Shown here one piece after another: positions 1-64,000 of a DNA stretch of 64,000 nt. Source of the DNA: Ohtaekwangia koreensis. GTDB taxonomy: Bacteria > Bacteroidota > Bacteroidia > Cytophagales > Cyclobacteriaceae. A program made the position numbers and the translations under genes. The stretch is from the NCBI RefSeq assembly GCF_900167975.1, contig NZ_FUZU01000005.1:5001-69000 (forward strand), read 5' to 3'. Every line of letters starts with the position of its first letter. Positions within the stretch are counted from its first letter, which is position 1. The notes under the pieces are model-generated. The model worked only from the letters and a program-made list of their open reading frames with translations, searched no databases and had not been told where the DNA came from.

Positions 1-637
<637 letters not shown>

Positions 638-794
638 GCCCCGGGTTCTAGCAATAGGATCCGGGGTAACAACGAAAAACAATCTTATGTGCTTGCTTTA
701 CATTACTAACTTTAATACTTCTACTCTTTTGCCAATACTGTCAAAGAAATATTGAAAGGGTTGCTTTTAGATAAGTGACGAACCTTTAAGATTT
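638..794 (+). other. 23S-5S internal transcribed spacer
   Basis: About 155 bases separate the two rRNAs. The spacer is AT-rich in its 3' half. No tRNA cloverleaf or open frame is visible, and the GGCCCCGGGTTC/GGATCCGGGG segment at about 637-667 probably forms part of the 23S processing stem. Confidence 0.6.
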
Positions 795-905
795 TAAGGT
801 GACTATAGCGGTGGGGATCACCTCTTCCCATTCCGAACAGAGCAGTTAAGCCCGCCAGCGCTGATGGTACTGGGATAATACCTGGGAGAGTAAGTCGTTG
901 CCTTT
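795..905 (+). rRNA. rrf: 5S ribosomal RNA
   Basis: The conserved 5S body is present (GGTGACTATAGCGG near the 5' side, CATTCCGAACAG in the middle, GGGAGAGTA near the 3' side). The terminal helix can be drawn by pairing AAGG at 796-799 with CCTT at 901-904. The length of about 110 nt fits Bacteroidota 5S. It completes the rRNA operon. Confidence 0.95.
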
Positions 906-918
906 CTTTTACTAACTA

Positions 919-950
919 AGCCTTTGGATAACCTCCAAAGGCTTTTTTTG
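919..950 (+). terminator. rRNA operon intrinsic terminator
   Basis: A 10-bp perfect stem (919-928 with 934-943) with a 5-nt loop is followed by a run of T residues. It lies 14 nt after the 5S gene and ends the rRNA transcript. Confidence 0.9.
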
Positions 951-1286
951 TTTTACAACCTAGCCCACAAACATCATTCACTAAGCTCACATGAAGTAAC
1001 CCGCAATAAATCTGGTAGAAACAAACTCATCCCTTGAGGATACAGGTCATATCCCTGTTTTAAGTCTAGACTATAGATCTGCATACTCTTCGATTGCAGG
1101 TTATAAGATAGAACAAGAAAATAATCGACTAGATGTATGCCCCTTAGAACTGGAGCACGTTTAATGTGAGACAATTAGTTGACTGAAAACAATTCAAATT
1201 CTGTCGGTCTTAACCAAGTCAACGGAGAATTTGATACTATATATGATGGGAATTGAAATCCAGTCAACAAGCATAAGTATGCATAG
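951..1286. other. Intergenic stretch without a convincing gene
   Basis: About 335 bases lie between the rRNA terminator and the stop of the minus-strand kinase. A 66-codon open frame on the minus strand (974-1174) has no signal peptide, domain or neighbour support and I do not call it. No tRNA, repeat or strong promoter was seen. Confidence 0.5.
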
Positions 1287-3350
1287 TTAAATTGGAAACT
1301 TAACTACAAACTCACTTCCCTTTCCTTCTTCAGAGGTTAAATCTATTTTACCTTTCAATCGATCGACCAGTGTTTTCACAATGGCTAAGCCTAATCCGTT
1401 TGAAGTTTCTCCAGCTGTTGGACGTGCGCTTAATTTTTTGAATTTCTGAAATAGATGAACCTTGTCTTGTTCTGAAAATCCAGGTCCGTGATCTTTCACT
1501 GAAATCCAAAAGTGAGAAGAAGAACGGCCTGCAGATACTTCTATACTTGAATTCCGTTTAGAAAACTTGATGGCATTTGAAATCAGATTATCAACGATGC
1601 GATTAAGATAGTCAGCATCTATATTTACTTCTTCATTTTCAATGCGCGTAATGTGAAGATGTATATTTTTAGATTCAGCAGATGGACCAAAAGCATCTAT
1701 CTTATCTAAAAGGAAACGACTGACATCGAAGACCGAATAGTTAGGCTCTGCATTTTCTTCGAGCATATGTACATCAAGTAAGTCTTTGATAAGGTCCAAC
1801 CCCGATTGAGTTGCGTTCTTAGTCATCTGCACATATACTTTATTATCTTCGGTAAGATGTCCCTCAAGTTCCATCAGGTCAGCTATACCCTTTATCCTAT
1901 TGAGTGGTGATTTTAAATCATGCGCGACAATGCTCATGATCGTATCCTTTTCATGATTGATATCGGAGAGCTCTTGATTTCTTCTGGATAATTTTTCGTT
2001 TTGTTCTACGATCTCTTCACGTTGATTAGCAATAAATTGATTTTGCTGTGCAAGCCGTTCGTTAATCTCCCTTCGCTTCTTGCCATTACGCCATTGCACC
2101 AATCCAAGTATACTTACAAATCCTATAATGACAATGAGTACTATATTTTGAAGCTTCTGTTGCTGTATAATGGCCCCGTTTTTTTCTTCATTTGCTTTTA
2201 GCAATTGATTCTCTTGCTCTTTTCGTTGAATCTCAATTTCAAACTGAAGCCGCTCAACCTGTCGGGTTAAATCAAGATCCTTTATAGAATCCTTTAGTAT
2301 CAAGTATTGATTCTGATGTGAGAGGCTCCCTGTTTTATCGTGCTTCTTCTCTGATAGTTTCCATAGCCAATAATAAGCTTCCATTTTAGAGGACAGATCA
2401 TTTGACTTTGCTGCCATGTCAAGCGCCATGTTAAGGTATCTCTTGCTTTCTGATAGGTCATTTTTAGTATACATGATCTGACCCATAGTAAGATAGGCTT
2501 GTGGCAAAATGCGTACAACATTCTTCTTCAGTATGACCTCAAGACCTTCCTTGCATATTGATTCCGCTTCTTCGAGTAGCCCTTTTCGCAAATAGCTTTG
2601 AGATATATAGGTCTTAATGTCGGCAAGATTTACTTCATCATTGATAACGTGTCCCGCAGAATCTGCTAAATGTAAATAGCGAAGTGCTTTGTCGTGGTCG
2701 TTTGTTTCTTGCGATAGCCTTCCCAATTGACCCAGTGCTGACATGATATCACGTGTGTTATTCAGCGATAACCTGATATTGTAGGCTTTCAGGTAATTGC
2801 TTTCGGCTTTAACATAATCATGCTGTAGTTTATATAGCGCAGCGAGGCTCTGATATGTATATGCCAAGCCGGATAAATCATCTATCGCCTCGAATAGAGA
2901 CAATGCACGAATAAAATGTTCATACGATCGGGAGAGTAATCCTTGTTCGAAAAAAAGTCTGCCAAGATTATTATTTGTGTGTGCAATTTGTGAAGAATCC
3001 TTTTGGGCTGCGGAGACACGAAGCGCCTCATCGTACGTTTCAAATGCTGTGATGCGATTGCCTTTATAGTTATAGGCGACCCCCATGAAATTAAGTGGCT
3101 TTGCTAAACCTTTTGAGAGGTTCAGCTTCTTGCCCAACGCCAATGCTTTTTGTGAGTAATAAATTGTGCTGTCGGGATTAGCCCAGCGATGTTCCCAGGC
3201 AAGATCATTCAGTAATTCAAATTTCTTTTGGTCTTCCGCTGTATATGATTTGACACGTAATCTAAGACTATCAATTAATTGAATATTTTGCGAAAAGGAA
3301 GATGTCCAATAGAATAGTAGCGAAGAGAGGAAAATAAGGGTTTTGTTCAC
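1287..3350 (-). CDS. TPR-containing sensor histidine kinase
   Basis: This 687-residue protein is predicted to be a membrane-anchored sensor kinase. A signal peptide (about 1-21) is followed by a helical tetratricopeptide solenoid (about 30-345), a coiled coil, one membrane segment (402-420) and a second coiled coil. The cytoplasmic kinase has phospho-acceptor His477 in a HDLKSP box, an N-box (about 582-596), a G1 box DHGPGF (620-625) and a GLGLAIV G2 box near 652. The periplasmic TPR sensor layout is common in Bacteroidota. No response regulator is adjacent, so it is an orphan kinase and its signal and partner are unknown. An intact catalytic core suggests it is active. Confidence 0.92.
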   Translation of the reverse strand: MNKTLIFLSSLLFYWTSSFSQNIQLIDSLRLRVKSYTAEDQKKFELLNDLAWEHRWANPDSTIYYSQKALALGKKLNLSKGLAKPLNFMGVAYNYKGNRITAFETYDEALRVSAAQKDSSQIAHTNNNLGRLFFEQGLLSRSYEHFIRALSLFEAIDDLSGLAYTYQSLAALYKLQHDYVKAESNYLKAYNIRLSLNNTRDIMSALGQLGRLSQETNDHDKALRYLHLADSAGHVINDEVNLADIKTYISQSYLRKGLLEEAESICKEGLEVILKKNVVRILPQAYLTMGQIMYTKNDLSESKRYLNMALDMAAKSNDLSSKMEAYYWLWKLSEKKHDKTGSLSHQNQYLILKDSIKDLDLTRQVERLQFEIEIQRKEQENQLLKANEEKNGAIIQQQKLQNIVLIVIIGFVSILGLVQWRNGKKRREINERLAQQNQFIANQREEIVEQNEKLSRRNQELSDINHEKDTIMSIVAHDLKSPLNRIKGIADLMELEGHLTEDNKVYVQMTKNATQSGLDLIKDLLDVHMLEENAEPNYSVFDVSRFLLDKIDAFGPSAESKNIHLHITRIENEEVNIDADYLNRIVDNLISNAIKFSKRNSSIEVSAGRSSSHFWISVKDHGPGFSEQDKVHLFQKFKKLSARPTAGETSNGLGLAIVKTLVDRLKGKIDLTSEEGKGSEFVVKFPI

Positions 3351-3427
3351 TATGGGTTGGGGTCTTTACAAATAGAAAGATTGTAATAAAGTTACGATTT
3401 CCCAAACGTAAAGCGGAACAGAAAGGG

Positions 3428-4723
3428 TTAGTCTTCCTCAACAAAATTCATATCACGGCCATACGTTTCATCGATTAATCGTAAGGCAATTAAAGCAACG
3501 ACAATCGTAAGGAGTCCTACGACCAACGCTCCATAAATCATCCCGGCATTCTTTGCGTTTATATCACCTAACGAAAGGCTATAGTGTTGATGAATACTAT
3601 CACGCAAGAATTTAAAAAGCAGAGTAAGCGGAATAACAGTTCCACGAATAAAGTTAGGTACAGAAGTAGCCACCGTTGATCTCAGGTTAGTGCCAAACTG
3701 CTCTGCAGCAATTGTTACGAACAACGCCCAGTACCCTATACCAACTCCAAGAATAAAACAGGTTATATAAAAGAAGCCTGCATCTTTTATGGGAGTGAAG
3801 AGATAAAAGACAATGAAACAGAGCGTCAGTAAAATAAATATTAAAACAATTTTTTTACGCGATTTAATGATCTGGCTGGAGAAACCACTTGCAAGATCAC
3901 CAACTGCAAGGCCGATATAGCTATACATAATTGCGTTCCCCGTAGTCACAGTTCCTGTAATAGATAACGCTGTAGCAAATTCTGGAGAGAACGTGACAAG
4001 TATACCGATGACATACCAGATTGGTAAGCCTATAAATATACATCCAAGAAACTTGACTAATCGTGTACGATTTGTGAATAGCTGAAAGAAATTACCACGC
4101 TCAAGTTTCCTTTCTTTGGATTTGAGAAACACATGCGACTCAAAAACACTTACGCGGGCGATCAGCAATAATAACCCCATACCGCCACCAATAAAAAATG
4201 ATATCTGCCACGACTCAAAAGAGGAAGACGCAAATTTGGTTTGTGAAACAAGATTGCCCACCACTGCGCCCATTAGCCCTACCGTTGCAATGATCGTTGT
4301 ACCATATCCCCTTAGATTTGAGGGAAGTGATTCCGATACAAGTGTGACACCAGCCCCCAATTCACCGGCCAATCCTATACCTGCTATAAACCGGAGTACT
4401 ACATATTGATCCACAGTAGTGATAAATCCGTTCGCTATATTTGCGAGAGAGTATAATAAGATAGAGCCAAACAAAACCGATAACCGGCCGCGCTTGTCTC
4501 CCATGATTCCCCAGATGATACCCCCCACTAACAAGCCCGCCATCTGAACACGAAGAAGATGTTCACCTTGATCGAACAACTGATCTTCCGGTATACCCAA
4601 TGAAATTAAACTGGGTTTTCGTACAATACTAAAAAGAAGAAGATCATATATATCTACAAAGTAGCCTAACGCAGCAACGATAACAGGCAGGCTCCACAGT
4701 GGCTTGAACTTGCTTTCATTCAT
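3428..4723 (-). CDS. MFS transporter (metabolite/H+ symporter-like)
   Basis: The 431-residue integral membrane protein has about twelve hydrophobic segments. A major-facilitator motif A, GDKRGR, follows the second segment near residue 76, and the layout recalls the MHS/AAHS-type organic-acid and aromatic-acid symporters. The gene overlaps the PLDc_N gene upstream by 4 nt (ATGA-type junction), so it is probably the last gene of the ompA-like/PLDc_N/MFS operon. The substrate cannot be told from the sequence. A sugar or organic acid carrier is possible. Confidence 0.85.
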   Translation of the reverse strand: MNESKFKPLWSLPVIVAALGYFVDIYDLLLFSIVRKPSLISLGIPEDQLFDQGEHLLRVQMAGLLVGGIIWGIMGDKRGRLSVLFGSILLYSLANIANGFITTVDQYVVLRFIAGIGLAGELGAGVTLVSESLPSNLRGYGTTIIATVGLMGAVVGNLVSQTKFASSSFESWQISFFIGGGMGLLLLIARVSVFESHVFLKSKERKLERGNFFQLFTNRTRLVKFLGCIFIGLPIWYVIGILVTFSPEFATALSITGTVTTGNAIMYSYIGLAVGDLASGFSSQIIKSRKKIVLIFILLTLCFIVFYLFTPIKDAGFFYITCFILGVGIGYWALFVTIAAEQFGTNLRSTVATSVPNFIRGTVIPLTLLFKFLRDSIHQHYSLSLGDINAKNAGMIYGALVVGLLTIVVALIALRLIDETYGRDMNFVEED

Positions 4724-4908
4724 AACTTATTCTTTCCTATAAGGTAGTATAAAATTGGCCCTAGTATCGGCAACAGTATAACAACAATGATCCAAAGTAT
4801 TTTCTTCTCCGTTTCTTTATTACTCCGAAGTATATCCAGAATGATTACGATATCGATAATCAGGATTAAAAGCGAAATTAGTCTTCCCATAGTTTTAGTT
4901 GTTTTCAA
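4720..4908 (-). CDS. Small PLDc_N-domain membrane protein
   Basis: The protein has 62 residues and two hydrophobic helices, with the sequence KKILWIIVVILLPILGPILY, which is typical of the PLDc_N domain (the membrane region preceding phospholipase D/cardiolipin synthase domains). Here it stands alone without a catalytic domain. It overlaps the upstream OmpA-like gene by 14 nt. An alternative ATG six codons in (MGRLISLL, at 4890) would remove that overlap and gives an equally good protein. Function is unknown. Confidence 0.75.
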   Translation of the reverse strand: MKTTKTMGRLISLLILIIDIVIILDILRSNKETEKKILWIIVVILLPILGPILYYLIGKNKL

Positions 4909-5842
4909 GTATCCTGAATAACTCGTCCAGGTTCGGAGTGATTATAATTTCAGTTCTTCTGTTCTTTTGTTTATTCTGTTGTGAATCATTAGATGCTAAC
5001 GGCATAAATTCTCCACGGCCAGAAGCTGTCACTTGCTGAGGCGATACACCAGACTTTGTTAAAATCTTAGTGATTGATGTAGCACGCATCACGCTCAGAT
5101 CCCAGTTGTCTTGCATATACTGTGATTTTTTGGAGATCGGTACATTATCAGTATGACCTTCAACCATAATATTAATATCCTTCTGATCCTTTATAGCTTT
5201 TGCCAGTTGCTGCAGGGCTGTAACTCCTTTAGCATCCACTTCAATACTGCCTGATCCAAACAGTAATTGCTCTGCGAGTGACACATATACTTTACCATTC
5301 TTTACTTTCACAGTAATGTCGTTCTCTTTAAAGTTAAGCAATGCATTGCTAATTTTATTCTTAAGGTCTTGAACAGCTTTGTCTTTACTCGCAAGTACTT
5401 GCTCCAGTTCCTTTACTTTCTTTTCACGTTCTGCAAGACTGTTACTTAATGAATCATTTTCTCTCCGCGTCTGCTCCAGATTTTCCTGAATCGAAAGAAG
5501 CTGCTCTTGTTGTTGCACAAGATCGCGCGTCTGCCGACCACTGCTCGTTAGTAAATTCTTATAGTTGCTATTCAATTGACTGTGTTCCTTTTCAAGTTCT
5601 GCAAGTCGCTGGCTCTTATTTCTTTTTTCAATTCCAAGTTTAGTCGTGTCTTCTTTAAGTTTTTTCAACTGTTGTGATAGCGAATCAAGATTGGCATTCG
5701 CCTTATCAAGTTGAGATGAACGATCTGCAAGGTCAGCTTCCGTTCTTACTTTCTGTGCCAGGAGTTCATCGTATTTCTTTTTGCTTACAATACATGACGA
5801 AAAAATAAGGGTGATAAAAAGTGGTAATAATACTTTCTTCAT
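4895..5842 (-). CDS. OmpA-family peptidoglycan-associated lipoprotein with coiled coil
   Basis: The 315-residue protein has a lipoprotein signal with FSSC and lipidated Cys17, then a long coiled coil (about 25-165) rich in Lys/Glu/Gln/Leu heptads. A C-terminal OmpA-like domain (about 180-310) carries VEGHTDNVP and NRRTEI, the residues that hold diaminopimelate of peptidoglycan. It probably sits in the outer membrane and reaches the cell wall through the coiled coil. It is first in an operon with a PLDc_N protein and an MFS carrier. The exact role (envelope spacing or anchoring) is inferred. Confidence 0.9.
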   Translation of the reverse strand: MKKVLLPLFITLIFSSCIVSKKKYDELLAQKVRTEADLADRSSQLDKANANLDSLSQQLKKLKEDTTKLGIEKRNKSQRLAELEKEHSQLNSNYKNLLTSSGRQTRDLVQQQEQLLSIQENLEQTRRENDSLSNSLAEREKKVKELEQVLASKDKAVQDLKNKISNALLNFKENDITVKVKNGKVYVSLAEQLLFGSGSIEVDAKGVTALQQLAKAIKDQKDINIMVEGHTDNVPISKKSQYMQDNWDLSVMRATSITKILTKSGVSPQQVTASGRGEFMPLASNDSQQNKQKNRRTEIIITPNLDELFRILENN

Positions 5843-6041
5843 AGGTTAAGAGTGAGTTCAAAAAATGTGACACAAATTAATAATTATTATTTACTTCCAA
5901 CCATCTGCTATAGCATTGTGTCTAATGCACGAACCTGAAATAATTCAACTGGTTTTTGAAACCATCCTAAGCCGTTTTTCCGTAAAAGAGCTATTGAATT
6001 TTTAACCTATATAGAAAACAAATTTTCTAAATAAAACCCTT

Positions 6042-7142
6042 ATGACTATTACAAAACGACTGCTCTCTATGGCAGCCCTTACCGCTGTTATCGGATTCTC
6101 TTCATGTGACAATGATGATGACAAAAAAGACAGTAATCAGCTTTCTAAAGATCAAGCGAAAGCTACTATCTCTACATTCAATTCGGATGCTAAAAACGAT
6201 CTGCAAGATTTATCGGATGCAGATGGTTTAAAAGCTGTTAAAGATCTGTTTAACCTTGTGGATACAGATGACCCTTTCGGAAGAATAGGAACTGATCGCA
6301 AGAAGATCCGTCACTTCTTTCAAGAAAAAGGCACTGACTTCAAAAAAGTATTCACTAAAAACACGAATGGCCGGGTAGCACAAGAAGCATTTGATTTCGA
6401 AGCGAACCTCGGTATATATGTATGGAACCCGGAATTAGGTGAAGCCGGAGAGTTTGAACGTGTCAGCGATGCTGAAGTAATTGAAATTCAGTTTCCAACC
6501 GAGGGATCTTCTACCAATGATGCAAAACTTACGCTTGAAGGATATAGCGAAATAGAATTCTTCGATGAAGAATTTCAGGAAACATACTATGAACCGGAAT
6601 TACTCGATGCGCACCTCCATGTTGATGGAGTAAAAGTAGCATCTATATACCTTGAAGCAGAGTGGGACGAAAGTGGCTTTCCGTTGGCAGCTTCGGTAGT
6701 ATTCAACGTTGCCCCCTATAAAGTTAGCATTGAATTCGATGATAACGCAGCAACTTCATCCTATATCAATATTTCCCTTCTACAAAATCAACAAACATTA
6801 TTGGCTACAAGTGTTACGCTTAAGTATAAGAACAGTTCTAAATCAGAAGAAAGTCTTACAAGCGTTGACGGTTACGTTCAATTGAAAAACCTGAAAGTGA
6901 AAGGTATAATTAATGGAGAAGAGTTGAACAAGCCTGAAATAGATTGGAATAAAATTATCAAAGCTGCACTCTACGATGGTAATGATAAAAAATTAGGTGA
7001 TATAATTCATGTTGAAGAAAACGGAGCATATATTCCTTACATCCAGTATATCGATGGCTCGAAAGAGAAACTGGAGACTGTTCTGCAACCTGTTGTAGAT
7101 GAAATTGAAAACCTGAAGGAAGATTTTGAAATCAATAGCTAA
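6042..7142 (+). CDS. Hypothetical surface lipoprotein
   Basis: The 366-residue protein begins with a lipoprotein signal ending SSC at Cys22. The Asp-rich CDNDDDKKD that follows resembles the acidic lipoprotein export signal that sends Bacteroidota lipoproteins to the cell surface. The mature part is acidic, mostly beta-type by appearance, and matches no domain I recognise. It is transcribed alone, divergently from the ompA-like operon, and ends in its own terminator. Confidence 0.75.
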   Translation: MTITKRLLSMAALTAVIGFSSCDNDDDKKDSNQLSKDQAKATISTFNSDAKNDLQDLSDADGLKAVKDLFNLVDTDDPFGRIGTDRKKIRHFFQEKGTDFKKVFTKNTNGRVAQEAFDFEANLGIYVWNPELGEAGEFERVSDAEVIEIQFPTEGSSTNDAKLTLEGYSEIEFFDEEFQETYYEPELLDAHLHVDGVKVASIYLEAEWDESGFPLAASVVFNVAPYKVSIEFDDNAATSSYINISLLQNQQTLLATSVTLKYKNSSKSEESLTSVDGYVQLKNLKVKGIINGEELNKPEIDWNKIIKAALYDGNDKKLGDIIHVEENGAYIPYIQYIDGSKEKLETVLQPVVDEIENLKEDFEINS

Positions 7143-7163
7143 CACAATACCCCTCTCTATCTT

Positions 7164-7191
7164 AAAGGACTGTTTATACAGTCCTTTTTTA
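7164..7191 (+). terminator. Intrinsic terminator after the surface lipoprotein gene
   Basis: A 10-bp stem (7164-7173 with 7178-7187) with a TTAT loop runs into six T residues, 21 nt past the stop codon. Confidence 0.9.
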
Positions 7192-7256
7192 TTTACCCGA
7201 AGCCGTAGGAAATATATTCTTATTCGCTACTTTCAATGATCTAAAAAATCAATGAC

Positions 7257-8114
7257 ATGGAAGGAATGTTAAAACCCGGAAGCTTGAAAGATAGAACCAT
7301 CATTATAACGGGTGGCGGAACCGGACTAGGCCGATCAATGGGGAAATACTTTTTGGAACTTGGTGCGAACCTTGTAATCACCAGCCGTAAAAAAGATGTA
7401 TTGGATAAATCGGCTGATGAGTTGATGAAAGAAACGGGTGGAAAAGTATTGGCCGTTACCTGTGATGTTCGCAAATATGAAGAGATCGATAATGTTATTA
7501 AAACAACAGAAGCTACGTTTGGACAAATTCATGGAGTGCTTAATAATGCAGCCGGTAATTTTATAAGTCCAACGGAGCGCCTTTCACATCGCGCATTTGA
7601 TATAGTAGTAGATATAGTATTAAAAGGTACATATTATACAACACTTGCTGCAGGTAAAAACTGGATTGAAAAAAAGCAGCCTGGAGTTTTTCTAAATATA
7701 GTTACAACCTATGCATGGACGGGTTCCGGATATGTAGTGCCCTCTGCGTGTGGTAAAGCAGGTGTGCTTGCGTTAACAAGGTCGCTTGCTGTTGAGTGGG
7801 CAAAGTACAAGATCAGAAGTAACGCAATTGCCCCCGGACCGTTCCCCACTGAAGGTGCATGGAGTCGCTTGTTACCCGGTGAGTTAGTAGAAAAATTTGA
7901 TCCCGCACAACGCGTTCCATTGAAACGTGTTGGTGAGCACCAGGAACTCGCTAACCTGGCTGCATATTTAATGTCCGATTATTCCGCATACGTAAACGGT
8001 GAAGTGATTACCATCGATGGCGGTGAGTGGCTACGCAATGGCGGTGAGTTCAGTCACCTTGAAACTATACCAGAGACCATGTGGGACATGATTGAAAAAG
8101 GGCGTGGTAAGTAA
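7257..8114 (+). CDS. SDR-family 2,4-dienoyl-CoA reductase-like oxidoreductase
   Basis: The 285-residue short-chain dehydrogenase has the nucleotide motif TGGGTGLGR near residue 19 and NNAAG near 97. The active site is of the mammalian DECR1 type: Tyr in TYAWTGSG lies 15 residues before Lys in SACGK, with Ser instead of Tyr at the usual YxxxK position. Such enzymes reduce 2,4-dienoyl-CoA with NADPH during oxidation of polyunsaturated fatty acids. The tail GPFPTEGAWSRL also matches DECR. Start may be Met1 or Met4 (7266). It precedes bioF by 60 nt but probably has a separate role. Confidence 0.85.
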   Translation: MEGMLKPGSLKDRTIIITGGGTGLGRSMGKYFLELGANLVITSRKKDVLDKSADELMKETGGKVLAVTCDVRKYEEIDNVIKTTEATFGQIHGVLNNAAGNFISPTERLSHRAFDIVVDIVLKGTYYTTLAAGKNWIEKKQPGVFLNIVTTYAWTGSGYVVPSACGKAGVLALTRSLAVEWAKYKIRSNAIAPGPFPTEGAWSRLLPGELVEKFDPAQRVPLKRVGEHQELANLAAYLMSDYSAYVNGEVITIDGGEWLRNGGEFSHLETIPETMWDMIEKGRGK

Positions 8115-8145
8115 CCACGTGATTCGTTGAAGCAGAAAGCTATAT

Positions 8146-8169
8146 CTTGATCAAAGATTTATATTTTTG
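8146..8169 (+). promoter_or_regulatory. Possible bioF promoter -7 element and overlapping palindrome
   Basis: TATTTTTG at 8162-8169 matches the Bacteroidota -7 consensus TAnnTTTG, but no good -33 TTTG lies at the usual distance. Eight bases upstream is the perfect palindrome TTGATCAA (8146-8153), placed like an operator. With only four bases between the element and the ATG at 8174, the transcript would be leaderless or nearly so. Regulation by a biotin repressor is speculation. Confidence 0.4.
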
Positions 8170-8173
8170 ACGC

Positions 8174-9313
8174 ATGGATGCATGGAGAAAAGAATTGCAG
8201 GGACGTTTGAAGGCTCGCGAAAAAGAAGGATTACTCAGAACTCTGAAGTATACTTCTGATCAAATTGATTTTTCTTCCAATGATTACCTTGGTCTTTCGC
8301 GTTCTGAGTCATTGTTCAATGAGATTCACCAGGAACTTGATGCGCTTACTATAAAAAGAAATGGCGCAACAGGCTCACGATTGCTGGCTGGCAACACTGA
8401 GTATTACGAAGAAACCGAGTCCCGCCTGGCTAAGATTTTTAAGGCAGACGCATCACTGATTTTTAACTCTGGCTATACTGCCAACCTGGCTGTATTATCA
8501 TCATTACCCCAACGTAATGACACTATACTTTACGATGAACTTGCACATGCCTGTATAAAAGATGGTGCACGGCTAAGTCTCGCCAAACGTTATAGCTTTC
8601 GGCATAATGATTTGAATGACCTCGAAGCTAAACTCAAGCGGGCAGAAGGCAAGATATATATAGCAGTTGAATCCATATATTCTATGGATGGCGATCAATG
8701 TCCTTTGCAAGAGCTGGTTTCGCTTTCAGAGAAGTACAATGCCTTTATAATTTTGGATGAAGCCCACAGCACCGGTGTGATGGGGGAACAGGGGAGCGGT
8801 CTTGCCGTTTCGTTGAACGTGCATTCCAAAATTGCAGTGCGTGTATATACGTTTGGCAAAGCAATGGGTATACATGGAGCTTGTGTTGCAGGGAACAATG
8901 ATCTGCATGACTACCTGATTAATTTTGCCCGGCCTTTTATCTATACCACAGCATTGCCTCCACACAGTATTGCCGCGATAGACTGTGCTTTCAAATATCT
9001 AAGCAATAATATATATCTGCAGGAACGGCTCCGGAATAATATCCAGTTTTTTTTACATGCTGTTCAGGACTTGCCGAACAGAACGATCAGTACGAGCGCA
9101 ATTCAGACGGCTATATATCCCGGCAACGAGAACGCAAGAATAGCAGCAACAGAATTGCAACAGAAAGGTTTCGATGTTCGCCCTATACTTTCTCCCACTG
9201 TACCAAAAGGATCTGAACGACTGCGAATTTGCCTGCATACATTTAATACGAAGTCTGATATTGAAGCGCTTGCTTCCACATTGAAATCATTTCAGGCAGT
9301 GATGCATTCGTAA
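8174..9313 (+). CDS. bioF: 8-amino-7-oxononanoate synthase
   Basis: This 379-residue PLP enzyme condenses pimeloyl-ACP (or -CoA) with alanine to make 8-amino-7-oxononanoate, the first ring-forming step of biotin synthesis. Visible marks are SNDYLGL near residue 36, NGATGSRLL near 71, the DEAHSTGVMG aspartate that contacts the pyridine nitrogen near 196, and the PLP lysine in TFGKAMG near 228. It heads the bioF-bioD-bioA run, with 19 nt to bioD. Related 2-amino-3-ketobutyrate ligase is excluded mainly by context. bioB and bioC are not in the window. Confidence 0.95.
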   Translation: MDAWRKELQGRLKAREKEGLLRTLKYTSDQIDFSSNDYLGLSRSESLFNEIHQELDALTIKRNGATGSRLLAGNTEYYEETESRLAKIFKADASLIFNSGYTANLAVLSSLPQRNDTILYDELAHACIKDGARLSLAKRYSFRHNDLNDLEAKLKRAEGKIYIAVESIYSMDGDQCPLQELVSLSEKYNAFIILDEAHSTGVMGEQGSGLAVSLNVHSKIAVRVYTFGKAMGIHGACVAGNNDLHDYLINFARPFIYTTALPPHSIAAIDCAFKYLSNNIYLQERLRNNIQFFLHAVQDLPNRTISTSAIQTAIYPGNENARIAATELQQKGFDVRPILSPTVPKGSERLRICLHTFNTKSDIEALASTLKSFQAVMHS

Positions 9314-9332
9314 TTTACTATTAACTTTCCGC

Positions 9333-9941
9333 ATGAATTATTTTGTCACGGCTATCGACACAGACAGTGGTAAGACAATGGTATCTGCTATACTGTGTGA
9401 AGCATTGCAAGCTGATTACTGGAAGCCTGTACAGGCAGGCTTGCCGCGGGACGCAGACACCGTACAAAAACTTGTCGGCAACAACACAATAATTTTTCCG
9501 GAAGCATACGTATTAAAAACTCCGGCCTCACCACATGCAGCCGCTGCGTTGGATGGTATCACCATGAAGCTTTCGGGATTTATAGTTCCGCCAACGAAGA
9601 ACGATCTGGTGATCGAAGGTGCGGGTGGATGCCTGGTTCCATTGAACGATACTGATTTTGTTATTGACCTCGCAGCAAAAGTGGCTGATGTTGTTATACT
9701 GGTCGCTGATTTATACCTCGGTAGTATTAATCATACATTACTTACGGTTGAAGCATTGCGAAAACGAAACCTTCGTGTGAAAGGTATAATATTCAATGGT
9801 CAGCCGAATCGGGAGAGTGAAAGAATTATACTTCACCATTCAGGATTGCGTTGTCTATTGCGTATTGCCCGCGAAGAAACTATAGATCAGAATACAGTGA
9901 AGCGGTACGCTGATCTTCTAAAGGAAAACTGGAATGAATAA
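9333..9941 (+). CDS. bioD: Dethiobiotin synthetase
   Basis: The 202-residue enzyme carboxylates and closes 7,8-diaminononanoate with ATP to form dethiobiotin. It has YWKPVQAG near residue 30, the magnesium/substrate loop IEGAGGCLVPL near 94, and VILVADLYLGS near 124. The phosphate-binding loop reads AIDTDSGKT, where GTDTDVGKT is usual: Gly is replaced by Ala and the Val by Ser, while the essential GKT is intact. The 3' end overlaps bioA by 8 nt, suggesting coupled translation. Confidence 0.92.
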   Translation: MNYFVTAIDTDSGKTMVSAILCEALQADYWKPVQAGLPRDADTVQKLVGNNTIIFPEAYVLKTPASPHAAAALDGITMKLSGFIVPPTKNDLVIEGAGGCLVPLNDTDFVIDLAAKVADVVILVADLYLGSINHTLLTVEALRKRNLRVKGIIFNGQPNRESERIILHHSGLRCLLRIAREETIDQNTVKRYADLLKENWNE

Positions 9942-11217
9942 TAATTTAGCAGCACTGGATAAAAGAAACATCTGGCATCCATTCAGTCCGTTGCAAGGCG
10001 GTATAGATCCAATCCTGATCACCGAAGCAAAAGGTGTTTACCTTACCACAGGCGACAATCGTAGAATTATAGATGCTGTTTCCTCCTGGTGGGTAAACCT
10101 GCACGGACACAGCAATGAATATATAGCGGATGCTATAGCAGCACAAGCCCGGAAACTGGAACACGTAATCTTTGCAGGATTTACACATGAACCGGCTATA
10201 CAGCTTTCAAAAAATCTGCTTTCAATTTTGCCATCGAATCAATCACGCATCTTCTTTTCCGATAATGGAAGCACTGCCGTGGAAGTAGGACTTAAAATGG
10301 CATTTCAATACTGGTATAATCAAGGTATTAAGAAAAGTAAGATCGTTGCCCTCGATGGAGCTTATCACGGTGATACGTTCGGGGCGATGTCCGTTGGAGA
10401 GCGTGGTATGTTCACGGATCCCTTCAAGCCCTATCTGTTTGAAACTATCTTCATTGATTTTCCAACAGTTGAAAATGAAGAATATATCCTTCGGCAATTT
10501 AAAGATATAGTATCACGTGGCGACATTGCAGCCTTCGTGTACGAACCGCTTGTACAAGGTGCTGGCGGTATGCGTATATACTCCACCGCTATTCTCAACC
10601 GTCTGCTCGAAGTGGCAAAAGCGAATGATGTGCTATGTATTGCCGATGAAGTATTTACAGGGTTTGGACGCACGGGTAAATTATTTGCTTCCGACTATTG
10701 CGAGAACAAACCTGATATCATCGCGGTATCGAAAGGGATAACAGGAGGAACAATGGCCTTGGGTGTAACTGCATGCTCTGATAAAATCCTGCAGGCTTAT
10801 CAGACTGAAGATTTCCTGAAAACATTTTTTCATGGACACTCCTATACTGCGAATCCTATAGCCTGCTCTGCCGCCAATGCGAGTTTTGATTTACTCATGG
10901 CAGATGCGTGTCAACAAAGTATTCAGCATATTGCTTACCAGCACAAACAATTTGAATCAGAAATAAAACATCATAGCCGTGTAAGCGTGGTACGATCTCT
11001 GGGGACTATACTGGCGCTGGAAATAAAAACAGACGCCAGGACTTCGTATGATAACGAGATCAGAAAAAAAATATATCCTTACTTTATAGCGCGAAACATC
11101 CTGCTAAGGCCACTTGGTAATGTTATCTATATACTTCCACCGTATGTGATCACCGATGATCAACTCGCTGTTATATATAGTGCCATTCGTGAATTTCTGG
11201 ATCAGCTCGATCGTTAA
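9934..11217 (+). CDS. bioA: Adenosylmethionine-8-amino-7-oxononanoate aminotransferase
   Basis: The 427-residue class III aminotransferase uses S-adenosylmethionine as amino donor to form 7,8-diaminopelargonate. Family marks include IWHPFSP at the start, SSWWVNLHGH near 50, DNGSTAVEVG near 110, ALDGAYHGDTFGAMS near 140, IADEVFTGFGRTG near 229 and the PLP lysine in VSKGITGG near 265. The tryptophan pair and the tyrosine in AYHGD are those of DAPA synthases. It is last in the biotin run and stops 13 nt before the convergent dioxygenase gene. Confidence 0.95.
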   Translation: MNNNLAALDKRNIWHPFSPLQGGIDPILITEAKGVYLTTGDNRRIIDAVSSWWVNLHGHSNEYIADAIAAQARKLEHVIFAGFTHEPAIQLSKNLLSILPSNQSRIFFSDNGSTAVEVGLKMAFQYWYNQGIKKSKIVALDGAYHGDTFGAMSVGERGMFTDPFKPYLFETIFIDFPTVENEEYILRQFKDIVSRGDIAAFVYEPLVQGAGGMRIYSTAILNRLLEVAKANDVLCIADEVFTGFGRTGKLFASDYCENKPDIIAVSKGITGGTMALGVTACSDKILQAYQTEDFLKTFFHGHSYTANPIACSAANASFDLLMADACQQSIQHIAYQHKQFESEIKHHSRVSVVRSLGTILALEIKTDARTSYDNEIRKKIYPYFIARNILLRPLGNVIYILPPYVITDDQLAVIYSAIREFLDQLDR

Positions 11218-11230
11218 AATGACGAACAGA

Positions 11231-12085
11231 TTATGCGTCTATTTTTACAGACGTCATTGAAATTGAACCCATGGCCAGCTTATCGTTAAAGATGCTTACT
11301 TTATCTTTACCGCCTTTCAACCCGAGTATATATAGCAGTGGTAAATAATGCTCGGGTGTGGGTATAGAAAGTTTCGCACCTTGCCCAAGGCTTTCAAAGT
11401 TGATCAAGGGTGTATGATTATTCGATAGAATTGCTTCCTTGAATTTTTCGTTAATGTCAACGGCCCAATCATACCCGGTTGTAGGACGTTGCCAATCGAG
11501 TATACGCAGGTTATGAACCATGTTTCCGCTGCCAATAATAAGCACACCTTTTTTACGAAGTGATTCCAGTTCCTTCGCAAGCTCATAGTGATATTGAGGT
11601 CCTTTCGTATAGTCGATGCTGAGTTGAAGCACGGGTATAGTTGCTTCCGGATACATCCGTTTTACAACAGACCATGTACCGTGATCCAATCCCCACTCAT
11701 GATCGAGTCCTACAGTAGTTTTGTGAATTAGCTGTGCTGCTTCTTTAGCCAGTGCAGGATTACCGGGAGCAGGATACTGTACATCAAATAATGCTTTCGG
11801 AAATCCACCAAAGTCATGAATAGTCTGAGGATTTTCCATCGCCGTAATATGGGTGCCCTTGGTAAACCAGTGTGCTGAAATACAAAGTACTGCCTTTGGT
11901 CTTGGAATCTCTTTTCCGAGTTGTTCCCACTTGTGGCTGAACTCGTTGTCTTCAATCCCATTCATAGGCGAGCCGTGGCCAATAAACAACAGGGGCATTG
12001 TGTGTTCTTGCTCAGGCAATGTGTTCGTAAACTTTTCAAATGCTTTGATGGAATTCATAGATTCAGTATTCACTTGTGTAAACAT
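11231..12085 (-). CDS. ygiD: LigB-superfamily 4,5-DOPA-extradiol-dioxygenase-like protein
   Basis: The 284-residue protein belongs to the YgiD/DODA class III extradiol dioxygenases. Metal ligands are recognisable in FIGHGSP near residue 35, ISAHWF near 71, and HGTWSVV near 135, with IIGSGNMVHNL near 198. E. coli YgiD is known to open the ring of DOPA and similar catechols. The physiological substrate here is not evident. It faces bioA tail to tail and is divergent from the VWA gene. An in-frame Met10 (12058) is an alternative start. Confidence 0.88.
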   Translation of the reverse strand: MFTQVNTESMNSIKAFEKFTNTLPEQEHTMPLLFIGHGSPMNGIEDNEFSHKWEQLGKEIPRPKAVLCISAHWFTKGTHITAMENPQTIHDFGGFPKALFDVQYPAPGNPALAKEAAQLIHKTTVGLDHEWGLDHGTWSVVKRMYPEATIPVLQLSIDYTKGPQYHYELAKELESLRKKGVLIIGSGNMVHNLRILDWQRPTTGYDWAVDINEKFKEAILSNNHTPLINFESLGQGAKLSIPTPEHYLPLLYILGLKGGKDKVSIFNDKLAMGSISMTSVKIDA

Positions 12086-12193
12086 GAATATCAGGAGATA
12101 AAGTTCATATTTATAGAACGAAGTATGCCCTATGGACAGGATCAGAACCTATAGCGCTATATTCCGTAATAACATTTTTTAGTAAGTTCGAAT

Positions 12194-14914
12194 ATGCGAT
12201 TTATTTATTTTCTCTTCCTGTTGCCGGTGCTTTCAATGGGCCAGTCTATAACCGGTGTACAACAAAAAGCAATTAATGCATACGCTGACTACGCGAACCA
12301 TTCTGCTGAAGAAGTGGATAGAGTTGTGAAGTCGGTGATTGCATATTATCCAACCATTCATCAGAAAAGTTCATGGGGTTCGCCGCGGTATACTTGTCCG
12401 GTACAGTTGGAAGATTATTATCTGACCAATGCATTAACCTTGAGCAAGAACCTTAATACCACGCTTTCAACCAACCTGAATGCAAAGCTCAAGGACCTTC
12501 GCGCTGCCGCGGAAAAGATTGACGTAAATTGTAAATCGCTCGACACGTATCACAAACTTGAAGATTACAAGCAGGATAATTTTGCAAGAGCTGAGCAACT
12601 GGTAAATGAATTGCCTTTGTTGCTTCGCGACTATCAAAAAAAGTATAACGCGTTGAAGTTTGAGCTTGATGCTATTCATAAAAAGATAGTACAGTCCACG
12701 ACTGCGCCCGCGGCTTATCGGAATGCCGATGCCTTTATGAGAGGTGAGATTGAACGCGAACGAAAACTTCTCGACTCATGGACATTCAATGTAAAGGAAG
12801 ATGTTCATACAGGGTGGCCGGTGGATAAGCTGGAGCAAAGTATACTCGAAACAGATCAGCAGGCTATAGCCATGCAAAAATCAAAACCGGTATTGAAGTA
12901 TCCAGCGTCCAGTATGTGGCCATCGTTTCAAGAAAACCTCAATACTATACTTGAATTGAAACGTAACGGCTTAAACGGGTATAACTTTGAGGCTAAGAAA
13001 TCGGACAAGCATAGCAACGATGTATACTTTGACCTGATCAATTATTTTAACGGAACGCTCGTATCCGATTATAATAGTTTCATTGATTTTGCAATGGGTG
13101 ATTACGTTGGTATAAAAACGATTAAGTATTTTCCGCTTTTCGAATTCCGCACACAACCTGCATCAACGGCCGTACAGGTTACTCCATTCCGGGATGCTGC
13201 GCGAGTACCGGTAACTATAGCACTTCAGAAAACGGCTTTGCCAAAGGCACAGTTTGAAGCACTATCAAACTACATTGCCTATATAAATGAAACGTGGCGC
13301 CAAACACGAAACCTGCAATCAACGCTGGAGAATTTTAGTTCAAGTGCTTCGTATTTTAAAACACTGGATTCATACGAACGACACGGGCCGCTTAACTTCG
13401 ACTATAAAAATTATCAGCTACCCAAGGCAGAGTATCAAAAGACAATCACCTATAGTAAGGCGCTTCCTCCTGCTATAGCGAAATCATTGAATGATCAGAC
13501 GGAAGTCTTGCAGAGCATTTTAAAAGAGATGGATGATCTGAGTGCTTCATTGGTCCAGGAGGTTAGTGAAAAACGATATGAGAAAGATCGGTTGGACAAT
13601 GTTTACAAAACGCTTGAACGGCAGAAAGTATTATTCAGAGAATGGGACAAACGAAAGGAATGGTTGTATGAAGATGTTCGGAAAGTATTTGATGCTTACC
13701 CGCAAACGGTGACTTCCTCATGGTATATATCTGGGAGAGCATTGCAAAATCTGACGGACCTGGATCATGATGCGCTAATGAAAGCCAAAGCATACTATAT
13801 GGGCGATAGCACGATAAAGATATCAACACAATCTATTGATGAAACCCTTCGCGAAGTAATTGCCAGGGAGTACGATAACATGAAAGGGATTGAAAAGATC
13901 GGACGCAATAATGGTTTGTGTCCCTATACTCCGTATGAAGATATTCCGGAGACCTCTAAATCTTTAAGTGAAGAGATCAAGAAGTTGAGGGCTGCCAATA
14001 CATCCCGATACGAGCACCCTTATCATACAATGGTGTATCGCTACAACGACATTGTGGATGATTATAACAAATTTTGTGAGTTATCTACCAGTGTACAACA
14101 CTTGCCGACAGTACGTCAACCGGAGTTGTTTTTTATTAAGTATCCGGATAAGGAGAAAACCAAGTCAACAGCTGCACGCACCACGACTTCAACAAACACG
14201 ATATCCAACGCAGGTACAACAGAAAAACCAGCAACACAGAAAACAGTCGCGCAACAAAATACTTCTCGTGAAAGCGCAAGTTCAAAAGTATTACACGACA
14301 CAGTATATATTGAAAAGCGTGACACGGTATATATTTCGGAACCAGGCGAAAATCTCAGATCAATGGACGGCTATGCTACTAACAATATGATCTTATTGTT
14401 AGATGTATCTGGTTCTATGAATTCTCCGGAGAAATTGCCGTTACTAAAGAATGCCATACTCAGCTTGGTATCCATGATGCGGCCGGAAGACAGAGTATCC
14501 GTTATTGCTTTTTCAGATAAACCGAAAGTGCTGTTGGAATCTGCTTCGTTTAAAGAGAGTGATAAGATCACCAAAGCTATAAACAATCTGAAGTCATCCG
14601 GGAAAACAGATGGTAACGCAGGTATAAAGCTGGCCTATAAAACTGCGGATGAAAACTATATACGTGGTGGTAACAATCGTATTGTACTTGCCACGGACGG
14701 TGAGTTTGGTACGAGTGACGAAACGCTTCAATTGATAGAGAGATTTTCCACCGAGGATATTTTTCTTTCGATCTTCAATTTCGGTAAAGGAGCCGGTGCT
14801 TCTAAAGCCCTTGAGCAACTAACCAAAAAGGGCAAAGGGAACTATGCGCAGATATCAAAAGAAAACGTAGACCTGAAATTAATCCGCGAAGCGAAAGCAA
14901 AGAAGAAGAAATAA
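12194..14914 (+). CDS. Exported VWA-domain protein with long helical N-terminal region
   Basis: The 906-residue protein has a signal peptide (about 1-17), a 600-residue mostly helical region with no domain I recognise, a Thr/Ser/Ala/Gln-rich linker (about 650-690), and a von Willebrand factor A domain (about 730-895). The metal site motif DVSGSMN starts at Asp737, with further MIDAS residues in SGKTDGN and ATDGEFG. The protein is probably periplasmic or surface-bound and may hold a partner through the metal site. No transporter, AAA+ ATPase or secretion gene is near. It ends in a Lys-rich tail. Confidence 0.8.
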   Translation: MRFIYFLFLLPVLSMGQSITGVQQKAINAYADYANHSAEEVDRVVKSVIAYYPTIHQKSSWGSPRYTCPVQLEDYYLTNALTLSKNLNTTLSTNLNAKLKDLRAAAEKIDVNCKSLDTYHKLEDYKQDNFARAEQLVNELPLLLRDYQKKYNALKFELDAIHKKIVQSTTAPAAYRNADAFMRGEIERERKLLDSWTFNVKEDVHTGWPVDKLEQSILETDQQAIAMQKSKPVLKYPASSMWPSFQENLNTILELKRNGLNGYNFEAKKSDKHSNDVYFDLINYFNGTLVSDYNSFIDFAMGDYVGIKTIKYFPLFEFRTQPASTAVQVTPFRDAARVPVTIALQKTALPKAQFEALSNYIAYINETWRQTRNLQSTLENFSSSASYFKTLDSYERHGPLNFDYKNYQLPKAEYQKTITYSKALPPAIAKSLNDQTEVLQSILKEMDDLSASLVQEVSEKRYEKDRLDNVYKTLERQKVLFREWDKRKEWLYEDVRKVFDAYPQTVTSSWYISGRALQNLTDLDHDALMKAKAYYMGDSTIKISTQSIDETLREVIAREYDNMKGIEKIGRNNGLCPYTPYEDIPETSKSLSEEIKKLRAANTSRYEHPYHTMVYRYNDIVDDYNKFCELSTSVQHLPTVRQPELFFIKYPDKEKTKSTAARTTTSTNTISNAGTTEKPATQKTVAQQNTSRESASSKVLHDTVYIEKRDTVYISEPGENLRSMDGYATNNMILLLDVSGSMNSPEKLPLLKNAILSLVSMMRPEDRVSVIAFSDKPKVLLESASFKESDKITKAINNLKSSGKTDGNAGIKLAYKTADENYIRGGNNRIVLATDGEFGTSDETLQLIERFSTEDIFLSIFNFGKGAGASKALEQLTKKGKGNYAQISKENVDLKLIREAKAKKKK

Positions 14915-14936
14915 GTATATTATAGTATACGAAAAT

Positions 14937-14971
14937 GCTTCAAGCTACAGACAAATGCTGTAGCCTGAAGC
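14937..14971. terminator. Bidirectional hairpin between convergent genes
   Basis: Arms 14937-14950 and 14958-14971 pair in 13 of 14 positions around a 7-nt loop. It lies between the convergent stops of the VWA gene and the phosphorylase gene and lacks a long T run on either side, so it may act as a bidirectional terminator or stabilising hairpin. Confidence 0.6.
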
Positions 14972-14981
14972 TAATGGTTTC

Positions 14982-16631
14982 CTATTTATACAGTTTCTCA
15001 TAATACTCATCCGCCATTCTTCCTGAATCAAAGAAAGGCAGTACATCCGTCATACTGTTCTTAACAATATTCAACCACTTATCAGGGTTATCATAATATA
15101 GCGGAATGATTTCATGTTCAAGCAGGTCGAGTAATGCATGCGCTTCGATCTTGTCTTTCGATTCCTGCGTCAGCTGATCATTTGCAGTATCGATGATGAA
15201 GGCATTCTTTCCATGCTTGGAGAATTCAGGAACCCATCCATCGGGAATAGAAAGGTTAACCGAGCCGTTCATTGCTGCCGTCATACCGGAAGTTCCGGAA
15301 GCCTCGTGATATAGTCTTGGATTATTCAACCATAGATCAGAGCCTTTCTTTAAATGTGCCGATAACCAGAGTTCATATCCCGTTACAACGGTACAGTTAG
15401 GCAAATCCTTCGTCTTCCAATAGATCTCATTGAAAATATTGATTGCCCCGTAATCTTCCGGGTAAGGTTTGCCGGCCCATATAATCTGAATGGGATACTT
15501 TGTATTCTGTGCAATGCGCAAGAACCGATTATAGTCTGACAATAAAAGATTCGCACGTTTGTAAGCCGCGAAACGTCTAGCCCATACAATGGTAAGTACA
15601 TTCTCATTGAACAACTTTCCCGTTTGGTTAGCAACCGTGCGGAAGAGTTTATACTTCAATTCTTTTTTTCGCGAGACAAGAGCTTTATCATTTCCTTCGC
15701 TCAGAGATTTACCCAGCTCTTCATCAAGCCAATATGTTTTATTCTGTGCATTTGTAATCGCTGTGATCTCACAGATCCCTTTGTAATCGCCCCACATTTT
15801 TCTCGAGACTTCGCCATGCAATTGGGAAACTCCGTTAGCACGTTTTGCCAGGCGCAATGCTGTTAGGGTATAATTCAACACTCCGTTTTCGGGATGAACG
15901 TATTCTTCAACTTGCTTTACCGTTAGTCCATTGAAGAAACTCATGCTGTTTAACAACGGAATGCTATGCTCTTCATTGCCGGCTTTTTCAGGAGTGTGCG
16001 TTGTAAAGGCAACGCGTTTCTTTACTTCATCAAGATTCTTATACTTATCCAACAGATAGAAACACATCGGTAGCGCGTGCCCTTCATTCATGTGGTATAT
16101 ATCGGTTTCACGTCCCAGAATGTCCAGCAGCTTGGCACCACCTATACCTAACAAAATAGACTGCGCAATTCGGGTTGTCTCATTTGGATCATACAACCGA
16201 TGGCTGATCGTTTGTGCGAGGTAGTCGTTCTCTGGTATATCCGTTGAAAGCAAAAATAGCGGAGCGGTGTGAAATACATCAGGCTTCAGCAAGTATGCCT
16301 TCACAAATACTTTTGCACCGTGAATCGTAATGGGGAACACTATATTTGTGTCCGTAAGGAAGAAATATTCTTTGTCGCGAAAACTTACACGAAGCGTTTG
16401 GTCTTGATTGCGTTCCTGATCGTAATATCCTTTCTTCCAAAGAATACCGATACCGATCATATTTTGTTTTAATTCATACGCGCTACGTAAATGCGAACCT
16501 GCCAGAAAGCCGAGTCCACCACTATAAATCTTCAGTGGTTGATCAACAGCAAACTCCATTGAGAAATATGCTACGGGCTTTGAATATTTCTTATCGAACT
16601 GATAGGGGAAAAGCTCATTTAGTTTAATCAT
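14982..16631 (-). CDS. Short-form alpha-glucan phosphorylase (GT35), PLP lysine replaced by Thr
   Basis: The 549-residue protein aligns with the short alpha-glucan phosphorylase group (about 550-850 residues), which splits glucose-1-phosphate from glycogen or maltodextrin. It keeps the N-terminal FSMEFAVD and YSGGLGFLAG, the catalytic-core MNEGHA near 201, the phosphate-site block RRFAAYKR near 352 and the signature EASGTSGMxAAMNG near 443-456. In the classical enzyme the position after Met in that signature is the lysine that binds pyridoxal phosphate (rabbit muscle Lys680). Here codon 451 is ACG, threonine. Either the protein is not a PLP phosphorylase or it works otherwise. Confidence 0.85.
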   Translation of the reverse strand: MIKLNELFPYQFDKKYSKPVAYFSMEFAVDQPLKIYSGGLGFLAGSHLRSAYELKQNMIGIGILWKKGYYDQERNQDQTLRVSFRDKEYFFLTDTNIVFPITIHGAKVFVKAYLLKPDVFHTAPLFLLSTDIPENDYLAQTISHRLYDPNETTRIAQSILLGIGGAKLLDILGRETDIYHMNEGHALPMCFYLLDKYKNLDEVKKRVAFTTHTPEKAGNEEHSIPLLNSMSFFNGLTVKQVEEYVHPENGVLNYTLTALRLAKRANGVSQLHGEVSRKMWGDYKGICEITAITNAQNKTYWLDEELGKSLSEGNDKALVSRKKELKYKLFRTVANQTGKLFNENVLTIVWARRFAAYKRANLLLSDYNRFLRIAQNTKYPIQIIWAGKPYPEDYGAINIFNEIYWKTKDLPNCTVVTGYELWLSAHLKKGSDLWLNNPRLYHEASGTSGMTAAMNGSVNLSIPDGWVPEFSKHGKNAFIIDTANDQLTQESKDKIEAHALLDLLEHEIIPLYYDNPDKWLNIVKNSMTDVLPFFDSGRMADEYYEKLYK

Positions 16632-16875
16632 ATACTTTGAAAAGAAAGTACAAACTAATAAAAGAGATTGGATCCAGATTAATGAATCTGGATAAAGAAC
16701 TTACAAGAGTTTGTTGCAAACGATTGTCAATTGGTTTAACTATCAATACTATTTTTTGAGAAGTGATTATTGTCTCATGGAAATCAAATCGTAGAATTTG
16801 ATGCACATGAATTTTAATCGTCAAGTAAGCACTCCACACTTCATTTTATTTACAGCGGCAGGTTTCCTATATTCG

Positions 16876-16881
16876 AAGGAG
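16876..16881 (+). promoter_or_regulatory. Purine-rich Shine-Dalgarno-like site GAAGGAG
   Basis: GAAGGAG sits about 12 nt before an ATG (16893) that opens an 11-codon out-of-frame reading frame ending at 16928, and about 21 nt before the ATG of the long AsmA-like gene at 16903. Which start it serves is unclear. Confidence 0.35.
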
Positions 16882-16902
16882 CAAACCAGTTGATGCAAGT
16901 TG

Positions 16903-19900
16903 ATGCCATCGAAAAGATCTTCCCGTAAAATACTGTTACGCATTGCTGTTGCTATGATTCCGTTGGCTATACTGTTTGGTGTATTGGTGTATGCGAAGCT
17001 CTATGGTTTTAAACGTGCCTTGTCGGAACTGGTGCAATCCAAGACCAATGGCTTATATACCCTAAGTATAGGCCACTCGTCCATCGATTGGCTTGCACTT
17101 ACATTTACCCTTGATGACGTGAAGATCAGCAGAACATCTGCTGCTCCTGCGAAGGGGATTCGCGAAGTAACCATCCCCTATATGCAGCTTCAGTTTGGGT
17201 CCATCGCTTCAATATCGATGGTGAGGCAATTTGATATACAGAACCTCATCATCGATGAACCCGTCATCGAGATTGATGCGCAGCAACGCAGTACAGTAAA
17301 GCATAGCAATACAAATTTATCGTACCAGGTGGTCAAGCTATACCCTGCTATTGAATCGTTGCTTGGCAGGTTTGATATCGAATCACTTTCCATACGAAGA
17401 GCAACAGTCGGAATGAAGAACGTTGCGAATACATCTGTAAAACTTAATCTCATAGACCTGCTCGTAGAGCATTGGAATATACAGGAGCTTACACCCAAAA
17501 GTCAGTTTCAACTAAAGGTTGGCGGACAAGCATTGGCTTTCCCCAAAGCATCTTTAAATTTTTCAGGCATTGAGTTTAATTTCCGCCAACATCATTTGCT
17601 GTTTTCAGACTTCAGTTTTTCCTCTTTGGATACCGTGTCCCAATCAAAAGTGGAAGTATCCGGAAAATCTCTGCTCTTGCAGAAGCTCGACTATAAAGCG
17701 TTGTATGAGAATCAACGTTATGCTATCAAGCGTGCTGTGATTGATCGGCCCAATGTTGTGGTTGAGTTTAAATTAAAAGAAAACGCAAAAGTGAAAGACC
17801 GCGATCTGTTGACGCGCATTGTGAAGCAGGCAATAGGGGAGTGCTCAATTGATAGCACCGTGATCCGCGATGCTCGCGTTCACCTGGTGGTACAAAAAGA
17901 CAGGGATTCTGTCAAAATAGATCTACCACATGTTAACATCAATGTATATTCTTTCAAAGTCATTCGTGATAGCAGTGCGTTTCAAGTGGGGGGACTTGAG
18001 GCGGGCCTCGACCGTACAGCCATAGCGTTGAAGCGAAATTTTTCTTTTAACTGCAACGCAATTCTTTTTGATCAGCATCGCGATCTCACACTTACAGATG
18101 TAGTGCTATATGATTCATCGATACATAAAAACATTGCTACATGCGGTAAACTGAAATTGAAATATTTCAACCTGTTGGACTTTGCTTTTGATAAAAAAAT
18201 TCGCGCCGATGGATTAACACTTGAAGATGCAGAGATTAACATAACACCTGAACGTGTTAGGCAAAATGCAGCCAATAAAAAAGAAGACGACAGGATTGAA
18301 GATATAGCGATACGATCACTCGCCCTGAAGAATGTAACCATGCGTTATGCTGATGCCCGGCAGACGATTCGAGTAAATAAACTTTCGGTCACCGTAAATA
18401 ATTTGAAACGCGGTGCTGTTGGTGATTTTCAATATAACCTGGGAATCATTCGCTTTTCGGATGCTTTTGTAAAAAATACCTCCAGCCATCTTGAGTCCCG
18501 TATGAAAGGTGTTGACTTTGATGGGAAGTTGTTTCGTGCAGCGGAAGTTGATGTGAAGAAAGACAGTCTTCATTTCTACGCTCGCAACATGATGGCTTTG
18601 AAAGATGGTGAAGAATCGATCCGGAAAAATCACAGGCGTTGGGTAAACCTATATTTCAACCGGCTCGAAATTACAGGAAAACTTCCGCAGCAAGCCAATA
18701 ATAAAAACAAACCGCAAGATCTTCCTTTTGAAAGTATAGATCATGTATCAATTGATAATATAGTTATTGCTGCACACCAGGGAAATAAGCGGCTATCATT
18801 TTCGGGAAAGAATATTATCGCAGAAAAAATAACTGCAAAGGAAAACAAGATCACGTTTACTTCTGCACAGGGCCAGCTCTCGGATGTAAACATGCATACT
18901 CCTGATCTTGCTGTATCTGCCGAACAAATAAAAATGGATTATCCCAAACAATTCTTGTTAAGAGAATGTCAGTTTAGAAAAAATAATCTTAGGGTTGAAT
19001 TACCATATCTTGAACTGGAGACGATTGAGCAAGACGAAAATTTCTGGGCAATCCATAGTCTCAAAACAAAAAAGATTGAAATCTTTAAAAACGAAAAATC
19101 ATTATTCGTGTCAGATAGTATTCGTCTGTTAAATGCAGAAATGGCAAGCGATGAACCACCTTTTATAAAGGATATAGAGGTATATAATCCATTGTTAACC
19201 TTGCATGAAACAAAACGGCATGTCAGGAGAAACGAGGATAAAGCTATATCACTTGCTATGGTTCGGCATTTTATTATTCATCCCGGTAAAGTGAAATGGA
19301 AAGGTGATAAGAGTATACTGTTTGGAAGGTTAGAAGGTGATACAAAAAATGGTACACTGAATTGTGCTTCACTTCGATCTGAAACGGAAAGAATGACCAT
19401 CCAGGCATATGATATACTGTTGAAAAATAATAAGATAAGTATTGATTCTGTTCGACTAAAGCCACGGAAAGACTGGATCGCGTCTAACGCCATCGAAAAT
19501 GATATAATCGATGTAAGCTTTCAGGGGATTACCATGCAGGGTTTCTCAACTGAGTATATAGTGGAATCGCGAAAGATGAAAAATGTTGCTGTAACGATAG
19601 ATCGGTTTTCGTTCGATATAAAACGCGATAAGCGAATGCCTGATCCTGCTATATTTGAAAAGCCTGTTACCTTGGAAGGATTGTTTAAGCTTCCTGCATC
19701 CGTTGCTGTTAATACAATCGATCTGAAACAAGGGAAACTTCGCTATACCGAAACATCTGAAAAGACGGGCGAAGATGGCATCGTGGAGTTGGACAATATA
19801 GCCGCTTCATTGAAATTTGATAATACCCGGAAGGGGAGACCGCTTAGTATGACGGCTACCTCTCGTCTATACAGTGAAGGCAATTTACATGTAAAGTATG

Positions 19901-20328
19901 AAACGATCGATTCGTCATCGTTCAATTTAACAATACGTTTAAAGGACTTTAATCTCACCGCGCTCAACCGTGTAGTGCTACCGTTGCAATCTATTCAGAT
20001 CAAGTCAGGTTATTTAAAACAATATGATTTACAGATAACTGCTACCGCAGAGGAAGCAGCCGGCACATCTTCCATTACCTATAACAATCTTCATTTGGAA
20101 ATCCGCAGGCCGGGTGAATCGGATAAAAAAAGATTGGGTAACGAGCTGCTTACATTTTTAGCGAACGGCATTTTGAAAAACAAGCGGGAAAATGCAACGG
20201 CCGTTATCAGCCAGCCTCGCATTAAGCATAAGGCAATCTTTAATTATTGGGTTAAGTCTGCCATTCAGGGAGCCATGGGAGGTATCAGACGGGGTAAGAA
20301 TAAAAAAGTGGGGAATGTACATTCCTGA
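16903..20328 (+). CDS. Large AsmA-like envelope protein
   Basis: The 1141-residue protein has a basic N-terminus and one membrane anchor (about 12-34), followed by a very long, repetitive beta-rich region with alternating short hydrophobic strands, as in AsmA/TamB-type proteins that bridge the periplasm and move lipids. It ends with a basic, Gly-rich tail. The frame is open from TTG at 16900, but ATG at 16903 is the likelier start. It is monocistronic. I assign AsmA-like by overall architecture only; a lipid-transfer role is an inference. Confidence 0.65.
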   Translation: MPSKRSSRKILLRIAVAMIPLAILFGVLVYAKLYGFKRALSELVQSKTNGLYTLSIGHSSIDWLALTFTLDDVKISRTSAAPAKGIREVTIPYMQLQFGSIASISMVRQFDIQNLIIDEPVIEIDAQQRSTVKHSNTNLSYQVVKLYPAIESLLGRFDIESLSIRRATVGMKNVANTSVKLNLIDLLVEHWNIQELTPKSQFQLKVGGQALAFPKASLNFSGIEFNFRQHHLLFSDFSFSSLDTVSQSKVEVSGKSLLLQKLDYKALYENQRYAIKRAVIDRPNVVVEFKLKENAKVKDRDLLTRIVKQAIGECSIDSTVIRDARVHLVVQKDRDSVKIDLPHVNINVYSFKVIRDSSAFQVGGLEAGLDRTAIALKRNFSFNCNAILFDQHRDLTLTDVVLYDSSIHKNIATCGKLKLKYFNLLDFAFDKKIRADGLTLEDAEINITPERVRQNAANKKEDDRIEDIAIRSLALKNVTMRYADARQTIRVNKLSVTVNNLKRGAVGDFQYNLGIIRFSDAFVKNTSSHLESRMKGVDFDGKLFRAAEVDVKKDSLHFYARNMMALKDGEESIRKNHRRWVNLYFNRLEITGKLPQQANNKNKPQDLPFESIDHVSIDNIVIAAHQGNKRLSFSGKNIIAEKITAKENKITFTSAQGQLSDVNMHTPDLAVSAEQIKMDYPKQFLLRECQFRKNNLRVELPYLELETIEQDENFWAIHSLKTKKIEIFKNEKSLFVSDSIRLLNAEMASDEPPFIKDIEVYNPLLTLHETKRHVRRNEDKAISLAMVRHFIIHPGKVKWKGDKSILFGRLEGDTKNGTLNCASLRSETERMTIQAYDILLKNNKISIDSVRLKPRKDWIASNAIENDIIDVSFQGITMQGFSTEYIVESRKMKNVAVTIDRFSFDIKRDKRMPDPAIFEKPVTLEGLFKLPASVAVNTIDLKQGKLRYTETSEKTGEDGIVELDNIAASLKFDNTRKGRPLSMTATSRLYSEGNLHVKYETIDSSSFNLTIRLKDFNLTALNRVVLPLQSIQIKSGYLKQYDLQITATAEEAAGTSSITYNNLHLEIRRPGESDKKRLGNELLTFLANGILKNKRENATAVISQPRIKHKAIFNYWVKSAIQGAMGGIRRGKNKKVGNVHS

Positions 20329-20548
20329 CGAGTTTGTTCTTTATTTTTAGCGTTGGTGTTAAGTATACTATATATCTGGACATTGTAGAAATGTCCTAAA
20401 AAAAACGTTGCAGGCCAGTTACACTTTGTTATCCTTGTCTAATAAAGGATACAGTCAAAACGTATCCACAACGAAATTATAGTGTCCTATGGTAGGTTCC
20501 CGCAAGGAACGAGCATACCTGTTTGGAGGCGTAAATTTTTAGACGACA
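20329..20548 (+). other. Intergenic region with a hairpin of unclear role
   Basis: GGACATT (20378-20384) pairs with AATGTCC (20390-20396) around a 5-nt loop, but it is followed by A residues, not T, so it is not a normal plus-strand terminator. A second short inverted repeat GTTCC/GGAAC lies near 20498-20511. No open frame or clear promoter was recognised. Confidence 0.4.
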
Positions 20549-21175
20549 ATGAAACGATTTGAAAGCAGTTTAATAAAAGCTTCCCTTAGCATTCTAAGAA
20601 ATCACGCCTTGATTTTGTTCGTACTGATTTCCGTGATTTATATGCTCAATGGTTTTGAACTTCCTGCGGTTGAAAACAATATACTGATTGGATTTCTGGT
20701 GCTTTATGTAATCGCCATTTATACCTATATAGGTATCACGAATAATGATTTTATAATAACGGATAATGCGTTGGAGGTTGTAGGGAAAGTACCTCTTTTT
20801 AAAAGGAGACGAAGATTTTTGCGACAACATATAGGCCTTGTTTTATTCAGGCATGACTGGACTGATACCATTGGCGAGGGAATGAAACCGCGAATCTTCA
20901 GACTTGTTGTTAAGGAGATTTCACAACTGCTTTTTCCTTTCGATTATAAATGGATTGAAATCACAACGAATCACTCCTTCCGGTTTTATTGTTTTGGGTT
21001 GGAATACAATTACTTTGATAATAAAGGACCGTTGTTTGAGGATCTTTTCAAAACGTTACAAGCTAAAGATCTGAACGTAAAGTGGACAATCGCAGCGGTG
21101 AACAAAACAGAATTCCCAGAGAATTTTGGGAAATTGGAGGAAAATCAATCGCACAAATATTTCAGTAAGCCCTGA
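20549..21175 (+). CDS. Hypothetical membrane protein with two N-terminal helices
   Basis: The 208-residue protein has two membrane segments (about 20-37 and 44-64) followed by a soluble domain that starts with FIITDNALEV and a basic KRRRRF stretch. This recalls the bacterial PH-like domains that follow a helical hairpin, but the match is by look only. Its 3' end overlaps the convergent ABC ATPase gene by 31 nt. Function unknown. Confidence 0.6.
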   Translation: MKRFESSLIKASLSILRNHALILFVLISVIYMLNGFELPAVENNILIGFLVLYVIAIYTYIGITNNDFIITDNALEVVGKVPLFKRRRRFLRQHIGLVLFRHDWTDTIGEGMKPRIFRLVVKEISQLLFPFDYKWIEITTNHSFRFYCFGLEYNYFDNKGPLFEDLFKTLQAKDLNVKWTIAAVNKTEFPENFGKLEENQSHKYFSKP

Positions 21176-22113
21176 ATAGAAGTATAGCGTTGGTTGTTCA
21201 TTACCCATACGCAAGGTTGCGTACCAAGTTCTATCTTTATAGTGATACCGGACTCACCTGGCGTCACGGCAAAGCCATTTCTCTCCAATGCGTTCTTCGT
21301 CCATAGGTATTCAAAGCCTTCACCAACCAGGTGGATGAGTTTGTTCCGATGCGCTTCGTGCGTCATTTTACCGGTTTTCAGATCGAAACCTTTAAACTGA
21401 AAGATCTCGTCAAACGATCCGTTTAGCACCAGGTCCTCAGGAATTCCAGGAATAACGTTTTTCTCCTTCCCGGTTAACCAGATATAGTCAGCGGTTTGTA
21501 ATGCCAGGTCCAACTCGTGTGTAGCAACCAGAATTGCTTTCTTGTTTTTATGAGCAAGGTTACGCAGAAGGCGCATAATCTCTACCCGGTTGTTAAGATC
21601 AAGATGTGCTGTGGGTTCGTCCAATAAAATGATAGGCGTAGTTTGAGCCAACGCCCTTGCAATCATTACCATTTGCAATTGGCCATCACTTAGCTGATAT
21701 AGTTTTTTCTGAAGTATATCTTGAATATGTACCAGCTCAATGGCTTCATCAATAATTCTTTTGTCGTCCTCCTGTAATCGAATATTCCAATCGAGATAAG
21801 GATAGCGACCAAAAGTAATTAACTCATAGACAGACATACCAGGAGTCGAGACTTTGTCCGTAAGAACAACCGCTATAGGAAACTGAAGGTCAGTCGTTGT
21901 GTCGGTACGTATAGCTCCACGCGTAGCTTTCTGCAAACCCGCGAGCGTTCTTATTAATGTGGATTTACCAACACCGTTAGGCCCCATGAAGCAGATCAGC
22001 TCTCCTTCATATAGTTGCAGGTTCAAATTTTCAAACAATGGCGTTTGAGTTGTAGAATATCCAACAGCCAGATCTTTTGTCTCCAGTAATATTTTTGTTC
22101 CGGGAGTGCTCAT
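21145..22113 (-). CDS. ABC transporter ATP-binding protein, FecE/BtuD type
   Basis: The 322-residue ATPase powers import of an iron chelate, haem or cobalamin. It has Walker A GPNGVGKST near residue 45, signature LSDGQLQMV near 147, Walker B IILLDEPTAHLD near 166 and switch His in VATHELD near 202. About 65 residues follow the usual FecE C-terminus (about 255), a tail containing GEGFEYLW and a beta-like end. It overlaps the permease gene by 4 nt. No binding protein or outer-membrane receptor lies beside the pair, so the substrate is unassigned. Confidence 0.9.
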   Translation of the reverse strand: MSTPGTKILLETKDLAVGYSTTQTPLFENLNLQLYEGELICFMGPNGVGKSTLIRTLAGLQKATRGAIRTDTTTDLQFPIAVVLTDKVSTPGMSVYELITFGRYPYLDWNIRLQEDDKRIIDEAIELVHIQDILQKKLYQLSDGQLQMVMIARALAQTTPIILLDEPTAHLDLNNRVEIMRLLRNLAHKNKKAILVATHELDLALQTADYIWLTGKEKNVIPGIPEDLVLNGSFDEIFQFKGFDLKTGKMTHEAHRNKLIHLVGEGFEYLWTKNALERNGFAVTPGESGITIKIELGTQPCVWVMNNQRYTSIQGLLKYLCD

Positions 22114-23120
22114 ATCCGAATTCTGGAGTGTCTTACAATTACCCAGATTACAACGGGCGCTCCGATAAGGGCCGTGATCGCATTGATGGGTAACATCTGC
22201 GTACTGCCCGGTAATTGAGAAAGTATATCACAGAAAAGCATGAGCACGGCACCACCAATCATTACTGTAGGAATAAGTACTTTATGATTGGTAGTCTGAA
22301 CTAAAAATTTTACAAGATGAGGAACCGCCAGGCCAACAAAAGCGATTGGCCCGCAGAAAGCAGTAACGCCTCCCGTAAGAATACTCGCAGAAAATATAAT
22401 CCAGAATCTGGATCGCTTTATATTCACACCAATACTTCTTGCATAGTTATCGCCTAGCATCCAGGCGTTCAAAGGCTTTACAAGGCGAATGGCTACGATC
22501 GCTCCTATAAGGAGGACGATTGCAAGCACCATAAGTTCAGTCCAGTTTAATCCACCGAGGCTTCCAAACGTCCAGATTAAATAGGTCTGCATTTCTTCCG
22601 CACGACTTATATATTGAAGTACACTAACAATAGAAGATGTGCCCGCGCCAATCATGAGCCCAACAATCAGGAGAGATACATTATCAAGAAGTTTTTTAGA
22701 GATAGCCAACATGATCAAAAAGACACCGGAGCAACCCAGGGTAGCTGCTATAGCGACCGTCCATGGACTGGGAGTACTTAAAAAGCGAAGACCTGCTGCC
22801 TGACTCATAAAAATTAAGGATACCGCGAGGCTTGCTCCGGAACTCAGGCCTAACACATCCGGCCCTGCCAGTGCATTTCGAAAGAGCGTTTGCATTTGTA
22901 GCCCACTCAACGCCAAAGCACCCCCGGCAAGAACACAAGTCAGCGCTTTTGTCATTCTAAAATTCCAAACGATATCATTCCATATCGACTGCGAGCTCTC
23001 GCTACCTATTAGAATTGTGATAATTTCACGAAAAGGAATGCGTACACTGCCCAACGAAAGGTTAAGACCAAACAATACAATCAGGAGGACAGGAAGCAGC
23101 AACCAGCGGTTTTTATGCAT
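22110..23120 (-). CDS. FecCD-family ABC transporter permease
   Basis: The 336-residue polytopic membrane protein has about ten helices and the FecCD marks ALAGPDVLGLSSGASLAV near residue 86 and FCGPIAFVGLAVPHLVKFL near 255, where the ATPase docks. Members import ferric siderophores, haem or vitamin B12. It is first in a two-gene operon with the ATPase. The upstream region holds palindromic AT-rich elements that may be operators. I saw no cobalamin riboswitch. Confidence 0.93.
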   Translation of the reverse strand: MHKNRWLLLPVLLIVLFGLNLSLGSVRIPFREIITILIGSESSQSIWNDIVWNFRMTKALTCVLAGGALALSGLQMQTLFRNALAGPDVLGLSSGASLAVSLIFMSQAAGLRFLSTPSPWTVAIAATLGCSGVFLIMLAISKKLLDNVSLLIVGLMIGAGTSSIVSVLQYISRAEEMQTYLIWTFGSLGGLNWTELMVLAIVLLIGAIVAIRLVKPLNAWMLGDNYARSIGVNIKRSRFWIIFSASILTGGVTAFCGPIAFVGLAVPHLVKFLVQTTNHKVLIPTVMIGGAVLMLFCDILSQLPGSTQMLPINAITALIGAPVVIWVIVRHSRIRI

Positions 23121-23428
23121 TGGAGAATATCCGGATTTTCAATCCGGGCGGAAATTTAGTAAGGCTTCAACATTTAATTCCCTTTTTTTTAGACAAAGAA
23201 GCCTGAAACCTAAACGCCTCTGTACAGTTTGATATTTCAATATAAAAATCAGTATAAGCTTATATGTACAGTATAATATTCTGATTTTGTAAGTGGAATG
23301 CTTGATTTCATCTGTAAATTTCAATGTGATTGAGCGACACAAATAGCTAAAATGTTTCATGTTTTCAGCTACTACATCCTATGAACCATGGATTACCAGC
23401 AGATTTCATAAAAATTTTGAAACCTGCA
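23121..23428. promoter_or_regulatory. Divergent regulatory region between the FecCD permease and rplC
   Basis: The first 310 bases of this intergenic region carry a 12-bp perfect palindrome, TATAAGCTTATA (23253-23264). It lies inside an inverted repeat, AAAATCAG (23245-23252) and CTGATTTT (23281-23288). TGTACAGT occurs twice, at 23221 and 23265, 44 bp apart. The elements sit 100-170 bp upstream of the permease start and could bind a metal or cofactor regulator; this is an inference. No open frame is supported. Confidence 0.4.
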
Positions 23429-23459
23429 TTTGGTAACTATTCTTTAGTTCCTATCTTTG
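23429..23459 (+). promoter_or_regulatory. Promoter of the ribosomal protein operon (rplC)
   Basis: TTTG at 23429-23432 and TATCTTTG at 23452-23459 are separated by 19 bases, an excellent match to the Bacteroidota housekeeping promoter (TTTG, 19-20 bases, TAnnTTTG). Transcription should start near 23465, leaving a leader of about 80 nt. Confidence 0.85.
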
Positions 23460-23464
23460 CAGTC

Positions 23465-23512
23465 CTTTTTGCAGAAAGAGTCTATTTAAAAGACACTTCT
23501 GAGAGCAAAAAG
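23465..23512 (+). promoter_or_regulatory. rplC leader hairpin
   Basis: CTTTTTGC (23465-23472) pairs with GCAAAAAG (23505-23512), and a shorter inner stem (AGTCT with AGAC) can form in the loop. In a ribosomal protein leader such a structure could be an autoregulatory target, as with L4 in enterobacteria, but this is inference. Confidence 0.4.
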
Positions 23513-23546
23513 TCCTGAAAAACAAGCATTAACGAGGGTTTCAACC

Positions 23547-24179
23547 ATGCCTGGCATTATAGGAAAAAAAATAGGAATGACTAGCGTATTCGGCCCAGAG
23601 GGTGAGAATATCGCTTGCACAGTGATCGAGGCTGGTCCCTGTGTAGTAACACAGGTAAAGAGTGAAGAAACGGATGGATACCGCGCTGTTCAACTTGCCT
23701 TTGGTGAAAAGAAAGAGAAGAACGCTACAAAAGCGGCTATCGGCCACTTCAAGAAAGCCAACACAACTCCTAAAAGAGATGTAGCTGAGTTTCGTGATTT
23801 CAAAACTGAGTATGACGGCTTGGCCGAGCTTGGAAAAGAAATCCGCATCCAGGACATCTTCGTTGAAGGTGATTTCATCGATGCTATCGGCACCTCTAAA
23901 GGTCGTGGTTTCCAAGGTGTTGTGAAGCGTCACAACTTTGCTGGTGTGGGTGGTCAAACTCACGGACAGCACAACAGGCTTCGTGCTCCTGGTTCAATGG
24001 GTAACGCTTCATTTGCGTCTCGTGTTCCTAAGGGTAAGCGTCTTGCTGGCCGTATGGGAAATGACCAGGTAAAACTTAGCAACCTTAAAGTAGTTAAGAT
24101 TCTTGCTGATCAGAATTTGATCGTAATCAGTGGCTCTCTTCCTGGAGCTAAGAACTCAACTGTAATCCTTCAGAAATAA
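23547..24179 (+). CDS. rplC: 50S ribosomal protein L3
   Basis: The 210-residue L3 binds near the 3' end of 23S rRNA and starts large-subunit assembly. Its start ([14 protein letters not shown]), the [13 protein letters not shown] loop near 113 and the [21 protein letters not shown] extension near 148 are typical. It is the first gene of the cluster: the usual rpsJ (S10) is missing upstream. Stop and rplD start share one base (TAATG). Confidence 0.98.
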
Positions 24180-24811
24180 TGGAAGTAGCAGTATTAAATA
24201 ATAGTGGTAAGTCAACCTCAAAGAAAGTTACACTTTCTGCGGATGTGTTTGGTATCGAACCAAACGACCACGCTATCTACCTGGATGTAAAAAGCTTTTT
24301 AGCAAATCAACGCCAAGGTACACACAAGTCTAAGCAGCGTAATGAGATCTCTGGTTCTTCTAAGAAATTGAAGAAACAGAAAGGTACTGGTGGAGCTCGT
24401 GCGGGTAACATCAAAAACCCTCAGTTTAAAGGTGGTGGACGTATTTTCGGTCCTGCTCCTCGCGACTACTCATTCAAACTGAATAAGAAAGTAAAAGATC
24501 TGGCTCGTAAGTCAGCTCTATCTTATAAAGCAAAGGATAATTCTATTGCAATTCTGGAAGATTTCTCTTTTGAGTCTCCTAAGACAAAGCAATACCTGAC
24601 ATTGCTAAGTGCCCTTTCATTGGGTGATAAGAAAACGCTTCTCGTACTTCCTGAACTTAATAAGAACGTTGTTCTTTCTGGAAGAAACATTAAGAATACG
24701 AAAATTACTACAGCCGATCAGATCAATACATATGATGTGATGAATGCTGACAACGTAATCTTTGTTGAGAGCTCGGTTAGTAAAGTTGAGAACTTATTAA
24801 ATAAAGCATAA
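24179..24811 (+). CDS. rplD: 50S ribosomal protein L4
   Basis: The 210-residue L4 lines the exit tunnel. It shows the conserved tunnel loop ([30 protein letters not shown], residues about 62-104). In other bacteria L4 also controls its own operon. It shares one base with rplC and one with rplW, so translation of the three is probably coupled. Confidence 0.97.
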
Positions 24812-25098
24812 TGAGTATCCTGAAACAACCATTAGTAACGGAGAAAGTTTCTGCTCTGAACGAAAAAGGAAAATACGGTTTCATCGTAGATTCTGATGCC
24901 AACAAAGTAGAGATTAAGAAAGCCGTTGAAAAACAATACGGCGTTAACGTTGAGAAAGTGAATACCATGAATGTAATGGGCAAAAAGAAAACCCGCTACA
25001 CGAAGACAGGTATCCTTTCCGGTCGCAGACCTGGCTACAAGAAAGCCGTTGTGACTTTAGCACAAGGTGAAGTAATTGATTTTTATAGCAACGTATAA
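24811..25098 (+). CDS. rplW: 50S ribosomal protein L23
   Basis: The 95-residue L23 sits at the tunnel exit and docks trigger factor and SRP. PLVTEKVSALNEKGKYGF and VEKVNTMNVMGKKK are characteristic. It starts within the stop codon of rplD. Confidence 0.96.
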   Translation: MSILKQPLVTEKVSALNEKGKYGFIVDSDANKVEIKKAVEKQYGVNVEKVNTMNVMGKKKTRYTKTGILSGRRPGYKKAVVTLAQGEVIDFYSNV

Positions 25099-25108
25099 TT
25101 TTTGAACG

Positions 25109-25933
25109 ATGGCGTTGAAGAAATTAAAACCAGTAACTCCAGGAACACGTCATAGATTGGCGCCTTCTTTCGATGATGTAACAACATCGAAACCTGAGAA
25201 ATCACTGGTAACAACCGTAAAGAAAACAGGTGGTAGAAATAGCAATGGACGCACTACCATGCGTTACATTGGTGGTGGTCATAAGCAGAAGCTTCGTGAG
25301 ATTGACTTCAAACGTAATAAAGCAGGAATACCTGCAACGGTAAAGTCAATTGAATATGATCCTACAAGAACTGCACGTATAGCTCTGTTGTACTATGCAG
25401 ACGGATCAAAAGCATATATCATTGCCCCAAATGGATTAGTGGTAGGACAACAACTTATCTCGGGCGCTGATGTAGCTCCTGAAGTAGGAAATGCTCTTCC
25501 GCTTTCTAAAATTCCTTTGGGTACGATCATTCATAATGTAGAAATGAAGCCGGGAAAAGGTGGTGCAATTGCACGTTCTGCTGGTACATTTGTACAGTTG
25601 TTAGCTCGTGAAAACGGCTTGGCAACTTTGAAAATGCCTTCTGGTGAAATGCGTAATGTAATGGATGTTTGCATGGCAACCATCGGCACTACATCAAATG
25701 CTGACCACATGAATGAAAGCGTTGGTAAAGCTGGACGTAGTCGTTGGAGAGGTGTTCGCCCACGCACACGTGCGGTAGCGATGAACCCTGTTGATCACCC
25801 GATGGGTGGTGGTGAAGGACGTGCCTCAGGAGGTCACCCTCGCTCACGTAACGGTCTGTATACTAAGGGTAAAAAGACTCGTCATCCTAAGAAATATTCT
25901 GATAACCTTATAATATCCAGAAGGAAAAAATAA
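25109..25933 (+). CDS. rplB: 50S ribosomal protein L2
   Basis: The 274-residue L2 is needed for subunit joining and peptidyl transfer. The C-terminal block [24 protein letters not shown] (about 214-237) holds the conserved histidine near the catalytic centre, and [15 protein letters not shown] near 44 is standard. It lies 10 nt after rplW and shares one base with rpsS. Confidence 0.98.
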
Positions 25934-26211
25934 TGGGACGCTCGATTAAGAAGGGACCGTATTGTGACTTCCGTCTTCTCAAAAAAGTAGAAGCAATGGA
26001 AAAATCAGGCAAAAAGTCTGTAATTAAGACTTGGTCCAGAAGATCAACCGTAACGCCCGATTTAATCGGTAATACGTTTGCTGTTCACAATGGAAATAAA
26101 TTCATTCCGGTTTATGTAACGGAAAATATGGTAGGTCATAAACTCGGTGAGTTTGCTCCTACACGTACCTTCCGCGGACACTCTGGAAACAAGAAAGATA
26201 ACGCTAGGTAA
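25933..26211 (+). CDS. rpsS: 30S ribosomal protein S19
   Basis: The 92-residue S19 binds 16S rRNA in the head with S13. [12 protein letters not shown] at the start and [16 protein letters not shown] near the end are diagnostic. It begins within the rplB stop. Confidence 0.97.
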
Positions 26212-26213
26212 TC

Positions 26214-26684
26214 ATGGCAGAAGTAGCGAAAAAAACTAAACGTTCAGTGCTTAAGCGCGAAAAGCGTGACGCAAGACAAGAAGCTGCTAAAAACGGACCT
26301 TCTGTAGCGAAACTGAAAAATGTTCCAACGTCTCCACGTAAGATGCGCTTGATTGCTGATCTTATAAGAGGTGAGCGTGTAAATAAGGCTCTCAATATTT
26401 TGAAGTATGAGCCTAAAGTAGGTGCTCCGAAGCTTGAAAAGCTTTTGTTGTCAGCTATTTCTAGCTGGACAGCAAAACACACAGATCTAAAGCTTGAAGA
26501 AGCTGATCTGTATGTGAAGGATGTATTTGTTGATGGCGGTCGTATTCTAAAAAGACTACGCCCAGCTCCTCAAGGAAGAGCTCACCGTGTTAGAAAGCGC
26601 TCAAATCACGTTACATTGATCGTGGATAGCTTCAAAAAGACAGGTGCAGAAGTAGTAACAACTGAAAAAGAAACGAAGGAATAA
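26214..26684 (+). CDS. rplV: 50S ribosomal protein L22, extended
   Basis: The L22 core, which spans the exit tunnel, runs from about residue 32 ([23 protein letters not shown]) to 135 ([16 protein letters not shown]). At 156 residues it is longer than the usual 110, with a basic N-terminal tail of about 30 residues and a Glu/Thr-rich C-terminal tail. It shares one base with rpsC. Confidence 0.96.
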
Positions 26685-27526
26685 TGGGACAAAAAATTAA
26701 TCCAATAGCCCTGCGCCTTGGCATCGTTCGTGGTTGGGATTCTAACTGGTACGGTGGAAAGACATTCGCCGATAAACTAGTTGAAGATCAAAAAATCAGA
26801 GACTATGTAAAGGCTCGTATTCCTAAAGGTGGAATCGCTAAAATTGTTATTGAAAGAACATTGAAGCGTATTACCCTAACTATTCACACTGCTCGTCCAG
26901 GTGTTGTGATTGGAAAAGGTGGTACTGAAGTTGATAAAATCAAAGAAGAGTTAAAGAAGATTACCAATAAGGATGTTCAAATTAACATCTTTGAGATTAA
27001 ACGTCCAGAATTGGATGCGAAACTGGTTGGTGAATCAATTGCTCAACAGATCGAAGCTCGTATTTCCTATAAGCGTGCAATGAAGCAAGCGATTGCTTCA
27101 GCGATGCGCGTAGGTGCGGAGGGTATTAAAGTTAAGACGTCAGGTCGTTTGGCTGGAGCAGATATGGCTCGTACCGAACAATATAAAGAAGGCCGTATTC
27201 CATTGCACACACTTCGTGCTGATATAGACTATGCACATTCTGAAGCACAGACTGTGTACGGAAAAATTGGAATTAAAGTATGGATCTTCAAAGGAGAGAT
27301 ATACGGTAAACGTGATCTTTCACCAAATGTAGGTCTTGCAAGTAATGCAGGCCAACAGGGTGGTGGCGAACACCGTGGAGGAAGAGGTGATCGCAATGAA
27401 CGTGGTGGCGACAGAGGCGGACGCAATAGAAGAAGTGGTGGTGGCGACAGACGTGAAGGCGGAAGAGATGGTGGTGGAAGACGCGGTGGAGATAACCGCG
27501 GTGGAGGCCAAAGAAGAAACGGTTAA
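26684..27526 (+). CDS. rpsC: 30S ribosomal protein S3 with Gly/Arg-rich tail
   Basis: The 280-residue S3 forms part of the mRNA entry channel. The KH domain motif [13 protein letters not shown] (near 74) and the C-terminal [12 protein letters not shown] (near 154) are intact, and the standard protein ends around 215. A tail of 60 residues (221-280) then follows that is almost only Gly, Arg, Asp, Asn and Glu with repeated RGG/GGR units. It is in-frame, uninterrupted and of normal codon use, so it is probably translated. Confidence 0.97.
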
Positions 27527-27559
27527 TCAAAGTAACAAACGCATTAAAGCCAGGTAACA

Positions 27560-27982
27560 ATGTTACAGCCTAAAAGAACGAAATTTAGAAAGATGCAAAA
27601 GGGCCGCGTGAAAGGCGTTGCAACAAGAGGTCACTCTATTGCATTCGGTTCATTTGCATTGAAATCTTTAGAAGGTGGATGGATCACAGCGCGTCAATTA
27701 GAGGCAGCGCGTATTGCCGTAACCAGAGCGATGAAACGTGAAGGTCAGGTATGGATCCGCATATTTCCAGATAAACCCATTACACGCAAGCCAGCTGAAG
27801 TACGTATGGGTAAAGGTAAGGGAGCTCCAGAATATTGGGTAGCCGTTATCAAGCCTGGTACTATCCTGTTTGAAGCGGGAGGAGTAAATATGGCTACCGC
27901 GAAGGAAGCTTTGAAATTGGCTGAAGGTAAATTGCCAATCAAAACAAAATTCACAGTAAGACCTGATTACGTAGAACAATAA
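27560..27982 (+). CDS. rplP: 50S ribosomal protein L16
   Basis: The 140-residue L16 supports the A site and peptidyl transfer. [38 protein letters not shown] and [19 protein letters not shown] are diagnostic. It lies 33 nt after rpsC. Confidence 0.98.
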
Positions 27983-27987
27983 GCGCA

Positions 27988-28185
27988 ATGAAAACAACAG
28001 ACATCAAAGGATTGACTGTAACCGAATTAAAGGAAAAAATCGGTACCGAGAAAGAAGCTTTGCGCAAGTTGCAATTTGCACATCAGATTTCATCTGTTGA
28101 AAATCCGATGAAACTGAAAGAAACACGTAAGCTGATCGCACGCCTCAGCACGGAGTTAACCGTAAAAGAACGTGCAGCTAAATAG
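27988..28185 (+). CDS. rpmC: 50S ribosomal protein L29
   Basis: The 65-residue two-helix L29 lies next to L23 at the tunnel exit. LTVTELKEKIGTEKEALRKL and NPMKLKETRKLIARL are typical. It sits 5 nt after rplP. Confidence 0.95.
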   Translation: MKTTDIKGLTVTELKEKIGTEKEALRKLQFAHQISSVENPMKLKETRKLIARLSTELTVKERAAK

Positions 28186-28204
28186 CTTAATAAGAAAATA
28201 GGTT

Positions 28205-28462
28205 ATGGAAGAACGTAACGAACGCAAAGAGAGGATCGGTAAGGTTGTCAGCAATAAAATGCAGAAGACCATCACTGTCGCAGTTGACAGAAAGGTAAAG
28301 CACCCGATCTATGGTAAATTTGTGAACAGAACTACTAAGTTCAAGGCTCATGACGAACTGAATACTGCTGGTATCGGTGATACAGTACGTATTGCTGAAA
28401 CTCGCCCCTTGAGTAAAGAAAAGCGCTGGAGATTGATCGAGATCGTTGAGAAGGCGAAGTAA
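28205..28462 (+). CDS. rpsQ: 30S ribosomal protein S17
   Basis: The 85-residue OB-fold protein is a primary 16S binder. [30 protein letters not shown] (by its pieces [11 protein letters not shown] and HPIYGKF) and [13 protein letters not shown] are characteristic. Spacing of 55 nt to rplN. Confidence 0.97.
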
Positions 28463-28517
28463 TCTCGATATAGCTTGACAGCAAAAGGATAAACAGAGAA
28501 CTGAAGAATATAAAGAT

Positions 28518-28886
28518 ATGATACGCACCGAATCCAGACTTACCGTAGCAGATAACAGTGGAGCAAAGGAAGTACTTTGTATGCACGTGCTTGGCGGTAC
28601 CGGAAGACGTTACGCTTCTGTAGGCGACAAGATCGTAGTTACAGTAAAGTCTGCACTGCCTAGCAGCCAGGTGAAAAAAGGAACTGTGACAAAAGCTGTT
28701 GTGGTGAGAACTACAAAAGAAGTTAGAAGAAAGGATGGATCATATATCCGCTTTGAAGATAACGCAGCAGTCCTTTTAAATGCTCAGGATGAGCCCCGTG
28801 GAACCCGTATTTTCGGTCCAGTGGCACGCGAGCTTCGTGAAAAACAGTTTATGAAAATTGTTTCATTGGCCCCAGAAGTTATTTAA
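28518..28886 (+). CDS. rplN: 50S ribosomal protein L14
   Basis: The 122-residue L14 sits at the subunit interface. [19 protein letters not shown] at the start, [14 protein letters not shown] and the end [27 protein letters not shown] (in parts) match the family from end to end. Confidence 0.98.
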
Positions 28887-28889
28887 GCC

Positions 28890-29231
28890 ATGGAAAGAAA
28901 AAGCAACAAACAGCCTAAATTGGGCATCCGTAAAGGCGATAAAGTAAGAGTTATCGCTGGAGATGACAAAGGTAAAGAAGGTACAGTACTAGAAGTAATA
29001 CTTGCTAAGAATAGAGCAGTTGTAGAAGGTGTTAGTATTGTTACAAAGCATACGAAGCCATCAGCAGGTAAGCCTGAAGGTGGAATCAAGAAAGTAGAAG
29101 CATCAATACACATCAGTAATTTACAACTGATTGATCCTGCCAGCGGGAAATTAACCCGTGTTGGTCGCAAGCTTGATGAAAAAGGTAAGCTGAAGAGATT
29201 TTCTAAGAAAACCGGAGAATTTATTAAGTAA
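28890..29231 (+). CDS. rplX: 50S ribosomal protein L24
   Basis: The 113-residue L24 starts subunit assembly. A KOW motif is visible ([20 protein letters not shown], near 15), and [13 protein letters not shown] and [12 protein letters not shown] are typical. It shares one base with rplE. Confidence 0.96.
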
Positions 29232-29782
29232 TGGCAACTCCAAGATTAAAGGACAAATACGCTAAAGAAATTGTCCCTGCTTTAAAGCAGAAGTTCCAAT
29301 ATTCATCTGTTATGCAAGTTCCTAAGATCGAGAAGATCTGCATAAACAAAGGTATGGGCGTAGCTGTGACGGACAAGAAGTTGATTGATGTAGCTCTCGA
29401 AGAGATCACAAATATCACCGGTCAGAAAGCAGTATCTACAAAGTCAAAAAAGGCGATCTCTAACTTTAAGTTGAGAGAAAATATGCCAATCGGTGTTCGT
29501 GTAACCCTTCGCGGGGATAAAATGTACGAATTCTTAGATAGATTGATGAGCATTGCTCTTCCTCGTGTGCGTGATTTTAAAGGTGTTAATAACAAAGGCT
29601 TTGATGGCCGCGGAAATTACACTTTGGGCGTAAAAGAGCAGATCATTTTCCCAGAGATTTCTATTGACAAGGTAAACAAAATCAGCGGTATGGATATTAC
29701 GTTCGTAACCACTGCAAATACAGACGAAGAGAGCTTCGAGCTTTTGAAAGCTTTTGGAATGCCCTTCGCTACTAAAAACTAA
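29231..29782 (+). CDS. rplE: 50S ribosomal protein L5
   Basis: The 183-residue L5 binds 5S rRNA and P-site t[43 protein letters not shown] and the end [11 protein letters not shown] identify it. It starts inside the rplX stop. Confidence 0.98.
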
Positions 29783-29790
29783 TAACTGAC

Positions 29791-30060
29791 ATGGCTAAAT
29801 TATCGGTAATAGCGAGACAGACAAAAAGAGAAAAACTTGTTGCTACTTATGCAGCAAAGCGTAAAGCTCTGAAAGAAGCTGGTGACTATGTAGCTTTGGA
29901 TAAACTTCCCCGTAATGCTTCTCCAGTTCGCCTGAAGAATCGTTGCAAACTGACTGGTCGTCCGAAAGGATACATCGGCAAGTTCGGAGTTTGTCGTAAC
30001 GTATTCCGTGAAATGGCTTCAGCTGGAAAGATCCCAGGATTAACAAAGGCTAGCTGGTAA
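29791..30060 (+). CDS. rpsN: 30S ribosomal protein S14, zinc-free form
   Basis: The 89-residue S14 has only two cysteines ([19 protein letters not shown]) and not the four-cysteine zinc knuckle of the short form, so it belongs to the long zinc-independent type. It is the last gene before a 216-nt gap with a new promoter. Confidence 0.96.
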
Positions 30061-30192
30061 TACAGCGCTTCGGCTTCACACGCACACAACTTCGGTATAT
30101 ACCACAATAAGTATTTATCGAGAATAAATAGAAACATACGGTGCTGAGTATCAAGGTCTCCTGACAGCCCTCAGGATGAAACCAGATAACAG
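30061..30192 (+). other. rpsN-rpsH gap without a clear terminator
   Basis: A weak stem (TCCTGA 30159-30164 with TCAGGA 30171-30176) lacks a T run, and a 10-bp palindrome GGTATATACC lies at 30094-30103. No open frame is apparent. Read-through from rplC is possible, so the downstream unit may have both an upstream source and its own promoter. Confidence 0.5.
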
Positions 30193-30223
30193 TTTGGATA
30201 ATATAAATTGTTATATATCTTTG
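30193..30223 (+). promoter_or_regulatory. Internal promoter before rpsH
   Basis: TTTG (30193-30196), 19 bases, then TATCTTTG (30216-30223) repeats exactly the elements and spacing of the promoter ahead of rplC, even to the CAG that follows. It would transcribe rpsH through rplQ. Confidence 0.85.
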
Positions 30224-30224
30224 C

Positions 30225-30256
30225 AGCCCGGTTTAAAAAACGCGGGCTTGCTTTTT
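30225..30256 (+). promoter_or_regulatory. rpsH leader hairpin, attenuator-like
   Basis: AGCCCG (30225-30230) pairs with CGGGCT (30243-30248) and is followed by TGCTTTTTA. This looks like a weak terminator right at the start of the transcript and could act as an attenuator or as a 5' stabilising hairpin. Function is inferred. Confidence 0.45.
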
Positions 30257-30276
30257 AATATAAAAGGACGAATAAA

Positions 30277-30675
30277 ATGACTGATCCGATAGCAGATTAC
30301 TTAACCCGGTTGCGGAATGCCATTAAGGCAAATCACCGCGTAGTGGAGATCCCTGCATCTAACCTCAAAAAGGAAATAACAAAGGTTCTTTTTGATAAGG
30401 GTTACATTCTTAATTACAAATTTGAGGATGTTGCTGATAGACAAGGTAATATCAAGATTGCTCTCAAGTATAATCCTGAGACAAGACAATCAGCGATTAC
30501 AAAATTAGAGCGCATAAGTACACCTGGCTTGAGAACCTATGCAAACACAAGTTCTCTTCCCCGTGTAATGAATGGTTTGGGAGTTGCAATCCTTTCGACT
30601 TCGAAAGGTGTAATTACAGACAAGGAAGCGCGTACGCTGAATATTGGTGGTGAAGTATTGTGTTACGTTTATTAA
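30277..30675 (+). CDS. rpsH: 30S ribosomal protein S8
   Basis: The 132-residue S8 is a primary 16S binder and, in E. coli, represses the spc operon. MTDPIADYLTRLRNA at the start and ISTSKGVITDKEA with GGEVLCYVY at the end are diagnostic. It is the first gene after the internal promoter. Confidence 0.98.
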   Translation: MTDPIADYLTRLRNAIKANHRVVEIPASNLKKEITKVLFDKGYILNYKFEDVADRQGNIKIALKYNPETRQSAITKLERISTPGLRTYANTSSLPRVMNGLGVAILSTSKGVITDKEARTLNIGGEVLCYVY

Positions 30676-30689
30676 TAAAGAAATAAGCA

Positions 30690-31241
30690 ATGTCACGTAT
30701 AGGAAATAAGCCCGTGTCGATACCTTCTGGTGTTACCTTTAATTTTACCAATAACAAGGTAAGCATTAAGGGTCCGAAAGGAGAATTGCACCAGGCAATA
30801 GACCCTGATTTTAAGATTAAACAGGAAGAAGGCACTGTATTAGTTGAACGGCCGACAGAACAGAAGCGGCATAAGTCAATGCACGGTTTATACCGCGCTT
30901 TGATTGCGAATATGATAGAAGGTGTTTCTAAAGGATATAAGCATCAATTGGAATTAGTGGGTGTAGGGTACAAAGCAAACGCCCAGTCAAACGTTTTGGA
31001 ACTTAGCTTAGGATATTCCCACAACGTGTTCCTCGCAGTTCCTTCAGAAATCAAGGTTCAAGCAATCCAAGAAAAAGGACAAAATCCGACAATTATTTTG
31101 GAAGGCATTGATAAACAATTGATTGGTCAGGTTGCTGCTAAAATTAAGTCTCTCCGCAAGGTTGAGCCATACAAAGGAAAAGGTATTCGCTTCACAGGTG
31201 AATTCGTACGCAGAAAAGCTGGTAAGGCTGCTGCTAAATAG
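30690..31241 (+). CDS. rplF: 50S ribosomal protein L6
   Basis: The 183-residue protein lies near the factor-binding site of the large subunit. MSRIGNKPVSIPSGV and the end PYKGKGIRFTGEFVRRKAGK are characteristic, as is HGLYRALIANMIEGVSKG in the middle. Confidence 0.98.
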   Translation: MSRIGNKPVSIPSGVTFNFTNNKVSIKGPKGELHQAIDPDFKIKQEEGTVLVERPTEQKRHKSMHGLYRALIANMIEGVSKGYKHQLELVGVGYKANAQSNVLELSLGYSHNVFLAVPSEIKVQAIQEKGQNPTIILEGIDKQLIGQVAAKIKSLRKVEPYKGKGIRFTGEFVRRKAGKAAAK

Positions 31242-31276
31242 TTAAAATAACAAGCATCATAGAGCAATAGAAAGCT

Positions 31277-31627
31277 ATGGCAGGCAAGAATAGAGAAAGA
31301 CGAGAAAGAATAAAGGCTGGTGTCCGTAAGAGAATTACAGGAACAACTGAAAGGCCGAGATTGTCAGTATTCAGAAGTAACCGTGGACTTTATGTTCAGA
31401 TTATTGATGATTTGAAAGGTGTTACGGTAGCAGCTGCGTCAACTACAGAACTAGGTGAAACAAGTAAGCTCAATCTTGAGAACTCGAAGAATGTAGGAAA
31501 GAAGATTGCTGAAAAAGCCATTGCGTCTGGAGTTCAGTCAATCGTGTTCGATCGTAATGGGTACTTGTATCACGGAAATATTAAAGCTTTGGCTGAGGGT
31601 GCCAGAGAAGGTGGATTAAAATTCTAA
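31277..31627 (+). CDS. rplR: 50S ribosomal protein L18
   Basis: The 116-residue L18 binds 5S rRNA with L5. [20 protein letters not shown] near 27 and [23 protein letters not shown] at the end (in parts) are diagnostic. Confidence 0.97.
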
Positions 31628-31637
31628 GAACTGAAAT

Positions 31638-32156
31638 ATGTCAGTAAGCAATATTAGCACAGTAAAAGCCAGCGAAATCGATCTGAAAGAACGCGTAGTA
31701 GCCATTGAGCGTGTTGCAAAGGTGGTGAAAGGTGGTCGTAGATTTAGCTTTGCAGCGATCGTTGTAGTGGGTGATGGAAATGGAGTAGTAGGTTACGGAC
31801 TCGGCAAAGCCAACGAAGTAACAGACGCTATCACTAAAGGTATTGACGATGCCAAGAAACACCTGGTTAAGGTTCCTATTATTAAAGGAACTGTTCCGCA
31901 CGAATCGCTTGGTAAGTTCGGGGGTGGTTTTGTGTTATTGAAACCAGCTTCACCTGGAACAGGTGTTATCGCCGGTGGTGCAATGCGCGCGGTATTGGAA
32001 AGTGCCGGTGTGCATAATGTATTGGCGAAATCAAAAGGATCTTCTAATCCACACAACGTGGTTAAGGCGACTTTTAAGGCGCTCACAAGCATGCGTGATG
32101 CTTATACAGTGGCGAAGAATAGAGGAGTTTCATTATCGAAGGTATTTAACGGCTAA
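31638..32156 (+). CDS. rpsE: 30S ribosomal protein S5
   Basis: The 172-residue S5 shapes decoding accuracy. [20 protein letters not shown] near 16, [10 protein letters not shown] near 50 and [20 protein letters not shown] near 95 are typical. 5 nt to rpmD. Confidence 0.98.
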
Positions 32157-32161
32157 GCGTC

Positions 32162-32341
32162 ATGGCGAAAGTAAAAATCATCCAAACCCGAAGCATGATT
32201 AAAAGACCTGAAACACAACAACGTACTATAAAGGCGTTGGGTCTTGGAAGAATCAATAAATCAGTAGAGGTGGAATTGACTCCACAGATTGCTGGCATGA
32301 TTTCAAAAGTGAATCATTTGATCACCGTAAAAGAATTGTAA
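32162..32341 (+). CDS. rpmD: 50S ribosomal protein L30
   Basis: A 59-residue frame (ATG 32162, TAA 32339-32341) lies exactly between rpsE and rplO, where rpmD is expected. It reads MAKVKIIQTRS at the start and has KRPETQQRTIKALGLGR (18-34), the hallmark of L30. The gene begins 5 nt after rpsE and ends 1 nt before rplO. Confidence 0.95.
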   Translation: MAKVKIIQTRSMIKRPETQQRTIKALGLGRINKSVEVELTPQIAGMISKVNHLITVKEL

Positions 32342-32342
32342 G

Positions 32343-32789
32343 ATGAAGTTGCATACACTTAAGCCTGCAGAAGGTTCTACAAAAACTAACAAGAGACTCG
32401 GTCGTGGTCAGGGCTCTGGTGGTAGTACGGCTGGACGTGGTCACAAAGGTGCCCAGTCTAGATCAGGTTACGCTAAGAAAGCTGGTTTTGAAGGTGGTCA
32501 AATGCCACTGCAGCGCCGCGTTCCAAAATTCGGTTTTAAGAATAACAATAAGGAATATTTCAAAGCTGTTAACCTTGACATCTTGGAAGGGTTAGCGGAG
32601 AAGATAAAAACTAACTCACTGACTCTTCAAGTATTGGTAGAGAACGGTGTTGTCGGTAAGAATGATAAAGTGAAGGTGTTGGGAAGAGGCGAATTAAAAG
32701 CTAAAGTAAGTGTTGAGGCGCATGCGTTCTCTACATCTGCTACGCAGTCGATTGAAAAAGTAGGTGGAACAGCCACAACGGTTAAGTAA
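32343..32789 (+). CDS. rplO: 50S ribosomal protein L15
   Basis: The 148-residue L15 assembles late in the large subunit. MKLHTLKPAEGSTK and the basic Gly-rich LGRGQGSGGSTAGRGHKGAQ (18-37) are diagnostic, followed by FEGGQMPLQRRVPKFGF. It shares one base with secY. Confidence 0.97.
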   Translation: MKLHTLKPAEGSTKTNKRLGRGQGSGGSTAGRGHKGAQSRSGYAKKAGFEGGQMPLQRRVPKFGFKNNNKEYFKAVNLDILEGLAEKIKTNSLTLQVLVENGVVGKNDKVKVLGRGELKAKVSVEAHAFSTSATQSIEKVGGTATTVK

Positions 32790-34105
32790 TGAAGCGATTC
32801 TTTCAAACCATAAAGAACATTTTTTCAATTGAAGACCTGAGAGTCAGGATCCTTAATACAATTGGATTTCTGGTGATTTTCAGACTCGGGTCTTTTATTG
32901 TATTGCCTGGCATTGATCCAAACTTGTTGGATCCCAGTAGGAATACTAGTGGTATCTTAGGATACCTCAATACATTCTTGGGAGGGGCATTTAACAACGC
33001 ATCGATATTTGCGCTTGGAATTATGCCCTACATTTCAGCTTCGATCATTGTACAGCTCTTGACATTTGCTGTTCCGTATTTCCAGAAGCTGCAAAAAGAA
33101 GGTGAGTCTGGCCGTAAAAGACTTAATCAGTTAACACGTGTACTGACAATAATAATAACAGTGTTCCAAGGGTATAGTTACTTGAAAGGTACTATAGACC
33201 CTGCGGTTATTACAACTCCAGGTACAATGTTCTATGTAACATCTCTTGTACTGATTATTGCAGGAACTATGTTCTGTATGTGGTTGGGCGAGCGTATTAC
33301 TGATAAAGGTATAGGTAACGGTATCTCTATGTTGATTATGATTGGCATAGTATCCAGATTGCCGTTAGCGTTGGTTTCTGAGGTTACGGATAAATTTCCC
33401 GGAAAGGCGATTTTCTTTATAATTGAAATTTTTGCTCTCTTTGGTATAGTGGTGGCTGTAATAGCTTTAACCCAAGCAACTCGCAGAATTCCAATTCAGT
33501 ACGCTAAACAAGTAATTGGAAATAAACTGTATGGTGGAAAACGTGACTTCATTCCATTGAAGTTAAATTCTGCAGGAGTTATGCCAATCATCTTTGCTCA
33601 GGCCTTAATGTTTATTCCAGCTTTGCTGGCTGGCATATGGAATGACAGTGACTTAGGGGCATACATTGGATCGACTTTCTCAGATCCGTATTCATGGCAG
33701 TACAGTGTATTGTTTGCGAGCATGATTTTGATTTTTACATTCTTTTATACAGCGATAACCATTAACTCAAATGATATAGCTGATAACTTAAAAAGAAATG
33801 GTGGTTTTGTTCCGGGAGTTAAACCAGGAAAACAAACAGCTGAATTTATAGATACCGTGTTGTCACGAATCACATTACCAGGAGCAATATTTCTTGCCGC
33901 AATTGCAGTGCTTCCAGCATTCGCAGTGAAAGCAGGAATTGGTCAGAACTTCGCACAGTTTTACGGTGGTACATCTTTGTTGATTTTGGTTGGTGTTGTG
34001 TTAGACACACTCCAGCAGATAGAGAGTTACTTACTGATGAGACACTATGAAGGTATGATGAAGACTGGAAGAGTGAAGGGGCGTTCTCAATTTGCTGCGG
34101 CCTAA
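32789..34105 (+). CDS. secY: Protein translocase subunit SecY
   Basis: The 438-residue polytopic channel moves proteins through the inner membrane with SecE and SecG. About ten membrane helices, an early FRLGSFIVLPGID (near 31), the ALGIMPYISASIIVQLL plug region (near 75) and NGGFVPGVKPGKQT (near 339) identify it. Co-transcription with spc genes is universal in bacteria. Confidence 0.98.
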   Translation: MKRFFQTIKNIFSIEDLRVRILNTIGFLVIFRLGSFIVLPGIDPNLLDPSRNTSGILGYLNTFLGGAFNNASIFALGIMPYISASIIVQLLTFAVPYFQKLQKEGESGRKRLNQLTRVLTIIITVFQGYSYLKGTIDPAVITTPGTMFYVTSLVLIIAGTMFCMWLGERITDKGIGNGISMLIMIGIVSRLPLALVSEVTDKFPGKAIFFIIEIFALFGIVVAVIALTQATRRIPIQYAKQVIGNKLYGGKRDFIPLKLNSAGVMPIIFAQALMFIPALLAGIWNDSDLGAYIGSTFSDPYSWQYSVLFASMILIFTFFYTAITINSNDIADNLKRNGGFVPGVKPGKQTAEFIDTVLSRITLPGAIFLAAIAVLPAFAVKAGIGQNFAQFYGGTSLLILVGVVLDTLQQIESYLLMRHYEGMMKTGRVKGRSQFAAA

Positions 34106-34111
34106 AACCGA

Positions 34112-34924
34112 ATGGTCCATTTAAAGACGGAAGAAGAACTGAACATTATCCGTGAAGGCTCCTTAATACTTGGGAAAGCTCACGGTGAAGTAGCCAAACT
34201 TATCAAGCCGGGCGTCAGAACTTCAACCTTGGACAAAGTTGCCGAGGATTTTATCAGGGATAATGGTGGATCTCCATCGTTTAAAAACTATAATGGATTC
34301 CCTGCTTCGCTCTGCATCTCAGTTAATGAGGTTGTAGTGCATGGTTTTCCAGGTAACTATGAGTTGCGTGAAAAAGATATAATTTCCGTTGATTGCGGAG
34401 TATACTATAAAGGTTATCACAGTGACTCAGCCTACACATATCCTTTGGAGGCAGTAGGAAAAGAGACTTTACTTCTGCTGGAGCGCACGTATGATTCTCT
34501 GCATAGGGGAATCGATCAAGCGAAGGCAGGGAATAGAATAGGTGATGTAGCTTATGCAATTCAAAGTTATGTTGAAAGCTTTGGATACGGAGTGGTGAGA
34601 GAGTTGGTAGGACATGGAGTTGGAAAAAAACTTCACGAAGATCCAGAGGTTCCAAACTACGGTAAGCGGGGGAAAGGGATAAAAATAGTAGCTGGGATGG
34701 TGTTTGCAATAGAACCCATGATTAACCAGGGAACAAAAAATGTAGTGCAGGAACGGGATGGCTGGACCATCCGAACCTCAGATAAAAAACCTTCGGCACA
34801 CTTTGAACACACTGTGGCTGTGCATGAAGACAGAACTGAGATATTGACAACGCACAAGTATATAGAAGAAAATTATACGTATAAGTGGCGAAACAAAAGT
34901 CAATTGAGCAAGATGGTACTATAA
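34112..34924 (+). CDS. map: Type I methionine aminopeptidase
   Basis: The 270-residue metalloenzyme removes N-terminal Met from new proteins. The five metal ligands are in [18 protein letters not shown] (two Asp, near 95-108), [18 protein letters not shown] (His, near 170), AIEPMINQG (Glu) and the last Glu after HEDRTE/FEHTVAV region. The C-terminal tail beyond the usual end, about 17 residues, runs into infA, and the two genes overlap by 40 nt in different frames. Confidence 0.96.
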
Positions 34925-35103
34925 GCGAAGCGTTGTCGAATGCGATGTTTCGGGTACAGTTAGAAAACGGGCACGAGGTATTGGCCCATATTTCCGGGAA
35001 GATGCGCATGCACTATATCCGGATCTTACCGGGAGACAGAGTCCGTTTGGAAATGTCACCTTATGATTTAACAAAAGGTAGAATTGTATTTAGATACAAG
35101 TAG
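34885..35103 (+). CDS. infA: Translation initiation factor IF-1
   Basis: The 72-residue OB-fold protein blocks the A site in initiation. [37 protein letters not shown] and YDLTKGRI match IF-1 from end to end. The start codon is GTG at 34885, inside map, since any later start would remove conserved residues. Its first 40 nt are read in a second frame as the end of map. Confidence 0.97.
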
Positions 35104-35119
35104 ATAGATAGACAAAGAC

Positions 35120-35236
35120 ATGAAAGTTAAAGCATCCATAAAGAAGCGTAGCGCTGACTGTAAGATCATCAGACGCAAGGGCAAACTGTATGTGATTAAC
35201 AAGAAAAATCCTAGGTATAAACAAAGACAAGGGTAA
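35120..35236 (+). CDS. rpmJ: 50S ribosomal protein L36, zinc-free form
   Basis: A 38-residue frame starting [20 protein letters not shown] and ending NPRYKQRQG lies between infA and rpsM, its normal place. Of the C-C-C-H zinc ligands of classical L36 only one Cys remains; the others are Ser, Asn and Tyr. It is thus the zinc-independent type known from Bacteroidota. It starts 17 nt after infA and stops 7 nt before rpsM. Confidence 0.95.
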
Positions 35237-35242
35237 CAGACT

Positions 35243-35623
35243 ATGGCACGTATAGCAGGTGTAGATATTCCTGATAACAAGCGAGGCGAAATTAGCCTTA
35301 CTTACATTTTTGGTATTGGCCGTAGGTCAGCCCAAAATATCCTTACTGAAGCCAGTGTAGACTGGAGTAGAAAAGTAAAGGACTGGAATGATGAAGAATC
35401 GAATACGATTCGCGGAATTATTGCCGAGAAGTTCAGAATAGAGGGTGCTCTTAAGTCTGAGATTCAGCTTAGCATCAAGCGTCTGATGGATATCGGATGT
35501 TACCGTGGTCTTCGTCACCGTAAAGGTCTTCCCGTTCGCGGTCAGACTACGAAGAATAACGCACGTACTCGTAAGGGTAAGCGTAAGACGGTAGCGAATA
35601 AGAAAAAAGCAACTAAAGGTTAA
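35243..35623 (+). CDS. rpsM: 30S ribosomal protein S13
   Basis: The 126-residue S13 touches P-site tRNA and the B1 bridge. [22 protein letters not shown] (in parts), [11 protein letters not shown] and the basic end [21 protein letters not shown] identify it. It ends in a Lys/Arg-rich tail. Confidence 0.98.
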
Positions 35624-35642
35624 TTAGATAAACTTTTCAATA

Positions 35643-36041
35643 ATGGCAACCGCTGAAAAGAGAAAAGATAAAGCAAAGAAGAGAGTCGTGAATGTTGAGG
35701 CTGTAGGCCATGTACATATCCGTGCTACTTTCAATAACATCATCATCTCCGTTACCAACTCAACTGGTCAAGTAATTTCTTGGGCATCTGCTGGTAAAAT
35801 GGGCTTTAAAGGTTCAAAGAAGAACACTCCATATGCTGCTCAAACCGCAGCTCAGGATTGTGCTACAAAAGCCTTCGAACTTGGTTTGCGTAAAGTAGAA
35901 GTTTTCGTAAAAGGTCCTGGAGCTGGTCGTGAATCTGCGATCCGCACAATTCAGAACTCTGGAATCGAAATCACTGCAATCCGCGATGTAACTCCGCTTC
36001 CGCACAACGGTTGCCGTCCTCCTAAGAAAAGAAGAGTTTAA
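35643..36041 (+). CDS. rpsK: 30S ribosomal protein S11
   Basis: The 132-residue S11 lies on the platform near the E site. [36 protein letters not shown] and the end [18 protein letters not shown] are invariant features. It is followed by a strong hairpin before rpsD. Confidence 0.98.
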
Positions 36042-36054
36042 TAAAGACAATTGA

Positions 36055-36090
36055 AGATATCGGATTTGTGTTAAATCAAATCCGATATCT
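36055..36090 (+). repeat. 14-bp perfect inverted repeat between rpsK and rpsD
   Basis: Arms 36055-36068 and 36077-36090 pair without mismatch around an 8-nt loop; each arm contains GATATCGGATTTG or its complement. It lies 14 nt after rpsK and is followed by an A/T-mixed stretch, not a T run, so it is not a standard terminator. It may be an S4 target, a processing site or an mRNA-stabilising hairpin. Confidence 0.75.
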
Positions 36091-36112
36091 AAAATTTAAA
36101 AATTAGAATAGA

Positions 36113-36718
36113 ATGGCACGATATACAGGCCCAAAAGTAAGAATATCAAGACGTTTCAATGAGCCGATCTTAGGTGATAATAAGGCTCTGCAAAAGAAAA
36201 ACTATGCTCCTGGTCAGCATGGTCGAGGGAAAAAACGTAAGCAATCTGAGTATGCAACGCAGCTTGCTGAAAAGCAGAAAGCGAAGTATATCTACGGATT
36301 ACTTGAGAGACAATTCGCAAAATTATTCGATACGGCTACCCGTAAAAAAGGTGTTACTGGTGAGGTTCTACTTCAATTGCTTGAATCTCGGTTGGATAAT
36401 ACTGTATATCGTTTGGGCGTAGCTCCAACTAGAAGAGCTGCTCGTCAATTAGTGTTACACAAACATATCTTGGTAAATGGAGACGTGGTTAATATACCTT
36501 CATTCTCTTTAAAACCTGGTGATTTGGTTGGTGTACGCGAACGTTCTAAGTCTTTAGAAGTAGTTACAAATAGCCTTTCTATACAGAGCTCTAAAAAATA
36601 CAACTGGTTAGAGTGGGATAACAGTGAATTGGTTGGAAAGATCATTAACTTACCTCCACGTGAGGATATCCCTGAAAACATCAACGAACAGCTGATCGTT
36701 GAATTGTACTCGAAGTAA
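36113..36718 (+). CDS. rpsD: 30S ribosomal protein S4
   Basis: The 201-residue S4 starts small-subunit assembly and in enterobacteria represses the alpha operon. [38 protein letters not shown] and the S4 domain [19 protein letters not shown] (near 108) are present. N-terminal cysteines of the zinc-type S4 are absent. Confidence 0.98.
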
Positions 36719-36744
36719 TAGTAACAGTTAATCAAACAAAGACT

Positions 36745-37734
36745 ATGTCAATATTAGCATTTCAAATGCCAGAGAAGGTTGTAATGGAAAAGTCTGATGA
36801 TTTTCACGGACTGTTTACATTCAAGCCTCTGGAAAAAGGATATGGAGTTACGATTGGCAATGCGCTGAGAAGAATTCTGTTATCCTCCCTGGAAGGTTAT
36901 GCAATCACAGGTATTAAAGTGCCTGGTGTGCTGCACGAGTTCTCGACCATAGAGGGTGTAGTAGAAGATGTAGCGGAGATAATCCTGAACCTTAAAATGG
37001 TTCGCTTTAGAAAAATAGCTGATAATTTCGATAATAAGATCACAGTTAATATCAAGAAACAGAAGCAATTTAAAGCTGGCGATATAGCTAAGTTTACTTC
37101 TGCTTTTGAAATTTTAAATCCTGAGCATGTAATCTGTAACTTGGATGAGTCAGCTCAGTTCGAAATTGAATTGACGATTGAAAAGGGCAGAGGATATCTT
37201 CCTGCAGAAGAGAATAAACCAACCGAGCAAGTATTCGGATTCATTCCGATCGATGCGATCTTTACACCTATTAAAAATGTAAAGTATAGCGTAGAAAACA
37301 CTCGTGTTGAACAGAAGACTGACTACGAGAAACTTGTAGTAGACATTGAAACAGATGGTTCAATCCATCCTGAAAAAGCTCTCGAAGGAGCTGCATATAT
37401 TCTGATTAAACACTTTGCGCTGTTCTCAGACAAGTCAATGGAACTTGAAACAGGCAAGGATGCAGAAGTAGAACAGGTAGACGAAGAAATGCTTCATATG
37501 CGTAAGCTTTTGAAGACCCCTCTTCATGATCTTGACCTGTCGGTGCGTGCATACAACTGCTTGAAGGCTGCTGATGTTAAAACATTGGGTGACCTTGTTG
37601 AGCTTGAAATTTCTGACATGATGAAGTTCAGAAACTTCGGTAAAAAATCACTTGCTGAATTAGAACAACTTGTTGCTGAGAAGAATCTTACGTTTGGTAT
37701 GGATCTCGGTAAGTATAAATTAGATGAGGATTAA
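36745..37734 (+). CDS. rpoA: RNA polymerase alpha subunit
   Basis: The 329-residue protein has the assembly domain ([20 protein letters not shown], near 31) and, after a linker, the C-terminal helix-hairpin-helix domain ([20 protein letters not shown], near 266) that binds UP elements and activators. It sits in its usual place between rpsD and rplQ. Confidence 0.98.
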
Positions 37735-37740
37735 GAAATC

Positions 37741-38274
37741 ATGAGACACGGTAAGAAAGTTAACCATTTAGGCAGGAAAACAGCACACCGCGAAGCTTTG
37801 CTTTCGAATATGGCTTCATCGTTGATCCTTAATAAACGGATTACAACGACTGTAGCTAAAGCTAAGGCGCTTAGAAAATATGTGGAGCCGTTGATTACAA
37901 AGGCTAAGGATGATACAACACACTCAAGAAGAACTGTGTTTTCATACCTTCAGAATAAAGAGTCTGTGAAGACATTATTTGGAGAAGTTGCTGGTAAAAT
38001 AGCTGAGCGTCCAGGTGGTTACACACGCATCATTAAGTTGGCTGACACTCGTGTTGGTGACAATGCTGAAATGTGTCTCATTGAATTGGTTGACTTCAAC
38101 ACTCTTTATACGAAAGATGGTGCTGTGAAGAAGGCAAAGACACGCAGAAGCCGTAGAGGTGGTAAGAAAGAAGGCACTGAAACAACTTCAGCAGAAACTT
38201 CAGAAACTCCTGTAGCAGAAGTGAAAGCAGAAAAGAAACCAAGAAAATCGTCTCCTAAAAAGGACAAAGAATAG
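37741..38274 (+). CDS. rplQ: 50S ribosomal protein L17 with acidic/basic tail
   Basis: The 177-residue protein contains the L17 core ([37 protein letters not shown]) of about 125 residues. A tail follows that is Lys/Arg-rich and then Glu/Thr/Ser/Lys-rich, without visible domain. It ends the ribosomal cluster and is followed by a strong terminator. Confidence 0.97.
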
Positions 38275-38294
38275 TGTTAAAGAATATTCTATAT

Positions 38295-38328
38295 AAAGGA
38301 TTGAATGAAAGTTCAATCCTTTTTTTTT
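38295..38328 (+). terminator. Terminator of the ribosomal protein cluster
   Basis: An 11-bp stem (38295-38305 with 38312-38322) with a 6-nt loop runs into about ten T residues, 21 nt after rplQ. Confidence 0.93.
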
Positions 38329-38424
38329 GCCCGATTGGCAGTGAGTTTACATTTGTAATGGCTAAATTTTTAACGAACAGACATTGCAAAAACGATTTTC
38401 TATTTTAATCCTCAATTTCTAACG

Positions 38425-38432
38425 TATTTTTG
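38425..38432 (+). promoter_or_regulatory. Probable carA promoter -7 element
   Basis: TATTTTTG agrees with TAnnTTTG. It ends only 8 bases before the carA ATG, so the mRNA would be leaderless or have a leader of a few bases. No clear -33 TTTG stands at 19 bases. Confidence 0.5.
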
Positions 38433-38440
38433 TCACCGCA

Positions 38441-39553
38441 ATGCAGAAAAAAGCTTATCTACTTCTTGAGGACGGCCTTCTGGTGGAAGGTACGGCCATC
38501 GGAAAAATTGGTACCTCTGGTGGGGAAATCTGTTTTAATACAGGTATGACTGGTTATCAGGAAATATATACCGACCCATCGTATTATGGACAGATCATTG
38601 TAAACACAACGTCACATATTGGCAACTATGGCGCGCTGGATGAAGAGCAGGAATCTTCTCAGGCTCAAATTGCCGGATTAGTGGTGAATGATTTCGCTAA
38701 GGAATTCAGCCGTAAGTCTGCAAAGGAGAGCTTGCAAAGTTATCTTGAAACAACGGGAATCGTGGGTATAGCGGATGTAGACACGCGCATGTTGGTTCGC
38801 TACCTGCGAAGTAAAGGAGCAATGAATGCAATTATATCTTCCGAGCTATCTCCTGATCAGTTGATGCAAGAACTAAAGAAGATTCCTTCGATGGATGGTT
38901 TGGAACTTTCGTCTCGCGTAACAACGAAGGAAGCATATTTTGTGGGAGATAAAGATGCTTCGATCAAGATAGCTGTTCTCGATCTTGGTATTAAGAAAAG
39001 TATTGTGGAGAACCTGGCGGAAAGAGGTTGTTACTGCAAGGTATTTCCTGCGAAGACAACCTTCGAAGAGATGTCCTCTTGGAAACCTGACGGATATTTT
39101 ATTTCGAATGGCCCTGGCGATCCATCTGCTATGGACTATGCCATAAAAACAGTAAAGCAAACATTAGAGTCTGAGAAACCTGTGTTTGGAATTTGCCTCG
39201 GTCATCAATTGCTGGCACTTGCATCGGGTGTCTCAACCTATAAAATGCACCACGGACATCGCGGATTAAATCATCCGGTGAAAAATCTTGTGACAGGCAA
39301 GGGTGAAATGACTTCACAGAATCATGGCTTCGCGGTGAGCGAAAAGGATATAGATAAAAATCCAAATGTAGAGGTGACTCACGTTCATTTGAATGACAGC
39401 ACCATCATGGGTATACGGAGAAAAGATAAGAAGGCTTTCTCCGTGCAGTATCACCCTGAAGCTTCACCAGGACCACATGACTCGCGATACCTTTTCGATG
39501 ACTTTGTAACGATGATAAAATCAGAAGTAAAAGATCCTTCAACGGTTTCGTAA
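38441..39553 (+). CDS. carA: Carbamoyl-phosphate synthase small subunit
   Basis: The 370-residue glutaminase subunit supplies ammonia to CarB for arginine and pyrimidine synthesis. An N-terminal domain (GEICFNTGMTGYQEI near 29) is followed by a class I glutamine amidotransferase with nucleophile Cys in FGICLGHQLLALASG (near 253) and the His/Glu pair in QYHPEASPGPHD (near 337). carB is not in the window. Its place after rplQ and before eno recurs in Cytophagales as I recall. Confidence 0.97.
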   Translation: MQKKAYLLLEDGLLVEGTAIGKIGTSGGEICFNTGMTGYQEIYTDPSYYGQIIVNTTSHIGNYGALDEEQESSQAQIAGLVVNDFAKEFSRKSAKESLQSYLETTGIVGIADVDTRMLVRYLRSKGAMNAIISSELSPDQLMQELKKIPSMDGLELSSRVTTKEAYFVGDKDASIKIAVLDLGIKKSIVENLAERGCYCKVFPAKTTFEEMSSWKPDGYFISNGPGDPSAMDYAIKTVKQTLESEKPVFGICLGHQLLALASGVSTYKMHHGHRGLNHPVKNLVTGKGEMTSQNHGFAVSEKDIDKNPNVEVTHVHLNDSTIMGIRRKDKKAFSVQYHPEASPGPHDSRYLFDDFVTMIKSEVKDPSTVS

Positions 39554-39558
39554 TCTGA

Positions 39559-40875
<1,317 letters not shown>

Positions 40876-40895
40876 TTATATAGTATCAATAACGA

Positions 40896-40925
40896 AAGCC
40901 AGAGCAACACGCTCTGGCTTTTTTC
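40896..40925 (+). terminator. Terminator after eno
   Basis: A 10-bp stem (40896-40905 with 40911-40920) with a 5-nt loop is followed by a run of T residues. Confidence 0.92.
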
Positions 40926-41021
40926 GTTTCTAAAAAAGTCAGATCACACTTACAGACCCGATATAGGCTTGCGAAAAACAATAACTTTTTATCTATCTTA
41001 GTATCACTTTTTTGAACTCGT

Positions 41022-41315
41022 ATGCTGAATAAATTACCAAAGCCGTTTCGTAACTTTTATGTTCTGACAGCCATTGTATTTTTTCTTTGGATGCTGCTGC
41101 TAGATCCCAATAACCTGATCGCACGATTTCAGTTAGGGGCCAAGCTTCGTTCATTGGAGAATGAAAAAGAATATTACGAAGAGAAAATCAAAGAGGTGGA
41201 GAAAGACAGAGACGAACTTTTTGGGGATAAAGAATCAATCGAAAAGTTTGCCCGTGAGAAGTACTTGATGAAGAAAGAGACGGAAGACATCTTTATTGTC
41301 GAGAAAAAAGACTGA
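41022..41315 (+). CDS. DivIC/FtsB-like septum formation protein
   Basis: The 97-residue protein has a short cytoplasmic start, one membrane helix (about 12-27) and a periplasmic coiled coil (about 42-75), ending in the FAREKYLMKKETEDIFIV block typical of DivIC/FtsB. These proteins link divisome parts FtsL and FtsQ. It follows eno, a pairing also seen in gammaproteobacteria (eno near ftsB). A TATCTTAG at 40994-41001 may be its promoter. Confidence 0.85.
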   Translation: MLNKLPKPFRNFYVLTAIVFFLWMLLLDPNNLIARFQLGAKLRSLENEKEYYEEKIKEVEKDRDELFGDKESIEKFAREKYLMKKETEDIFIVEKKD

Positions 41316-41391
41316 AGTATTGATACCCGTTGCAATAGGGGGAAGTCTTATTTTATCTGTCTTAGTATAAACCGACTAATGTCTGCATAAC

Positions 41392-41949
41392 ATGAAAAAG
41401 ACTCTATTAACCTTGATTGCCTTGTCGCTATGTACGTTTGCTATGGCGCAATGGGGAGAAGAAGAAATGAGCGATGAACCTACGCTGCGCGAAAGAATTT
41501 TTACAGGCGGAGGATTTGGACTTAGCTTTTCAAGCTATAATGATTTCGTTTCAGTGTCACCGCTCATTGGTTATAAAATAACTCCTAAGTTGGCGGCAGG
41601 AGTTCAGGTACAATATCGTTATACTCGTTATAAGCAAATTACCCCCAAGATTTCTACGAATGATTACGGTATAAGTCCTTTTGTCCGATACAATATATAT
41701 AGTCCCTTTTTTATACAAGCTGAATACGAATATTTGAATTATGAGTTTCCAATCTCAACAAGTGAGAGTATACGGAAACAGTACAATAGCTTTTTAGCCG
41801 GAGGTGGTATATTTCAACCCCTTGGAAGACGTGCAGGATTCTATGCTATAGCACTCTACAATTTTAGTTATAGAGCAGCCGGAATAAATGAAGTAACTCC
41901 CTATGATAGCCCGCTTGTGTTACGTGTAGGTGTAACAGCCGGCTTTTAG
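41392..41949 (+). CDS. Small outer-membrane beta-barrel protein
   Basis: The 185-residue protein has a signal peptide (about 1-19, ending AMAQ) and then alternating hydrophobic/aromatic strands with a C-terminal Phe, as in small porin-like or OmpW/OprF-type barrels. TPKLAAGVQVQYRYTRYKQ and the YNFSYRAAG strand illustrate the pattern. It converges with the dehydrogenase gene, overlapping by 4 nt. Function not assigned. Confidence 0.75.
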   Translation: MKKTLLTLIALSLCTFAMAQWGEEEMSDEPTLRERIFTGGGFGLSFSSYNDFVSVSPLIGYKITPKLAAGVQVQYRYTRYKQITPKISTNDYGISPFVRYNIYSPFFIQAEYEYLNYEFPISTSESIRKQYNSFLAGGGIFQPLGRRAGFYAIALYNFSYRAAGINEVTPYDSPLVLRVGVTAGF

Positions 41950-43022
41950 AAAGCTACACCAAGTTTAGCACCCAGTTGCTGCAGGTCTTCGACAACCTTG
42001 TGATTAAGAGGTATACCTTCTTTTAATCGTTGTGCACTCATTTCTCTTTCAGGATCACCTGGTATCAATACACGTTCTTGTCCTTCTATAGTTTTAGCAG
42101 AACGGAAACGATTAATCCAGTTGTCCATATGCTGTTTGAATTCATCAGCAGGACGAAATGCATCAACGCGCATTGCTCCGAAGAAGTGACCTATACCTTC
42201 GCCAACAGGATCACTTGGAGGATTTAAGAACGCAACAAAAGGCGGAACCCACGGTCCATAGTTCGCACCGGAGAGAACAGCAGAGAATATATCTACCCAT
42301 GCTCCTAGGCAATATCCTTTATGACTTCCATGTTCGCGGTCGCTTCCTAAAGGAATAAGTGCACCACCACTCTTGGCTTCATTGGGATCTGTAGAGGGTT
42401 TGCCATCTTTAGTTTGTATCCATCCTATAGGAGCATTCAGATTTTTTCGTTGAAGGATTTCAAGCTTGCCATTCGCGGCAGTGGTAGTAGCAAAGTCGGC
42501 AATAAAAGGAGGTTGTCGATTGGCAGGTATAGCAACCGCTATAGGGTTCGTTCCGAGTAATCGCTCAATTGAAAATGTAGGAGCTACCAATGGACTCGCA
42601 TTAGTCATCGCTATGCCAATCATATCGTGTGGCAAGGCCATCATCGCGTGGTGCCCGGCTATACCAAAGTGATTGGAGTTCTTAACAGCAACCCAACCCG
42701 TGCCAGCAATTTTTGCTTTTTCAATTGCGATATCCATAGCTTTGGGTGCCACAACCAATCCTAATCCACTATCACCATCTACTACGGCTGTGCTGGGCGA
42801 CTCATGCACAATGCGCACGTTCGGTTTTGCATTCACTCGCTTTGCTTCCCACAGCCGCACGTAACCAGAGAGACGTGCTATACCATGAGAATCAATACCA
42901 CGTAAGTCCGCGTTGAGCAATACCTCCGTAGCAAGCGTTGCTTCCTTTTCCGGGCAACCGATGTGCCTGAAAACATCCAACGTGAAATTTTGCAGGGAGG
43001 CGAATGAATAAATCTTGTCCAT
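41946..43022 (-). CDS. Ldh_2-family malate/L-lactate dehydrogenase-like oxidoreductase
   Basis: The 358-residue protein belongs to the MDH2/YbiC family of NAD(P)-dependent dehydrogenases acting on malate, lactate, ureidoglycolate or related 2-hydroxyacids. Visible are the RGIDSHGIARL block (catalytic His, near 48), KNSNHFGIAGHHAMMAL (near 118), TNASPLVAPTFSIERLLGTNPIA (in parts, near 141) and GSHKGYCLGAWVDI (near 233). Substrate is open. It is transcribed away from the barrel gene. Confidence 0.9.
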   Translation of the reverse strand: MDKIYSFASLQNFTLDVFRHIGCPEKEATLATEVLLNADLRGIDSHGIARLSGYVRLWEAKRVNAKPNVRIVHESPSTAVVDGDSGLGLVVAPKAMDIAIEKAKIAGTGWVAVKNSNHFGIAGHHAMMALPHDMIGIAMTNASPLVAPTFSIERLLGTNPIAVAIPANRQPPFIADFATTTAANGKLEILQRKNLNAPIGWIQTKDGKPSTDPNEAKSGGALIPLGSDREHGSHKGYCLGAWVDIFSAVLSGANYGPWVPPFVAFLNPPSDPVGEGIGHFFGAMRVDAFRPADEFKQHMDNWINRFRSAKTIEGQERVLIPGDPEREMSAQRLKEGIPLNHKVVEDLQQLGAKLGVAF

Positions 43023-43078
43023 AATAAATTGATAGGGACAAATATATAGGTCTTCCTGAAATATCAGTATACCTAATC

Positions 43079-45313
43079 TTATACTGCCGAAGATATAGGA
43101 AAACTAACCGTAAACATGGTGCCTTCTCCTGGCGTGCTGGTTACATCGATCGTTCCGTTCAGTGCATTTATTTGTGTTTTCACAAGGTAAAGACCGAGTC
43201 CTTTACCTTCTACTTCCAGATGAAAACGCTGGTATAGTGTAAATAATTTATTGCTGAATTGTTCAAGATCTATTCCTATACCATTATCGCGTACAAGAAA
43301 CCCAACGTGTGTGCTGGTTTGAAAAGTTTTAAGTTCAATAACAGCGCTCCTGCCGGGAGATCTGTATTTTATAGCATTGGAAATAAGATTGTAGAGAATA
43401 CTATAGAAGTAACTTTTAATTGAGAAAAAATGTGTGCACGCAGTGAAGTCAGTTACTACTTCAATGTCTTGACTTGTTAGCTGCAGCGCAAGCGTTTCTT
43501 TTATAGTGTTGAAGAGTTCACCTATATCGAGCCATTGTTTAGACTGCGAGTGATCGCTTCGGATCTCAAGAATTTTTGTTAAGTCGTGAATTACTTCATT
43601 GAGTTTTGTTACCGAAGTAAAAAGGTGATTCAATAATGTATTGAGTGCTTCATTTTCTATAGGCTGTAATTTGATCAATTGCGCGAGACCTAATATAGTG
43701 GCCACCGGCCCGCGAAGGTTGTGCGATGCTATAAATGAAAATTGAAGAAGGTCATTATTGTGCATCACTAGTTGTTGAAGAATCCTGGTTCGTTCTTCCT
43801 CTTGCTTCTTACGCAAGCTCACATCCTGTCCTATACCAATGATAGAATTATCAGACAATTGAATCATGCACCAGCTCATGTCCAATACATTGCCGGAAGG
43901 AGTGGTGATTTTAAAGTCACGCCATCTGCCGTCATGCAACTGAATAAACTCGATCGCTTCCTGTTGTTGTTGATCATCCGGAAAAAGCTCTTTCAATATA
44001 TATTTGTCGGCTACGTCTTTCATAGGGCGCTGCAACGTACTCTCCCAATATTTATTAATAAATTTGATTCTTCCGTGGATATCAAACAGCACAATGACAA
44101 GTGGTAAGTTATCGATGAGCCGTTGCAGTGCTTCTTTCTGCCGGATTAATTCAAGCTCGGCTTGCTTTCGGGAAGTTATATCTGTTATTATACCATCTAG
44201 TCGTATAGGCATACCGGTATAGTCTTTGGTCATCCAAATTCTGCTGGTAACCCACTTTTGTTTTCGCTGCTTGCTGATAATACGATGCTCAATTTCTGTG
44301 TAGGATTTTTTAAGCAGTTGCTTATGCATATCCTCTATCGTTGCTTCCGGATTATCATCGATCATGGTTTCATTTAGCAGCTTGTTGTTTTCATAGAACT
44401 CACGTGACGAGTAGCCGAAAATTTCTTCCGCAGCATTGTTGACAAAATCTATCTGTATTTCTTTCTGCCCTACAAATTTTGCAGACCACACCATGTCTTT
44501 TAAGGTGCTGAGTATACTGTGTAGTTTTTCCTGGCTTTGGCTGACGAGCGCATTGGCCTGCTCCTGAATTTTCTCTTGAGCCGCAGAGAGCTGATCATTT
44601 GTTGAAAGTAATTCTTCGTTTGTAGTGACAAGCTCTTCATTGGTACTTACAAGGTCACGGTTCGCATCATCCAGCTGGCGCGTTCTTTCGTTTATTTTAT
44701 TTTCAAGTGTAGTATTCAATTCGTGAAGTTGCTGTTCAAATTTTACACGCGCTGTTACATTGTGCGACAGGATCAACTCTGCATTCTTCCCGTTCCAGTC
44801 CATAGCATACGATGTGATCTCGACCCAGATCATCTCACCATTTTTTCGAACATGTCGCCACGTCCCCGAAGTATATATACCCCTGGGGATATTCAGAACG
44901 GCTTGCTCAAGTTTGGGAATATCTTCGGCAGGTCGGATGTCGCGAATCGTACGCGAGAGGAACTCTTTTTCGGTATAGCCATATTCACGTATAGCCGCTT
45001 CGTTTACAGCTAAAAATGAAAGTGTATCAATGTCATATACCCACATCGGATTGGGATTCTTCATAAATAACTTTTCATAATCGGATATTTTTTTATGAAG
45101 CTGTATACTTAAATTATTGATGAGTATATATAGTAGAAAGGCGGAAAAAATCAGGAAAGAAAGGCGAACAACTGCCTGTAATAAACTCATCTTTTGCTCT
45201 GATGCTGTATTTAAGTATGAGTCCAATAGAATTGTACTACCATAAATCCACGCGATGCCTACTGTTAAATAGATCAACGTAATTTTTAATGACTGCCCCG
45301 ATTTTTTAAACAT
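43079..45313 (-). CDS. PAS-domain sensor histidine kinase
   Basis: The 744-residue kinase has two N-terminal membrane helices (about 10-30 and 44-66), a PAS domain (about 78-192), a coiled coil with a repeating STNEEL/TTNEEL heptad (222-245), two more PAS domains (about 262-385 and 393-500) and a kinase core with phospho-acceptor His531 in SHNLRGP. N-box NLISNAIKYRSP and G boxes DNGIGID and GKGLGLYLVKTQ follow. SHNLRGP replaces the common HDLRTP form, a variant frequent in Bacteroidota. There is no adjacent regulator. Confidence 0.9.
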   Translation of the reverse strand: MFKKSGQSLKITLIYLTVGIAWIYGSTILLDSYLNTASEQKMSLLQAVVRLSFLIFSAFLLYILINNLSIQLHKKISDYEKLFMKNPNPMWVYDIDTLSFLAVNEAAIREYGYTEKEFLSRTIRDIRPAEDIPKLEQAVLNIPRGIYTSGTWRHVRKNGEMIWVEITSYAMDWNGKNAELILSHNVTARVKFEQQLHELNTTLENKINERTRQLDDANRDLVSTNEELVTTNEELLSTNDQLSAAQEKIQEQANALVSQSQEKLHSILSTLKDMVWSAKFVGQKEIQIDFVNNAAEEIFGYSSREFYENNKLLNETMIDDNPEATIEDMHKQLLKKSYTEIEHRIISKQRKQKWVTSRIWMTKDYTGMPIRLDGIITDITSRKQAELELIRQKEALQRLIDNLPLVIVLFDIHGRIKFINKYWESTLQRPMKDVADKYILKELFPDDQQQQEAIEFIQLHDGRWRDFKITTPSGNVLDMSWCMIQLSDNSIIGIGQDVSLRKKQEEERTRILQQLVMHNNDLLQFSFIASHNLRGPVATILGLAQLIKLQPIENEALNTLLNHLFTSVTKLNEVIHDLTKILEIRSDHSQSKQWLDIGELFNTIKETLALQLTSQDIEVVTDFTACTHFFSIKSYFYSILYNLISNAIKYRSPGRSAVIELKTFQTSTHVGFLVRDNGIGIDLEQFSNKLFTLYQRFHLEVEGKGLGLYLVKTQINALNGTIDVTSTPGEGTMFTVSFPISSAV

Positions 45314-45497
45314 TTGGATAACTTTAAATACACCGTTCGGAGTAAATGGGCTTGTAGCGTAGAAAAGTAGCGATTTCCTGCTTATTTTTTCCTTTTTGTG
45401 GTCAGATTATACACTGAAATACGTATGAATAAAAAAATCGGACTACACGTATGGAAAAACGATCCCACATACATCTTACTAAAAAATCAATCCTGAT

Positions 45498-47105
45498 ATG
45501 AATAAAGCGATGATATGTTTTCTGCTGTTATTGAGTTCTCCGGTAATAGCACAAAAACAAAAAACTGTTGACTCCAAGATCAACCATGTAACTGTATTTC
45601 TTAGCAGAGCGCAGATTGAACGCGAAGTAAGAACCCAGGTGGAAGCGGGTAAAACTGATTTAATAATTACAGGCCTCACCTCCCAACTTGATCAGCAAAG
45701 TATACAGGTTGCAGGCAAAGGCAATTTTATAATACTCGGTATTACGCATCAGCAAAACTATTTGAGTGAATTGAATACACCGAGGTCGCTTCGCATATTA
45801 AAAGACTCTGTAGAATTTTTTCAGAAACAACTTTTGATAGAACAAAGTCAGAAGGAGATATTGAATAAAGAAGAACAAATGCTTTTGAGTAATCAGAAGA
45901 TAGGTGGCACTAATCAAAATTTAACCGTTGCCGAGTTAAAGGGTATGGCGGATTTTTACCGCACACGATTAGGTGAAATTGTCATCGCCAGAATGAAGCA
46001 TGATGATAAAATAAAAAAGATAAACGAACGGTTGACCAAAGTGCAACAACAGATTCAGACACAGAACGAATTATATACCCGTAATACAAGTGAGATTGTA
46101 GTGAGCATCTCGGCCGATGCTCCTGCCACGGTTCAGCTGGATGTAAATTATATAGTGGCAAATGCCGGTTGGCAACCGCTGTACGATCTGCGGGCACTCA
46201 ATACAAAAGCTCCCGTGCAACTGAATTACAAAGCAAATGTATACCAGAGCACTGGAGAAGAATGGAAAAACGTAAAGCTGAAGTTATCAACAGCGAATCC
46301 CAATCAAGGTGGATTAAAACCGGAGCTATATGCGTGGTATCTCGACTTTGATCAGCCTATATATAGGGGGCTGCAAGGAAAGGCAAGTGGTGTTAGAATT
46401 AAATCAGCGGCACCCGCTATGGCCATGGATAAAGAAGAAGACGCCATGGAGCCTCCCGCTGAAACAACTGCTGATTTTGTAAGTACAGTACAAACTTCTT
46501 TGAATACGGTATTTGATATAGCTTTGCCCTATACGGTAAGTTCATCCAATAAACCAACATTGGTAGACATCCGTAAGCAGGAGTTAAAATCCGATTACCT
46601 ATACTCCGTTGCTCCCAAGCTTGATGCAGATGCTTTCTTAATGGCGCGCATTGTTGGCTGGGAGGAACTGAGCTTGCTGCCCGGAGAAGCCAACGTTTTT
46701 TTTGAGGGTACATTTGTAACGAAAACATTCATCGATCCGAATAACATTAAGGATACACTTTCTATCTCTCTGGGAAGAGATAAACGGATTGTTGTAAAGC
46801 GTGAGAAATTGAAGGACTTCAGTTCGCGTAAAGCTATAGGTTCTAAACAATCGGATAGTTATGCATACGCGATCTCGGTGCGTAACGCGAAGACAGAAGC
46901 TATAAAAATTATAGTGGAAGATCAGGTGCCCGTTTCACAAAACACCCAGATCGAAGTGACCGCTACAGAACTTAACAATGCGAATTATACTCAAGAAACC
47001 GGTAAACTTATTTGGGAGATGACTGTGCAGCCAAACGAGACGCGGAAAGTGGTTTATAAATTCGATGTTAAATATCCGAAAGGCAAGATTATCCCTGCAT
47101 TATAA
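45498..47105 (+). CDS. DUF4139 (MuiA-like) exported protein
   Basis: The 535-residue protein has a signal peptide (about 1-18), the N-terminal MuiA domain (INHVTVFLSRAQIEREV near 28), a coiled coil (about 105-185) and the DUF4139 beta-rich C-terminal region starting with ADAPATVQLDVNYIVANAGW near 202 and ending in ETRKVVYKFDVKYPKGK. The family name comes from a mucoidy-suppressing protein in Citrobacter; its molecular role is not known. Confidence 0.85.
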   Translation: MNKAMICFLLLLSSPVIAQKQKTVDSKINHVTVFLSRAQIEREVRTQVEAGKTDLIITGLTSQLDQQSIQVAGKGNFIILGITHQQNYLSELNTPRSLRILKDSVEFFQKQLLIEQSQKEILNKEEQMLLSNQKIGGTNQNLTVAELKGMADFYRTRLGEIVIARMKHDDKIKKINERLTKVQQQIQTQNELYTRNTSEIVVSISADAPATVQLDVNYIVANAGWQPLYDLRALNTKAPVQLNYKANVYQSTGEEWKNVKLKLSTANPNQGGLKPELYAWYLDFDQPIYRGLQGKASGVRIKSAAPAMAMDKEEDAMEPPAETTADFVSTVQTSLNTVFDIALPYTVSSSNKPTLVDIRKQELKSDYLYSVAPKLDADAFLMARIVGWEELSLLPGEANVFFEGTFVTKTFIDPNNIKDTLSISLGRDKRIVVKREKLKDFSSRKAIGSKQSDSYAYAISVRNAKTEAIKIIVEDQVPVSQNTQIEVTATELNNANYTQETGKLIWEMTVQPNETRKVVYKFDVKYPKGKIIPAL

Positions 47106-47134
47106 GCTGTTACTTTAATACTATATCACATATG

Positions 47135-47178
47135 TCGGGTAGCAATTTCGCTAAGAAGTTGTTACCCGATTTTGTTTT
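47135..47178 (+). terminator. Terminator after the DUF4139 gene
   Basis: An 11-bp stem (47135-47145 with 47159-47169; one G-T pair) around a 13-nt loop is followed by TTTTGTTTTT. Confidence 0.88.
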
Positions 47179-47277
47179 TAGGTATATATAAACCTTTTCG
47201 TTCCATATATAAAAAAATAGTTTTAATTTGGGATGATGAAAGGACTGTGTGATTGATTTTTAAGCGTAAATGAATTG

Positions 47278-47310
47278 AAGGCCAAATTCTGTAAACTATT
47301 TTGGCCTTTT
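47278..47310 (+). promoter_or_regulatory. Hairpin in the TonB receptor leader
   Basis: AAGGCCAAA (47278-47286) pairs with TTTGGCCTT (47300-47308), loop 13 nt, followed by TTTT. It lies 19 nt before the best ATG of the receptor gene and resembles an attenuator, and it makes the far upstream TTG start unlikely. Confidence 0.55.
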
Positions 47311-47328
47311 AAGAGAATACTAACCTAT

Positions 47329-49341
47329 ATGAATTTTACCTGTATGCAACGGAGGTACACCGCTGTGCTTCTGTTTAGTTTTTCATGCTCTTATCTCCCT
47401 GCTCAAGATCTTGATTCACTTCTCAACCTCAATGCTTTCACCCAGGAGAGTGATCTGCAAAAAATCCTTAATAAAAACGTAACGGTTTCATCGCAGAAAC
47501 TTTCGTCTCGAGAAACGCCCGGCATCCTCAGCATCATTACGGCAGAGGAAATTCAAAACAGTGGCGCGCGCGACATGATTGACGTGCTTCGTCTTGTACC
47601 CGGTTTTGATGTGATGCAGGATCTTCAATTTGTAATGGGCATCGGTCTTCGTGGTAGCTGGGCAAATGAAGGTAAAGTACTCGTGATGCTCGATGGCCAG
47701 CCGTTCAACGATCTGCTATACCAATCCGTTGCTGTTGGCAATCGTTTTCCAATAGATGCTGTAGAAAGAATTGAAATTATCCGTGGACCGGGATCCGCTA
47801 TATATGGAGGCTCCGCAGAATATGGTGTAATCAATATCATTACGAAAGCAGCCGAGAGCCTGGATGGTGTTATAGTATATGGCACAGGAGGTTTTCATGC
47901 CGATGCGGTAGGTCGCGCGAATGCCGGTGTTATGGCCGCTCAAAAATCAGATATATTCTCGTGGGATCTTTCAGCCTTTAAAGGATCAGGAATTGTAAGT
48001 GATGCCAAACATCACACTGATCCTATACAGAATTCTTACAATGGAAATTCAGACTATACCGATCAGGATTTGTCAAATGTATCGCAGGCAGATCCAATAA
48101 ATATAAATTTGGGATTAAAATATAAGGGCGTTTCTTTCCGTGCCATGTACGATGCATTTGAGACATCCGATCCATCGGTAAACGTTTCTTTTAAGAGTCT
48201 TTTTACAGACCTGCGGTATACCTGGCAGGTAAGTGATAAACTCAAGCTGACTCCACAGATAAAATTTATGCAGCAGCGTCCCTGGACATACGGTCCGAAA
48301 GAAAATCGAAGTCCTGATTTTGAGGTGCAGGCAACGCGTATATATTCACAAGTAGATGGACAATATGAAGCTTCCCGTAAGGCAAGTATAAATTTTGGTG
48401 CTATTTACTTTAGCGACCATGGCGATTACGAAACAGTTCTGAATACATTTACTGGAGATCGTTCGCTTACACTTTCAAATTATGCGTTCTATGCGCAGGC
48501 ATTGTTCAAGCACCGTCTGGCAAATGCTACCATCGGTTTCCGTTACGAGAAGAATAATCGCTATGGCGGAGCCTTCGTGCCTCGCCTGGCGCTCACCAAG
48601 AAAATAGAAAACTTCCACTTTAAGGTTTTATACAGTCAGGCATTTCGCGCGCCATCGCTGCAGAATATAAATATAGCCTTGGGCGGGAAAATAAAGCCAG
48701 AGAAATCTGATGTGTTTGAGCTTGAACTTGGGTATCAGTTCACACCAGAAATGTTGCTCGCTATAAATGCGTTTAGTATCAGTACACGCAATCTTATGAT
48801 CTATGGATCGCAAGGAGAGGATGAGACATTCGAAGAATGGTACGAGAACTCCCAAAAGAGTGGGAGCAAGGGAATTGAGTTTGTATATACTATACGCCAG
48901 AAAGTATGGTACGCAAACCTGACCTACTCCTTTAGTCAGGCAATCAAAAATAACTCGGTAGAGGTTTACAATGTCTCACAAACCATTAAACAATATGTTG
49001 GTTTTCCTTCGCACAAAGTAACGTTGAATACCAATTTCAGTTTAACCTCAAGGCTTACCATTAATCCTACCTTTATTTATGCGAGCACGCGGTATGCCTA
49101 CACAACCGTAGATGATGAAGGCAATGCAATCAGTACGGCATTGGATCCATATATACTTACCAATGCGTTTCTTAACTATAAGAATATCCTTCCGGGTCTA
49201 ACAGGTGGTATTGGGGTATACGACATACTGAATGAACGTCCCGCTACACCACAAGCGTATAACGGAGGCTATGCGCCAATACCGGGAAGAAGCCGCGAAT
49301 ATGTAGTTAAACTTTCGTACCAGATTAATTTCACGAAATAA
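47329..49341 (+). CDS. TonB-dependent outer membrane receptor
   Basis: The protein is 670 residues from ATG 47329 (or 665 from ATG 47344; the frame is open from TTG 47275). A signal peptide ends near PAQ, then comes a plug domain (SRETPGILSIITAEEIQNSG, RGPGSAIYGGSAEYGVINIIT) and a 22-strand-type barrel ending in a C-terminal aromatic-rich strand. No carboxypeptidase-like N-terminal extension is seen, so it is not of the SusC type. It lies 3 nt before a YfiR-family gene. The ligand is not evident. Confidence 0.88.
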   Translation: MNFTCMQRRYTAVLLFSFSCSYLPAQDLDSLLNLNAFTQESDLQKILNKNVTVSSQKLSSRETPGILSIITAEEIQNSGARDMIDVLRLVPGFDVMQDLQFVMGIGLRGSWANEGKVLVMLDGQPFNDLLYQSVAVGNRFPIDAVERIEIIRGPGSAIYGGSAEYGVINIITKAAESLDGVIVYGTGGFHADAVGRANAGVMAAQKSDIFSWDLSAFKGSGIVSDAKHHTDPIQNSYNGNSDYTDQDLSNVSQADPININLGLKYKGVSFRAMYDAFETSDPSVNVSFKSLFTDLRYTWQVSDKLKLTPQIKFMQQRPWTYGPKENRSPDFEVQATRIYSQVDGQYEASRKASINFGAIYFSDHGDYETVLNTFTGDRSLTLSNYAFYAQALFKHRLANATIGFRYEKNNRYGGAFVPRLALTKKIENFHFKVLYSQAFRAPSLQNINIALGGKIKPEKSDVFELELGYQFTPEMLLAINAFSISTRNLMIYGSQGEDETFEEWYENSQKSGSKGIEFVYTIRQKVWYANLTYSFSQAIKNNSVEVYNVSQTIKQYVGFPSHKVTLNTNFSLTSRLTINPTFIYASTRYAYTTVDDEGNAISTALDPYILTNAFLNYKNILPGLTGGIGVYDILNERPATPQAYNGGYAPIPGRSREYVVKLSYQINFTK

Positions 49342-49344
49342 GAT

Positions 49345-49854
49345 ATGAAGTATCTCAGATTGTCCATTGCCCTTTGCATGGTGATGTTTGCATTATCCGC
49401 TAAGGCACAGACTACAAACTACCACGTATATTCCTTGTTTGTTATCAATATAGCGAAGTATTCTTCATGGCCGGTACAGAATGGTGAGATGCAGATAACG
49501 GTATTGGGTAAATCAAAGATCTTTGAAGAGCTTTTAAAGCAAAATGGTAAAATTGTGAATGGAAGCATCGTCAAAGTAAGCCAGGTGGATAACGTTACTG
49601 CCATCGACCTTCCACATATACTATATATTGCCGATGGTAAGAGCGGAGCGCTGGATGACGTATTGAAATCCTTGCAGGGTAAACCTGTTATTATTATCTG
49701 CGAACGTGAAGGTCTCTTTAAAAAAGGTGCAGGCTTCAGCTTTGTAGTAATGGAAAATAGCACACTTCGATTCGATATCAACAACACTGAACTGGATAAG
49801 CGCCAGATTAAAGTGTCAAAAAATCTGTCTGCGCTGGCAAACCAATCTATATAG
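49345..49854 (+). CDS. YfiR family (DUF4154) periplasmic protein
   Basis: The 169-residue protein has a signal peptide (about 1-21, ending KAQ) and the YfiR/DUF4154 features: an early FVINIAKYSSWP, TVLGKSKIFEEL near 50, and FVVMENSTLRFDINNTEL near 132 followed by KVSKNLSALAN. YfiR in Pseudomonas is a periplasmic inhibitor of a c-di-GMP cyclase. The pairing with a TonB receptor 3 nt upstream recurs in Bacteroidota and Proteobacteria and usually includes a sensor. No cyclase is in this window. Confidence 0.85.
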   Translation: MKYLRLSIALCMVMFALSAKAQTTNYHVYSLFVINIAKYSSWPVQNGEMQITVLGKSKIFEELLKQNGKIVNGSIVKVSQVDNVTAIDLPHILYIADGKSGALDDVLKSLQGKPVIIICEREGLFKKGAGFSFVVMENSTLRFDINNTELDKRQIKVSKNLSALANQSI

Positions 49855-49884
49855 TTAAAACATACGCGGAGCGCGAGTCCCCAC

Positions 49885-50685
49885 TTACTGTAAGCGTACC
49901 AGGTAAGATTTTGGCCAAAGTTTTCCGGTAAGCAAAATTGCTTTTGATTTCGGATCGTACGCTATACCGTTTAGTACATCTGTATTGGGATACATACTTC
50001 TGATTTCATTTCCGATCGGAGAAAAGTCCAGGCGACCAGCAACTTTTCCGGTGGCGGGATCGATCTTCAGAATCCAATTGGTTTCATACACATTCGCATA
50101 TATATACCCATTTATATACTCAAGCTCGTTTAGCTTTTTTACACGCGTTCCGCCATCCATCACGGTAACCGTCTTTACGGGTTTAAGGCTCGTGGTATCC
50201 AGAAAGTATAGTTTCTCACTGCCATCACTCATGATCAGGTTTTTGGTGTCATGCGTAATGCCCCAGCCTTCCGTGTCGTATTTGAATTCACGAAGCTGTT
50301 TGTACGTGCGGGCATCGTATACAAATCCAACTTTGTTCTGCCATGTCAGGTGATAGATCTTATCATTTAAAACCGTAATGCCTTCACCAAAATACTGTCC
50401 CGGTAATGTTACTTTTTTATCATGCTGCCCCGAACCCGGATTTACTTCCGCAATCCAGGAATGATTGTTCTGTCCTGTACTTTCAAGAATCTTATTTTGA
50501 TAGATGGTTAACCCCTGAGTATACGCTTCTGAATTGTGTGGTAACGTACTGATAACAGTATAATGAAGCGATAGGCTATCGCGTACGGGTTGATCTTCTG
50601 TACCCTTTTTATTCCCGCAGGAAGAGATTACAACACAATAACCGATAACGATCGACAGCCGCAGGAAATAGTTTTTCATTCGCAT
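49885..50685 (-). CDS. Glutaminyl-peptide cyclotransferase (plant-type, lipoprotein)
   Basis: The 266-residue protein has a lipoprotein signal (SSC, Cys23) and a beta-propeller glutaminyl cyclase domain, which converts N-terminal Gln to pyroglutamate. Conserved are YTQGLTIYQNKILESTGQ near 57, FGEGITVLNDKIYHLTWQNK near 100, WGITHDTKNLIMSDGSEKL near 142 and LNGIAYDPKSKAILLTGK near 237. It runs opposite to its neighbours. Met3 is an alternative start. Confidence 0.88.
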   Translation of the reverse strand: MRMKNYFLRLSIVIGYCVVISSCGNKKGTEDQPVRDSLSLHYTVISTLPHNSEAYTQGLTIYQNKILESTGQNNHSWIAEVNPGSGQHDKKVTLPGQYFGEGITVLNDKIYHLTWQNKVGFVYDARTYKQLREFKYDTEGWGITHDTKNLIMSDGSEKLYFLDTTSLKPVKTVTVMDGGTRVKKLNELEYINGYIYANVYETNWILKIDPATGKVAGRLDFSPIGNEIRSMYPNTDVLNGIAYDPKSKAILLTGKLWPKSYLVRLQ

Positions 50686-50907
50686 TTAATAATTAACTTC
50701 GAAAAGAAATAAAATTATCGCTAATACCCAACAGGAGTTTTACAGAATAGTCATACCGCCCGGTAATCGTGTGGCCCGTTGAATGTTAATGGCTCTGACA
50801 AACGCTTACCTGTTATACGGGATGTTCTCTTGGTGTATGTTATTCGTTGAATTTGACGATTAGTCGTTTCACAAGTTCTTTATCTTTACAATCAACCCCA
50901 TAAAAAG

Positions 50908-51843
50908 ATGTACTCCACCCCTCTGAAAAATTTACGCTACCGATGGCTATGCCCCGGTATACAGAACACCATTTGCATCGCGCTAACCCGACACTTCTTC
51001 GTTCTCCTCTTCAGTTTATGCGTGGTGTCTCTACAGGCACAACAGTCGCAGACCATTAATTTTTATCTGACACCATCTATATCTGCGGAGTTGTTAAATA
51101 AGAATGGAACGTTCATTAAAGACTTCCTGGAAAAAGAGACAGGCCTTTCCATCAAGATGGTTATACCTTCTTCGTACGATGAAATGGTTGATTACTTTGG
51201 CGCGGATGGTTCATGCTTTGCTATTATGAGCAGCCAGAGTTATATACTTGCCAACAAGAAGCATGGCGCAGTAGTTAAACTTCGCACCGTACGATTTGGC
51301 CATTCGGTGTATTACGGACAGATTCTGACGCGTGCCTCTTCGGGTATAAAGACTATTAAAGATCTGCAGGGAAAATCAATTGCCTATACGGACGAACTTT
51401 CAACATCTGGATATTTATACCCTAAAAAAATGTTGGAGAAAAATAATGTGAAACCTTCCAAAGAAATCTTTGCCAAGAAACATGATGAAGTCGTGAAGCT
51501 GGTATACGAAGGTAAGGTCGATGCGGGTGCCGCATTTTATTCGCCACCGGCAACAGACGGAACCTTACGCGATGCCCGTGTTCGCATCAAGGATAAATAT
51601 CCGGATGTAGAGCAGAAAGTGATTACACTTGTAAAGACAGATGCTATACCCAATGATCCAATCGTGTTCTCTAAGAACTTTGATCCGGAAGCAGCCCGAA
51701 AGCTATACGTTGCCTTAGTAAAGCTGGCGAGCGAAGCGAAAGGGAAACAAACTCTACTCGAACTATACGGCACCGAAGGCTTCGTTAAAGCATCGGATGC
51801 TGATTACAATTCGCTGCGTGTCGTGATGGGAGTAACTCGGTAA
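50908..51843 (+). CDS. PhnD/phosphonate-binding-like periplasmic protein (orphan)
   Basis: The 311-residue protein has a long basic N-terminal part and a signal peptide (about 29-45, ending LQAQ), then a type II periplasmic binding fold of the PhnD family: DGSCFAIMSSQSYILANKKHG near 95, GKSIAYTDELSTSGYLYPKKML (in parts, near 156) and KVDAGAAFYSPPATDG near 204. Such proteins bind phosphate, phosphite or phosphonates, or serve as sensors. No ABC permease or ATPase lies near, so it may feed a sensor or an unlinked transporter. Confidence 0.82.
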   Translation: MYSTPLKNLRYRWLCPGIQNTICIALTRHFFVLLFSLCVVSLQAQQSQTINFYLTPSISAELLNKNGTFIKDFLEKETGLSIKMVIPSSYDEMVDYFGADGSCFAIMSSQSYILANKKHGAVVKLRTVRFGHSVYYGQILTRASSGIKTIKDLQGKSIAYTDELSTSGYLYPKKMLEKNNVKPSKEIFAKKHDEVVKLVYEGKVDAGAAFYSPPATDGTLRDARVRIKDKYPDVEQKVITLVKTDAIPNDPIVFSKNFDPEAARKLYVALVKLASEAKGKQTLLELYGTEGFVKASDADYNSLRVVMGVTR

Positions 51844-51852
51844 ATATTATAG

Positions 51853-52593
51853 CTATCCGGCTATCGTATGCATCGTGGCAACAAATGTCCAGATCAAAAC
51901 CCAATAGAATACAATAAAGAGTATTCGTATTAACAACGATTTGAAAATAACCAGCGCGAGATTTCCCTTGTAAAATTGTTTGTAAGCAATGATGAGGTAT
52001 AGTTGAAATACCAGCGAGAAGATCATCTCGTTTAAGCCGATGGTGTGCGGTGCAACCAGAAAAGCAGGTATAAATATCACAACCCGTAGAATGTTGGTTT
52101 GTCCGATCACGAAGGAATGAAGCACAAAGCTTTCAGCAAAATTATACCGTGAGCGTTTAAAGAAGATCCAGGCGAAGAAGGCAAGCAGCGGCAGAATTAA
52201 TATAAGACCGAGCATTTTTCCATGCTCGACCATAAATTGCATACTCTCCCGATAATAGGGAAGGGGAGGTTGCTTCGCAGAATTCGGATATGTCAGCGCT
52301 TCAAAGTAGCCACTTTTGTAGCCGATATAGGCTGAGAATGCCGTGGTGATTACTATAAAACTCAGCGGGTTAAAATACTTTTTCCGTTTACCTTCTATAT
52401 ACTGCAGTGCCACTATACCAGGTTTTGCAACAAGGTCTTTCATCAACAGAAAAAATCCTTTGTCGGCATGAGTAACTGCATGGATAAGTTCATGCGAAAG
52501 ATGAGGGATGGTGATACGATGCGTATCAGACTTCTGTCCACAGGCAGAACAAAACGTTCCTGCTATAGCAGCGTCACAGTTTTTACAATTCAT
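51853..52593 (-). CDS. DUF3667-family membrane protein with zinc ribbon
   Basis: The 246-residue protein begins with a CxxC/CxxC zinc ribbon (Cys3, Cys6, Cys15, Cys18) and then has the DUF3667 block THADKGFFLLMKDLVAKPG and YIEGKRKKYFNPLSFIVITTAF (in parts), followed by about four to five membrane helices. Function is unknown. It overlaps kdsB by 11 nt and is the last gene of the nfeD-kdsB unit. Confidence 0.85.
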   Translation of the reverse strand: MNCKNCDAAIAGTFCSACGQKSDTHRITIPHLSHELIHAVTHADKGFFLLMKDLVAKPGIVALQYIEGKRKKYFNPLSFIVITTAFSAYIGYKSGYFEALTYPNSAKQPPLPYYRESMQFMVEHGKMLGLILILPLLAFFAWIFFKRSRYNFAESFVLHSFVIGQTNILRVVIFIPAFLVAPHTIGLNEMIFSLVFQLYLIIAYKQFYKGNLALVIFKSLLIRILFIVFYWVLIWTFVATMHTIAG

Positions 52594-53332
52594 GTGAGGT
52601 TATGAGATTAAGGGCATGTTTAAGATCTTCCGGTGTATCAATCCCTACTGTCTCCTCCGCGGTTTCGGCAACCATAATTTTAAATCCATTTTCCAGCCAG
52701 CGCAACTGCTCCAATGATTCTGCTTTCTCCAATGACGAAACAGGAAGTATGGTAAGTTGCTGGAGTATATCTGCGCGATAGGCATACATGCCAATGTGTT
52801 TATAGAATGTATGCTTCGTCAGCCACTCTGCCTCTGGTATATTTCGAAGATGCGGAATGGTAGCGCGACTAAAGTATAATGCTTCATTCAGTTTGCTGAT
52901 CACAACTTTTACAAGGTTCGGATTGAACAGTTGTGTTGCATTGTCAATGGCTTTAATGAGCGTGGCTATTTCTGTTTTACCGTTGAGTCGCGATACGAGC
53001 AGTTCAATTTGTGATGGCTGTATAAAAGGCTCATCGCCTTGAATGTTGATCACATAATCATATATATCTTTTTGAAGCGACAATGCTTCGAAACAACGGT
53101 CAGTTCCACTCACATGACTTTCCTTGGTCATGCATACATCTCCACCAAAACTTTTAACGTGATCAAAAATTATAGTATTGTCGGTTGCAACGACAACGGC
53201 TGAAATGCCCGATGCTTTTTTTACCTGCTCGTATACACGTTGTATCATCGACTTACCAGCGATGTCTACCAATGGTTTCGCGGGGAAACGTGTGGAGGCA
53301 TAACGAGCTGGTATAACTCCTAAAATTCTCAT
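52583..53332 (-). CDS. kdsB: 3-deoxy-manno-octulosonate cytidylyltransferase (CMP-KDO synthetase)
   Basis: The 249-residue enzyme activates KDO with CTP for lipopolysaccharide inner core. The start VIPARYASTRFPAKPL, ATDNTIIFDHVKSFGG near 49, VINIQGDEPFI near 92 and KHIGMYAYR near 176 are diagnostic. It overlaps nfeD by 4 nt and DUF3667 by 11 nt. It shows that the organism makes LPS with KDO. Confidence 0.96.
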   Translation of the reverse strand: MRILGVIPARYASTRFPAKPLVDIAGKSMIQRVYEQVKKASGISAVVVATDNTIIFDHVKSFGGDVCMTKESHVSGTDRCFEALSLQKDIYDYVINIQGDEPFIQPSQIELLVSRLNGKTEIATLIKAIDNATQLFNPNLVKVVISKLNEALYFSRATIPHLRNIPEAEWLTKHTFYKHIGMYAYRADILQQLTILPVSSLEKAESLEQLRWLENGFKIMVAETAEETVGIDTPEDLKHALNLITSHEL

Positions 53333-54657
53333 GCAGATATTCTTTTTACTTTTAAAGATGTAGTTTCATCATCGACCACTTCAATCGCTTCACCTCTTTC
53401 TATATACTCTCCACGCGTAAAAGCATCATGGAGTTTATCGTTGATCATTACTTTCCCGCTAGGGCGTAATATAGTATGTGCTATACCTTGCTTTCCCTTC
53501 ATCGGTTCTTTGAAGCTGGCGGTAAATCCCTGGGAACTTTCTTGTGTATCGGTTAATGCAACGCGTTTGTAAATCCGTGTGTTGACGAGTTTCGCTCCTC
53601 CAACAAACAAGAGCACTGTACCACCGAGTATTCCTCCTATAGCAGCGGTGAGGGCAAGCAGTATATCGTTCATGTGCACGAACTCAAAATCGAAAGCGTC
53701 ATTGTTGATCATGATCAGCACGAGCGATCCGATAATAAGTGTAATGCCGGCAACACCTGCAACACCAAAGCCTGGAAGTATAAATACTTCAACTGCAATT
53801 AATCCGAGCCCGACAAAGAGCGCGATGATTTCCCAATGCTCAGCCAAGCCATTCAAATAGTAAGGCACCAGGTATAGGATCAGGGCGACAAGAGCGGCTG
53901 CACCTGCAAAGCCAATGCCGGGTGCTTGCATTTCAAAATATATACCTGCAATGATTACAAGAATGAGAAGCCCACTAATGAAAGGATTTAGAAAGAAGGT
54001 AATAACTTTATCTGTAGCGCTAAGTTCATAACGGTCGATGGTGTAGCCTGTAATTTTATTCCGGCTAAGGATCTCTTCTACAGACTCAACTTTTGCTTCG
54101 CAGTAACCATATTTGATCGCTTCCGATGTTGAGAAAGTAATGATCTGCCCTTCTTTCTTTATACTGTCCAGTACAACGCTTTCGTCTACCATACCTTCTG
54201 CAATACGCGGGTCTCGTTTATTTTCTTCCGCGGTAGCGCGCATGATCGAGCGCATATAGGATTGATATTTATCAGGAGCCTTGCCACCACTGCCATCCAC
54301 AACGGTAGCAGCACCAATGCTTGCGGCCGGTGACATATAAATACTATCACATGCAATGGAGATCAATGCTCCTGCGGAAGCAGCATCTGAGTTGATGAAT
54401 ACCCAAACCGGAATTTTAAACGCCATGATCTTGTCAACGATATCTTTTGCATCGGTGAGCACACCACCGTAGGTGTCCATCTCGATGATGACAACGTCAG
54501 CTTTTATTTCCTCAGCATGCTTCAGGGCGAGCTCAACGTAGCGCGTCATGCGGGGATCAATTTCATTTTTGATCTCCATTATCATCACCTTCTTCTGGGC
54601 AAAAGCCGAAACAGAAAGCATGATAAAGCAAAGCAGGAATACGGGCAGGCTCTTCAT
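53329..54657 (-). CDS. nfeD: NfeD-family membrane serine protease
   Basis: From ATG 54657 the protein has 442 residues: signal peptide (about 1-18), a ClpP-like protease domain with catalytic Ser in AASAGALISIACDSIYMSPAASIGA (in parts) and Lys in the GMVDESV region, then four to six membrane helices and a C-terminal OB domain ending ERGEAIEVVDDETTSLKVKR (in parts). The frame is open upstream to 54864, but that part overlaps the divergent gene and lacks signal features, so I reject it. No SPFH partner is adjacent. Confidence 0.92.
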   Translation of the reverse strand: MKSLPVFLLCFIMLSVSAFAQKKVMIMEIKNEIDPRMTRYVELALKHAEEIKADVVIIEMDTYGGVLTDAKDIVDKIMAFKIPVWVFINSDAASAGALISIACDSIYMSPAASIGAATVVDGSGGKAPDKYQSYMRSIMRATAEENKRDPRIAEGMVDESVVLDSIKKEGQIITFSTSEAIKYGYCEAKVESVEEILSRNKITGYTIDRYELSATDKVITFFLNPFISGLLILVIIAGIYFEMQAPGIGFAGAAALVALILYLVPYYLNGLAEHWEIIALFVGLGLIAVEVFILPGFGVAGVAGITLIIGSLVLIMINNDAFDFEFVHMNDILLALTAAIGGILGGTVLLFVGGAKLVNTRIYKRVALTDTQESSQGFTASFKEPMKGKQGIAHTILRPSGKVMINDKLHDAFTRGEYIERGEAIEVVDDETTSLKVKRISA

Positions 54658-54736
54658 GAATTTATTTTCCGATCCAAAGATCAATCTTTTTATACTTGCA
54701 CTAAAATAACCAGGGCATTTTGAAAAACCTTGCGAT

Positions 54737-55552
54737 TTGGGATGTTCACCAACTAAGAAGTTGATACAAAAACTGAAATATAAATTTTCGCATACCTTCA
54801 ACGGCATCATCTGGAATACAGTAGTGTTGCCGGAAGAAGAAACGATGCTGATAGAAGTGCGCAACCACGAGCAACGTCAGGTTATGTTTTCTGCATGGCA
54901 ATATGTACAGGATACATTTCGCTGGGAAGATGTGATGTTGGAGGAACCCTGGTGGATTAACCTCAACGCAGCAGCACACGGCATCATTCTCTTTACAATT
55001 TATCTTGATACGAGCAACCCTGACAAGAAAGGAATTCTTGCTTACTCAGCAAGTGATTTGAAATTACTTTGGTGGAATAATGATTTTTCGATCTCATCGA
55101 TCGAGGGAAGTAACGTATTGGGTATCTCCACGAAAATGGGAACGAAGGATGTGGTGCTTGATTTACTTTCAGGGAAGGAGATTCCGTCAACGCAATCTGC
55201 CCCGCAGCCATCGTCTGTAAAATTAGCAGACCCGTTTTTGAAGCCGTCACTTTATTATGAAGGAACTGCACATTTCAGTACGGTTAAAACATTTTTAGAG
55301 AGCAGACTAAATTTAATGCCGGTTGTTGCGTTGGAGTACTTGGAGCATGATTCAAAGATTTTGATCTCGTATTACACGAAGGAAAATGATCTGGCGAATT
55401 ATTTGTTAGTATTGTCACATGCAGGAGAGACACTGCTGCATGAAAAACTGGATGAGTCCTTAAAAGGAATCGGCCAGGATACTTTTTTCATCCTCTCAGG
55501 ATGCGTAATTTTCGTGAAGAATAAACGTGAGCTGATAAGTTATTTTTTATGA
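54737..55552 (+). CDS. DUF4905-like hypothetical protein
   Basis: The 271-residue protein resembles the DUF4905 proteins of Cytophagales by its start FSHTFNGIIWNTVV and a beta-propeller-like pattern (LLWWNNDFSISSIEGSNVLGI). It has no signal peptide. There is no ATG at a sensible place: TTG at 54737 or TTG at 54761 must serve. It is divergent from nfeD and overlaps the LysM gene by 4 nt. Function is unknown. Confidence 0.65.
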   Translation: MGCSPTKKLIQKLKYKFSHTFNGIIWNTVVLPEEETMLIEVRNHEQRQVMFSAWQYVQDTFRWEDVMLEEPWWINLNAAAHGIILFTIYLDTSNPDKKGILAYSASDLKLLWWNNDFSISSIEGSNVLGISTKMGTKDVVLDLLSGKEIPSTQSAPQPSSVKLADPFLKPSLYYEGTAHFSTVKTFLESRLNLMPVVALEYLEHDSKILISYYTKENDLANYLLVLSHAGETLLHEKLDESLKGIGQDTFFILSGCVIFVKNKRELISYFL

Positions 55553-56649
55553 TGAATGTATTGATATACGCGGGTGCTTTATTTTTTCAGCCGCACGCTC
55601 AGGACTCACTGGGCATTGAAACTGTAAATGGAAAAATCTTCGTTGTTCACCAGGTAGGTGAGAAGGAAACACTATATGGTATTTCGAAGCGCTATGGCAC
55701 AACCGTGGACGCTATTGTCCAATACAATCCAGCGGCAAGCGCAGGCTTGTCTATCGGACAAATTCTTAAAGTGCCTTATACGGCGAAGAGTACTGCATCC
55801 AACACGGCTGCTAAAACTACCGGAGGAATTATTCACGTAGTAGCTGCTAAAGAAACAATGTTCTCCATTTCAAAAGCATATGGTGTTTCGGTAGAGGATA
55901 TCCGACAGTGGAATAATCTCGCGGACAACTCCCTTACTATTGGACAGGAGATCGTGATCAAAAAAAGAAATACCGCGAGTACACCTGCAAATCAGTCCAC
56001 AACCACATCAACCCCAGCGGTTACAAATGCAGCCGGTACACATACAGTAGAACCAAAAGAAACGCTTTACTCCATCGCGAATAAATATGATATCACGGTT
56101 CAACAACTAAAAGAGTGGAACAATCTTCAGAGTAATGAACTTGATATTGGTCAGACTATTAATGTGAAGCAGCCTGCGCAAGGTACTTCTCCGGTGAGAA
56201 GAGATACTTCGGTAACAACGCAACAACCTGTTGTTACAGCACGTCAGACCACTACTACTACTACTACACAACCGGTTAAGAACGATCCGCCTCCTGTGAA
56301 GAATGATGCTCCTGTGAAGGAGCCTGTAAGAAATCCAACAACTGAAACTATACGTATCTCCGAGTCTGTAAAGAATGGTGATGAAATTTTAGAGAAAGGT
56401 ATAGCCGAGTTGATTGAAGGAACAGACGGAAACAGAAAGTATCTCGCACTACATCGCACGGCTCCGGTAGGAACAATTCTGAAAGTAAGAAACGAATTGA
56501 ATAACCGCGAAGTATTTGTACGCGTGATGGGTAAACTTCCGGATACAGCTTTAACCGATAAAGTAGTGATCAAGATTTCGAAATCAGCTTTCGACAGACT
56601 GGGCGCTATAGATCCGCGCTTTAGAGTTGAAGTGACTTATTATAAATAA
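55549..56649 (+). CDS. LysM peptidoglycan-binding protein with RlpA-like C-terminal domain
   Basis: The 366-residue exported protein has three LysM modules (about 30-77, 93-137, 165-208; each with KETLYSIA/YGISKRYG-like cores and NPAAS/WNNL), a Thr/Pro/Gln-rich linker with TTTTTT and VKN-type runs (about 210-270) and a C-terminal double-psi barrel like RlpA (about 278-366). It should bind glycan strands and may cleave or organise peptidoglycan. The start overlaps the DUF4905-like gene, so the two form one unit. Confidence 0.88.
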   Translation: MMNVLIYAGALFFQPHAQDSLGIETVNGKIFVVHQVGEKETLYGISKRYGTTVDAIVQYNPAASAGLSIGQILKVPYTAKSTASNTAAKTTGGIIHVVAAKETMFSISKAYGVSVEDIRQWNNLADNSLTIGQEIVIKKRNTASTPANQSTTTSTPAVTNAAGTHTVEPKETLYSIANKYDITVQQLKEWNNLQSNELDIGQTINVKQPAQGTSPVRRDTSVTTQQPVVTARQTTTTTTTQPVKNDPPPVKNDAPVKEPVRNPTTETIRISESVKNGDEILEKGIAELIEGTDGNRKYLALHRTAPVGTILKVRNELNNREVFVRVMGKLPDTALTDKVVIKISKSAFDRLGAIDPRFRVEVTYYK

Positions 56650-56661
56650 GAAACAGGTATT

Positions 56662-56700
56662 ATATAGGTGTATGCACAGCGTGTATACACCTATATTTTT
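56662..56700 (+). terminator. Terminator after the LysM gene
   Basis: A 12-bp perfect stem (56662-56673 with 56685-56696) with an 11-nt loop is followed by TTTTAT, 12 nt after the stop. Confidence 0.85.
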
Positions 56701-56735
56701 ATCGGAGAGATCCACGAGTAATAATCTCAACAACC

Positions 56736-57083
56736 ATGAATATCGAAGTGCTGCGCAAATTCTGTCTTTCTCTTCCAGCCGCTACTGAAGATATTAAGTG
56801 GGGAAGCGATCTTTGTTTTAGTATAGGAGGGAAAATGTTTTGCGTTTCTTCCATGGAAAGTCCACTCCGAATTTCATTTAAAGTGCCAGATGAAGATTTT
56901 GAAGAGCTAGCTTCACAGGAAGGATTCATACCAGCTCCTTATATGGCACGCGCCAAGTGGGTATCGTTAACCGATATCAAGAAGCTTAAACCGAAAGAAC
57001 TGGAAAGCTATATCCGTCAATCTTACGAATTGAAGAAAATGAAGCTCACCAAGAAAGTGCGCAAAGAACTACACCTTGACTGA
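56736..57083 (+). CDS. MmcQ/YjbR-family protein
   Basis: The 115-residue protein matches the YjbR fold: LRKFCLSLPAATEDIKWGSDLCF, GGKMFCV, FKVPDEDFEEL, GFIPAPYMARAKWVSL and a C-terminal ELKKMKLTKKVRKEL helix. The family has a CyaY-like fold and is often labelled DNA-binding without strong proof. It is monocistronic. Confidence 0.9.
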   Translation: MNIEVLRKFCLSLPAATEDIKWGSDLCFSIGGKMFCVSSMESPLRISFKVPDEDFEELASQEGFIPAPYMARAKWVSLTDIKKLKPKELESYIRQSYELKKMKLTKKVRKELHLD

Positions 57084-57093
57084 GGTATAGATC

Positions 57094-57127
57094 AAAAAAA
57101 ACTGTGAGCCTCTTTCGAAACTCACAG
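57094..57127 (-). terminator. Terminator of the SlyD-like gene (minus strand)
   Basis: On the minus strand CTGTGAG (57127-57121) pairs with CTCACAG (57108-57102), loop 12 nt, followed by eight T residues. It follows the stop of the isomerase gene by 21 nt. Confidence 0.85.
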
Positions 57128-57148
57128 CCCATAAGTCAAAGCTATATA

Positions 57149-57619
57149 TTAATGCTGATGTCCACCTGCGCCATGCACGTGGCCATGAGAAATCTCATCA
57201 CTTGTAGCATTACGAACATCTACAATTTCAACATCGAAGTTAAGTTCAACGCCAGCCAATTCATGGTTAGCATCCACTGTTACAGATTCTAAACCTACTT
57301 CTGTAACTGTAACAACATTGCCATGGTTGGTTGAGAACTTCATGCCCTTGCGTACATCCTGGTCGCCAAACGCAGAACGTGGCACTTCCTGAATCATAGC
57401 AGGATCTTTTTCTCCATATCCTTTAGCCGGCTCGATTTTCAATTGAAGTTTATCGCCTTTGCTTTTTCCTTCCAGTCCTTCTTCCATTCCGGCTATCAGG
57501 TTTCCTGCACCGTGCAGATAATTTAGAGGATCACGACCATCACTGGTATCGATAATGTTTCCTTCATTGTCGCGAAGTGTGTAGTGGATCGCAGCTACTT
57601 TGTTTTTAGTGATTTGCAT
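57149..57619 (-). CDS. SlyD-like FKBP-type peptidyl-prolyl isomerase
   Basis: The 156-residue isomerase/chaperone has an FKBP fold (VAAIHYTLRDNEGNIIDTSDG, LHGAGNLIAGMEEGLEGKSKGD) with the inserted chaperone flap (about 70-125) of SlyD. It ends in a His-rich tail (HGHVHGAGGHQH) that could bind nickel or other metals. No metalloenzyme gene lies near. A -7 element TATTTTTG on the minus strand (57708-57701) is 82 nt upstream of the start. Confidence 0.93.
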   Translation of the reverse strand: MQITKNKVAAIHYTLRDNEGNIIDTSDGRDPLNYLHGAGNLIAGMEEGLEGKSKGDKLQLKIEPAKGYGEKDPAMIQEVPRSAFGDQDVRKGMKFSTNHGNVVTVTEVGLESVTVDANHELAGVELNFDVEIVDVRNATSDEISHGHVHGAGGHQH

Positions 57620-57700
57620 TGCTGAATAATTTTTAATGTTTCAATGAGATTATCCTCGGTTTCCGGGATGAAGCAGGAAGGCGAACCTCTATTGGTACCG

Positions 57701-57708
57701 CAAAAATA
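57701..57708 (-). promoter_or_regulatory. Probable promoter -7 element of the SlyD-like gene
   Basis: On the minus strand the sequence reads TATTTTTG, matching TAnnTTTG; no good -33 element at the normal distance. Leader would be about 75 nt. Confidence 0.45.
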
Positions 57709-57855
57709 GTGTCTTTTATCTTCTTAAGTTTTAAGAATCTCAGAAAAGGATTCAAAGCCATCATTTTTACAATTTTACGCACACGTTAGCGTACAGCGCT
57801 GATCTGGAAACGTTTGTCCTGCGTTTTTGGAAGATTTACCACCCTCTTGATCCGC

Positions 57856-57887
57856 ATTTAACCCTCAACTTTCATCCCGATTTAACC
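57856..57887 (+). repeat. Direct repeats ATTTAACC upstream of the PUL
   Basis: ATTTAACC occurs at 57856-57863 and 57880-57887 (24 bp apart, about 2.3 helical turns), each preceded by a CCG-like and followed by a T/C-A-like context. The second copy is 12 bp upstream of the 49-residue ORF. It could be a regulator binding site. Confidence 0.45.
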
Positions 57888-57898
57888 TACAAGAGTCC

Positions 57899-58048
57899 AT
57901 GTTGAACTGGATTGCCAAAGTATTATTCATCCAGAAAAGATCTACCGAAAAGGACCTGCGTAAAGTCAGAGTGCTCTTTTTCCTCGAAGCATTTTTCGGA
58001 CTGATAGTACTGATCATCCTGTTTACACTCTTGAAAATTTTTCTATAA
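57899..58048 (+). CDS. 49-residue single-pass membrane peptide ahead of susC
   Basis: ATG at 57899 and TAA at 58046-58048 bound a 49-codon frame starting MLNWIAKVLFIQKRSTEKD and having a basic, charged region (13-24) followed by one membrane helix (about 25-45). It ends 15 nt before the susC ATG, closer than chance would favour, and lies in the same direction. No homologue is recalled. A regulatory peptide or a short membrane protein co-expressed with the receptor are both possible; it might also be non-coding. Confidence 0.6.
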   Translation: MLNWIAKVLFIQKRSTEKDLRKVRVLFFLEAFFGLIVLIILFTLLKIFL

Positions 58049-58063
58049 CCTAATAACACCTTT

Positions 58064-61000
58064 ATGAAAAGAAAATTATTACCAGGCAATGTGATCCGGC
58101 TCAGCTGGTTGCTGGCAAGCTTCTTCCTGCTGGGGCAGCTTGCATACGCACAGACCAACACCGTGAGCGGAGTAGTTAAAGACGCAGGAGGTCAGTCGAT
58201 GCCAGGGGTCAATATTTTGATCAAGGGAACAACGATCGGTACAGTTACCAATGCAGACGGTGAGTATACGATTGACGGTCCGCAGAGTGGCGTACTTCAA
58301 TTCAGTTTCATCGGCTACAAGCAACAGGAAGTTGCTATAGCCAATCAAACAGTGATCAATGTTGTACTGGAAGAAGACATATCTACTTTGAATGAAGTTG
58401 TAGTAATTGGTTATGGCTCTGTTAAAAAGACGGACGTCACATCATCTATATCTTCCGTATCTGAAAAAGATATTAAAAACTTACCTGTTGCAGGTATAGA
58501 TCAGGCTATACAAGGCAAGCTCGCTGGCGTAACAGTAACTAGTAATGGAGGTCAGCCCGGAGGAGGTATTTCCATAAATGTAAGAGGAATCACTTCTGTT
58601 AATGGCAACCAGCCGCTATATGTAGTGGATGGCGTGATCTTAAATGGAAGCAGAAGCAGTATATCGCAAGACCAACTTGGAGGAATGGCAGGACAAAATG
58701 TACAGAGTCCGTTAGCTGCCATTAATCCAAATGACATTGAATCTATAGATATTTTAAAAGATGCATCAGCACAAGCTATATATGGTGCGAGGGGTGCAAA
58801 TGGAGTAGTTTTAATTAAAACAAAGTCTGGCAAGGCCGGTGAACCAAAAATTACATACGATGTATACTATGGTGTACAGGACCTGAGGAAAAAGTTGAGT
58901 TTAATGGATTTGAAGCAGTATGCAGGCTATCAAAACTCACTGGTACCCGAAATAAGAGCTGCAGGTAGTACTTTGGATACATTAGCTGAATTTAAGAATC
59001 CATCTCTTCTTGGGCGAGGAACAGATTGGCAAGACGAAATTTTTCAACAAGGATCAATTCAAAATCATCAATTATCTTTTTCAGGCGGCAAAGACAAAAC
59101 TACATACTATACTTCCTTTAATTATTATAAGAATGAAGGGATTGTAATTGGCTCTGACTTCGAAAGGTTTAATATAAAACTCGGTATAGATCAGCAGGTA
59201 AAGCCCTGGCTTAAAACCGGTATTAATCTTAATGTCTCAAAATCAAATCAGAAAATTACGTTAACCGATGGATCGGATGCGGTTATTAGTTTGGCAGTTT
59301 ACAATAGTCCCGCAGCACCTGTAAGAGGACTAGATGGACAATTCGCTTCAGTATCAAATATAGGGGGTAGTAATTTTGGTAACCCCAACAATCCCGTAGC
59401 GATGGCTACTATGCGAAATGTTAAAGCGATACAGTATAAAGCGTTTGGTGCACTTTATGCCGACATTAATTTCTTAAAGTCATTTACATTTAGAAATGAA
59501 ATAAATTATGACTTTAACCTTGGTCAAAATTCAGCGTTTCAACCGCTCGTACAGAATACAGCTACAGGAGCAACTATATTATCCCCAAGCAAACTAGTTG
59601 AAGACAGAACAACAGCATTGTTTTGGGCTTTAAAAAACTACCTGACCTTTGATAAAACATTTGGCAAGCATTATGTAAATGCGGTAGTTGGTCATGAATC
59701 CACCCTAAGCAATTTTGACCAGATCACTACATCAAGACAGAATCTTACAAATAATTTGCAGTCTATAAACGCTGGCTCCGCCACCAACCAAACTATAAGT
59801 GGAGGTAAATATCTTACTGCTTATGAATCCTATTTTGCAAGAGCGCTCTATTCATTCAATAGTAAATATTCTCTCTCTGGTTCTATCAGAAGAGATGGTT
59901 CTTCTTCTTTTGGTCCTAACAAAAAATGGGGTGTGTTCTCGGCAGTATCTGCAGGATGGACACTTTCTGAAGAAGAATTTATTAAAAACATTCCAGCTAT
60001 AAATCATTTAAAGTTAAGAGCAGGGATAGGATCTGTTGGAAACTCTAATACGGCCAATCAGAATAACGCTTACGCAACGAATGTATCATTAGTTGCAATC
60101 AGTCCATTTGGAAACGGTGCTCAGAACTTCAATGTGGGTAATCCCAATTTACAGTGGGAGTCTGTAGTGACTAAAAATGTGGGGATTGACGCCACCGTGC
60201 TAAGTGGCATTATTGACCTTAGTGTAGATGTATATCAAAAGGTATCTACAAAAATGCTGGTGCAAGCCAAACTTCCTGTATATAGTGGTCTTAATTCGGG
60301 TAATACATATAACCCTGTGCAGCCTCCGGTTACAAATGCAGGTAAAATGACTAATACCGGTATAGATATATCTTTAACTACGAACAACATTACAAAAGGT
60401 AATCTTACATGGAAAACCAATTTCATATTCACACATTATAAAAACGTTTTGAACGATAATGGTGGTGTACCACAACCAGCATACAGAGAATACGGAAATG
60501 CAATTCAGGTAACGAATTCTCCCTCGGGTCAGGCAGTCGGTTCGTTTTATGGTTTAAAAACAGATGGACTCTTCCGTACGCAAGGAGAATTGGATGCATT
60601 TGGTTTGGCAAACAGTAATAATCAATTAGCGGTTGGCCCACAAGGTATATACTTGGGTGATGTTCGTTTTAAGGACGTGAGTGGTGATGGTTTAATTAAT
60701 TCCCTTGATTTAACAAATATAGGTAGCCCTATTCCAAAGTTTACCTATGGAATGACCAATACTGTAAACTACAAGAATTTTGATCTGTCTATACTGATCA
60801 CGGGAAGCTATGGCGCTAAAATCCTGAATTATACAAAACGTCTTACAGAAGGTCTTTATAATTCTTATTTGAATCAGTCGACTGATGTGTTGAACAGATA
60901 TACTGCTGAAAATCCGGATGCAAGTATTCCTCGCTACAATCAATGGAATGACAACAATAGAAGGTTATCCGACAGATATGTAGAAAGTGGTTCTTATTTG

Positions 61001-61234
61001 AGAATTCAGAATGTAAGTTTAGGATATAATATCCCAGGCACTCTTTTAAACAAGACAAAGTTTACATCTGCACGCGTTTATATATCTGCGCAAAATCTGA
61101 AAACATTTACAAAGTATTCAGGATATGATCCTGAGATTGGTGCTTATAATAATAACGTGTTCAATATGAACATTGATGATGGGCATTATCCGAATCCAAG
61201 AACATTTACCATCGGAGGTAACTTTGTATTCTAA
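58064..61234 (+). CDS. SusC/RagA-family TonB-linked outer membrane receptor
   Basis: The 1056-residue receptor imports oligosaccharides held by its SusD partner. A signal peptide (about 1-29) precedes a carboxypeptidase-regulatory-like domain (about 33-112), a TonB box/plug start (EVVVIGYGSVKKTDVTSSIS, 126-145), the plug with LAGVTVTSNGGQPGGGISI and GVVLIKTKSGK, and a C-terminal barrel ending in a beta strand with FVF. It lacks the extra sigma-factor-signalling (STN) domain. It is followed 22 nt later by susD. Confidence 0.96.
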   Translation: MKRKLLPGNVIRLSWLLASFFLLGQLAYAQTNTVSGVVKDAGGQSMPGVNILIKGTTIGTVTNADGEYTIDGPQSGVLQFSFIGYKQQEVAIANQTVINVVLEEDISTLNEVVVIGYGSVKKTDVTSSISSVSEKDIKNLPVAGIDQAIQGKLAGVTVTSNGGQPGGGISINVRGITSVNGNQPLYVVDGVILNGSRSSISQDQLGGMAGQNVQSPLAAINPNDIESIDILKDASAQAIYGARGANGVVLIKTKSGKAGEPKITYDVYYGVQDLRKKLSLMDLKQYAGYQNSLVPEIRAAGSTLDTLAEFKNPSLLGRGTDWQDEIFQQGSIQNHQLSFSGGKDKTTYYTSFNYYKNEGIVIGSDFERFNIKLGIDQQVKPWLKTGINLNVSKSNQKITLTDGSDAVISLAVYNSPAAPVRGLDGQFASVSNIGGSNFGNPNNPVAMATMRNVKAIQYKAFGALYADINFLKSFTFRNEINYDFNLGQNSAFQPLVQNTATGATILSPSKLVEDRTTALFWALKNYLTFDKTFGKHYVNAVVGHESTLSNFDQITTSRQNLTNNLQSINAGSATNQTISGGKYLTAYESYFARALYSFNSKYSLSGSIRRDGSSSFGPNKKWGVFSAVSAGWTLSEEEFIKNIPAINHLKLRAGIGSVGNSNTANQNNAYATNVSLVAISPFGNGAQNFNVGNPNLQWESVVTKNVGIDATVLSGIIDLSVDVYQKVSTKMLVQAKLPVYSGLNSGNTYNPVQPPVTNAGKMTNTGIDISLTTNNITKGNLTWKTNFIFTHYKNVLNDNGGVPQPAYREYGNAIQVTNSPSGQAVGSFYGLKTDGLFRTQGELDAFGLANSNNQLAVGPQGIYLGDVRFKDVSGDGLINSLDLTNIGSPIPKFTYGMTNTVNYKNFDLSILITGSYGAKILNYTKRLTEGLYNSYLNQSTDVLNRYTAENPDASIPRYNQWNDNNRRLSDRYVESGSYLRIQNVSLGYNIPGTLLNKTKFTSARVYISAQNLKTFTKYSGYDPEIGAYNNNVFNMNIDDGHYPNPRTFTIGGNFVF

Positions 61235-61256
61235 AGAACATTTTAAATATAAAAAA

Positions 61257-62825
61257 ATGAAGTATATATATATATTAACGTTATCACTGTTCTTTGTGGT
61301 AACATCTTGTGACGAGTCTTTCCTGGAGAGACCTTCACAGAATAACCCGACAGAAGAAAACTATTATAACTCAGCTATAGAGGTAAATGGTGCCACTGGC
61401 TTACTATATAATAAGGTTTGGTATGACTATCAGGATAAAGCTTTCCATGCTATAGGTGAAGCACTAGGCGGTAATATGCTCACCGCTAACGACCCCAATT
61501 ATGGAGGTTTAGTATACAATAAGTTCACGTTTACAAGTAGTGATGTTTTGGTTGCTTCCAGCTGGGCTTCATTATATTCTGTTGTTGGTGCTTCAAGTTC
61601 ATTAATTCAAACACTTGAACAGAAGAAGGCAAACGTGTCTGATCCGGCTTACCTGATCCAGGGTATCGCTGAAGCGAGATTTATGAGAGGGGTTGCTTTT
61701 TTCTTTCTTGCCAGAGCCTTTGGTGCTGTACCTATTGTTGACGACCCTGTTGCTTTTGCTTCTTCGGGTGTATTTAATTCACCTCGTTATCTACAGGCTG
61801 ATGTATTAAGATATGTATTGGAAGATTTACAGTATGCTGAAGCGAACCTGGCAAGTGAGGCTAGTCAGAAAGGGAGAGTTACAAGTCTCTCAGCATCTGG
61901 TATGATGGCTAAAGTTTACCTGTATATGGGAGATTACGCAAATGCTAAAATCAAAGCCGGGTTAGTAATTGATTCTAAAAAATATTCACTTTACCCAGAC
62001 TACTATGAAATGTTTACGAGTTCAAAGGCAAACAATAATGTTGAATCATTATTTGCTTGGCAATGGGCCGCAGCGGGCGGATATTCAATTGGAAATCCAA
62101 TTCAAGCTTACTGTGGAACACAGGCTTTGTTAAAACCAACAACGGGTGCGGGTTATGGATCTGTAATTCCTACTATAGATTTAATAAAATCATACGATCC
62201 GTTAGATAAAAGAAAAGACTGGTCAATCATGCAGCACGGATTCTTCAGAAAGGATTGGACAAATATAAATTTCCCTAACGGATATACCTATGATACTACA
62301 TCTATAGGTGGTGATGACGCCTTCAAAACAAAAAATGGCTCACGTGCAAACGCAATGAAATATGTTGTTGGCCCAGGTTCTAACGGAGAGAATGTAAATG
62401 GATCTTCAACAGACATCTGCACATATATACTCAGATACGCAGATATTGAATTGATATATGCAGAAGCAATTCTGGGTAATGATGCGTCTACCAGTGATGA
62501 AGCCGCATTAAAAGCCATAAACGATGTAAGAAAGAGAGCTGGCTTACCAGATTTAACATCAGTAACCAAGGATGATATATTGATGGAACGCCGACATGAG
62601 TTTGCCTTTGAAGGCGACTATTGGTTTGACATTCAGCGGCAGGGATTTAATAATGCTAAGGAGATAATAAAGAAACAAGAGAGAGGCTCGTATGACTTCA
62701 ATGGTAAACTTCAAAGTGAAAAAATCATATTAAGTTCTCCTGATCAAATGTTCTTGCCTATTCCGCAAACAGATTTATCAGCTAGTCCTATGCTAAGAGA
62801 ACCTGCTGTTCCGTATTATCAATAA
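61257..62825 (+). CDS. SusD/RagB-family starch-binding-like lipoprotein
   Basis: From ATG 61257 the protein has 522 residues: lipoprotein signal with VVTSC (Cys18), then the SusD alpha-helical scaffold with FLERPSQNNPTEENYYNS, AEARFMRGVAFFFLARAFG near 138, RYADIELIYAEAILGN near 410 and RRHEFAFEGDYWFDIQRQG near 460. It caps the SusC receptor and binds sugar at the surface. The open frame begins 84 nt earlier in susC, but that extension has no signal peptide. Confidence 0.95.
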   Translation: MKYIYILTLSLFFVVTSCDESFLERPSQNNPTEENYYNSAIEVNGATGLLYNKVWYDYQDKAFHAIGEALGGNMLTANDPNYGGLVYNKFTFTSSDVLVASSWASLYSVVGASSSLIQTLEQKKANVSDPAYLIQGIAEARFMRGVAFFFLARAFGAVPIVDDPVAFASSGVFNSPRYLQADVLRYVLEDLQYAEANLASEASQKGRVTSLSASGMMAKVYLYMGDYANAKIKAGLVIDSKKYSLYPDYYEMFTSSKANNNVESLFAWQWAAAGGYSIGNPIQAYCGTQALLKPTTGAGYGSVIPTIDLIKSYDPLDKRKDWSIMQHGFFRKDWTNINFPNGYTYDTTSIGGDDAFKTKNGSRANAMKYVVGPGSNGENVNGSSTDICTYILRYADIELIYAEAILGNDASTSDEAALKAINDVRKRAGLPDLTSVTKDDILMERRHEFAFEGDYWFDIQRQGFNNAKEIIKKQERGSYDFNGKLQSEKIILSSPDQMFLPIPQTDLSASPMLREPAVPYYQ

Positions 62826-62853
62826 ACCTTTTTCGAAAGTTAAAATATCAACT

Positions 62854-63915
62854 ATGAAAAATTATCTGAATATAATATTCACGATGGTGTTGTTTGCAGG
62901 AGCATTGTACTTGACCTCCTGTAAAGACGATGAAGTCTCTCCATCTGTTGCGCATGTCTCACCGGAGTCTGCGGCTGCTAAATCTCTTTTGACTGTCACG
63001 GGCGCAGGCTTAAAAGACATTCAGAAAATTACGTTTGAAAATGGAAGCGTTCCTGCCAGCTTTACTTCAACATTTAACACAGATGGAGCCATTCTTTTCA
63101 GAGTACCAACTGATGCTGTTCCTGGCCAACAGAATATCATTTTTGAGAATGCTTCCGGTAAAATATTTACAGTGCCATTTACTGTGTTGGGATTAGCAAC
63201 TATAAATGATGTTTCGGACTACAACTTCAAGAAGGATACTGAAATTATACTGACGGGTAAAAACCTGGACGATGTAACGAAAGTTACTTTTACCGGGACG
63301 ACTACAGAGCTTGAAGTCGTTAATAAAAGTGCGACAACGCTCACCGTAAAATTTCCACAACCTGATCCGGGTTTCTATGAGTCTACCTTAACAATTACGA
63401 ATGCTGCTGGCCCTGCGACAACTACACAATCATTTGTGGCTATAGATAATGCTGTGCAATTATTTACGGACGATTATGGTATAAATCCTTCAGGTAATGC
63501 TTTCCAGAATGCATCATGGGGACCTTCATCTATTAGTACAACGCAGTTTAAGTCAGGAACCGCTTCGTTGTCTTTGGGATATGCTAAAGGTAACTGGAGT
63601 CAGGATGGATTTGGTTGGGATAATATATCGAATGACGGTTATAAATATCTGTCGTTCTGGTTGAAAGGTGCATCAAAAGACTATACGCTATACGTGTGGT
63701 CTTCGGCCCAGCCAGGAACCTTCAATACATTTGATGATTTTAAGAAAATTACTGTACCTGCTAACGTATGGACGTACTATAAACTTCAGGTAAGCAGTTT
63801 GAAAATTTTTGGTGAAAATAATACTACATCATGGAACCAGATTGGATGGAGGATTCAAGGACCGGATGATCAGGATGAAACCTTCTATATAGATGATGTG
63901 ATCTTGATAAAATAG
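62854..63915 (+). CDS. TIG-domain surface glycan-binding lipoprotein
   Basis: The 353-residue lipoprotein (LTSC, Cys23) has KDDE after the lipid Cys, a surface-export signal in Bacteroidota. Two IPT/TIG immunoglobulin-like domains (about 32-113 and 115-196) are followed by a C-terminal jelly-roll domain (about 200-353) with Trp/Tyr rich strands such as YKYLSFWLKGASKDYTLYVW. It occupies the SusE/SusF place after susCD and probably holds polysaccharide for the receptor. The target glycan is not apparent since enzymes lie beyond the window. Confidence 0.85.
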   Translation: MKNYLNIIFTMVLFAGALYLTSCKDDEVSPSVAHVSPESAAAKSLLTVTGAGLKDIQKITFENGSVPASFTSTFNTDGAILFRVPTDAVPGQQNIIFENASGKIFTVPFTVLGLATINDVSDYNFKKDTEIILTGKNLDDVTKVTFTGTTTELEVVNKSATTLTVKFPQPDPGFYESTLTITNAAGPATTTQSFVAIDNAVQLFTDDYGINPSGNAFQNASWGPSSISTTQFKSGTASLSLGYAKGNWSQDGFGWDNISNDGYKYLSFWLKGASKDYTLYVWSSAQPGTFNTFDDFKKITVPANVWTYYKLQVSSLKIFGENNTTSWNQIGWRIQGPDDQDETFYIDDVILIK

Positions 63916-63920
63916 ATTAC

Positions 63921-63955
63921 TATAAACCTGCGGGACTGCGTTCTGCAGGTTTATA
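63921..63955 (+). terminator. Hairpin after the TIG lipoprotein gene
   Basis: An 11-bp stem (63921-63931 with 63945-63955) with a 13-nt loop starts 6 nt past the stop. It is followed by TATATATAG and a pyrimidine tract, not a T run, so termination may be leaky. Confidence 0.6.
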
Positions 63956-63962
63956 TATATAG

Positions 63963-63993
63963 TTCTCTCTCTAACTCTCTCCCTCTCTCTATT
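63963..63993 (+). repeat. CT-rich low-complexity tract
   Basis: A nearly pure pyrimidine run of CT and CTC units lies between the PUL hairpin and the window edge. It could be slippage-prone sequence or an upstream element of the next gene. Confidence 0.6.
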
Positions 63994-64000
63994 GACGGAG

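Follow-up and report, generated by a model that had tools for sequence, protein, structure and literature searches.

Glycogen phosphorylase is the textbook example of an enzyme that uses PLP solely through its phosphate. A gene in the window (the whole 64,000-nucleotide stretch of Ohtaekwangia koreensis DNA analysed here) encodes a GT35 protein in which threonine occupies the place of the Schiff-base lysine, which raises the question of whether such a protein is a damaged phosphorylase, a chance variant, or an enzyme of glycogen metabolism that holds its cofactor differently or has given it up.

The family membership of the protein is clear. The gene starts with ATG and encodes 549 amino acids, and the product scores 433.6 bits on the NCBIfam model for alpha-glucan family phosphorylases (TIGR02094), above the cut-off of 191.7. 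It falls below the cut-offs of the classical phosphorylase model TIGR02093 (40.6 bits vs 552.9) and of the GlgA model for GT5 ADP-glucose glycogen synthases (26.3 bits vs 328.45), and its match to Pfam PF00343 is weak (47 bits). An AF2 model built with 35 orthologues as input reached a mean pLDDT of 89.5 and a pTM of 0.89; its best PDB matches in Foldseek are the Segatella copri glycogen phosphorylase structures 9l6i and 20yr (TM 0.86-0.87), followed by other glycogen phosphorylases, and the best 50 matches listed are all glycogen or starch phosphorylases, as expected for a GT35 fold. By sequence and fold, then, this is a TIGR02094/GT35 protein. When compared with PLP-dependent glycogen phosphorylases (EC 2.4.1.1), it retains the residues of the glucose and phosphate sites and lacks the Schiff-base lysine; because that defining residue is missing, the protein is, as judged from its alignment, outside the PLP-Schiff-base phosphorylases. 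The features discussed below are collected in Table 1.

Table 1. Coordinates in the window of the Thr-form gene and of the sites discussed in the text.
Feature	Position	Strand	Basis
549-aa Thr-form GT35 (TIGR02094-like) protein	14982..16631	(-)	ORF, family-model scores, AF2 model
Signature E443-ASGTSGM-T451-AAMNG456; glucose site E443/A444/S445/G446 kept	15264..15305	(-)	Alignment
Thr451 (codon ACG), aligned with the PLP Schiff-base lysine of MalP (Lys646)	15279..15281	(-)	Thr 113/Ser 3 in 116 orthologues; Lys in all outgroups checked
K428, candidate alternative Schiff-base lysine, invariant in Thr clade (116/116)	15348..15350	(-)	Never Lys in 16 Lys-forms aligned
R352-RFAAYK-R359; PLP-phosphate and substrate-phosphate residues (MalP K534, R535, K540) kept as R/K, R, K	15555..15578	(-)	Alignment
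N294-AQNKTY-W301; glucose Asn (MalP N450) and Trp457 kept; A295, Q296, Y300 clade-specific	15729..15752	(-)	Alignment
H212-TPEKAGN-E220; catalytic-site His (MalP H346) kept; E215, N219 clade-specific	15972..15998	(-)	Alignment
W65-K66, clade-specific; K66 (Lys in 113/116) a weak candidate for an alternative Schiff-base lysine	16434..16439	(-)	Alignment
Glycine loop G38-G39-L40-G41 (MalP G114-G117) kept	16509..16520	(-)	Alignment

In a MAFFT alignment, T451 of the window protein falls on K646 of E. coli MalP (NC_000913), the PLP lysine of that enzyme (PMC11046441). A sequence-only reading of the window had already picked out threonine (ACG, 15279-15281) at the lysine position of EASGTSGM-x-AAMNG, and the alignment, which places the signature at residues 443-456, bears this out. 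That reading had also proposed a lineage-wide variant marking a distinct subfamily, to be checked by aligning residue 451 across Bacteroidota relatives, and the alignment strongly supports this: among 116 distinct full-length orthologues, drawn from a 396-genome phylum survey and 79 named loci (Chryseolinea, Dawidia, Flavobacterium, Chryseobacterium, Emticicia, Agriterribacter and others), position 451 is Thr in 113, Ser in three (L052, L053, L058) and Lys in none. Lysine is found at the PLP position in MalP, and in 39/39 sister-group sequences checked. These comprise the 16 Lys-forms aligned together with the Thr clade, nine plasmid-borne forms from Chlamydiota, Actinomycetota, Cyanobacteriota, Pseudomonadota, Deinococcota and Bacteroidota (the signature of a Tsukamurella plasmid Lys-form reads EACGTSGMK), 12 further Bacteroidota proteins, some of them GT3-GT35 fusions, and two fusions from one genus (g3). 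A lone mutation is ruled out by the Thr or Ser found in 116/116 orthologues. A sequencing error at 15279-15281, which had been named as a finding that could undo the claim, and a pseudogene are both excluded by the same orthologues, by a protein 100% identical over 549 aa encoded at a MAG locus (L090), and by synonymous codon use, with ACG, ACT and ACC all occurring among near relatives.

How the lysine was lost can be read from a maximum-likelihood tree of 39 rows, in which the Thr-forms are monophyletic (support 100/100) and nested among Lys-forms, with a Lys-bearing protein (L059) as their sister (99/97). Since the Thr-forms lie on one side of a 100/100 branch, inside the Lys-forms and next to a Lys-bearing sister, the lysine was most simply lost once. 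The stem branch of the clade is very long, at 1.64 changes per site, and comparisons with near relatives give dN of 0.04-0.13 with saturated dS, which points to strong purifying selection. Taken together, this is most simply read as one ancient replacement followed by strong conservation, and on the evidence of the tree the Thr/Ser clade, with a hydroxyl residue where the PLP-anchoring lysine was, is a subfamily of single and ancient origin within the GT35 alpha-glucan phosphorylases of Bacteroidota. A MAG labelled Klebsiella pneumoniae (L161, CALPPA020000151.1) carries a Bacteroidota Thr-form gene, 56% identical and ending at the contig edge; this contig is probably mis-binned.

The remainder of the active site has been kept to a considerable extent. 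Thr- and Lys-forms share Y22, E26, the GGLG loop at 38-41, H185, H212, N294, W301, R352-R353, Y357-K358, K388 and E443-A444-S445-G446-T447, and within the Thr clade E443, A444, S445, G446, T447, H212, N294, W301, R353, Y357 (115/116), K358, G38 and G39 are invariant or nearly so. The phosphate-site residues of RRFAAYKR (352-359) are retained, as had been noticed. R352, which is Arg or Lys in 116/116 of the clade, corresponds to MalP K534, a residue that coordinates the PLP phosphate (PMC11046441, from which the roles of K534 and K540 are taken). Because R/K is kept here, where the NDP-sugar transferases examined have Gly (as GR in a GT5 protein, L033, two GT3 proteins, L038 and L039, and a GT4-like protein, L172), the alignment suggests that a second phosphate is still held near R352. 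The catalytic residues thus bear out the description of the signature and its surroundings as otherwise intact, but that description does not extend to the rest of the protein, where at least 14 other clade-specific substitutions accompany the change of Lys to Thr. Those conserved in ≥95% of Thr-clade proteins but not shared with Lys-forms are S46, R49, W65, Y70, E215, N219, Y300, V349-W350, P389-Y390, G418, L421 and F470; A295-Q296, E420, S424 and K428 are also clade-specific. Several of these positions adjoin residues that touch PLP or substrate in the MalP and rabbit phosphorylase structures. The aromatics beside the pocket fit either a cavity that has been filled or one that is used again, and because active-site neighbours have changed (W65, E215, A295-Q296, Y300, W350, P389-Y390), the protein may have a different donor or substrate.

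Loss of the cofactor anchor might have left a catalytically dead protein that binds glucan or regulates its metabolism, a role that the sequence-only reading had entertained. We regard this as very improbable, given that the 116 proteins do not vary in their catalytic glucose and phosphate residues and that the Thr-form is usually the sole GT35 in genomes with a glycogen pathway, to which the gene is tied. Perhaps, instead, the protein is a covalent PLP enzyme still, its Schiff base having shifted to another lysine. K428 would be the best candidate: the residues found in its place in the 16 Lys-forms are Val, Thr or Ile, and it sits at i+8 relative to the clade-invariant E420 and at i+4 relative to S424, all three on the same helix. 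A second candidate, K66, is not invariant; K428 itself stands nine residues further along a helix than the PLP-site residue Y419, and we know of no migration of a Schiff-base lysine in GT35. This shift is improbable, if less so than a dead protein.

Genome surveys tie the gene to the glycogen pathway. In a survey of 68 genomes, comprising 42 Thr-form carriers, 6 Lys-form carriers and 20 genomes without any GT35, a branching enzyme was found in 42/42 Thr-form carriers and in 13/20 genomes without GT35 (Fisher p 1.6e-4, ignoring shared ancestry), a count that includes, as branching enzymes of the eukaryote type, ten matches of ~670-720 aa that fell short of the TIGR01515 cut-off, one of them checked against PDB and two by model scores. 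GH77 MalQ is present in 27/42 Thr-form carriers, compared with 1/20 genomes without GT35 (p 6.6e-6, again ignoring shared ancestry) and 5/6 Lys-form carriers; no classical TIGR02093 phosphorylase scored over its cut-off in any of the 68 genomes. The Thr-form is usually the only GT35 copy of its genome, and among 395 genomes of the class it occurs in 39, the Lys-form in 38 and both in none. A conserved chromosomal context of the Thr-form gene was not found, local synteny being confined to near relatives. The Pontibacter Thr-form, however, belongs to a plasmid island in which its neighbours are type II GAPDH and DUF1622 genes, much like Lys-forms that neighbour DUF1622 in Methylophaga and type II GAPDH and phosphoglucomutase in Indioceanicola. 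From the same pathway associations, the mostly separate carriers and the same plasmid neighbours, the Thr-form appears to take the place of the Lys-form in glucan metabolism. This replacement is not absolute, because two of the 61 genomes of genus g3 hold both the Thr-form and a Lys-form GT3-GT35 fusion (Lys in both fusions checked); strict mutual exclusion was dropped for this reason. Plasmid islands in which short GT35 genes travel with type II GAPDH, DUF1622, phosphoketolase, CBS-domain or phosphoglucomutase genes were seen across phyla (L183 at 6308-9638, L178, L179, L175, L184). In Runella a gene annotated as pyridoxamine 5′-phosphate oxidase family directly follows the Thr-form.

Overall, a large bacterial subfamily has indeed lost the PLP lysine, and this loss is conserved; the proteins still look catalytic and appear bound to the glycogen pathway, and the Thr-form probably works as a glucan phosphorylase or reversible glucosyltransferase. 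The explanation that we prefer, at a probability of a little under one half, is that it fills the phosphorylase slot of glycogen metabolism without covalently anchored PLP, using either a non-covalently held PLP-type ligand or none; its catalysis, direction and ligand are what we infer, from observed sequence, single origin, conservation, predicted fold and pathway association. Such an enzyme would stand in for the ordinary phosphorylase of the pathway, working at the non-reducing ends of glycogen or maltodextrin and transferring alpha-1,4-linked glucose between these ends and phosphate, in one direction or the other. With no Schiff base, R352, T447 and the glycine loop would grip a non-covalent ligand (PLP or a similar phosphate compound) that supplies the second phosphate, beside that of the substrate, and T451 would serve as a hydrogen-bonding residue at the former place of the lysine. 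Alternatively, no such ligand would be needed, as in the GT4 trehalose phosphorylases, which are PLP-free. A front-side mechanism common to these retaining enzymes and GT35 has been proposed (PMC8950772), although the trehalose phosphorylases belong to another family and act on another substrate. The non-PLP or altered reaction that the sequence-only reading had suggested is plausible on this evidence.

The main rival, which we consider doubtful, is that the PLP pocket has turned back into a nucleotide pocket, with W65, Y300 and W350 stacking on the base, and that the Thr-form is a sugar-nucleotide-dependent alpha-1,4-glucan synthase. One proposal is that a proto-GT35 enzyme used a nucleoside monophosphate whose place was later taken by PLP (PMC11046441), and the long stem of the clade would suit such a change. 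What keeps this rival alive is genus g3, where in three genomes (G076, G111, G194) the Thr-form is accompanied by a branching enzyme of the eukaryote type, and where a search limited to GT5, GlgC, GT3, GlgE and GH77 MalQ found none of these. The branching enzyme of G076 (L168) is closest to human GBE1 (structure 4bzy, 7.5e-212), and across the genus the Thr-form occurs in 52/61 genomes and GT3 in 2/61. In these three genomes the Thr-form is the only candidate found to make linear alpha-1,4-glucan, whether by reverse phosphorolysis from glucose 1-phosphate or from a sugar nucleotide, and a purely degradative enzyme does not explain the gene set. Against a synthase, GlgA is already present in 28/42 Thr-form carriers and GT3 in 9/42, which would leave such genomes with a second synthase but without a phosphorylase; the Gly that precedes the catalytic Arg in GT5/GT3/GT4 is absent, with R/K kept at that site, and so is the GT5 KxGG motif; and phosphorylases are the sole PDB matches of the clade profile. 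A broader version seems to us slightly more doubtful still: the Thr clade would have abandoned PLP and would fill the space left behind with a nucleotide sugar or some other phosphate ligand, so that some Bacteroidota would possess a glycogen synthase of a novel type. If true, nature would here have undone the proposed replacement of a nucleotide by PLP in the ancestry of glycogen phosphorylase.

A similar argument had been considered for the window genome, namely that a branching enzyme without a synthase would make the Thr-form the synthase. It was dropped, GlgE, TreS-maltokinase and GlgB standing together on contig C6 (L040, 3252-13187) in a row that also includes a GH57-like protein. This cluster is a GlgE-type alpha-glucan pathway in a Bacteroidota genome in which GlgA over its cut-off, GlgC and GT3 were not found; the genome has MalQ, and the window protein is its only GT35.

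The Thr-form can be compared with several known systems. The Lys-form TIGR02094 proteins (Segatella copri 9l6i/20yr and the short forms of Simkania and Methylophaga) share its fold, short length, glucose and phosphate residues, EASGTSG motif and association with branching enzyme and MalQ, but they have Lys in 39/39 checked, lack the clade-specific substitutions and are ~30-40% identical. Classical GT35 enzymes (TIGR02093, such as E. coli MalP/GlgP and rabbit muscle phosphorylase) have the same GT-B fold and catalytic His/Asn/Glu/Arg/Lys positions, but are ~250 residues longer and retain the PLP lysine. Glycogen synthases of GT5 and GT3 resemble the Thr-form in GT-B fold, catalytic Arg/Lys and retaining alpha-1,4-glucosyl transfer (predicted for the Thr-form), and differ in their NDP-glucose donor, in the Gly before the catalytic Arg and, in GT5, in the KxGG motif. 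No published description of a GT35 clade without the PLP lysine was found in the open-access literature. In many Bacteroidota the sole “glycogen phosphorylase” is named after a family whose key residue it lacks (the Thr-forms of Pontibacter and Runella carry the annotation glgP), and a cofactor-dependent textbook reaction probably runs differently in many bacteria in which databases label it ordinary. A conserved clade without the anchor makes testable both the need for the covalent link and the idea that a nucleotide preceded PLP in this fold.

Two further arrangements of glucan enzymes came to light in the surveys. In several Bacteroidota families a GT3-like glycogen synthase is fused to a Lys-form GT35 (~1330-1430 aa; L185-L190, L191-L194, L203, L204), so that one polypeptide carries both a synthase and a phosphorylase. 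The N-terminal half of a GT5 glycogen synthase also occurs on its own (frames of ~260-320 aa, model positions 2-220), a kind of fragment mentioned before (PMC11046441), in nearly all 68 genomes, among them genomes without GlgC.
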